The translations under genes were made by a program, and so were the position numbers. From Nitrososphaeraceae archaeon (lineage in GTDB: Archaea > Thermoproteota > Nitrososphaeria > Nitrososphaerales > Nitrososphaeraceae): a stretch of 32,939 bases of DNA. Location: assembly GCA_016782225.1 (NCBI GenBank), contig JADDOW010000065.1, positions 34,287 to 67,225 on the forward strand, written 5' to 3'. The notes under the pieces are model-generated. The model was given only the letters and a program-made list of their open reading frames with translations, did not search any database and was not told the origin of the DNA. Shown one piece after another: positions 1 to 32,939 of this stretch (position 1 is the stretch's first letter; each line of letters starts with the position of its first letter).

Positions 1-168
1 ATCATCACTAGAAGGTGACAGTCCAGCGGAAAGCTTCGCCGAAGATGAAGGTAAAGACACTCCAACACCTATACAGGACAAACCCATACGACTCGTCAGC
101 ACCGATGACGGCGATAATGACCAATCATCACTAGAAGGTGACAGTCCAGCGGAAAGCTTCGCCGAAGA
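1..168 (+). repeat. In-frame 123-bp-period tandem repeat (two visible copies)
   Basis: Bases 1-45 and 124-168 are identical over 45 bp, starting ATCATCACTAGAAGG and ending TTCGCCGAAGA. The distance is 123 bp, exactly 41 codons, so the reading frame is kept. The array probably continues upstream of the window. The 78 bp spacer encodes an acidic, Pro/Thr-containing linker. Confidence 0.85.
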
Positions 169-385
169 GATCCAATTAAACATTGATTACTTGTATTCTA
201 AAGATAGCGATAACTTGGATTCAATTGTGCTAGATAACCATGATGGTAATCAAGATAGGCATGAAAATGAGGACAATAATGAAAATGATATTGATGAATC
301 CGGTCTTAAAGATGATGGAAACTACGAGGGAGAAGATGATGGTCTGTTTGACATAAAAAATACTATTGAAAATGCCTTATCTTAA
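1..385 (+). CDS. Acidic repeat-containing hypothetical protein, 3' part
   Basis: The frame starting at base 2 is open from the window edge to a TAA at 383-385, so this is the C-terminal 127 residues of a longer protein whose start lies outside. The visible part is very acidic, rich in Asp, Glu, Asn and Gly, and includes an exact 14-residue repeat (SSLEGDSPAESFAE) at residues 1-14 and 42-55, giving a 41-residue period. No catalytic motif, membrane segment or cysteine pair is visible. The C-terminal tail (YSKDSDN to NTIENALS) looks disordered. It ends 9 bp before the end of the convergent PH-like gene. I do not recognise a family. A TTG at 191 could be miscalled as the start, but the open frame and in-frame repeat show the coding region runs through. 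Confidence 0.75.
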   Translation, partial: SSLEGDSPAESFAEDEGKDTPTPIQDKPIRLVSTDDGDNDQSSLEGDSPAESFAEEIQLNIDYLYSKDSDNLDSIVLDNHDGNQDRHENEDNNENDIDESGLKDDGNYEGEDDGLFDIKNTIENALS

Positions 386-394
386 GCATTTTAT

Positions 395-721
395 TTATTT
401 TAAATTGACAAGGCACTCTAGAACTTGAAACATGCTTTTTACTTCCTCGGTTGGCCCTTTGATGTCTATTTTCATCCCACCTGTAATGGAAATTTTAGCT
501 AGATCAAATAACCCTCTCTTTTCTTTGTATTCCAAACCTCCGAGTCGCTCTAGCTTTTCACATATGATGTCCTCAGATTTGTTTAATATTCCCCTTTCTT
601 TGTACAGTAATATCCTTTTATTTGTGATAACCAGAAAATATTTTTTGTTGGCATATTCAATATCTCTTTTACAAATAAATTTTATTTGCTCTTCTGGAAC
701 AAGGTAATCTCTGAGAGGCAT
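395..721 (-). CDS. Small PH-like domain protein
   Basis: 108 residues from an ATG. The segment YFLVITNKRILLYKERG (residues about 28-44) is the typical beta-hairpin of bacterial/archaeal PH-like (bPH/YdbS-type) domains, followed by strands around LEYKEKRG and AKISITGGMKIDIKG and a C-terminal helix (TEEVKSMFQVLECLVNL), which fits one complete PH-like barrel. There are no transmembrane segments or signal peptide, so it is probably cytosolic or peripherally membrane-associated. It lies 71 bp behind the glycosylase gene on the same strand and could be co-transcribed with it. The family call rests on motif appearance only and the ligand is unknown. Confidence 0.6.
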   Translation of the reverse strand: MPLRDYLVPEEQIKFICKRDIEYANKKYFLVITNKRILLYKERGILNKSEDIICEKLERLGGLEYKEKRGLFDLAKISITGGMKIDIKGPTEEVKSMFQVLECLVNLK

Positions 722-792
722 TTAATATTGCATTTTACTTGTAATACTTATCCAAACTTGTTTAAGGTTTTTATCTATTTTGTGATTAAAAT

Positions 793-1452
793 TTAGCTTC
801 TTTTGGAAAGAAATGGATTAGGAAAATACTTTTTCTCATCACTTTGGTTTATTTTACTTTTCATCGCATTGAACATGATGAATCTCCATTCCTTCTCTAA
901 TGCACTTGAGATGCCTATTCTTTTTGTCCCTATTACCTTAAATCCCTTGGGATTTCTCCCCTCTTGATTGTCTTCCAAATAGAAATAATCGTTGTTATCG
1001 TCTGTAATGTCTAGTTCATTGTGCTTCTTGTTTATTCTGAAAGCCTGAGTTATCTTTCCTGGACCTGATGTTAAATCTACAATATTATCTGTCTTTCGAA
1101 AAATTCTCATTAAATTAATGCCTTCTATAGGTTGAATAGATCTTATTAAGACAGCACCAGCATCATTTTCCTTATTTTTAGCTACAATGTTAAAACAATA
1201 ATGATTACCATAAATAAAATAAACATATGTTTTACCTATGGCACCAAACATTGCTTTGTTACGATTTGTTATGTTTCTAAAAGCGTGGCTTGCTGGATCG
1301 TTGCCATGACCATAAGCCTCAGTTTCAACTATTATTCCGCTTAACTTATAGTACTTACCAAGAAAATCTACATATCTAACCAACCTTTTTCCAATAAGAT
1401 CATAAGCTACCTCAGCAGTATCCCTTGCAAAAAAGTCTTTTTTGATCTTCAG
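793..1452 (-). CDS. Alkyladenine (3-methyladenine) DNA glycosylase, AAG/MPG family
   Basis: This enzyme excises alkylated purines such as 3-methyladenine in base excision repair. The frame carries family landmarks: FFARDTAEVAYDLIGKRLVR at the N-terminus, IIVETEAY with the expected catalytic Glu45 and stacking Tyr47, DPASH with His56, KTYVYFIYG (damage-intercalating Tyr region), and LTSGPGKITQAF. The first TTG/ATG-type codon (TTG at 1383) would remove the conserved FFARDT helix. The frame stays open upstream to a TAG at 1477-1479 with no ATG, GTG or TTG. I chose CTG at 1452, which gives MKIKKDFFARDT and 219 residues; ATT at 1467 is an alternative. Start choice is uncertain, identity is not. 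It is divergent from SAHH across about 40 bp. Confidence 0.88.
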   Translation of the reverse strand: MKIKKDFFARDTAEVAYDLIGKRLVRYVDFLGKYYKLSGIIVETEAYGHGNDPASHAFRNITNRNKAMFGAIGKTYVYFIYGNHYCFNIVAKNKENDAGAVLIRSIQPIEGINLMRIFRKTDNIVDLTSGPGKITQAFRINKKHNELDITDDNNDYFYLEDNQEGRNPKGFKVIGTKRIGISSALEKEWRFIMFNAMKSKINQSDEKKYFPNPFLSKRS

Positions 1453-1492
1453 ATGTGTTAAAGTAATATATGGACTCTATATTTTTTTACTT
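1453..1492. promoter_or_regulatory. Compact bidirectional promoter between glycosylase and SAHH
   Basis: Only 40 bp separate the two proposed starts. On the plus strand TAATATATG (1464-1472) begins 29 bp before the SAHH ATG, the usual TATA distance for a leaderless archaeal transcript. On the minus strand AAAAATATAG (1486-1477) lies about 26-34 bp before the glycosylase CTG. Both boxes therefore sit inside the same 25 bp. Confidence 0.55.
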
Positions 1493-2749
1493 ATGGAGTA
1501 TCGTATCAAGGACAAATCATTGTCTTCTTATGGCAAAAAAAAAATTGAATGGGCCGAATCCCATATGCCTGTAATGCTTTCATTACAAAAGAAATACCAA
1601 GATTCAAAACCTTTAAAAAATCTTGTTATTGGCGGGTGTTTGCATGTGACAAAAGAAACAGCTGTGTTAATCAAAACACTGCATGCGGCGGGTGCGGAAA
1701 TAGCATGGTCTGGATGCAATCCTTTGAGTACAAGTGATGACATTGCGGCATCCCTGGTGGTAGATGACGGATTATCTATTTTCGCAAGCAGGGGGGTTAC
1801 TAGTAAAGAGTATTATGATGATATTTACTCTGTATTGAAGTTTAAGCCTCATTTAACAATCGATGATGGTGCCGATCTGACAATCGAGTTTCATAAAACT
1901 CTGAATGATTATGGTGCTAATATCATTGGAGGCACAGAAGAAACAACCACAGGTGTTATGCGTTTAAGAGCACTTGAAAACACCAATAAGCTACAATATC
2001 CGATAATTGCGGTAAATGACGCGGAAACTAAACACGATTTTGATAATGTATATGGGACTGGGCAGTCTGCTTTAGACGGGATCTTAAGAGCCACTAATAT
2101 TCTTATTGCTGGAAAGACTGTAGTTGTTGCCGGATATGGCCATGTTGGGAAAGGAATTGCGAGCCGGGCCAAAGGTCATGGTGCGTCTGTTGTCATAACA
2201 GAGGTCGATCCAATTAATGCCTTGAAAGCAAGAATGGATGGATTTACGGTAAAACCAATGTTGGAGGCATCTGCATTAGGTGACATATTCATTACATCTA
2301 CTGGATGTAGGGATGTAATCACAGGCATCCATATTGAGAAAATGAAGGATGGTGCAATTCTGTCAAATGCGGGTCACTTTAATGTTGAAATATCAATTGA
2401 CGATTTGAAAAAGCTATCCACATCTGTTCACAATATGAATGAAAACGTTGAACAGTTTATCCTTGGCAATGGAAACAAAATTAACCTAATCGGAGAAGGC
2501 AGATTAGTGAATTTGGTTGCTGCAGAAGGCCATCCCTCTGAAGTGATGGATATGAGTTTTGCCAATCAGTTTCTTTCCGTCTTAAAACTTGCAGCAAACA
2601 GGGAATCTTTTGAAAATAGGATTTATGATATTGATAGGGAACAAGATCTTAACATTGCCCAATTAAAGTTGGAATCTATGGGTATAGAAATAGATAGTTT
2701 GACCCAAAACCAAAACAGGTACCTTCATGAATATGGTGAAGGGACCTAA
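1493..2749 (+). CDS. ahcY: Adenosylhomocysteinase (SAH hydrolase)
   Basis: Hydrolyses S-adenosylhomocysteine to adenosine and homocysteine using bound NAD, relieving product inhibition of methyltransferases. 418 residues from the ATG at 1493, a normal length for the compact archaeal/bacterial form. Visible motifs: N-terminal SYGKKKIEWAESHMPV, SGCNPLSTSDDIAAS, DDGADLT, the glycine-rich NAD site VVVAGYGHVGKGIASRAKGHGA (about residues 210-231), STGCRDVITG, SNAGHFNVEI and the C-terminal GEGRLVNLVAAEGHPSEVMDMSFANQ. An upstream GTG/ATC-type extension to 1442 has no homology to the family N-terminus and would run through the TATA box, so the ATG with the TATA at 1464-1472 is preferred. Likely substrate suppliers in this window are FlpA and Trm1. 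Confidence 0.96.
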   Translation: MEYRIKDKSLSSYGKKKIEWAESHMPVMLSLQKKYQDSKPLKNLVIGGCLHVTKETAVLIKTLHAAGAEIAWSGCNPLSTSDDIAASLVVDDGLSIFASRGVTSKEYYDDIYSVLKFKPHLTIDDGADLTIEFHKTLNDYGANIIGGTEETTTGVMRLRALENTNKLQYPIIAVNDAETKHDFDNVYGTGQSALDGILRATNILIAGKTVVVAGYGHVGKGIASRAKGHGASVVITEVDPINALKARMDGFTVKPMLEASALGDIFITSTGCRDVITGIHIEKMKDGAILSNAGHFNVEISIDDLKKLSTSVHNMNENVEQFILGNGNKINLIGEGRLVNLVAAEGHPSEVMDMSFANQFLSVLKLAANRESFENRIYDIDREQDLNIAQLKLESMGIEIDSLTQNQNRYLHEYGEGT

Positions 2750-2766
2750 ACTCTTTCTTTTTTATG
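2750..2766 (+). terminator. T-rich termination tract after SAHH
   Basis: The sequence just past the stop codon contains CTTTCTTTTTT, a pyrimidine tract of the kind that ends archaeal transcription. No hairpin is needed or seen. Confidence 0.4.
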
Positions 2767-2796
2767 GTTTTGAACCGTTATTAATTGCATGTATTA

Positions 2797-2808
2797 ATAT
2801 TTATAAAG
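2797..2808 (+). promoter_or_regulatory. Candidate TATA box for tRNA-Val
   Basis: ATATTTATAAAG lies about 50-58 bp before the mature tRNA 5' end, which would place the transcript start near 2826 and leave a leader of roughly 25-30 nt for RNase P. A weaker AT stretch at 2841-2849 is closer but too near the gene. Confidence 0.4.
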
Positions 2809-2855
2809 TGAAATTATTATTAATTAACAAGGGCTTATGCAATATTAAAACCCTA

Positions 2856-2928
2856 GGATGGGTAGTCTAGTGGTTAAGATACCTGTCTCACACACAGGTG
2901 ATCGAGAGTTCAAATCTCTCTCCATCCA
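2856..2928 (+). tRNA. tRNA-Val (anticodon CAC)
   Basis: A complete cloverleaf of 73 nt: acceptor GGATGGG pairs with TCCATCC (one G-T), D stem GTCT/AGAT, anticodon stem CCTGT/ACAGG with loop CTCACAC giving anticodon CAC, variable loop TGATC, and T stem GAGAG/CTCTC with loop TTCAAAT. The discriminator base is A. CCA is not encoded (CT follows), and there is no intron. CAC reads the GUG valine codon. Confidence 0.95.
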
Positions 2929-2963
2929 CTATAACCTTCATTTGCAGAATCATATTATGATTT

Positions 2964-4727
2964 TCAAGTAACAAGTAGCATTGCGATATAAATGATAAAT
3001 GTTACCGACAGAAAAATTTTAGTAACTTTAAATGATTTTTCTAAAGCATTGGAATAATCGTCAAACTGATCATTTCCCATCACCATTACTTTGCTTTCTG
3101 ATTTGTAAATCTCAAAAGCAGAGTCGCTAATTGATTCTTTTGACAGTTTAGCTAATCGCAAAAACGTGTTGATGATTTTTTTTTCGTTGGTAATGTCACC
3201 TAAAGTATAGTAACCTTTTGTATTTCTTTTGCCTGATGTTGAGTGGGTGTCAGAGGTACAAACTTCTATAACGTTATATCCTTCTGTTTTGAGGTTTGCT
3301 ATTATTTTTTCTCTTATTCCCTTTTTCATATTGTTTGAATCGCACCAGCATAATACGTATTGTTTATTCTTGATTGAAATGGTTAAAGTTCCAAACCGGC
3401 CATCACCCAAGTCTGGTGATTTTGGCATTTGGTTTTCTATTTGAAAACTATTTGAATATCCTATTTTAAATGGGAATTGTTCTGAGTGTGTTATTTTTTC
3501 CAAACATTTTTTTCCTATGCTGATGAAATTGTTTATATCTTGTTTTTCAATTTTTTCTCCCATGGAGTTATGGGAGTCAATTATTAAAGTTTGATCAAAA
3601 CCCAATTCCTTTGAATATTGCTCAAGATGCAATTTGACTTCGGGTGGGATATCCTCCATTCCAGAAGGGGATTTCGACAATAAAATGATGGCATTTTTAC
3701 CTAATGCAAATCCGGTACAATTGCAGTCATCTATTGAAAAAGAAACTGGTATTGTGCATTTATCACCAGACTCCAAATATTCTAAGTGGTTTAAAGAATT
3801 CAGGTATTTTTTTACTTCCTTTTGGGAAGGAATGTTAAGGGAATGGTCTGAAATGCTGTGCATAACCATAGCGGAATTTTTGTAAAAATTAAAGATATCG
3901 TAAGGAAGATTACTCCCTCCTATAGGATTGAATGGACCTGGGTGTAACTCTGGAAGGACTATCATGACGTCTTTCTTTGATTTTAGTTTTACTAAAAAGG
4001 TTTTAACGGATTTGGAGTTTGCCTTTTCTTCAGCTATTCTCTCCATTTCATCAGATTTATTTTCAGTCCAGGCTTTTAGAAATGCCTGCAGGATCTTAAA
4101 AGCACTTGAAAAGTTGGGTCTTCCTATCCTGTCGATAACTATTGCCCATGTAATTCCTATTGTTAAAATTACTGCTCCAAATAAATAAACCGATAGATTT
4201 GTAAAGAAAATGTGATTGAAATAGAAAAAGGAAATCAAGATAAAGATAATTAATGGTTGTATGAAGGAAATCGGAATTGCCCTCTTTAGTGATGCGCCAA
4301 AAACAGATGTAAAAATTCCTATTCGTAATCCGATTGCCATAAACATTCCTTGGATAATTGAATTTAGTGCTGGATGATTTGTAAAGATTATAAATTCAGA
4401 AACATAGCTAAAAATTACTGTTAACGTCCATAGTAAATTAGCAAATGCTGCAACATGCAAAACCTTTGACATCCTGTTGAGGGGAGTTCCTTTTAGAGAA
4501 AGATAGTCAGACAATAAGGTCACAGTAAAAACACCTACAATGACTGGAGATGATAATACAAATTCAGTAATGTCGTTTTGATTAAATATAAAATTGATTA
4601 ATATTGTATTGGTAAGTAAACTAACAATTGAGATTATGTAAGAAAATTTTTCAGAAGAAGGGTTTATGTTTGTAAATAGCCATCTTTTGTGGAGGCTAGA
4701 AATGCTGTCTGAATCGAAATTGCTCAT
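2964..4727 (-). CDS. DUF2070 family multi-pass membrane protein
   Basis: 587 residues. Residues about 25-205 contain around seven hydrophobic segments, then a soluble domain of some 350 residues, then one C-terminal hydrophobic segment (KIFLSVTFIIYIAMLLVT). The soluble part carries conserved polar motifs ELHPGPFNPIGGSNLPYDIF, IIDSHNSMGEK and CTSDTHSTSGKRNTKGYYTLGD, with His/Asp spacing that suggests a metal or nucleotide site. I recognise this as the archaeal DUF2070 family, whose function is unknown. Only 20 bp separate it from the upstream secG stop, so the two are probably one transcript, linking it to the membrane or Sec system by context only. It starts at a clear ATG. Confidence 0.85.
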   Translation of the reverse strand: MSNFDSDSISSLHKRWLFTNINPSSEKFSYIISIVSLLTNTILINFIFNQNDITEFVLSSPVIVGVFTVTLLSDYLSLKGTPLNRMSKVLHVAAFANLLWTLTVIFSYVSEFIIFTNHPALNSIIQGMFMAIGLRIGIFTSVFGASLKRAIPISFIQPLIIFILISFFYFNHIFFTNLSVYLFGAVILTIGITWAIVIDRIGRPNFSSAFKILQAFLKAWTENKSDEMERIAEEKANSKSVKTFLVKLKSKKDVMIVLPELHPGPFNPIGGSNLPYDIFNFYKNSAMVMHSISDHSLNIPSQKEVKKYLNSLNHLEYLESGDKCTIPVSFSIDDCNCTGFALGKNAIILLSKSPSGMEDIPPEVKLHLEQYSKELGFDQTLIIDSHNSMGEKIEKQDINNFISIGKKCLEKITHSEQFPFKIGYSNSFQIENQMPKSPDLGDGRFGTLTISIKNKQYVLCWCDSNNMKKGIREKIIANLKTEGYNVIEVCTSDTHSTSGKRNTKGYYTLGDITNEKKIINTFLRLAKLSKESISDSAFEIYKSESKVMVMGNDQFDDYSNALEKSFKVTKIFLSVTFIIYIAMLLVT

Positions 4728-4747
4728 TAAAAGTCAAAAAAGGAAAA

Positions 4748-4918
4748 TTATACCGGGACTAAAACCTTTATTGCTATTGAAATTGCAATCAGTGCTCCTG
4801 ATATCCCTAAAATGATTTCTGGCTTTACCTTTATTCCTTTTGTTTCATCTTCAAAAAACCTTAACAATCCTGCACTAGAAGCCGGTAAAGGTGCATTTTT
4901 CTTTGCCTTCTTACTCAT
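4748..4918 (-). CDS. secG: Preprotein translocase subunit SecG / Sec61-beta
   Basis: 56 residues beginning MSKKAKKNAPLPASSAGLLR. Archaeal Sec61-beta proteins have this layout: a basic N-terminus, the conserved PLPASSAGLLRFFEDE segment, a short GIKVKPE linker and one C-terminal membrane helix (IILGISGALIAISIAIKVLV). It is the non-essential small subunit of the SecYEG translocon. I took the ATG at 4918; a start at 4951 would add MYLFPSLSFLI, which is not conserved in the family. It is first in a likely two-gene transcript with the DUF2070 gene. Confidence 0.9.
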   Translation of the reverse strand: MSKKAKKNAPLPASSAGLLRFFEDETKGIKVKPEIILGISGALIAISIAIKVLVPV

Positions 4919-5019
4919 AATTAAAAAACTCAATGATGGAAATAAATACATTTCTGTATCAATTGCTAATTGGATTTATCATACCTGCAAATAGCGAAGA
5001 TGTCAAATCCCATAATTTA

Positions 5020-5028
5020 ATTATAAAC
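5020..5028 (+). promoter_or_regulatory. TATA box for the TIGR00725-like gene
   Basis: AATTATAAAC-type box starting 27 bp before the TTG at 5047. This distance supports the TTG as the leaderless start. Confidence 0.5.
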
Positions 5029-5046
5029 TAACATATTGGTTATAAA

Positions 5047-5562
5047 TTGAAAAAAATTCAGATAGGTGTTATAGGTTATAATTATGATGCTTCGTTACCC
5101 TCAAAAACATTGGATATTGCCTATGAGGTGGGCAAAGAGATCGCCAAAAAAAATGCCATACTGGTTTGTGGCGGACTTGGCGGGGTAATGGAATACGCAT
5201 GCAGGGGTGCAAAGGATAATGGGGGATTAACAGTAGGAATCATTCCCCAGGAGGATTATTCCAATGCCAACAAATTTTGTGATGTAGTTATTTGTTCTGG
5301 AATCGGAAAGTCTAGGGACTTTATAGTATCTTATTCATCAGATGGTATAATATCTGTAGGTGGCGGAGTAGGCACTCTAATTGAATTGTGCGTTGGATAT
5401 ATGGCTAAAAAGATAATGGTCTCGATTGAGGATAGTGGAGGTGTCTCAGATATATATGGCGGAAATTTTTTGGATGAGAGAAAACGTATAAAAATAGAAA
5501 AATCCAAATCGCCTAGCTTTGCTGTTGATTTTATAATTCAAAAGTTATGCGCTATTCGCTAA
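5047..5562 (+). CDS. TIGR00725 / LOG-like Rossmann nucleotide-binding protein
   Basis: 171 residues from a TTG. N-terminal IQIGVIGYNYD, then VCGGLGGVMEYACRGAKDNGG and VGIIPQED and ISVGGGVGTLIELCVGYMAKK are the signature loops of the SLOG/molybdopterin-carrier fold; the GGGxGT-xxE segment corresponds to the PGGxGTxxE motif of LOG lysine-decarboxylase-like proteins. The predicted role is binding a nucleotide or nucleotide-containing cofactor in the cytosol. Members called molybdenum cofactor carrier or TIGR00725 match best. It is transcribed alone and faces hydroxyacyl-CoA dehydrogenase tail to tail. The exact ligand cannot be read from the sequence. Confidence 0.8.
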   Translation: MKKIQIGVIGYNYDASLPSKTLDIAYEVGKEIAKKNAILVCGGLGGVMEYACRGAKDNGGLTVGIIPQEDYSNANKFCDVVICSGIGKSRDFIVSYSSDGIISVGGGVGTLIELCVGYMAKKIMVSIEDSGGVSDIYGGNFLDERKRIKIEKSKSPSFAVDFIIQKLCAIR

Positions 5563-5676
5563 AATTCAGAATCCCATATACAATTATTATGGCATAAAGG
5601 TTTTTGAGTTTACACAACCTAAACAATGAAATTTTAAAGTTGGAAGGTGACAATAGCAAAATAATATTGACGTTTA

Positions 5677-5793
5677 ATGTTACACAATTACAGAGACCGT
5701 CTATTCCTTGCAATTTTTGATCTGGCTGCTATTATTACTATTATTTTGTTGAAATGTCGGGATACTCCCGTAGTTAAAGAGATATCATTGTGA
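5677..5793 (+). CDS. Possible microprotein with one hydrophobic segment
   Basis: A 38-codon frame from ATG (5677) to TGA (5791-5793) in the convergent gap. It reads MLHNYRDRLFLAIFDLAA followed by IITIILLKC and a short polar tail, so one membrane-like helix could form. The AT-rich ATAATATTG stretch at 5661-5669 is only about 16 bp upstream and is a poor promoter. I see no family resemblance. It may be chance; it is listed because the gap otherwise holds nothing. Confidence 0.2.
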   Translation: MLHNYRDRLFLAIFDLAAIITIILLKCRDTPVVKEISL

Positions 5794-5816
5794 GTAATAT
5801 TTCGTCAAGTTGATAA

Positions 5817-6956
5817 TCACTTTAAAGACAACAGATACTTATCAGGCAGATAAAATTCACCGTATTTTTCTTTAAGTTTATTTAATTCATCTAATACTTT
5901 CTGGACCCCGTATTTTTCAATTAATTTGAATATCTCTGTTTTCAGTCCCATTCCCAACTTCAGGGCGTTTTCCAAGTCCTCTTTGCTGCAGACTTCATTT
6001 GATATCAGCCATGAGGCATTGTTGGAAGCAACTGCTAATATTGAAATCGGATCGTATTTGGATGCTTTTTCTTCCGAAAGATCTATCCTTTCGTATTTGT
6101 CTCCTTTGTATTCGTAAAATCCTTTGCCTGACTTTTGACCAAAATGCTTTGTTTCGTAAAGTTCCTTTATCTTTGGGTGGGGTAATATTACTTTTTTATC
6201 TCGCAGGTTCATTTCGTATGTAGCTTTGTAAATTACATCAAGGCCTGTGTAATCTGCTAATTCAAATATTCCCATGGGAAAGTCTAACCTGTATTTTACC
6301 GCGGAGTCTACTATCTCCATTGAATTGTTTTCTCTGTCTAAGCAGTGTGCTGCCTCGTGAACTAGTGGGATGAAAATCCTATTTACTATGAACCCTGCAA
6401 CATCCTTTTTACAAATAATGGGCGTTTTTCTAATTTTTTTAACATAATTGTTAATTTCCTCGATGATTAAAGGATCAGTTTCTGTGCCTGGTATTATTTC
6501 AACTAGTTTCATCAGTTGGGGGGGATTAAAGAAATGAACTCCTATAAACCGGTTTGGATTATCAATAAGTTTACTAAGTTCTGTTATGGGTAGTGTGCTT
6601 GTATTTGATGCGTATATTGTTTTGCTGTCTGTTATCTTGTCCAATTCTTTATATACGCTCTTTTTGAGATTGTAATCCTCAGGTACAGCTTCTATTATTA
6701 AGTCCGTTTCCTTGACTGCCTCATTGAGATCCACTACTGGGGTAATATTGTTATAAAACTCCTCAACCTGATCATTTGTAATTTTGTTTTTCTCTGCCAG
6801 CTTTTGTAAAGACCATTTTACTTTATCCATTGCCCTATCTAAAAACTGTTTTTCAATGTCCCTCAGTTTCACTTTGTACCCTGACATGGCAGATATTTGA
6901 GCGATTCCATGCCCCATGATGCCAGAACCCAACACCGTTATATTTTTTAGCGTCAT
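5817..6956 (-). CDS. 3-hydroxyacyl-CoA dehydrogenase (3-hydroxybutyryl-CoA type)
   Basis: NAD-dependent oxidation of (S)-3-hydroxyacyl-CoA. Residues 6-25 (ITVLGSGIMGHGIAQISAMS) form the GxGxxG dinucleotide site; SNTSTLPITELS (117-128) and the catalytic pair His141-Glu153 in GVHFFNPPQLMKLVE are intact; the C-terminal domain carries VAGFIVNRI and two helical repeats (FGQKSGKGFYEY). 379 residues match the stand-alone archaeal dehydrogenase without a hydratase fusion. In ammonia-oxidising thaumarchaea such an enzyme converts 3-hydroxybutyryl-CoA to acetoacetyl-CoA in the 3-hydroxypropionate/4-hydroxybutyrate CO2-fixation cycle; that pathway assignment is inferred from lineage. It is followed downstream by nothing on its own strand for 250 bp and preceded by the helicase gene 69 bp upstream on the same strand. 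Confidence 0.92.
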   Translation of the reverse strand: MTLKNITVLGSGIMGHGIAQISAMSGYKVKLRDIEKQFLDRAMDKVKWSLQKLAEKNKITNDQVEEFYNNITPVVDLNEAVKETDLIIEAVPEDYNLKKSVYKELDKITDSKTIYASNTSTLPITELSKLIDNPNRFIGVHFFNPPQLMKLVEIIPGTETDPLIIEEINNYVKKIRKTPIICKKDVAGFIVNRIFIPLVHEAAHCLDRENNSMEIVDSAVKYRLDFPMGIFELADYTGLDVIYKATYEMNLRDKKVILPHPKIKELYETKHFGQKSGKGFYEYKGDKYERIDLSEEKASKYDPISILAVASNNASWLISNEVCSKEDLENALKLGMGLKTEIFKLIEKYGVQKVLDELNKLKEKYGEFYLPDKYLLSLK

Positions 6957-7025
6957 GTTTTATCCTGTTTTTTAAAGAAAATATAATCTTATTTTTATCT
7001 CGCTTTAAGTTTGAAATTATGCTCA

Positions 7026-8342
7026 TCATTTGAAATTGTCTGTTATTTTGGTTTGGGTTGAGGTTTTTTTGAATAATCTTTCGCTTTTCTTCCCAACCGC
7101 TTTATCGACCATTTTCACTATTTTATTGTCTCTCGTCTCTTTTACATAAATTACATAAATTAGTGCTTTGTCTTTGGCCTCTGTTTTTCTGATTACTCTT
7201 CCAATCCTTTGCGCTATTTGATTGATGTTTGATGTGTTTGATAAAATGATTGCAATTCCCACTTGAGGAATATCATAACCGATTTCTAGTGTGTGGACTG
7301 ATAACAATGGGAAAAAATCTTTACCCCATTTTTCTAAAATTGCTTTTCTGTCCTTTATCTTTATTTTAGAATGAATGATTTCCGAAGGGATGCTTTTTTT
7401 CTCAAGGATAGTCTTTAATTTGATTATGGAGTCTATTGTTTCGCTAAAAATCATTGATTTCTCATGGTGGTGTTTCTTTATTATCTGGACAGCCTTCTCT
7501 AACTTATTTTGTGAAGAATTTAGCAAATCTTTTCTAATTCTAACCTGGGAAAACCATTCTTTGGCGTATTTTGACCTTATTCCACCCTGGTATAGAATTT
7601 TGGTGATTATGCCGGGTTCGTATGCATTTAGCTTGTTGGATATATTTCTAATCAATTCACTTGTTTTGTCATAGGTGTCTTTTTCCTCATTTGTAAGGCT
7701 GACTTCAATTGAGATTATTTCGGGTTTTGCTAGTCTTCCATCATCCACTGCTTCCTTAATTAGATACCTTCTTACAGGAGGAATAGTTTTGATTATCTCT
7801 TGGTATTTGGGGTCCAGCTCATTGATTGTTGCTGTCAGACCTAAAATCATTTTTTTGGGATCTTCTTTTATTATTTTGAAGAGGTTTGTGTATGAGAATG
7901 CTGTGTTGCTAATAAAATGAACTTCATCAAGAATAACCATGTCCGAGTTCTTTATTAGAATATGATTATTGATAACGCTTTGATAGGTGGATATGGTTAT
8001 TTCCCTTTCATTCTTTTTTTCTCCAAAAAACGCACCAATCGACTCTTTGTCAATATTGTACCTGACAAGTCTTTCAATATTCTGTTCAATTAATATAATT
8101 CTGGGAACCAAAAACAATATTCTAAAACCATTGAGGTTCATGTTGTTGTCTTTCTTGAAAAAAAGACATTTGTTGATCGCAGCCCTCCTAGCACACTCAA
8201 ATGCTATCTCTGTTTTTCCAGTTCCGGTAGAGTAAATGATTGATCCCTTATACCTATTCTGTATCCAAGCAGTAATTGCATTCTCTTGATCATTTGTCAA
8301 ACTAAATGGAAATTTCAGGTTTAGAATTGCCGGGGACATCAA
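7026..8342 (-). CDS. XPB-like superfamily 2 DNA helicase
   Basis: 438 residues with two RecA-like domains. Q-motif-like LTNDQENAI (15-23), Walker A STGTGKTE (38-45), motif Ia LVPRIILIEQN, ISTYQS, Walker B in the form DEVH (as in XPB/ERCC3), motif III GLTAT, then in domain 2 MIFSETIDS, LSVHTLEIGYDIPQVGIAI and motif VI QRIGRVIRK. The DEVH box and the compact two-domain layout fit archaeal XPB or a Rad25-like repair helicase; no N-terminal damage-recognition domain is evident, and a phage- or restriction-type helicase is possible but no partner genes are present. The C-terminus ends in a basic tail. It is divergent from aIF1 across 236 bp. Confidence 0.82.
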   Translation of the reverse strand: MMSPAILNLKFPFSLTNDQENAITAWIQNRYKGSIIYSTGTGKTEIAFECARRAAINKCLFFKKDNNMNLNGFRILFLVPRIILIEQNIERLVRYNIDKESIGAFFGEKKNEREITISTYQSVINNHILIKNSDMVILDEVHFISNTAFSYTNLFKIIKEDPKKMILGLTATINELDPKYQEIIKTIPPVRRYLIKEAVDDGRLAKPEIISIEVSLTNEEKDTYDKTSELIRNISNKLNAYEPGIITKILYQGGIRSKYAKEWFSQVRIRKDLLNSSQNKLEKAVQIIKKHHHEKSMIFSETIDSIIKLKTILEKKSIPSEIIHSKIKIKDRKAILEKWGKDFFPLLSVHTLEIGYDIPQVGIAIILSNTSNINQIAQRIGRVIRKTEAKDKALIYVIYVKETRDNKIVKMVDKAVGKKSERLFKKTSTQTKITDNFK

Positions 8343-8578
8343 AAATCAAACAGTGTTTTTAATAATCTTTTTTATAAAAACTGTTCCATATTGATTTAAT
8401 TATCGAAAAAGGAATTTTAGAGGATTCACTATTTGGCATATCCCTGGGTATGTTATATGTTTGGAATTTGGAGATATAACGCAAAACTAATTCTAAAAGA
8501 GGGGGATAAATATACCATCTTGTTTGGTGTTTTGGGGAAGGCTTAATAATAGGATTTAGAATAATAAGGTAAATATAG

Positions 8579-8887
8579 ATGGCTGTAATATGCAAAAAAT
8601 GTGGCCTTCCAGATGATTTGTGTGCCTGTGGAGAATTAGATAAAGAAGATACCCGTATTGTCGTTAGGTTGGAAACACGTCGATTTTCTAAGACTTCCAC
8701 TATGATTGAAGGTTTGGATCCTAAAATCAATGACATTCACACAATAGTAAAAGAGTTAAAAAGCCGTTTAGCATGCGGTGGAACAGCTAAAGATGGGTTC
8801 ATATTGCTGCAAGGGGATCATCGAGAACACGTTAAAGATTATTTGGTTGTCAAAGGGTTTAACTCTTCTTCTATTGAAGTAATGTAA
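8579..8887 (+). CDS. Translation initiation factor aIF1 (SUI1 family)
   Basis: 102 residues from ATG. The C-terminal two thirds (TRIVVRLETRRFSKTSTMIEGLD, VKELKSRLACGGTAKDGFILLQGDHREHVKDYL) is the SUI1/eIF1 fold, including the basic loop and the CGGTAKDG turn. The N-terminus carries a small knuckle, Cys5-x2-Cys8 and Cys15-x-Cys17, common in archaeal aIF1. It works on the small ribosomal subunit to keep start-codon selection accurate, which matters in a genome with many TTG and GTG starts. The CPBP protease gene starts 9 bp after its stop and is likely co-transcribed. Confidence 0.95.
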   Translation: MAVICKKCGLPDDLCACGELDKEDTRIVVRLETRRFSKTSTMIEGLDPKINDIHTIVKELKSRLACGGTAKDGFILLQGDHREHVKDYLVVKGFNSSSIEVM

Positions 8888-8896
8888 GAAATTTAT

Positions 8897-9886
8897 TTGT
8901 TTAAGCAAAATGATTTTAAAGATTATGTCGATGGCCTAAACAAGGCTATTACATTTTATTTATTTCTCTTTATAACCGCTTCAATTTTTTTTGGCCTTTA
9001 TTTGGTGTTCTTTACCGATATCGGGAAAGATGTTGGCTGGCATGATAACGTTCCCTTGACTTTTTTGTTGCTCAGCGTTTTTAATGTATCCAATCTATAC
9101 TCAAACCTTGGAGTAGCTTTTCTTTTCTTTTGGTTTTTTTACGCAATTTTGTATATATTTGTCATCTTTAAACCCGTATTCTTGTTCAGTGGCCTTGGGC
9201 CCAAAAAAATCTTTAACCGTGATTTAAAAATCTTCGGGATATCCAATTCCAATTTTCTTTATATTGCAATACAGTGGTTCTCTGCGTATTTTGTTCTGTC
9301 TATCATTATTGATTGGATTCAGCAGTTGTTTGAGATATCTATCGGGGATCCCTTATTGGACAACCCTCTCCTATCTTTTTTTTACATAACTGCTGCACCT
9401 TTAAATGAGGAGATACTATTTAGAATCATTTTCCTTGGGGTGCCCTTATCCTTGGTACTTGTTAGGTATAAAAGCTCGCTTATATCGACATTAATTCACC
9501 CTGGCAAGAATGTGTCTGTTGAATCTAATGGCATCAAAACTCTTATTTTTTTGATAATATTTCTTAATTCGGCTTTTTTTGGCTTGTCTCATGTCGTTTT
9601 TGGTGGAGATTACGGAATTGGAAAAATAACCCAGGCCACTATGGGAGGATTGTTTTTGGGTTGGCTTTATTATAAATATGGCATTGTAGCCTCAATTGTA
9701 TTCCACTGGATTTCTAATTATGTGCTTTTTTCGTATGGTTTGGTTGGCTACTACTTTTTTAATACATCATTGTCGGATGAAACAAGTAACTATTTTCTAA
9801 TGGTAATATCTATTGCTTTTATTATTGTGGGTGTAATTTCTTTGTATAGGGGTACAGAAAAAACCTTTAGGTATGTTAAAAAATAA
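8897..9886 (+). CDS. CPBP family intramembrane metalloprotease
   Basis: 329 residues, about eight hydrophobic segments. The CPBP/Abi (type II CAAX prenyl endopeptidase) motifs are complete: motif 1 NEEILFR with Glu171, Glu172 and Arg176, motif 2 GLSHVVFG with His232, and motif 3 VFHWISNY with His270. These residues bind zinc in the membrane. Substrates of archaeal members are unknown. The start is a TTG 9 bp past the aIF1 stop; no in-frame ATG occurs nearby. It ends 19 bp before the convergent TFB stop. Confidence 0.88.
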   Translation: MFKQNDFKDYVDGLNKAITFYLFLFITASIFFGLYLVFFTDIGKDVGWHDNVPLTFLLLSVFNVSNLYSNLGVAFLFFWFFYAILYIFVIFKPVFLFSGLGPKKIFNRDLKIFGISNSNFLYIAIQWFSAYFVLSIIIDWIQQLFEISIGDPLLDNPLLSFFYITAAPLNEEILFRIIFLGVPLSLVLVRYKSSLISTLIHPGKNVSVESNGIKTLIFLIIFLNSAFFGLSHVVFGGDYGIGKITQATMGGLFLGWLYYKYGIVASIVFHWISNYVLFSYGLVGYYFFNTSLSDETSNYFLMVISIAFIIVGVISLYRGTEKTFRYVKK

Positions 9887-9905
9887 TAATGGTGGTTTAA
9901 ATAAA

Positions 9906-10820
9906 TTATAATTTTAGGTGTGTTTTGAGGCCTTTGTACCTGTTTCTTATCGTTACTTCTGTTACACCTGCTGCTTCAGCAACATCCTTTTGTGTTTTGT
10001 TTTCCCCATTCATTACGCATGCAACATATAATGCAGCTGCAGCTAATCCCATGGGATCTTTTCCAGCCGATATTTTTCCTTCTTCAGCTTTTTTTAGTAT
10101 ATCAAGTGCTTTTCTTTTAGTTTTCTCTGTTAGTCCTGCTTTACTTGCAATCCTTGCAACACATTTCACAGGATCAACCACTGGCATCTTCAAATCAAGC
10201 TCCCTTATTAAAAGCCTATAACATCTCGCAACGTCTTTTTTCTTTATGTTGCTAGCATTTGCCACGTCCTTTAGAGTCCTTGGGGTCTCTGTGTCCCTGC
10301 ATGCGGCATAGAGAGCTGCAGCAACCAATGCGGATATTGACCTTCCCCTTACAAGCCCTTTTTCTAAAGCTTTTCTGTAGACGTAGGCTGCTTTCTCTAT
10401 TACTGCGTCACCCACTGCTAGCTTGTCTTTTAATCTGTCTAGCTCACTGAAGGCCTGCCTGAAATTCCTGTCCACTGGTTCATGAACCTGACTCCTACTA
10501 TCCCATGTTCTTAGCCTCTCAATTGTGCTTTTCATGGACGCTGAAAGTGGTTTCCCTGAAGCGTCTTTGTCTACAGGGCCTATAATTGTGGCCAATCCCA
10601 TATCATGCATAGCCAATGATGTAGGAACTCCAGCTCTGCTTCTGTCTTCGTGTTCTTCTTTTGAAAATGCTCTCCATTCAGGACCTGTTTCTTCTATTCT
10701 TTCTGTTACAACATAACCACAGTTACCACAAAACATTTCTCCTGTGGAGTTGTCTGTAACCATTGGTCCTTTGCCACACCTAGGACACTTGTCCCCGAAC
10801 ATAGAAATATCTTTTACCAA
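9906..10820 (-). CDS. tfb: Transcription initiation factor IIB (TFB)
   Basis: Bridges TBP-TATA and RNA polymerase. N-terminal zinc ribbon CPRC-x15-CGNC (Cys12, 15, 31, 34), B-reader/linker segment with ETGPEWRAFSKEEHEDRSRAG, then two cyclin-like repeats (from about residues 115 and 210), the second ending VAEAAGVTEVTIRNRYKGLK, the helix-turn-helix that contacts BRE. All key elements are intact. The outer start is TTG at 10820; ATG at 10802 (MFGDKCPRCG) is a serious alternative because the TATA box CTTTATAAGG (10847-10838) begins only 25-27 bp before the TTG. Its partner TBP is also in this window. Confidence 0.96.
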   Translation of the reverse strand: MVKDISMFGDKCPRCGKGPMVTDNSTGEMFCGNCGYVVTERIEETGPEWRAFSKEEHEDRSRAGVPTSLAMHDMGLATIIGPVDKDASGKPLSASMKSTIERLRTWDSRSQVHEPVDRNFRQAFSELDRLKDKLAVGDAVIEKAAYVYRKALEKGLVRGRSISALVAAALYAACRDTETPRTLKDVANASNIKKKDVARCYRLLIRELDLKMPVVDPVKCVARIASKAGLTEKTKRKALDILKKAEEGKISAGKDPMGLAAAALYVACVMNGENKTQKDVAEAAGVTEVTIRNRYKGLKTHLKL

Positions 10821-10837
10821 TTTAAATCACCAAAAAC

Positions 10838-10847
10838 CTTATAAAGC
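10838..10847 (-). promoter_or_regulatory. TATA box of the TFB gene
   Basis: CTTTATAAGG on the minus strand, the best TATA match in the gap, upstream of the TFB start codons. The spacing fits either a leaderless TTG (slightly short) or a 10-15 nt leader to the ATG at 10802. Confidence 0.55.
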
Positions 10848-11035
10848 ATTCTCACAAGTATATTAATCTTTTCTTACTAATAAATATATCGTTTTTTGGT
10901 TCTGTTTACTTGATTGAGATTGCTAAAACAATAAACTTTTAAGTTTATTGGATTCGTGTATCTTTCCTACAGTCATCGTAGGTAGTGGTCTTGTAGTAAA
11001 GTTGTAGTCGCTATTATTGCAACCCCATTACATTT

Positions 11036-11200
11036 CTACATATTCCAAAAAACTTGTACAGAGGCATTACGACTCATACATGTAATTCTTTGAGATATTG
11101 AATTGTCTACTGGTTTCATGCTGACTTTGGTAAGTGTTGCAATAGGATGATAGATAGTTATTGAGTTTGAACAATTATAACAACGGATCACAGTAGACAT
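11036..11200 (-). CDS. Cysteine-containing microprotein A (YHP/KPV family)
   Basis: 54 residues from ATG (11198-11200) to TAG. It reads MSTVIRCYNC, then SNSITIYHPIATLTKVSMKPV, then a C-terminal RITCMSRNASVQVFWNM. The CYNC pair and a later Cys could bind metal but a fourth ligand is not obvious. A TATA-like AGATTAATAAC lies around 11224-11234, the right distance upstream. It is kept because a second, diverged copy sits 360 bp away and the two align best as protein with mostly conservative changes. No known family recognised. Confidence 0.4.
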   Translation of the reverse strand: MSTVIRCYNCSNSITIYHPIATLTKVSMKPVDNSISQRITCMSRNASVQVFWNM

Positions 11201-11450
11201 GATTTAAATCACTTTAGTGGAGTTATTAATCTACTCATATTTTGACTAATATAATGTTATAGTACATCAAATAAATATTAATTTATTGTATAGTCAAAAA
11301 AAATTGGTTTATTATAAAGTTCTGATTGTGGAAGAAAACAATAAAGTTCTTGCCGTCCCTTATTGTAAGACCCTATACTTGCATTACAACCTGTAATTTT
11401 TTAGTCTTCCAATACTATCTTACATATGCCAAAAGATCTCTATAGATAAT

Positions 11451-11564
11451 TTACAGTCTATGCAAACATATAGTTGATAAAAGGCTCTCAACTGGCTTTA
11501 TGTTAAGTTTAATGTCTGTTATATTTGGGTGGTAGAGAGTTACTGGGTTGCGAAAAGGAGACAT
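11451..11564 (-). CDS. Microprotein B, paralogue of the 11036-11200 frame (shortened)
   Basis: 37 residues from ATG (11562-11564): MSPF, then RNPVTLYHPNITDIKLNIKPV and ESLLSTICLHRL. Aligned with microprotein A over 26 positions there are 11 identities (N, T, YHP, T, K, KPV, S) plus six conservative changes. It lacks the CYNC segment (about 18 bp) and stops early; similarity to copy A resumes past the stop in another frame (TTTTGGCATATGTAAG against TTTTGGAATATGTAG), so it may be a decaying copy. GATATAATTT at 11592-11583 is a candidate TATA box 28 bp upstream. Confidence 0.3.
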   Translation of the reverse strand: MSPFRNPVTLYHPNITDIKLNIKPVESLLSTICLHRL

Positions 11565-11940
11565 CAACTGGTTACACGTAAATTATATCTTTAAGATGAA
11601 GGTTTGTTAAATTATTCTATTTAGTATATCAGATTGATGAATAACCATTATAGTAAACTGTTTGCATATTACTCCAGATGAATCATTGAATAACTGGATG
11701 CCCATTGCTTTTGGTATAGGTGCATGATATGGATTTTTTTATGGTAGCTGGCTATAATAATGTGGCCAATCCGCAAAACAATGCTTTTGCTTATATCTGA
11801 TTTTGTATATATACAGGGAAGCATTTTTTACATGCTGGTCAATCTTTGTCTTAAAAATAAAATATATTATATGGCACAAGGTTTACTGGATTTATAATAA
11901 TTTTCCTTAAGTATATCTGTCGCTGATTCTTATATATGTG
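11565..11940. other. Gene-free AT-rich stretch
   Basis: No convincing gene, RNA or repeat is visible. A short plus-strand frame at about 11730-11800 (MDFFMVAGYNN...) has no promoter or family resemblance. Confidence 0.4.
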
Positions 11941-12135
11941 TCATATAATTATACAACGCAAAATCCAACGCAATGGAGCATAAAATCTTGTGCTGATGGA
12001 TATTATATCTTCAGACTGCGATATTAATTTGTAACCCAAACAATTATCTTCCGCAATAGTTTTGCATACAAAAGTTATTTTGTTGTTGTGGCTATCAATT
12101 AATATTGAAACTACTTGATTTGAGAAAACTCGCAT
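11941..12135 (-). CDS. Possible small hypothetical protein
   Basis: 64 residues from an ATG. The segment FSNQVVSILIDSHNNKITFVCKTI alternates hydrophobic and polar residues like beta strands, and the composition is unlike random AT-rich translation. The upstream DNA has a repeated GGTAGT (GGTAGTTGGGTTGGTAGTGG) rather than a clear TATA box. No family recognised. It may be a remnant or chance. Confidence 0.25.
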   Translation of the reverse strand: MRVFSNQVVSILIDSHNNKITFVCKTIAEDNCLGYKLISQSEDIISISTRFYAPLRWILRCIII

Positions 12136-12247
12136 ACCACTACCAACCCAACTACCACTTGTTCTGTTATGTCATTGGTGCAACATGAAAGTAAGTTAAC
12201 CTCTATTGGTTTAGTTGTAAAACAAGCATCTAAACAATCGATTTTAA

Positions 12248-12267
12248 ATGAGTAACTCTGAGTAACT
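12248..12267 (+). repeat. GAGTnACTC motif, copy 1
   Basis: Contains GAGTAACTCTGAGTAACT, that is two adjoining GAGT-A-ACT units of which the first (GAGTAACTC) is a perfect 9-bp palindrome. Nearly the same sequence occurs inverted at 30318-30339. It lies about 150 bp before the zinc-finger gene's TATA box. Confidence 0.5.
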
Positions 12268-12398
12268 TAATACCACAAAAGTACATTGGGGAATCAATAA
12301 CACTTGCATGAATGTTAGTGGGTAACCTATATAATTGCTATATTTTTTTCTAGATCTTTATATAGATCATATAATGTTCATTTAAACTATATAGTGGA

Positions 12399-12408
12399 TT
12401 ATATAAAT
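12399..12408 (+). promoter_or_regulatory. TATA box of the C2H2 zinc-finger gene
   Basis: TTATATAAAT begins 29 bp before the GTG at 12428 and 35 bp before the ATG at 12434, close to the spacing seen at SAHH. The preceding 50 bp are also extremely AT-rich with TATAGATC and ATAATG repeats. Confidence 0.5.
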
Positions 12409-12427
12409 AAAATTGGATTATTAAAAG

Positions 12428-13179
12428 GTGTTAATGAACAATAGCCCATATGTCTGTTCACTCTGCAAAAGAAGGTTTGGAAGAAGATGGAATGCTCAAC
12501 GCCATAACTTTACCCATTTTAACCAAGGCGAGATATACGATAGGTTTGATAATTTGGTGATGAATTTGCCCCTACCCCAAGCAAAAATTTCGGCTATAGG
12601 AGACAACGGCATTGATGGACTTTTTCAGGCAGGTGTTAAAGAATCAAGTAAAAACCACAACCATGACCACAAGCTTGGCCTTCCCTCAATTAAAAACGCC
12701 ATAAAGAGGGAGGTCAAAAGCGAAGACGACATTTACAATGAGGATATGGAAAAACTAGTGCCAATTATGAATGAATTGGATAACGTTTTGTCCACGTATA
12801 CTCAAAAAGAAAGAGACTTTATTCGCAATATGGTGATTATGTTGTGTGTGTCTTCAGTTGATCCAATCAGCAATTTAAAGGAGAATCTTTCTTTCATCAA
12901 AAACAATAAAATGTCATATGAGATAAGGAACTGCATTTCGTCATTTTGTAACATTCCTCTTCTATGGCAAGTGTGTTTTTAAGAAATTCAATTTTGGTTA
13001 CGCATAAGCGTGATATGTGGGCAGAAAAAGCAATTAGTGGATTTGGGTTGCATCAAATGCAGCAGCTGCATAAACAGCAGCAGCAACAAAAACCACGATC
13101 ACCGCCATATTTTGTCTCGTCTATAAAAAAACTAAAGCCACATAACCAAAAGGATGCTATATTGGACAATGTTACGTAG
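12428..13179 (+). pseudogene. C2H2 zinc-finger protein gene broken by a one-base frameshift
   Basis: The first frame (GTG 12428 or ATG 12434 to TAA 12980-12982, 184 residues) starts with a textbook C2H2 finger: Cys10-x2-Cys13-x12-His26-x3-His30 in YVCSLCKRRFGRRWNAQRHNF. An acidic, His-rich linker (KNHNHDHK) and helical segments follow. A second frame is open from 12952 to 13179 and continues in the same style (FLRNSILVTHKRDMWAEK, then a Gln-rich run). Adding one T to the five-T run at 12976-12980 joins the two into a protein of about 250 residues (WQVCF-LRNSILV). Either a recent mutation, a sequencing slip or a slippery site explains this. I recall single-finger C2H2 proteins as common in Nitrososphaeraceae; partners and function are unknown. 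Confidence 0.7.
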
Positions 13180-14052
13180 CTAAAACAATAATACTTTTGA
13201 ACGGATTCAATCTGCTAGGCATTGTTTTAGTTTTAGTTAATTACCTTACATTCTAGCAATTATGGCTTTGAAAATTGCAATTTAATCTTCCCAATAGGAA
13301 TTAGTGCGCATATCCTATCCTCTTATTCTGCTCAAATTATTTACTAATATTGCATTAAATAGACGTTTGTTCAAAAATCCGAATTTGTCCTTTCCAGTAT
13401 ATGGAATGGATTATCCAAGAGGTATATGCATCATGGAAGCGTTTGTCTCAATATTACATCTTTTGTTTGCAGATTTTCATTAATAAAAAAAAACGATTTT
13501 TTAACTAAACGACACTTCGGCAATACAGAAAAGCGTAATCAACAAAGATAATGCGGTAAAAACCTTGTTGATAAAGTGATAGGTACTTATGAGTGAACAT
13601 AATTATTTTTGAAAGTCAATTGCGTCCTCCAATGGTTTGTTTGTGTCCACGCAGTTCCTAGTGAATACGCCTTTCCAAGTTTATCATTTTGGCGTCATAG
13701 ACCTGAGAAAAACTAAAATTCATAGTATATGCTCATAAGCCCCAGATGGAGTTAATGAGGATAATGATTTTGTGCTTGAATTGGAGTATTGTTTACAAAA
13801 TGTTTCACCGTTTAATTTTGATTTAATTGACCAAATGGGAATTGATATTTAACACAAAGGTTCCTATTTCTGATGATTAAAATCGACAAATAAATATTAA
13901 GTGAATAAAATTGATTTACTGCATTAGAAAATTTTGTTTCAGTCATAAAAATCAAAAGTAGATATCCAGAAATATGAGTTGTCAATTATAGGTAATGAAC
14001 CATTATTTAAAATTTTAACATAGTTAATTTGCTGAAAGTTAAATGTGTTCAA
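13180..14052. other. Gene-poor stretch with one coding-like scrap
   Basis: No complete gene, tRNA or repeat array is seen in these 870 bp. The frame 13739-13852 (plus) is open without a start and reads like real protein (VNEDNDFVLELEYCLQNV, then SPFNFDLIDQMGIDI, TAA), which suggests the 3' scrap of a dead gene. The rest shows no pattern that I can support. Confidence 0.35.
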
Positions 14053-14157
14053 TCAGTACCTTGCTTTATTTCTTTTTCTCCTCTCGACCTTGGCATACTT
14101 TTTACTTTGAGTCCTTTTGGCACTATAGGCGTGAGTCCTTTTAGCCTTGTTATTCAT
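14053..14157 (-). CDS. Small highly basic protein (34 residues)
   Basis: ATG at 14155-14157 to TGA at 14053-14055. The protein starts MNNKAKRTHAYSAKRTQSKK and ends with a run rich in Lys and Arg (VERRKRNKARY): 15 of 34 residues are Lys or Arg and there are almost no acidic residues. An internal repeat AKRT-x3-SAKRT is visible. The box GTATATAAAT (14189-14180) begins 32 bp upstream, a good TATA position. The composition suggests RNA, DNA or ribosome binding, but no family is recognised. It is divergent from the ABC transporter operon. Confidence 0.6.
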   Translation of the reverse strand: MNNKAKRTHAYSAKRTQSKKYAKVERRKRNKARY

Positions 14158-14262
14158 AAAAAAAAATAAGAACCTATTATTTATATACTAATGGTTGTCT
14201 GCTATTTGATATTGTTTTAAAAATGCCTCAAAGAAAAGTAATACAAAGTTTATAGGACAGCA

Positions 14263-16761
14263 ATGTCAATTTATTTATTTGTGAAATTATTATTTAGTGG
14301 TCTGATATTATTTATTTTGTTTTCTTCATTTGGCATTAACACTGGTAATTATTCATTGGCATCGCCAACATCCTCATTAAAACCATCTGCTAATACTACT
14401 ACTGGTGGTTATATTGATGAATTACGATTCATCCGTTATTCTAATCCAAACATTGCCTATCAAGAAACAAGCAATGGTAACCTTGATACCTATCTGTTTC
14501 AGATTCCATTGCAATTGGTAGAAGAAGCCAAAAAGAATCCCAGTTTAAAAATTTATGAAAAGGAGGGCTTATCGTATGGTCTTTTGCTAAATCCTTCTAA
14601 TAACAACCAAACCTTTAATCCATTCTCAATCAAAGAGATTAGGTTTGCCTTAAATTTTCTAATAGATAGGAACTTTATGGTAAATGATGTCTTAAAAGGC
14701 TTCGGATATTCTATTGTGGAGCCATATGGACAATTTTCACCCGAATATCAAAACATTGTTGATGTTGTTGAACCTTTAAAAATAAAATATAATCCAGAAC
14801 ATGCCTCGACAATGATTTCTGATTCCATGAAAAAAGCAGGAGCAACGCTAAATACCAATGGAAAATGGGTCTATCAGGATAAACCAGTTACTGTAAAAAT
14901 CCTAATTAGAAATGATGATACTATAAGAAAAACATTTGGTGATGTTGTCTCGTCAGAACTTGAAAAAATCGGCTTTACTGTCATAAAGGAATATGGGGAC
15001 TTGTTGAAGGCAAACCAAATCATTTATGGATCCAATCCAGTCGATCTTAACTGGAATATGTACACAGAATCTTTTATCAATAATGCATTTTTACGGTATA
15101 ACCCTAACACGGTTGGCCAAATGTATGCACCATGGGTGGGATCCATGCCCGGTTCTCAAAATCCTGCATTTTGGCAGTATTCTAACTCTACAATCGATAG
15201 TCTAACACAAAAATTGGTGTTCAATAACTACACATCAGAGGAAGAGCGAAATGATTTATTAAAAAAAGCCGAATCAATTGGAATCCAAGAATCAGTTAGA
15301 CTGTTTTTTGCAAGGTCAAATGACCCATACATAGCGTCAAATAAGATTAGTGGTCTCATAAATGATTATTCAAGTGGAATAGCTAACAAAATGTCGTTTA
15401 TGAATGCCCAAAAGGAAGGCTCTAACAATAACACGCTTAACATTGGTATGAACCAAATTTACCAAGGGGCGTGGAATATTGTGGACGGCTGTACGGATTT
15501 TTTCTGCAGACAAATTTATTCCATGGTTTCTGATACCCCTATACTTTCAAATCCATACACTGGCGATCCGATGCCATTTAGAAACAATTGGTCAAACATT
15601 GTCTCCAGCGGACCAATGAATGAGACTAAAGTGCCTAATGATGCAATAGTTTGGAACCCTTTTAATCAAACCTGGGATTCAAATGATGACAATAACAAAA
15701 CCTCGTTAATGAAAATAACAATGGAGCCGTTGTATTCAAAATGGCATAATGGAGTTCCAATGGATAGATATGATTTATTATATTCCTATTATTTTCCATT
15801 TGAATGGTCAGTGGACACAAAAAACAATGATCGCACTTTTGACGCCGAGTTTTCTTCTTTAACGCTTCCGACTTTGCCATTAATCAAAGGAGTAAAGTTC
15901 AATGAAAACAATGACACTTTTGATTCATATATCGACATGTGGCATTATGATAAAAATCAGCTTCCCCAATATGGTAACATGTGGGCAACTGAGCCATGGG
16001 AAATAACAGCTGCAACCGAGCGCCTTGTATCAAATGGTAAGTTATCTTACTCAAGATCTGACGCTAATATCAGACAAAATGAACAATTATCCGTGATTCT
16101 CCCATCTCATGCTGAGTTGATAAGGCAGGAATTGGAAAAAATGAAGCTAGAGAAATTCATTCCAAACTCTCTAAAGGGATTAGTCACCATAGACTATGTC
16201 CTAAAAAGATATGATTCCTCAATACAATGGATTAACCTTCATCAAAACGCAGCAATTGGGAATGGACCTTATTACCTTGACACTTTCAATCCTTCAGGAG
16301 GTATAGTAATACTAAAGAAATTCAATGATGCCACTTATCCTTATGAGGCAGGTTATTTTTCGTCTTTTGAGGATCCTCAAACCATTAAAATAAATAAGAT
16401 ATCCATTCCAAAATTCATTAAAATCGGCAGTCCGTTTAAATTCGATATAACTGTCAACCTTGAAAACGATACTAAACAATTCAATGGGATGATAAATTAT
16501 TTCATTTCAGATAGAAACGATAATGTTATCATAAAGAATTCATTTGATAGTACAAACAGAACAAATGACCCTATTGTTAAGGAGGACAATACTGATTTAC
16601 AGAATACTGCGAATAAAAGTACGGAACAGATAACGTTGAGTATAGAGCCTGACAAAACTAAACAACTTCCCCCGGGTCCGGCAAAACTTAAATTATATAT
16701 AACTTCTGAGAATTCCCTGAGGCCTATAATTTCTGAAAATGTCCTGATCGCAAGGAGATAA
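14263..16761 (+). CDS. Peptide/nickel-type ABC transporter substrate-binding protein
   Basis: 832 residues. N-terminal hydrophobic segment (about 7-26) acts as signal or anchor; no lipobox cysteine follows. The body has features of family 5 solute-binding proteins: FSIKEIRFALNFLIDRNFMV, a long lobe with WNMYTESFINNAF and PAFWQYSNSTIDSL, and GNGPYYLDTFNPSGGIVILKKF near residue 665. A C-terminal Ig-like stretch (KISIPKFIKIGSPFKFDITV to PAKLKLYIT) is added. It is larger than the usual 500-600 residues. It presumably captures an oligopeptide or other solute outside the cell and delivers it to the two permeases encoded next (45 bp and 25 bp gaps). Substrate cannot be predicted. Confidence 0.88.
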   Translation: MSIYLFVKLLFSGLILFILFSSFGINTGNYSLASPTSSLKPSANTTTGGYIDELRFIRYSNPNIAYQETSNGNLDTYLFQIPLQLVEEAKKNPSLKIYEKEGLSYGLLLNPSNNNQTFNPFSIKEIRFALNFLIDRNFMVNDVLKGFGYSIVEPYGQFSPEYQNIVDVVEPLKIKYNPEHASTMISDSMKKAGATLNTNGKWVYQDKPVTVKILIRNDDTIRKTFGDVVSSELEKIGFTVIKEYGDLLKANQIIYGSNPVDLNWNMYTESFINNAFLRYNPNTVGQMYAPWVGSMPGSQNPAFWQYSNSTIDSLTQKLVFNNYTSEEERNDLLKKAESIGIQESVRLFFARSNDPYIASNKISGLINDYSSGIANKMSFMNAQKEGSNNNTLNIGMNQIYQGAWNIVDGCTDFFCRQIYSMVSDTPILSNPYTGDPMPFRNNWSNIVSSGPMNETKVPNDAIVWNPFNQTWDSNDDNNKTSLMKITMEPLYSKWHNGVPMDRYDLLYSYYFPFEWSVDTKNNDRTFDAEFSSLTLPTLPLIKGVKFNENNDTFDSYIDMWHYDKNQLPQYGNMWATEPWEITAATERLVSNGKLSYSRSDANIRQNEQLSVILPSHAELIRQELEKMKLEKFIPNSLKGLVTIDYVLKRYDSSIQWINLHQNAAIGNGPYYLDTFNPSGGIVILKKFNDATYPYEAGYFSSFEDPQTIKINKISIPKFIKIGSPFKFDITVNLENDTKQFNGMINYFISDRNDNVIIKNSFDSTNRTNDPIVKEDNTDLQNTANKSTEQITLSIEPDKTKQLPPGPAKLKLYITSENSLRPIISENVLIARR

Positions 16762-16806
16762 AAGTAATAAATAATCTGTTATTTACTTAACTGTGATGAA
16801 TAAGAT

Positions 16807-17877
16807 TTGAAGGTCTTTTTATTTTTTTTGCTGAAAAAAATCATAATTTTGTTTATCGTATTGTTTATCACTTTATTCATGACCATCTTTCTTTTGGGTT
16901 CAACCATGGATAAGATAATGATGGATCAAGTCAGATTGCAAGCCATCAACTCTTTTTCGGGTGCAGCTTTGGAAAACCCCAAGTTACAGCAACTTAAAAC
17001 AAATGAAGAGAGGCAGAAATTAATTGACCAACAAATAAAAATTCAAAGCCAAAGCTTGGGTTTAGATGAACCATGGTATTCGCCAAAAAAACTTTTTAAT
17101 AGTATTTACAAAATAATAACTTTAAACCTAGGAAACTCTCGTTTTTTTACTACATATTATGGCTCAAATAGCGTAAATGATCTTATTTTGGAAAAATTGC
17201 CTAATACTATTTTATTGTTCACCTCTTCATCAATTACAATCATACTGATAGGTTTGTTTTTTGGTACTTATTTAGCTTCAAAGGAAGGCAGTATACCTGA
17301 AAAATTTATTTCTGGTTTGGCAGCTACTAGCCGTGGTGTCCCTGACTGGTGGTTCTCAATGATAATGATTGTAATTTTTTCATTCTTTCTGCATGTTTTT
17401 CCTTCCAGGGCAACTCCTTTAAGTTCACCTAACGAACCTGGCTATATTATAGACCTCTTATATCATATGACCCTCCCATTCATAACTCTTGTAATTATAG
17501 GATTTTCTCCCTTTGTTTATTATGTTAAATATATTGTCTTAAGAATACTTGACGAGGATTTCATAAAAACGTTAAAAATTATGGGTATCCCTCAAAAAAA
17601 CATTTTATACATTCATGCACTAAAAAATGCAGGACCGCAGCTTTCAACAATACTTGGTTTGGGCATTACTGCTTCACTGTCGGGATCTCTGTTGGTTGAG
17701 CAAATTTTTGATTGGCCTGGAATGGGCAACTTATTTTATAATGCAATAACTCAAAATGATTCGCCATTGATTATCGGCCTGAGTTATATCTCTGTATTGA
17801 TTTATTTATTGACTAGATTAATTTTGGACATTTGCTTTACGTTTTTCGATCCCAGAATTAAATCGGGAGAGACCTAA
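16807..17877 (+). CDS. ABC transporter permease, DppB type
   Basis: 356 residues from a TTG; an in-frame stop lies just upstream, so no earlier start is possible. One N-terminal membrane helix (about 9-30), an external loop of around 100 residues, then five membrane helices. The cytoplasmic coupling loop DEDFIKTLKIMGIPQKNILYIHALKNA matches the EAA motif of binding-protein-dependent permeases, and SLLVEQIFDWPGMGNLFYNAI is a DppB hallmark. It pairs with the next gene product to form the membrane channel. Confidence 0.9.
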   Translation: MKVFLFFLLKKIIILFIVLFITLFMTIFLLGSTMDKIMMDQVRLQAINSFSGAALENPKLQQLKTNEERQKLIDQQIKIQSQSLGLDEPWYSPKKLFNSIYKIITLNLGNSRFFTTYYGSNSVNDLILEKLPNTILLFTSSSITIILIGLFFGTYLASKEGSIPEKFISGLAATSRGVPDWWFSMIMIVIFSFFLHVFPSRATPLSSPNEPGYIIDLLYHMTLPFITLVIIGFSPFVYYVKYIVLRILDEDFIKTLKIMGIPQKNILYIHALKNAGPQLSTILGLGITASLSGSLLVEQIFDWPGMGNLFYNAITQNDSPLIIGLSYISVLIYLLTRLILDICFTFFDPRIKSGET

Positions 17878-17902
17878 ATTAAAAGGTTAAATGCTATAAG
17901 AT

Positions 17903-19345
17903 ATGACGCTGAAATTGACAAGATTAATAAAAGAAAACAAGGGCGGCTTTATCGGCACACTGCTGCTCTTTTTCCTGATGGTAATGACTTTTTACGCTCT
18001 TTTTTTTGTTTCCACGCAATCCAGGTTGCAGTGGAACGATCCTATTCATTGGTCTGATAATCCAAAAACAGCGGCTCCAGAATGGTTTAATGTTATCCTA
18101 AAGCCATTTGGCCATCAACTACCTGAGCACAAAATCTTTTACCAAAAGGATGCAACTGTAAACTCCATAAATGAGACCGATTTCAAACTGGAAAACAATA
18201 CCTTTTCGTATCAGTTTGATTTCAATGAATTTCCGCCTGCTTTTGACATTCCATATGAAATAACTTTGGGCGAAATCCCGCCCATATTGGAGGTATATGT
18301 AAAAAGACCTGATAATTTGGAATTTAAAATTTATTCAAACTCGTTGGAATCTGTAAGTAGTTCTCAAAACAATGGGGATAATGCTGTAGACAACAACAAC
18401 AATAATTCAACTACCCCTACATTGATTGATAGCAATACTGTTTTAGGGAGAGTTTTTTCTTCTTCCTCTGATGTGAGAAATTCCTTGGCTGAATATGGCG
18501 GTATTTTTAAATTTCCCATTTCGGGCCTTTCAGCCGAAAAAATAATTTTTTCAAAAACGGATTCTAACACACCCCTTAAAGGCAAATATGAGTTTATTTT
18601 TTCAGTCTATTCTTTTGATAGCGATACGGTTCTCAAAAATCTACAATTAGTCATACAGGGGAAAGTCTATGGGTTGTTAGGCACCGATGAATTACGGCGA
18701 GATGTTTTTTTTGGAATATTGATTGGTACTCCTGTTGCTCTATTTATAGGAATTACTGTTGCATTGTCTTCCTCGTTTATTGGTCTTTTTTATGGATTGT
18801 ATTCTGGGTACACTGGAAAAAAGGCTGGAACATTCATGTTAACAGTTATTGATATCTTTATCTCCCTTCCCACCTTTATTATTTTTATAATAATCTCTAT
18901 TCACTTTGGAAGAAACTTGTTGTTTTTAATTGGGCTCTTTATTTTATTTGGCTGGCCTGGTGTAGCTTTATTAAATCGAACATTTAGCATTCAGATTAAA
19001 AACTATCCGTACATAGAAGCATCAAAATTGATGGGTGAATCTGATTTCAAAATCGTCTTACGCCATATAGTACCACAATTACTGCCTTTTACATTGGCTA
19101 ATTTTGCATTGTCCGTTCCAATTGCAATATTGGGTGAATCTGCATTAAGTTTTCTTGGGTTTGGGGACCCATCTTTCCCCACATGGGGACAAATGCTGCA
19201 AGAGGCACATGCCTCTTCAGCTGAAACCCTGGGGTATTGGTGGTGGATTGTCTCTCCTGGCTTAATGATATCTGTAACTAGCATTGCTTTTATTTTGATA
19301 GGCCGATCATTGGAAAACCTTGTAAAAATTGGTAAAAGGAGATAA
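17903..19345 (+). CDS. ABC transporter permease, DppC type with large external insert
   Basis: 480 residues against about 300 for ordinary DppC. One helix near residues 15-38 is followed by a soluble insert of roughly 210 residues, partly Asn/Ser-rich (DNAVDNNNNNSTT), and then five helices. The transport core is intact: GLLGTDELRRDVFFGILIGTPVALFIG, the EAA loop YIEASKLMGESDFKIVLRHIVPQLLP, and GESALSFLGFGDPSFPTWGQML. The insert should face outside and may contact the binding protein. It is the last gene of the cluster; JAMM lies convergent 62 bp away. No ATP-binding subunit is encoded here. Confidence 0.9.
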   Translation: MTLKLTRLIKENKGGFIGTLLLFFLMVMTFYALFFVSTQSRLQWNDPIHWSDNPKTAAPEWFNVILKPFGHQLPEHKIFYQKDATVNSINETDFKLENNTFSYQFDFNEFPPAFDIPYEITLGEIPPILEVYVKRPDNLEFKIYSNSLESVSSSQNNGDNAVDNNNNNSTTPTLIDSNTVLGRVFSSSSDVRNSLAEYGGIFKFPISGLSAEKIIFSKTDSNTPLKGKYEFIFSVYSFDSDTVLKNLQLVIQGKVYGLLGTDELRRDVFFGILIGTPVALFIGITVALSSSFIGLFYGLYSGYTGKKAGTFMLTVIDIFISLPTFIIFIIISIHFGRNLLFLIGLFILFGWPGVALLNRTFSIQIKNYPYIEASKLMGESDFKIVLRHIVPQLLPFTLANFALSVPIAILGESALSFLGFGDPSFPTWGQMLQEAHASSAETLGYWWWIVSPGLMISVTSIAFILIGRSLENLVKIGKRR

Positions 19346-19407
19346 AACTGTAGATTAAATACTGAGAATAAAATCATGCATGTCGTTATGAGTTAACGAT
19401 TTTATTT

Positions 19408-19854
19408 CTATGATTGTTTTTTGCAGTATTCTATCTCTTTACCTTGGCTGTTATATGCGTGAATGTCTACTTCGTCATATGGATGGCATATTATTATTGA
19501 AATTAGCCCATAGAAATGGTTTAGGTCTTCTATTGAAGGTAAACTTGATCCACTGGGATGAGAGTGCGCTGTTCCGACATATTTTAGATCAAATGGTAAT
19601 TCGTTTATTGGAAAACCCGAATAAAAGGGGCCATGAACGGAAAAAGGTGGAATTACCAAATTATTTATGTATATCTCACCCTTTTTCCTTTTCCCCTCGA
19701 GAATTAATATCGCCTCATAAGGATGATGCATTTTTGAATAAGAGATTATTCCATTAATAACATTGTTTGTTATTGTAATTAATTTTTTATTCTGATGATT
19801 TTTACCATTATCCCCGTCTTTATCCTTTTTAAAAAAATTCAAACCAAAACCCAT
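19408..19854 (-). CDS. JAMM/MPN metalloprotease (Rpn11/desampylase-like)
   Basis: 148 residues from ATG. The JAMM zinc site is complete: Glu47 in HHPYEAILIL, His97 and His99 in GTAHSHPSG, and Asp110 after LPSIED (HxHx10D). The family cuts isopeptide bonds; archaeal members remove ubiquitin-like SAMP modifiers or process them for sulphur transfer. The N-terminus is basic and flexible (KKDKDGDNGKNHQNKK). No ubiquitin-like or E1 gene is adjacent, so the partner must be elsewhere. A TATA-like TTTATAAATAAA lies just upstream. High confidence in family, moderate in role. Confidence 0.88.
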   Translation of the reverse strand: MGFGLNFFKKDKDGDNGKNHQNKKLITITNNVINGIISYSKMHHPYEAILILEGKRKKGEIYINNLVIPPFSVHGPFYSGFPINELPFDLKYVGTAHSHPSGSSLPSIEDLNHFYGLISIIICHPYDEVDIHAYNSQGKEIEYCKKQS

Positions 19855-19993
19855 AATGATTTTTTATTTATAAAAAATAAATATCTTGTGGAAAGAGTCT
19901 TATAATAGAAAATAATATATTCCAGGTAGATATGACTTACATTCATGATAAAGGAACAATCCTTTAGTATTCTAAAAAGGGAATGTTTGCACT

Positions 19994-21442
19994 TTGAAAT
20001 ATAGTATATTTCTTATAGTATTTTTTTCTTCATTCTTATTTGTTGCATCTGTATTTTCTCCTGTTAGCGCACAATTACCGAAAAACGATACTATCATTAC
20101 CGGTCAAAGCACATCGAGTATATCTGTTCCCCAGAAGTCAAATGGTGTAAGAATAACGTCGCCTATAAATGGGGAACAGATATTTGTTAACGGAACCGAC
20201 TATTTTACCAAAAACGGAGAAAATCTTTTAATCAGGGGATTTTCTGTTTACGAAAAAAATAATTCTTCAAGTTGTGTTGTCTCTGTAATAATCAATAATG
20301 TTAAACCATACCAGTTGACTAACGCCACTGGTAAAGCAGGAGATGGGGATTATTCATCTTGGATTTATGATTTCACATCCGCGTATTTGCCTTTAAAAGA
20401 GGGCTCTAATAAAATCACGTCGAAATTGACTTGTCAGCCAGGAAACAATAATGCCTATTATAGTGTAAATGTTACTGGATTGAAACTAAATGATACCTTT
20501 TTAGCCAATACTAAAAAGCCCACAGCTGTTGAAACCAAATATCTTAATGACACAAAAAGTACCAACCTACACAACAACAGCATTGTGACACCAGATCAAG
20601 TAGGAAAACCAACCAGTGTTGTAATCATTTCCCCCAAAAATAGTGAACGAGTTAATATTGATGAACCTTTGTTAATTAACGGGACTTCCACCTATCCGGA
20701 TAATTGGAACTGTGAGGTGTTTGTAGCCGTGGGTGCTGACTCTGATATCATTGTACCAAATAGTGAAAACCAGTCCGATTTTAGAAAGGCAATAGCTAAT
20801 GGCAAAAATGGGCCTAATGATTTTACCTCATGGAAAATATCCCTGGATACAAGCCAGCATCATAGCAAAATTGGACCTCAATCTATAAAAGCAAAACTGC
20901 AATGTTATTCACCAAATCCATTCATGAATACATCGAAAGTCAATATTGTTGCAGAATCTCCAAAACTATCAGAGCCAAAGTCGATGGATATCAGCATTGG
21001 CAGAACCGTTAGCGATTCACATCAAGAAATAGTTATAAATGTTCGCGATTCAGAAACTGATAGGCCACTTGTTGGCGCCTCCTTAAATGGTAAAATAAAC
21101 AATGACTCTTTCACTGGTGACACTAATTTGGATGGTGAATTCAGCAAGAGACTATCACCAAGCGATTTATCTTCATATTCTACAATGGAAGTTATGGTAA
21201 CAGCTAATGTTGATGGGTACAAGTCAAAGAAAGCCACTACATCATTTAACCTGGCATCCTCAATCTCTGCCGTTACTACCGGCACATCATCTGATACAGA
21301 AAATAAAGATAATGATATCATTTCCGATACAAGCAAAAATAATAAAGAATTTGCCAAAGAAATAATCAATGATGTACAAAACCAACTAATTGACCAGGGC
21401 ATCGTTCTTCCACTTCCGTTTAATTATTCCGTGTTTGGATAA
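19994..21442 (+). CDS. Secreted protein with Ig-like repeats
   Basis: 482 residues from TTG at 19994. A typical signal peptide (KYSIFLIVFFSSFLFVASVF, cleavage near SAQ at about 27) is followed by a Ser/Thr/Asn-rich segment. Two related beta-rich domains start GVRITSPINGEQIFVNG (about 51) and VVIISPKNSERVNIDEPLLING (about 208), each with a Cys pair (SSCVV with LTCQP, and WNCEV with LQCYS). A third domain around 340-420 (VNVRDSETDRPLVGASLNG, TGDTNLDGEF) resembles a carboxypeptidase-regulatory-like or Ig-like fold. No C-terminal membrane anchor. Probably extracellular adhesion or matrix; no enzyme motif is visible. Confidence 0.75.
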   Translation: MKYSIFLIVFFSSFLFVASVFSPVSAQLPKNDTIITGQSTSSISVPQKSNGVRITSPINGEQIFVNGTDYFTKNGENLLIRGFSVYEKNNSSSCVVSVIINNVKPYQLTNATGKAGDGDYSSWIYDFTSAYLPLKEGSNKITSKLTCQPGNNNAYYSVNVTGLKLNDTFLANTKKPTAVETKYLNDTKSTNLHNNSIVTPDQVGKPTSVVIISPKNSERVNIDEPLLINGTSTYPDNWNCEVFVAVGADSDIIVPNSENQSDFRKAIANGKNGPNDFTSWKISLDTSQHHSKIGPQSIKAKLQCYSPNPFMNTSKVNIVAESPKLSEPKSMDISIGRTVSDSHQEIVINVRDSETDRPLVGASLNGKINNDSFTGDTNLDGEFSKRLSPSDLSSYSTMEVMVTANVDGYKSKKATTSFNLASSISAVTTGTSSDTENKDNDIISDTSKNNKEFAKEIINDVQNQLIDQGIVLPLPFNYSVFG

Positions 21443-21629
21443 GAAATACTTCCCATTCCTGTCTCCAAATCGAATCTAAATATTTATGCTACCGTTAAGT
21501 GGACCCGGTGTCATGTGTAGTCTGTTCTAGAGTTGATATGGGAAATAAACCTAAAATTTTAAATTTAGTTTACCGAACCTTCCATGATTTTCAGTTTTTC
21601 CAACTTGTTTTGTGATTTGTTACCTTTGT

Positions 21630-22295
21630 TTATTTTTGTAAATGCTGGCAAAATAGCTTTGTTTGTATGTTTTCGTCTAGAATTTTTTTTACCGGTTTCC
21701 ATGAGAACCTGATACAGTTTTTTGATTCTTTTACAAAAACTTCATTGTAGATAAAAATTTTTGTTTTAGGATCGGAAGGATATCCTGAACCAGGGTCTTT
21801 TCCAAGTATCTCTTTTAGTTTAGCGATTTCATTGTCTCTAGTTACCTTGGCTATAATGGAAGCACAAGATACAACAATATTGTCCAAATCTGCTTTATGG
21901 AAGGAATAAACTGATATCTTTTTATTTACTAGTCTTTTTTTTATTTCCTGTTGGAACCTACGGGGGTTTACATCACAAGAATCTACGATTATTTTATCAG
22001 CATGAATATTGTCTGCTACAATAGTCATAAATATTGATTCAAGATTGTTCAATTTGTTTAATTTTACAAATTTATCAATAGTGGAGCAATTTATTTTACA
22101 AATAAAGGTGGAGTCACATATGCTGAAGATTTTATTGAACAGTTCTTTACGTTTATTTGGAGGTGTTTTTTTTGAGTCTGTTATATTCATCTCCTTCAAT
22201 GTGTCTATTTTTTTTGAATCAAAGGATATTCCAGCTATTACCAGTGGCCCTAATACGGAACCTCTCCCCGCTTCATCTATCCCACCTAATAACAA
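21630..22295 (-). CDS. rnhB: Ribonuclease HII
   Basis: 221 residues. Cleaves RNA in RNA-DNA hybrids and single ribonucleotides in DNA. The signature GGIDEAGRGSVLGPLVIAG carries the first two catalytic acids (Asp7, Glu8); KIIVDSCDVNP carries the third Asp, and SCASIIAKVTRDNEI plus GSGYPSDPKT are family motifs. The start is TTG at 22295, preceded directly by an in-frame TAA, so it is fixed as the first possible start. It is divergent from trm1. Confidence 0.95.
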   Translation of the reverse strand: MLLGGIDEAGRGSVLGPLVIAGISFDSKKIDTLKEMNITDSKKTPPNKRKELFNKIFSICDSTFICKINCSTIDKFVKLNKLNNLESIFMTIVADNIHADKIIVDSCDVNPRRFQQEIKKRLVNKKISVYSFHKADLDNIVVSCASIIAKVTRDNEIAKLKEILGKDPGSGYPSDPKTKIFIYNEVFVKESKNCIRFSWKPVKKILDENIQTKLFCQHLQK

Positions 22296-22307
22296 TTAAT
22301 ATTCCAT

Positions 22308-23585
22308 ATGATTATAAAATTATATAATGATATCTTTATCTTCAAATTATTTAAAGTGAATTTTTCAAATAATTCTGAAATTGCGCCTTTTCCTGGTCAT
22401 TTTGATAAGACTTGGTCAGTTATACTCGAAAATGATACCAAAATCATGGTACCATTAGGGGCTATAAAGGAAAAAGAGCCACCAAAATTCCCTGTTTTTT
22501 TTAATCCTGCTGCTAAATTTAATAGGGATGTTTCCATCCAAATATATAAAGCCTTTATAGATCCTAAAAAAGATAACGAAATTTCTTTTGTCGACACTAT
22601 GACAGGGTCTGGAATAAGAGGAGTACGTGTTGCAAACGAAATACCAAAGATAACTAAAATTATTTTCAATGACTTTAATTATTTCTCTGTTCAAATTTCC
22701 AAAATAAACGCAATTCTAAATAATGTTTACACCAGATGCGAGTTCTATAATAAAGAAATATGCAATTTCTTATATACCAAAATCAACTTTGAGAATAGGG
22801 CCACAATTGTGGATATTGACCCATTTGGAACTCCGGCACCCTATTTGGACTGTGTTTTAAGATCAGTAGAAAATGGCGGTCTAATTTCTGTTACCGCAAC
22901 AGATACTGCTGTGTTATGCGGTGTTTATCCAAAAGTTTGCTATAGAAAATACTATGGATACCCTCTGAGGACAAATTATTCTGGAGAAATAGGGGTCAGA
23001 CTGTTAATTTCTTCTATCGCTTTGGTCGCATCTAGGTTAGATCTGTCAATCATTCCTGTTTTCTCCCATGGCTATAGAAATTATATCCGAGTTTATTGCA
23101 AGATTTTAAAAAGTAATTATTTTGCAAATAATGTTCATGAAAAATTAGGTTATATTGTCCATTGCTTTAATTGCAGATACCGATATTTTGTCAAAAGCCT
23201 CTATGGTATATCCAGTTGCAATAACTGTCATAAAAGGGTGACAATAGGCGGGCCGTTGTGGACTTCTCAAATTTTTGATAAAGAGTTAACCTGTAAAATA
23301 ACGGATTCAATTGCTAAATGTGGCTATCGTCCTATAGAATCTAATAAAATAAATCATAACCCTATCTTAGATTTTTTTGCTATTGCTTTGTCTGAATTGG
23401 ACGATATTCCATTTTATTATGTAAATGATGAGATTGGGAAAGTGATGAAAAAAAACGTTATGAGTGTCACAAAAATAATTGAAACATTGAAAATAAACGG
23501 ATATAAATCGAGCAAAACTATTTTTGCTCCAAATGGTTTTAAAACTAACGCATCAATAACCGAAATAAAAAAACTATTGAATTGA
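22308..23585 (+). CDS. trm1: tRNA (guanine26-N2)-dimethyltransferase Trm1
   Basis: SAM-dependent methylation of G26 in tRNA. DTMTGSGIRGVRVANE is the SAM-binding motif I, DIDPFGTPAPYLDCVLR the conserved catalytic-loop region, and TATDTAVLCGVYPKVCYRKY is typical of Trm1. A zinc knuckle follows, CFNC-x17-CNNC. The ATG at 22308 gives 425 residues but lies only 12 bp from the rnhB start and upstream of the likely TATA (TTATATAATG, 22319-22328). The GTG at 22356 (VNFSNNSEIAPF, 409 residues) fits that TATA better, at about 28-37 bp. I give the outer limit; the shorter start may be the real one. Confidence 0.93.
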   Translation: MIIKLYNDIFIFKLFKVNFSNNSEIAPFPGHFDKTWSVILENDTKIMVPLGAIKEKEPPKFPVFFNPAAKFNRDVSIQIYKAFIDPKKDNEISFVDTMTGSGIRGVRVANEIPKITKIIFNDFNYFSVQISKINAILNNVYTRCEFYNKEICNFLYTKINFENRATIVDIDPFGTPAPYLDCVLRSVENGGLISVTATDTAVLCGVYPKVCYRKYYGYPLRTNYSGEIGVRLLISSIALVASRLDLSIIPVFSHGYRNYIRVYCKILKSNYFANNVHEKLGYIVHCFNCRYRYFVKSLYGISSCNNCHKRVTIGGPLWTSQIFDKELTCKITDSIAKCGYRPIESNKINHNPILDFFAIALSELDDIPFYYVNDEIGKVMKKNVMSVTKIIETLKINGYKSSKTIFAPNGFKTNASITEIKKLLN

Positions 23586-23710
23586 TTTATTATAGTTTGA
23601 TTATTCTATAACCAAAAGTTCCATTTTATGTCTAGCGGGCTCTAGTAGCTTTTTTAATTTAATAAATAGATGGTGGGATTCTTTTGTACTGTTTTAATCT
23701 TCTATTAATC

Positions 23711-24412
23711 CTATCTCTTTAACTTTGCGTGTATTAGGGAATGATCTTTTTCAAATGGCTCTAAATTAATAATTTGGTTTATTGTAAAATTGTTATCTTC
23801 TAGTTTTTTTGCTTCGTTTTGAGTAACTATTTTAGGATCGGTTAATACGTCTATACTTCTTGTCTTGATTATTATTAATAGGTCGCCATTATCTTTTAAG
23901 TAACTTTTACTGTTGTCTATTGCTATCATTGTCTGATCCGGCTGGGCAATATCTGAATAGACAACGTCAACAATACCAAAATATCCGTAATACTTAAGAT
24001 AGTTTCTAGCATCCGATAATATTGGGATTATGTTATTTCTTTTTGAGGATACATTCTCCAATAATTCTCTTGCGACTCTGACGGATGGTTCCACTGGAAA
24101 AACAATTCCGTTGTTTCCAACAATATCCGATACATGACTTACCGTTGTACCAGTCGATGCTCCTAAATACAATACCTTTGAAGATTCTTTAATTGGGTTT
24201 TCTCTGAGGCCTTTTAATATCGCTCCCGCTAGTTTACTTCTAAAAGGGTCCCATAACCTGTACTCTATATCTTCGTATTTTACTATTTTTTCGCCGTAAA
24301 CACTGTTACCATTAATAAGATTTTGCGTTGCGAGATACTTTTCGTTTGTATTGTCTGTCAATATAACATAGGAACCATTATCAAACCTTTTATGAACATT
24401 CATTTTGTTCAT
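23711..24412 (-). CDS. flpA: Fibrillarin-like rRNA/tRNA 2'-O-methyltransferase
   Basis: 233 residues. The methyltransferase subunit of archaeal C/D-box sRNPs. EYRLWDPFRSKLAGAILKG is the conserved N-terminal segment, VLYLGASTGTTVSHVSD the SAM motif, PVEPSVRVARELL the adenosine-binding strand, VVYSDIAQPDQTMIAIDN carries the catalytic Asp, and IIIKTRSID the catalytic Lys. All are intact. It lies 58 bp downstream of nop5 on the same strand, the usual archaeal order, so a common transcript is likely. Two Met codons (1 and 4) are possible starts. Confidence 0.96.
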   Translation of the reverse strand: MNKMNVHKRFDNGSYVILTDNTNEKYLATQNLINGNSVYGEKIVKYEDIEYRLWDPFRSKLAGAILKGLRENPIKESSKVLYLGASTGTTVSHVSDIVGNNGIVFPVEPSVRVARELLENVSSKRNNIIPILSDARNYLKYYGYFGIVDVVYSDIAQPDQTMIAIDNSKSYLKDNGDLLIIIKTRSIDVLTDPKIVTQNEAKKLEDNNFTINQIINLEPFEKDHSLIHAKLKR

Positions 24413-24470
24413 TATTTTCCATCTTTACCTTTGATTGTTTTAATTTGACCATGCATATATAACATTTCAC

Positions 24471-25787
24471 TTATTTTTTATTGGATTTGTGGTGCCTTTT
24501 TTTAAATTTGTTTTTCTTGTATTTGTCATTATTTTTTCCTTTTCCTTTCCAATTGTCATTACTTTTCCCTCTAAAGTTTGGATTGGATCCGAATCTCCTT
24601 TCATTTCTAGATGATGGTTTTCTCTGTTCCATTGCTGGAGGTTCCTTATATTTTTCCTTGATTTCTGTTAACCTGTCGCTTAGTTTATCTGAAAGGGCTT
24701 GGTTAACCTCTGGATTCTGACCGTATACATCCAATCTGGCTGCAATAGCTGTTTTAGCTGCTATTGCTCTTGCCATTTTGCCCCTTTGCCATTTAGGGGC
24801 CGAATGAATAACCGGATGCTGAAAGAGGATACCGTGCTTTGGTGGATCCGAACCTGTTTTCAGGGTTCTAAATAACGCTTTTTCTGCTCCTAATATTTGA
24901 ATTGTGCTTGCTGATAGTGAAGCTAGTCTTCGTAGGCTACCAGCCTTTGAGATTAACCTAGCACCCACCGTTGCAGTAAGCAATCCTTTAACATTGGGAG
25001 CAACATCCTCCATTGATGCGTCAATATGATCTTCCAAGTTTTTCCTTATCTTATTCAATGATATTACCTGTTGGGCTATATTTTGAACAATCAGTAAATT
25101 TTGTTCCGTAATTTTGCCTCCTCTACTTCTCTTTGACACTTCTGTTATTATCTCGATTTTGTTCTCCGGAATATCGATTGTTTCCAAAAACTCTTTGGTT
25201 ATGTTATCTCTTTTACCACAATTAGATACTAAAAGAGAATACGTATTGGCGTTTTGTAACAGATTGTCAAGCTCTGGAAAATGCAGGCCGTACCATTCTC
25301 TCATCCTTGTCCCCAAAGTGTTTGATATTTTGTCTATCTCATCTAATGCATTGATTGATTGACTTATGTGTAAATCCATCTGTTCTGAGGCTTCCTGAAT
25401 CCTTAATGAGGAAAGTTTTAGAGAAAAATCTCTCAATTTATCTATTATTTCCCTTTCGTTTGCAAACCTATTTGATTGTAAGTAAATGTTTAACTTGTTT
25501 ATTTGAATAAATTTTTCAACTGATGGTGAAATTCTTTCAATAGAGTCAAATTCTCTGTCTTTTAACAAATCAATTATTTCAGGTATATTTGTCATGATTT
25601 TTCCGTTTCTGTGTGTTTCTAAAAACTCAATACTTTCGATGATTTCTTTATATTCCTTACCTTTGAATCTTTCATTTGATTCAATTGGGTCATTAAACCT
25701 GTTAAAGTTGATAATATTTTTATCTGAGTTTAATATTGCAATTCCTAATTCTAAAGAAATTATATATTGAAGGTTATCATCTTTCAT
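24471..25787 (-). CDS. nop5: C/D-box sRNP core protein Nop5 (Nop56/58)
   Basis: 438 residues. Scaffold that joins FlpA to L7Ae-bound guide RNA. A variable N-terminal domain (fibrillarin-binding), then a coiled coil with LGTRMREWYGLHFPEL, and the NOP domain with VKGLLTATVGARLISKAGSLRRLASLSASTIQILGAEKALFR and GILFQHPVIHSAPKWQRGKMARAIAAK, the GAEK segment that contacts L7Ae and RNA. The C-terminus is a Lys/Arg/Asn-rich tail of about 50 residues, as in other archaeal and eukaryotic members. Upstream of flpA in the probable operon. Confidence 0.96.
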   Translation of the reverse strand: MKDDNLQYIISLELGIAILNSDKNIINFNRFNDPIESNERFKGKEYKEIIESIEFLETHRNGKIMTNIPEIIDLLKDREFDSIERISPSVEKFIQINKLNIYLQSNRFANEREIIDKLRDFSLKLSSLRIQEASEQMDLHISQSINALDEIDKISNTLGTRMREWYGLHFPELDNLLQNANTYSLLVSNCGKRDNITKEFLETIDIPENKIEIITEVSKRSRGGKITEQNLLIVQNIAQQVISLNKIRKNLEDHIDASMEDVAPNVKGLLTATVGARLISKAGSLRRLASLSASTIQILGAEKALFRTLKTGSDPPKHGILFQHPVIHSAPKWQRGKMARAIAAKTAIAARLDVYGQNPEVNQALSDKLSDRLTEIKEKYKEPPAMEQRKPSSRNERRFGSNPNFRGKSNDNWKGKGKNNDKYKKNKFKKRHHKSNKK

Positions 25788-25860
25788 TTAGCTGTATTTC
25801 AATTCAAATTGATTCGCAAAGGATAATAACCTTTGTGATTCTTTCTTAATTCATTTACTT

Positions 25861-26988
25861 TTATTGATGGATATTGTGCTCTAAAGTGTGCGTTAGTTCT
25901 GAATTTAAAATTATTGAGATTTTAGAATTTTTACCATGTCGCATTAAAATTGTTTCCAAACCCTCCTGAATCCTTGAAACTGCCTTTATCCCTAATTTTT
26001 TTAGATACGCTCTAGGCAAAGCCGAGATTGCATAAATGTCAAATTTATCTTTGATTAAATTTAGGAAATTAAAATGTTCTAGATCCTTGACATATTGGTT
26101 TTTTTTCATCCCACTTTGGTCTAACCTGTTCTCGACGTATTGTAATAAAGCACCATTACCTAAACCCATTTTATTTTCAGACAGCAATATTATCGTGCCG
26201 TTTTCTTTAACTGCGTGATAGTTATTCCACAATAAGTTTAAACTATTACCTAAAGTGGATTGAATATTAAAATTGCTATTACCTGAAATAAAAGCAGACT
26301 TTGATTTTTCTACTTTTCTCTTGGATATTTTATTGAATTCTTCGATTGATTTTTTAAAGGAATTCTCTATATCCCCACAATAGATGGAATTTATTCCGTC
26401 ATTGTTTGCAATGACATGAATGGTCTCTATATGGAATATTTTAGATGATTCTAGTGAGATATTCAATGGTTCTTGCATTACTCCTGGTTGAGGAGGCCTA
26501 TCGATAATGGTTGCGTATGCCTGATTCATTTCATTAGGAAAACTAGATCTCATGAGTTCTGTGCTGGCTCCCTTGTAGCCAAAAAAAGGATCATACTCAG
26601 TTTTTTCTAATATTATTGTTTTTTTAAAATACTTTATCTTACTTAAAATCTCGCTGCCTTCTACTCTGCGAATAGTTATCCCATTATCGTTTAATTCCCT
26701 TTTGATTTTTAGTGGTATGTTTGTTGACAGTGTGTTAATCTCCAAATCACTTATTCTATTTATTTTGCTTTTTTCATTAATTATCTTTAAAATAGGGATC
26801 ATTTGTATAAACGGATTGAAATTAAGAATTAATGTGGAATCATGTAGTTCGATTTCCTTTTCTAATTCTAGATTTAGAGATTCATTATCCAACAAGGGAA
26901 ATTCTGCTTTATTGATATCCAGAATGTTTTCATATTTTATATCCAGAATAACATCCGAATCTCCATATCCTAACCATATTTCCGGCAT
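25861..26988 (-). CDS. LarA-like (DUF2088 / nickel-dependent lactate racemase-type) protein
   Basis: 375 residues. The N-terminus IWLGYGDSDVILDIKYENILDI resembles the LarA start, DPFFGYKGASTELMRSSFPNEMN corresponds to the FxGysGGpKxixPG segment, HVIANNDGINSIYCGDIENSFK to the NvVxnxdgxixxvfaGd segment, and GTIILLSENKMGLG to the C-terminal domain. However, the GGPK lysine that holds the nickel-pincer cofactor in true LarA is replaced (GAST), and no clear histidine pair for nickel is visible, so it may not be a racemase. It is divergent from pyrE across 60 bp and sits 73 bp upstream of nop5. Function unknown. Confidence 0.6.
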   Translation of the reverse strand: MPEIWLGYGDSDVILDIKYENILDINKAEFPLLDNESLNLELEKEIELHDSTLILNFNPFIQMIPILKIINEKSKINRISDLEINTLSTNIPLKIKRELNDNGITIRRVEGSEILSKIKYFKKTIILEKTEYDPFFGYKGASTELMRSSFPNEMNQAYATIIDRPPQPGVMQEPLNISLESSKIFHIETIHVIANNDGINSIYCGDIENSFKKSIEEFNKISKRKVEKSKSAFISGNSNFNIQSTLGNSLNLLWNNYHAVKENGTIILLSENKMGLGNGALLQYVENRLDQSGMKKNQYVKDLEHFNFLNLIKDKFDIYAISALPRAYLKKLGIKAVSRIQEGLETILMRHGKNSKISIILNSELTHTLEHNIHQ

Positions 26989-27048
26989 TCTTTGGATTTA
27001 TGAGTATCAGGCAACATATAAAATAAAACAATATCAATTAAATAAAAT

Positions 27049-27678
27049 ATGCCTAAAGAAAAAAACAGCAATAGGCCTATTTTAAATGATCTAATTTTGT
27101 TTTTACATAAAAAAGAATCTATCAAAATAGGTGATTTCGTTTTATCAAGCGGTAAAAAAAGCAAATTTTACCTTGATTTGAGAATCTTGCAAAGCTATCC
27201 TATTTATTTTAGAATGGGAATTTTTTTGCTAAAGCAGTATATTATCAGCAACATTGGTTTGGATGCTTTCGATTACATCTGCTCTATTCCTACTTCAGGG
27301 ACTGTTTTTGGCTCTGCAATTTCCTATGATCTTTTTAAACCTCATATTTATATTAGAAAAACCATGAAGAATTACGGAACGCAAAAAATTTTCGAAGGTG
27401 ACTTTGTCCAAAATTCCAGAATTTTGTTTATTGACGATGTTATCACTACGGGTAATTCTTTAAAATCCTCAATCAATCTTTTGAAAAGCAAATCTGTTAT
27501 AAAGGACGTATTAGTGTTTGTAGATAGAGAACAAGGAGCAGAAGAACTAATGAAAGCAAATGGAATAAACTCACATAAAATTATATCCATGAGCCATATC
27601 TTTGAAACATTGTATTCTAATAATTTAATTAGTGATAAAGACTACTTGGATTTGAAAAATGAACTAGAAAAAACTTAA
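27049..27678 (+). CDS. pyrE: Orotate phosphoribosyltransferase
   Basis: 209 residues from ATG. Converts orotate and PRPP to OMP in pyrimidine synthesis. IKIGDFVLSSGKKSKFYLDLR is the family N-terminal motif, IPTSGTVFGSAISYDL and PHIYIRKTMKNYGTQKIFEG form the substrate loop, and RILFIDDVITTGNSL is the PRPP-binding motif with the DD pair. No OMP decarboxylase is fused. The stop codon overlaps that of tbp on the other strand. Confidence 0.94.
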   Translation: MPKEKNSNRPILNDLILFLHKKESIKIGDFVLSSGKKSKFYLDLRILQSYPIYFRMGIFLLKQYIISNIGLDAFDYICSIPTSGTVFGSAISYDLFKPHIYIRKTMKNYGTQKIFEGDFVQNSRILFIDDVITTGNSLKSSINLLKSKSVIKDVLVFVDREQGAEELMKANGINSHKIISMSHIFETLYSNNLISDKDYLDLKNELEKT

Positions 27679-28238
27679 CTTTCATAGATCATTAGATTCT
27701 TTTCTTCTAGCAGTATATGTAAGTTCGTCACGGCTCTATAGACTTCGGTTTCTTTTTTGGCTCCTGTGCAAACTAATTTTCCACTTGCAAACAACAATAT
27801 CACTGTTTTGGGATCAAGCATTCTATGTATGAGGCCTGGGAACTGTTCTGGTTCGTACATACTTCTGGGTAATATTCTGGCTGCTAACTCCAAATGTATC
27901 TTACCTCCCAAGCTTGCGGATGCCACAATATTTTGGATTTCAATTATTGGATCATTTTCAACTGGTATACCTCCTTTTCTTAATTTTTGGACAACGCTTT
28001 TTACTGCCTTTATAGCTTGCTCTTCTGATTTGGCTCCTGTGCATACCATTTTCCCTGAACTGAATATCAGTGTGGCTGTTTTCGGTGCTTTAAGTCTGAA
28101 TACTAATCCTGGAAATTGATCTGGGTGATATTCTACATCTGGAAATATTTGTGTAATAAGATTTAAGTTTATAGTTTGGTTAACCGTTGCTGATGCCACG
28201 ACGTTTTCTATACTTACCATTGGCTTTGTTTGGGGCAT
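27675..28238 (-). CDS. tbp: TATA-box-binding protein (TBP)
   Basis: 187 residues from the ATG at 28238 (MPQTKPMVSIENVVASATV). The saddle is made of two direct repeats of about 90 residues, each with PDQFPGLVFRL or PEQFPGLIHRM, then TATLIFSSGKMVCTGAK or TVILLFASGKLVCTGAK. The DNA-intercalating Phe pairs are present or conservatively placed. A start at 28295 would add a hydrophobic stretch (YSNKDIFITLFIYP) not found in TBPs and would pass through the TATA box. It overlaps pyrE tail to tail by 4 bp. Confidence 0.97.
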   Translation of the reverse strand: MPQTKPMVSIENVVASATVNQTINLNLITQIFPDVEYHPDQFPGLVFRLKAPKTATLIFSSGKMVCTGAKSEEQAIKAVKSVVQKLRKGGIPVENDPIIEIQNIVASASLGGKIHLELAARILPRSMYEPEQFPGLIHRMLDPKTVILLFASGKLVCTGAKKETEVYRAVTNLHILLEEKNLMIYES

Positions 28239-28251
28239 ACTCTTCCTTGGG

Positions 28252-28273
28252 TATATAAATAGCGTTATAAATA
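28252..28273 (-). promoter_or_regulatory. Double TATA element upstream of tbp
   Basis: Two boxes lie in tandem on the minus strand: ATTTATAACG starting at about 28273 (35 bp before the ATG) and TTTATATAC at 28260-28252 (22 bp before). The outer one fits a short leader; the inner one is too close for this ATG and may modulate use of the first. Confidence 0.45.
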
Positions 28274-28369
28274 TATCTTTATTCGAATATGACAAAAATC
28301 ATCAAAAATGACAAATTAGATAGAGTTGTTTTGGTTCTAATTTTATATGCTCTATTAATGGTTGTGTCT

Positions 28370-30120
28370 GTTAACAAAACTTGGTGATTGTTTTACTAAG
28401 ATGGATCTGCAATATAGATTCTTATTGCCAGAAAGCAATTGCTTTTGATAATGCCTCAGTATGTTCAGTTTTTGATTTTGTTTTTTTTATGGCCTGTGTC
28501 AGTTTGGTGCTCAAAGATGGACACCTCCATCCATAGTTGAGCATTCAAAATAAAAAATGGCCTGAATTTAGGTTTATGCAGCATTGTTGAAGATGGGGGT
28601 TTCATGTTGCAGAAATATTTGATCAAGGGGTGGAGGTCCATTGTTATAGCATTACAATGATATCATGTTCACTAACTCCATTTTGAAAAAGATTGCACAA
28701 AGACGGCCAGACAAAAGGAGTTGTCTGTAATTTAAATTGATTTTAGTTAAGCGTATAATTTAATAATTCTGCTACCTTTCTTTATGAGGTAACCTTATCT
28801 CATAACCCTATATTTCTGTAGTATTGCTACTATGCATCTCTTAAGAACTTGAATACCGATTGACCTTTTGTCATGTCTTTGGCATCTGCAATTTCCAAAA
28901 TGGTTATTCATAATCTGAAGATAACTCCTTCCAAACATCATCTCCTTCATCTCAGAAAAAGCATACATTAATTGTCTATGCATGTTTACCTGCTACTGCA
29001 ATGATAGACTAAATTGTTTATGGATGAGGTTTGATTCTGTAGAGTTTGAATTTTACTTTTGTTTGCTTTTATTTCAAACCTACGCGATAATGATTTCACA
29101 TATCATTTATTATTTTAGAAGTGTTGTAACCCATGATTTTTAAATCCGTTAATTATCTGGACAAGTCTTTGGATGTCATCTTGCATTTCAATAGCATGGT
29201 TAACCCAAAGTACTCTTAAGCCATAAAACCAATCAGATAGGACATTCCAAACTTTTTATTTTGAGCAATTTGGTTGAGGCTATTCCTTTTTTGTTCTATC
29301 TGTAGCTCTAGACCATCTATTTCCTTTTTTTAGGTCCATTAATTATCTTCAAGATTGTTGCTTAATTCTCTCTTTTGGGCGAGGGTGTTAGAGATTTCAG
29401 AGACAAATGGAATTTTAATCTCATGAGATGGCAAGGACTCATTCCTATGATTATGGCCCTGAATCTGCTTTATCTAAATCACGGATGAAACTTGAGTTTT
29501 ATTTGGTTATGTTTTCATAGGCGTATTTGATTGCCATCTTTTTACTTGCAAGGGGATAGCAATCAACAAAGTATTTAATCCATAAAGGCACAATGGTGGA
29601 TGGTATCCCTAAATTTTTCCCGTTAATATGCAATATCTCTAAAAAGGATGATCTCCTTGTGAAGCCATGATCGACATCATCGTCATAATTAACATTCTCA
29701 TTCTCATTTCAAATGCCAAGGTTTTTCATTAAGTGTAGCAATCTAAAGCCTTGTGCACAACGCCTATTGGACATACCCGATTTCCTAACCGTGAAAGCAA
29801 ATCCCGCACCTCCTCATATTTTGGTATTCCTATTTTGTTTTTCAGTTGTCTTTCAAATAATGAACCTTGCCCCTTGTCCTTTGATACCCAAGTTTCATTA
29901 TCTATTTGATTTAATGTTTTGCCTTTTAGAGGTCCTTGTATAACCATTGAAATATAGATGGTGGTATGGTGGAACTGATCATGGTATTTGTTATATATTG
30001 GCAGATTTAAATACGGAAAATGCTAATTTATGTTTATTTGAAATTAAAGAAATTGTCCTCATGAAAACTTATAGTCTTTGGTTGGCGGAATCTCATATTT
30101 TCCATTGACTTGTCATTATC
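28370..30120 (-). pseudogene. Decayed large coiled-coil protein gene
   Basis: Reading down the minus strand, coding-like segments appear in order but in shifting frames with many stops. An acidic start (DNDKSMENMRFRQPKT, from 30120), then MVIQGPLKGKTLNQIDNETW to CPIGVVHKALDCYT (29947-29729, 72 residues), then FLEILHINGKNLGIPSTIVP, WIKYFVDCYPLASKK (29708-29499, 69 residues), then IPFVSEISNTLAQKRELSNN and KKEIDGLELQIEQKRNSLNQ (coiled coil), IEMQDDIQRLVQIINGFKNHG, VKSLSRRFEIKANKSKIQ, ILEIADAKDMTKGQSVFKFL, and TPFVWPSLCNLFQNGVSEHD near 28660-28720. The block order matches a family I recall in Nitrososphaeraceae genomes (GPLKGKTL, PFV-PSL-NLFQNG-SE-DII motifs), of unknown function. Boundaries are approximate. 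No terminal repeats were seen. Confidence 0.72.
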
Positions 30121-30486
30121 AATTTTAGCTACAATCAGTATCTAATCTAAAAGGGTTCTAATACCAAAAGGTAATAGTCTCTGGATCAGACCCTATGAAA
30201 GCTTGAAAAGAGGATCTGAATTGCATTATCCCTAAATTAACCTCGACTTGCTTTTACATTCTTCTGGTTAATACTTGTGTACTCAGTTGTTTTGGTATTT
30301 TACAAGGTTTTATATAAAGAGTTACTCAGAGTGACTCATATTGTGATTTTGTTTGGATGGTATGAATGATCGTTGGGTTATAAATTTTACAAGTTACAAA
30401 AACTGCTAAACCTTTGCATAAGGATAGCCACATACGTTATGTTTAGAATCTCAATTTTCTGTATTTTTACTATCAACTTTACCTGA
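30121..30486. other. Gene-free stretch with a TATA-like box and GAGTnACTC motif
   Basis: No gene is visible. A strong TATA-like TTTTATATAAAG (30308-30319) directly abuts the second GAGTnACTC element, but no reading frame follows it on the plus strand. Confidence 0.35.
30318..30339 (-). repeat. GAGTnACTC motif, copy 2 (inverted)
   Basis: On the minus strand it reads ATGAGTCACTCTGAGTAACT, matching the copy at 12248-12267 at 19 of 20 positions (A to C in the first unit's centre). It is placed immediately downstream of a TATA-like box, an operator-like position. Confidence 0.5.
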
Positions 30487-30849
30487 TCATAACTTGATAG
30501 GCATTAGTAACATTCCAATACTTTTGATTGACAATTCGCGCAAAAAAACTTGTTGAGCTCTTGTACCATACTTCAAGCCATTGTCGCTGCTGGAAACAGA
30601 TGATGACCATCTCCTTATCATGGTGTTAGTTTCCTCGAGATTATCTGCTTTTCCTTTGACATTGTGATGGCAATGTTCTCCTACTGAGGCGTGCCCGTTC
30701 CTGCACCAACGTTTCTCCCTTTGTTGTTTATTGCTTGGGAAAACAAAACAATATGAATGGATTTTAATACCAGATAAAATAAAAATTTCTGTTTCAGCAC
30801 AATGAGGTTTTGGAAGAATTAGATGATTTATGTCCCTATACTTTGACAT
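30487..30849 (-). CDS. Hypothetical protein of doubtful reality
   Basis: 120 codons from ATG to TAA, isolated in the gene desert. It contains Cys and His residues (WCRNGHASVGEHCHHN) and a polar, Ser-rich middle (RRWSSSVSSSDNG). There is no good TATA box. A different frame near the 3' end also reads plausibly (FFARIVNQKYWNVTNAYQ), so this could be part of another decayed gene. No family recognised. Confidence 0.25.
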   Translation of the reverse strand: MSKYRDINHLILPKPHCAETEIFILSGIKIHSYCFVFPSNKQQREKRWCRNGHASVGEHCHHNVKGKADNLEETNTMIRRWSSSVSSSDNGLKYGTRAQQVFLRELSIKSIGMLLMPIKL

Positions 30850-31343
30850 GAAAATCTATTATTCATTCTAAATGTTGCTATTGATATTATTTCTTTATGG
30901 AACGGAGAACCGTATCTTTGTTGAGTAAAAATAAATTAACGTATTTCTTTAAAGGAAAAACCCTTCTTTTATAAATAAACGATGCTGCTCAAACCATTAA
31001 ATTGCTTTAACATTGAGCAAATTGAATATCAGTTTTACTGCCTGTCGAAAAACAAAGCAAAGTGTAAAAATAATGCATTGGTAAATGGGGCTAACAGGGT
31101 TAGGGTTTAATACCTGCGGCCAGATTTCGCAATTAGGACTAACTGGTTCTATAATTGTTGTATATGTACTATGTTAAAATTTTTAGAAATGTTTGGCGAA
31201 TCAATTATTCTTTAGATGACTTGATAAAAATTGCTTGATTTTAGTGTTGCCGTAAATGATTGGTCATTGATTTACCTGCCCATCTTGAACGGGGTTAGAT
31301 CGATAGGGTTCATGGGGCATTTTTGGCAACAAATAAATCTTAA
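30850..31343. other. Intergenic stretch with a long imperfect hairpin
   Basis: No protein-coding frame stands out. The segment 31085-31150 is richer in G+C than its surroundings (CTAACAGGGTTAG, GCGGCCAG) and 31277-31319 can fold into a hairpin, described separately. Either could belong to a small RNA, but no known RNA family is recognised. Confidence 0.35.
31277..31319. other. Imperfect hairpin with two 5-bp stems
   Basis: TGCCC (31277-31281) pairs with GGGCA (31315-31319), and TGAAC (31286-31290) pairs with GTTCA (31308-31312), with a small asymmetric internal loop and a 17-nt G-rich apical loop. It lies 25 bp past the stop of the zinc-ribbon microprotein gene (minus strand), so it could be a 3' end element of that transcript or part of an unannotated RNA. 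Confidence 0.35.
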
Positions 31344-31523
31344 TTATTTTGGATAAAAATTGCATATTTTACAAGTTCCAAATTGTTCTCCGTCTAAATG
31401 GTTAAAATGTATGCCGCAGTTTTTACAGGTATGGTGAATATCCTGGAATCCATCTTCTGCCAAAAATTCTTTATATTCAAGGTTTGAACTCTTACAGTTC
31501 ATGCATCTGCAACTGCAAATCAT
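31344..31523 (-). CDS. Cysteine-rich zinc-ribbon microprotein
   Basis: 59 residues from ATG (31521-31523) to TAA. It starts MICSCRCMNCKSSNLEYKEF and continues HHTCKNCGIHFNHLDG and FGTCKICNFYPK. Cysteine pattern: Cys3, 5, 7, 10, then CKNC and CKIC, three potential metal knuckles in a very small protein. Two His (30, 31) and two more (39, 42) are also near. It was found by translating the region, since frames below about 60 residues are easily missed. TATATTTATATG upstream (about 31538-31549) is a plausible shared promoter with DUF192. The function is unknown. Confidence 0.65.
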   Translation of the reverse strand: MICSCRCMNCKSSNLEYKEFLAEDGFQDIHHTCKNCGIHFNHLDGEQFGTCKICNFYPK

Positions 31524-31535
31524 GTGGTGTTAGAT

Positions 31536-31552
31536 TAACATATAAATATAAA
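31536..31552. promoter_or_regulatory. Shared AT-rich promoter of zinc-ribbon microprotein and DUF192 gene
   Basis: ACATATAAATATAAAAA offers TATA-like boxes in both directions, about 22-27 bp from the minus-strand ATG at 31523 and 30-35 bp from the plus-strand ATG at 31576. Confidence 0.4.
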
Positions 31553-31575
31553 AATTATTGCATTACTATCAGGTT

Positions 31576-32106
31576 ATGTTTATCTTTGAAACTCAAAGAA
31601 ATAACCTTCTTTTTCAAATCACTGTTTTGTTTGGTGCATTTTCCATATTGTGTCTTGCAAATTCATTCAACCTCGATTATGACAGAAAGACTTTAGCGCA
31701 AAATGACATTATTAATAAATTTCCATCATCGGTAAAGATTAAAGGTTTGCACATCAATGTTACTTTAGCTAAAACACCTGATGAGCATACAAAGGGTCTG
31801 TCAATTAAAAATAGCTTAAAAGAACATGAAGGCATGTTGTTTATATTTGATGCTCCAAAAAAAAGTTCTTTTTGGATGAAAGACATGAAATTTCCAATTG
31901 ATATAATATGGATACATCCAAACACCACAATTGTCCATATAGAAAAAAATCTCCAGCCTTGTATCTCTTTCCTAATATGTGCCTCTTATTCTCCAAATGA
32001 TCTTTCCCAACATGTTCTGGAAGTAAACGCTCACTATACAACTAAAAATAATATTACTGTTGGAGATGAGGTTGAATTTAATATTGTTGATTCAACTGGG
32101 AGTTAG
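31576..32106 (+). CDS. DUF192 domain protein, secreted or membrane-anchored
   Basis: 176 residues from the ATG at 31576. One N-terminal hydrophobic helix (LLFQITVLFGAFSILCLANS, about 10-29) acts as signal or anchor. The DUF192 domain follows: INVTLAKTPDEHTKGLSIKNSLKEHEGMLFIFDAPKKSSFWMKDMKFPIDIIWIH carries the conserved GML(F/I)xF and FWMKxMxFPIDxxWI motifs, and the end (HVLEVNAHYTTKNNITVGDEVEF) completes the beta barrel. The family is widespread, with unknown function. The TTG at 31558 is an alternative start that lies too near the TATA. Confidence 0.88.
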   Translation: MFIFETQRNNLLFQITVLFGAFSILCLANSFNLDYDRKTLAQNDIINKFPSSVKIKGLHINVTLAKTPDEHTKGLSIKNSLKEHEGMLFIFDAPKKSSFWMKDMKFPIDIIWIHPNTTIVHIEKNLQPCISFLICASYSPNDLSQHVLEVNAHYTTKNNITVGDEVEFNIVDSTGS

Positions 32107-32125
32107 CATAGATCTTTAACTGTGT

Positions 32126-32278
32126 TTATGTTTTAAAACTATCCACTAACTTTTTATGGTAATTGCTATTGCACTGTGATTTTTCGGTTTGTTCGTCGGG
32201 AATTATCTTTATTTTCTTAATCTTTTTGTTATCATAAATTGTTTGTAAAAACTTGTAGCAGGTTTTACATACTTGCAT
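32126..32278 (-). CDS. Small CxxC protein
   Basis: 50 residues from ATG (32276-32278) to TAA. It starts MQVCKTCYKFLQTIYDNKKI, so Cys4-x2-Cys7 forms one half of a possible zinc site, with Cys36 and His41 (SQCNSNYHKK) as possible other ligands. It is rich in Lys. CATATTTTA at about 32301-32293 is a weak TATA. It is convergent with DUF192 (20 bp apart) and divergent from rpl39e. No family recognised; moderately likely to be real. Confidence 0.45.
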   Translation of the reverse strand: MQVCKTCYKFLQTIYDNKKIKKIKIIPDEQTEKSQCNSNYHKKLVDSFKT

Positions 32279-32425
32279 TATTCTTTAGAGGTTAAAATAT
32301 GATTTATTATTTTCTATCATGGCCAAAAGTTATGCAAAGTCTATTCTATTTGGATATGGTAAGGTTTATTGTCTTTGTTTTATATGTTAACACTTAAAAA
32401 TAGGACAAATAGTAAAGAGTTTATT

Positions 32426-32584
32426 ATGGCTGCCCGAAAAAATACCTCAAGAAAAATTCGATTATTAAAAAAAGTTAGACAGAATAGACCGGTGCCAGCC
32501 TGGGTTATTATTAGAACACACAGACATGTAAGAACAAATCCAAAAAGAAGGTCTTGGCGCCGCTCAGATGTGAACGTTGGTTAA
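32426..32584 (+). CDS. rpl39e: Ribosomal protein L39e
   Basis: 52 residues from the ATG at 32426: [20 protein letters not shown], then [20 protein letters not shown] and a RRSWRRSDV end. This is the full length and pattern of eL39, which lines the nascent-peptide exit tunnel of the large subunit; PAWVI and [10 protein letters not shown] are hallmarks. An upstream start at 32369 would add 19 non-conserved residues. It lies 24 bp before rpl31e, the standard archaeal pair. TTTATATGTT at about 32378-32387 is a candidate TATA. Confidence 0.96.
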
Positions 32585-32608
32585 TGATAAAAATGGGGAT
32601 AAAATAAA

Positions 32609-32939
32609 ATGTCAAATGTGGAAGATACAATCGCTAGAATATACACAATAAACTTTAGTAAAGCATGGTTAACTCCTAAACATAAAAGAACAGATAGAGT
32701 AGTTAATATGATAAAAGAATTTGCGATTAAACATATGAAAAGCTCGCAAATAAAAATTGATCAAGAATTAAATAGATATATCTGGGAAAGAGGAAAGACT
32801 AATCCTCCTAGAAAGGTTCGCGTTAGAATTGTAAAAGATGAGGATGATCATGTTATTGTGTCTCTATATGAGGATACTATAAAGGAGACCGAAAACAACA
32901 AACTAAAAGACGAGTCTCCAATAGTCACTACTGCCGCTA
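32609..32939 (+). CDS. rpl31e: Ribosomal protein L31e (runs off the window)
   Basis: ATG at 32609; 110 codons are visible and no stop is reached. It matches eL31: RIYTINFSKAWLTPKHKRTD, RVVNMIKEFAIKHMKSSQIK, and LNRYIWERGKTNPPRKVRVRI. The core domain is complete; the acidic C-terminal tail (YEDTIKETENNKLKDES) continues past the edge. It binds near the exit tunnel. In archaea aIF6 commonly follows, but that lies outside this window. Confidence 0.95.
   Translation, partial: MSNVEDTIARIYTINFSKAWLTPKHKRTDRVVNMIKEFAIKHMKSSQIKIDQELNRYIWERGKTNPPRKVRVRIVKDEDDHVIVSLYEDTIKETENNKLKDESPIVTTAA

Follow-up and report, generated by a model that had tools for sequence, protein, structure and literature searches.

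Two look-alike microORFs in a Nitrososphaeraceae genome are probably degenerating copies of a small zinc-ribbon-type gene

Introduction

In the 32,939-nucleotide stretch analysed here (the window), which comes from the genome of a soil ammonia-oxidising archaeon of the Nitrososphaeraceae, a space of about 1.6 kb between a TFB-like gene and a zinc-finger-like frame (12428-12982, plus strand) holds two short minus-strand frames, A and B, that resemble one another at the protein level. The locus thus raises the question of whether such a pair encodes small proteins in use today, as an earlier note on this DNA had suggested, or preserves the remains of a gene. Our analysis points to the latter: A and B are very probably two of several degenerating copies of one small zinc-ribbon-type gene that has intact relatives across the genus. 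The case shows gain and loss of a small-protein family in ammonia-oxidising archaea, and it is a warning that an open microORF resembling another at the protein level can be a fossil.

Results

Frame A (11036-11200, minus strand) is an ATG-initiated open frame of 54 amino acids, which we read as the full-length relic of a CxxC...CxxC zinc-ribbon-type gene. The first frame of B (11451-11567, minus strand) starts with TTG, encodes 38 amino acids with an internal ATG at 11564 and contains the YHP...KPV part of the likeness. Both look-alike frames of the earlier note are thus present, with 364 bp between their ATG codons, and its figure of 11 identical residues in the 26-residue core holds; the number of similar residues is eight by BLOSUM62 rather than the six it had given. 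In local comparisons, A and the B remnant reach a DNA score of 31, against 23 for the best of 2000 dinucleotide shuffles, and a protein score of 65, against 55 for the best of 5000. When A was compared with 1636 overlapping 240-base tiles of the window on both strands, leaving out those over A itself, the best-scoring tiles lay over B. A 40-base match of 100% between A and B arose only because the query stretches overlapped, and it was disregarded. The likeness is real, and it most likely marks a fossil gene and not a new, functional microprotein.

The likeness of B to A does not end with the first frame of B, but resumes after a frameshift in a second one (11420-11491, minus strand) that carries a second CxxC (CIDC) and an FWHM end, reading ...CIDCKLSIEIFWHM where A ends in ...FWNM; in the all-frame translation, the ends are ...RITCMSRNASVQVFWNM for A and ...YVCIDCKLSIEIFWHM for B. 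Because this second half is also found by a profile built from intact relatives only (11423-11497, E 0.0099), B is one gene of about 54 codons broken by frameshifts, and the whole relic, split over two frames, occupies 11420-11567 of the minus strand with its homologous start codon lost. In a five-copy DNA alignment, the start codon of A pairs with no start codon in B, and B has gaps in the first CxxC and in mid-frame. The ATG of B sits 17 columns downstream of that of A, so that the common MS start seen in the earlier note is a coincidence and not homologous. Its suspicion that one copy might be decaying was borne out, since it is close to certain that B is a pseudogene; "shortened" describes the 38-residue first frame and not the gene, which continues after the frameshift. 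Likewise, the CxxC pair ascribed to one copy is half of an ancestral set: A keeps the first CxxC and the third cysteine, with CGT (Arg) at the fourth cysteine codon, and the displaced frame of B keeps the second CxxC. A block of about 237 bp around B (11398-11634, boundaries accurate to within a few bases) has no counterpart in the corresponding stretch of the sister genome, G001.

The strongest single result for homology comes from the intact-only profile, which has 13 rows, none of them A/B-like. Among 1206 six-frame segments it ranks A first (E 3.6e-10), followed by three further damaged copies described below, C75 (1.2e-8), C26 (1.3e-6) and C42 (4.8e-5), and by the second frame of B. The homology of A, B and the intact family is thus well supported. 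We read intact relatives, each with two CxxC pairs and a Trp close by, at 19 loci. Twelve of these, from 12 of the 15 genus genomes, share one type, (F/I)xCxKCGE...CxxCGxxxxxYW, and one of the twelve is in the window's own genome, at C94. Searches with a mixed alignment matched 37 of 70 family genomes at 0.001 (14 of 15 in the genus), and an order-level search matched 39 of 250 genomes at 1e-6, relics being counted in both. Relic E-values from these searches are partly circular because the alignment (A1) contains A and a relic consensus; the intact-only profile is free of this circularity and is the fair homology test for the relics. Of 12 named loci coding for a relative of the intact protein, six belong to Candidatus Nitrosocosmicus, which we accordingly take as the genus; the two closest are from a Nitrososphaeraceae archaeon and a Nitrosopumilus sp., and a Bathyarchaeota record encodes a relative as well. 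Intact relatives are conserved throughout Candidatus Nitrosocosmicus, where they occur as single genes, and in allied genera. Around the C94-type gene, the closest loci (L089, L124 and L125) have neighbours in common, which are not conserved across the genus. In Nitrosocosmicus sp. WA-bin7 (L131, 1250-1402), the C94-type gene, intact in other respects, loses its frame midway and regains it towards the end, reflecting either decay or an assembly error. A limited literature search on Nitrosocosmicus small proteins, zinc and pseudogenes named no earlier description.

By its CxxC...CxxC...W pattern, the ancestor is predicted to be a zinc-ribbon-type protein. The four cysteines of the intact family are invariant or nearly so, the fourth nearly invariant, and the model of one intact relative (L124) has five strands at a mean pLDDT of 86.7; on these two grounds, we infer that the intact protein forms a single-zinc ribbon. 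With this model as query, Foldseek gave no match at E 0.001, and VIA-align gave a best Z of 3.3 over 37-43 residues with several zinc ribbons among its weak rows; neither search indicated a specific function. The best structural rows, the ZitP zinc finger, LysW and the NrdR N-terminal ribbon (Z at most 3.3), resemble the model in their short beta structure and two Cys pairs. Pfam placed no family at cut-off on A, the two B frames or a chimera, nor on a set of seven proteins (for one of these, among the best 25 of 32 matches). No NCBIfam family reached its cut-off for four proteins, and PHROGs gave no strong match for five (best E 0.0012); what the three databases did return was weak and of zinc-site type. 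A profile search of solved structures returned mostly short zinc-site matches (best E 0.0019).

Another comparison is offered by the CPxCG-related small zinc-finger proteins of archaea, defined in PMC2253796 as having fewer than 100 amino acids and two Cys/His patterns 7-40 residues apart, with at least one CPxCG, CPxCx or CxxCG. The intact C94-type relative, with CPKCG and CEVCG separated by 29 residues in a protein of 56 amino acids, fits this definition. As those proteins are presented in PMC2253796 and PMC11241148, the intact relative resembles them in size, in the spacing of its two Cys pairs and in the CPxCG-type motif; like them, it is of a kind often left unannotated that may adjoin unrelated genes. 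Their class, however, is motif-based, and beyond the motif its members often show no relationship, whereas the family described here has a common middle of its own, xPPDxxHxK, and a terminal YW. A and B no longer carry the class motif: A has CYNCS, without Pro and Gly, and a second site, CMSRN, without the second Cys/His, and B has no Cys pair in its 38-residue frame, its CIDC lying in another. One member of the class, Brz, is encoded by a small zinc-finger gene directly upstream of bop in Halobacterium and regulates it (PMC2253796), and by analogy a role as regulator or adaptor is possible for the intact protein.

Several further copies of the A/B subgroup were found. With A as query, the window's own genome (G000, 2.62 Mb, with the window on contig C23) yielded C75 (E 8.5e-12) and C26 (4.0e-9), and G001 yielded C42 (6.3e-11), which corresponds to C75 (450 aligned columns, 88% identity). 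A search of the 15 genus genomes with a sequence-only model of this unit recovered the same four places in G000 and C42 in G001, together with an extra truncated relic at C315 of G001 (E 2.7e-7) that we kept as a copy. Two other matches of this model, L155 (E 0.0026) and L157 (0.0105), fall within a long frame that is open in both genomes and were discarded as chance; weak matches to A with internal stops in other genomes were read and set aside as not alike. Over the unit-model matches that were read (those up to E 0.01, and L157), the subgroup is found only in G000 (four copies) and G001 (two). Every copy found is damaged. C75 and C42 have a common one-base gap before the second CxxC, C42 has an additional extra base, C26 has a one-base gap in the first CxxC, C315 is truncated, B has lost its start and frame, and A has lost its fourth cysteine, for which C75, C26 and C42 agree on TGT. 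Since the frameshift of C75 and C42 is common to two genomes, sequencing error is an unlikely explanation for it. Thus, the proposal of a real microprotein family is supported in that relatives exist elsewhere, but the evidence does not support A and B as two working members of it. The DNA likeness reaches beyond the frame, with the A unit spanning 10927-11260 (minus strand): C75 and C42 are alike to it over 10926-11254 and C26 over 11029-11260, and A and C75 agree at 65.5% over a 354-column alignment.

Measured against the sites on which C75, C26 and C42 agree, A has five silent and 13 replacing changes where neutrality predicts 79% replacing (p = 0.33), in a test that rests on 18 changes and has little power. 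Silent and replacing changes number 8 and 24 in B, 1 and 12 in C26, and 4 and 8 in C75. The changes in A look like neutral drift, with no detectable constraint. Pairwise dN/dS values range from 0.09 to 1.09 over 21-42 codons, in short stretches hand-picked as open in both copies, and take in time before decay: 0.31 for A-B (21 codons), 0.35 for A-C75, 1.09 for A-C26 and 0.09 for C75-C42 (23 codons). The earlier note had proposed to judge the family by its occurrence elsewhere and by dN/dS between copies; the former is clear, and the latter gives this mixed answer. Within the frame, A agrees with C75, C26 and C42 at 72-75%, against 50-55% in the 5' flank, as expected of a gene once under selection.

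Discussion

We propose that the ancestral gene encoded a protein of about 54 amino acids that had two CxxC pairs separated by some 30 residues, ended in aromatic-Trp and most likely adopted a single-zinc ribbon fold. An A/B-like branch of this gene would have reached several intergenic sites in the lineage of G000 and its sister genome, where frameshifts and the loss of start codons and metal ligands would then have degraded the copies. A and B would accordingly be ordinary pseudogenes of a small archaeal zinc-ribbon protein, relics that probably make nothing useful today. For A, this status is likely and falls short of proof: against it stand the complete open frame with its ATG, the greater likeness to the other copies in frame than in the 5' flank, and the low values among the pairwise dN/dS ratios (A-C75, C75-C42 and A-B). 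The more useful lead is the intact family, whose short double-CxxC proteins are kept across the genus below the curated Pfam and NCBIfam cut-offs and are a better object of study than A and B.

If only B is dead, A may still be a working small protein whose metal site has been lost or changed and which perhaps acts on the TFB-like gene as Brz acts on bop. That gene (9906-10820, minus strand, 304 amino acids, named by sequence reading) is 93-99% identical within the genus and follows A on the same strand after 215 bp, an arrangement that recalls the position of brz in PMC2253796; an open frame with an ATG and the dN/dS of A against C75 fit such a role as well. In addition, 9 of 14 purified C(P)XCG proteins of Haloferax bound zinc and 5 of 14 were zinc-free, as reported in PMC11241148, and a lost ligand is therefore not proof of death. 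Nevertheless, the changes in A look neutral, the cysteine it lacks is nearly invariant in the family, and no double-CxxC frame was found upstream of TFB in 11 of the 12 other genus genomes for which about 1.57 kb of this space was available. The sole exception, G010, has a different, intact double-CxxC frame there, in the opposite orientation, and this space gives no match to A or B. We thus regard a working A as unlikely. It is very unlikely in the more specific form of a live, ligand-depleted zinc-ribbon descendant with a new cis role, sitting in a slot that repeatedly receives small genes (A, B and the G010 relative).

A second alternative traces the copies to a small mobile unit inserting between genes: they would be its cargo or its remains, and the protein would have belonged to the element. 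The likeness beyond the frame would fit this idea, as would the clean presence or absence of the B block relative to G001, the position of the C26 unit in a stretch that is absent between rearranged flanks in G001, and an ORF read as an IS transposase in a matching G001 region. However, no common ends or flanking duplications were seen, the copy number in G000 is four, and the genus retains the intact relatives as single genes. Among viral contigs (IMG/VR), one stretch matched a pattern and none encoded a relative; phage records gave two Vibrio phage matches that were weak (E 0.2) and that we attribute to chance; and plasmids gave no match for the intact relative, all of which counts against a mobile unit and makes it an improbable source of the copies. 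Finally, the idea that A and B came to resemble one another by chance in AT-rich intergenic DNA has nothing in its favor beyond the low complexity of the region, and it is vanishingly improbable, given that relatives exist at other places and in other genomes, and excluded in practice because none of the 2000 DNA or 5000 protein shuffles reaches the observed scores.

Family members lie near TFB-like sequence in the window, in G010 and at C280 of G001, where the neighbouring stretch is 54 residues long and 44% alike to the TFB C-terminus. We treat this association of the family with TFB genes as a coincidence: none of the family-search loci other than the window locus matched TFB (135 loci examined, the remaining ones with TFB matches having come from a search with TFB-region DNA). 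The G001 contig with the TFB-like gene stops 48 bases upstream of it, short of A's own place. In the corresponding space of G010 (L088), the frames at 2373-2561 (minus strand) and 2973-3101 (plus strand) comprise the intact double-CxxC frame and a second small Cys-rich one, MGICKDCHHKAGEHG....

The rest of the intergenic space has features of its own. Rfam gave no match on 10500-13500, and a scan for bacterial-type promoters and terminators, which is not informative for an archaeon, found fewer promoter-like sites than in shuffles and no terminators. A 48-base block (11338-11385) is 96% identical in G010, and 37 bases of it are 86% identical in G001, amid diverged intergenic DNA. The part of G001 corresponding to the window next to B holds a frame (L086, 1173-1817, minus strand) that reads as transposase-like. 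The start of the zinc-finger-like frame (within 12210-12600) has an 80% copy at C99 of G000, also present at C58 of G001. A dispersed repeat of about 100 bp (11869-11975) matched at least ten sites in G000 and at least eight in G001; ten aligned copies share a strongly kept core, ACCTTAAGTATATCTATCGCTG..., with no Rfam match, and the repeat may represent a regulatory element, small RNA or miniature mobile element.
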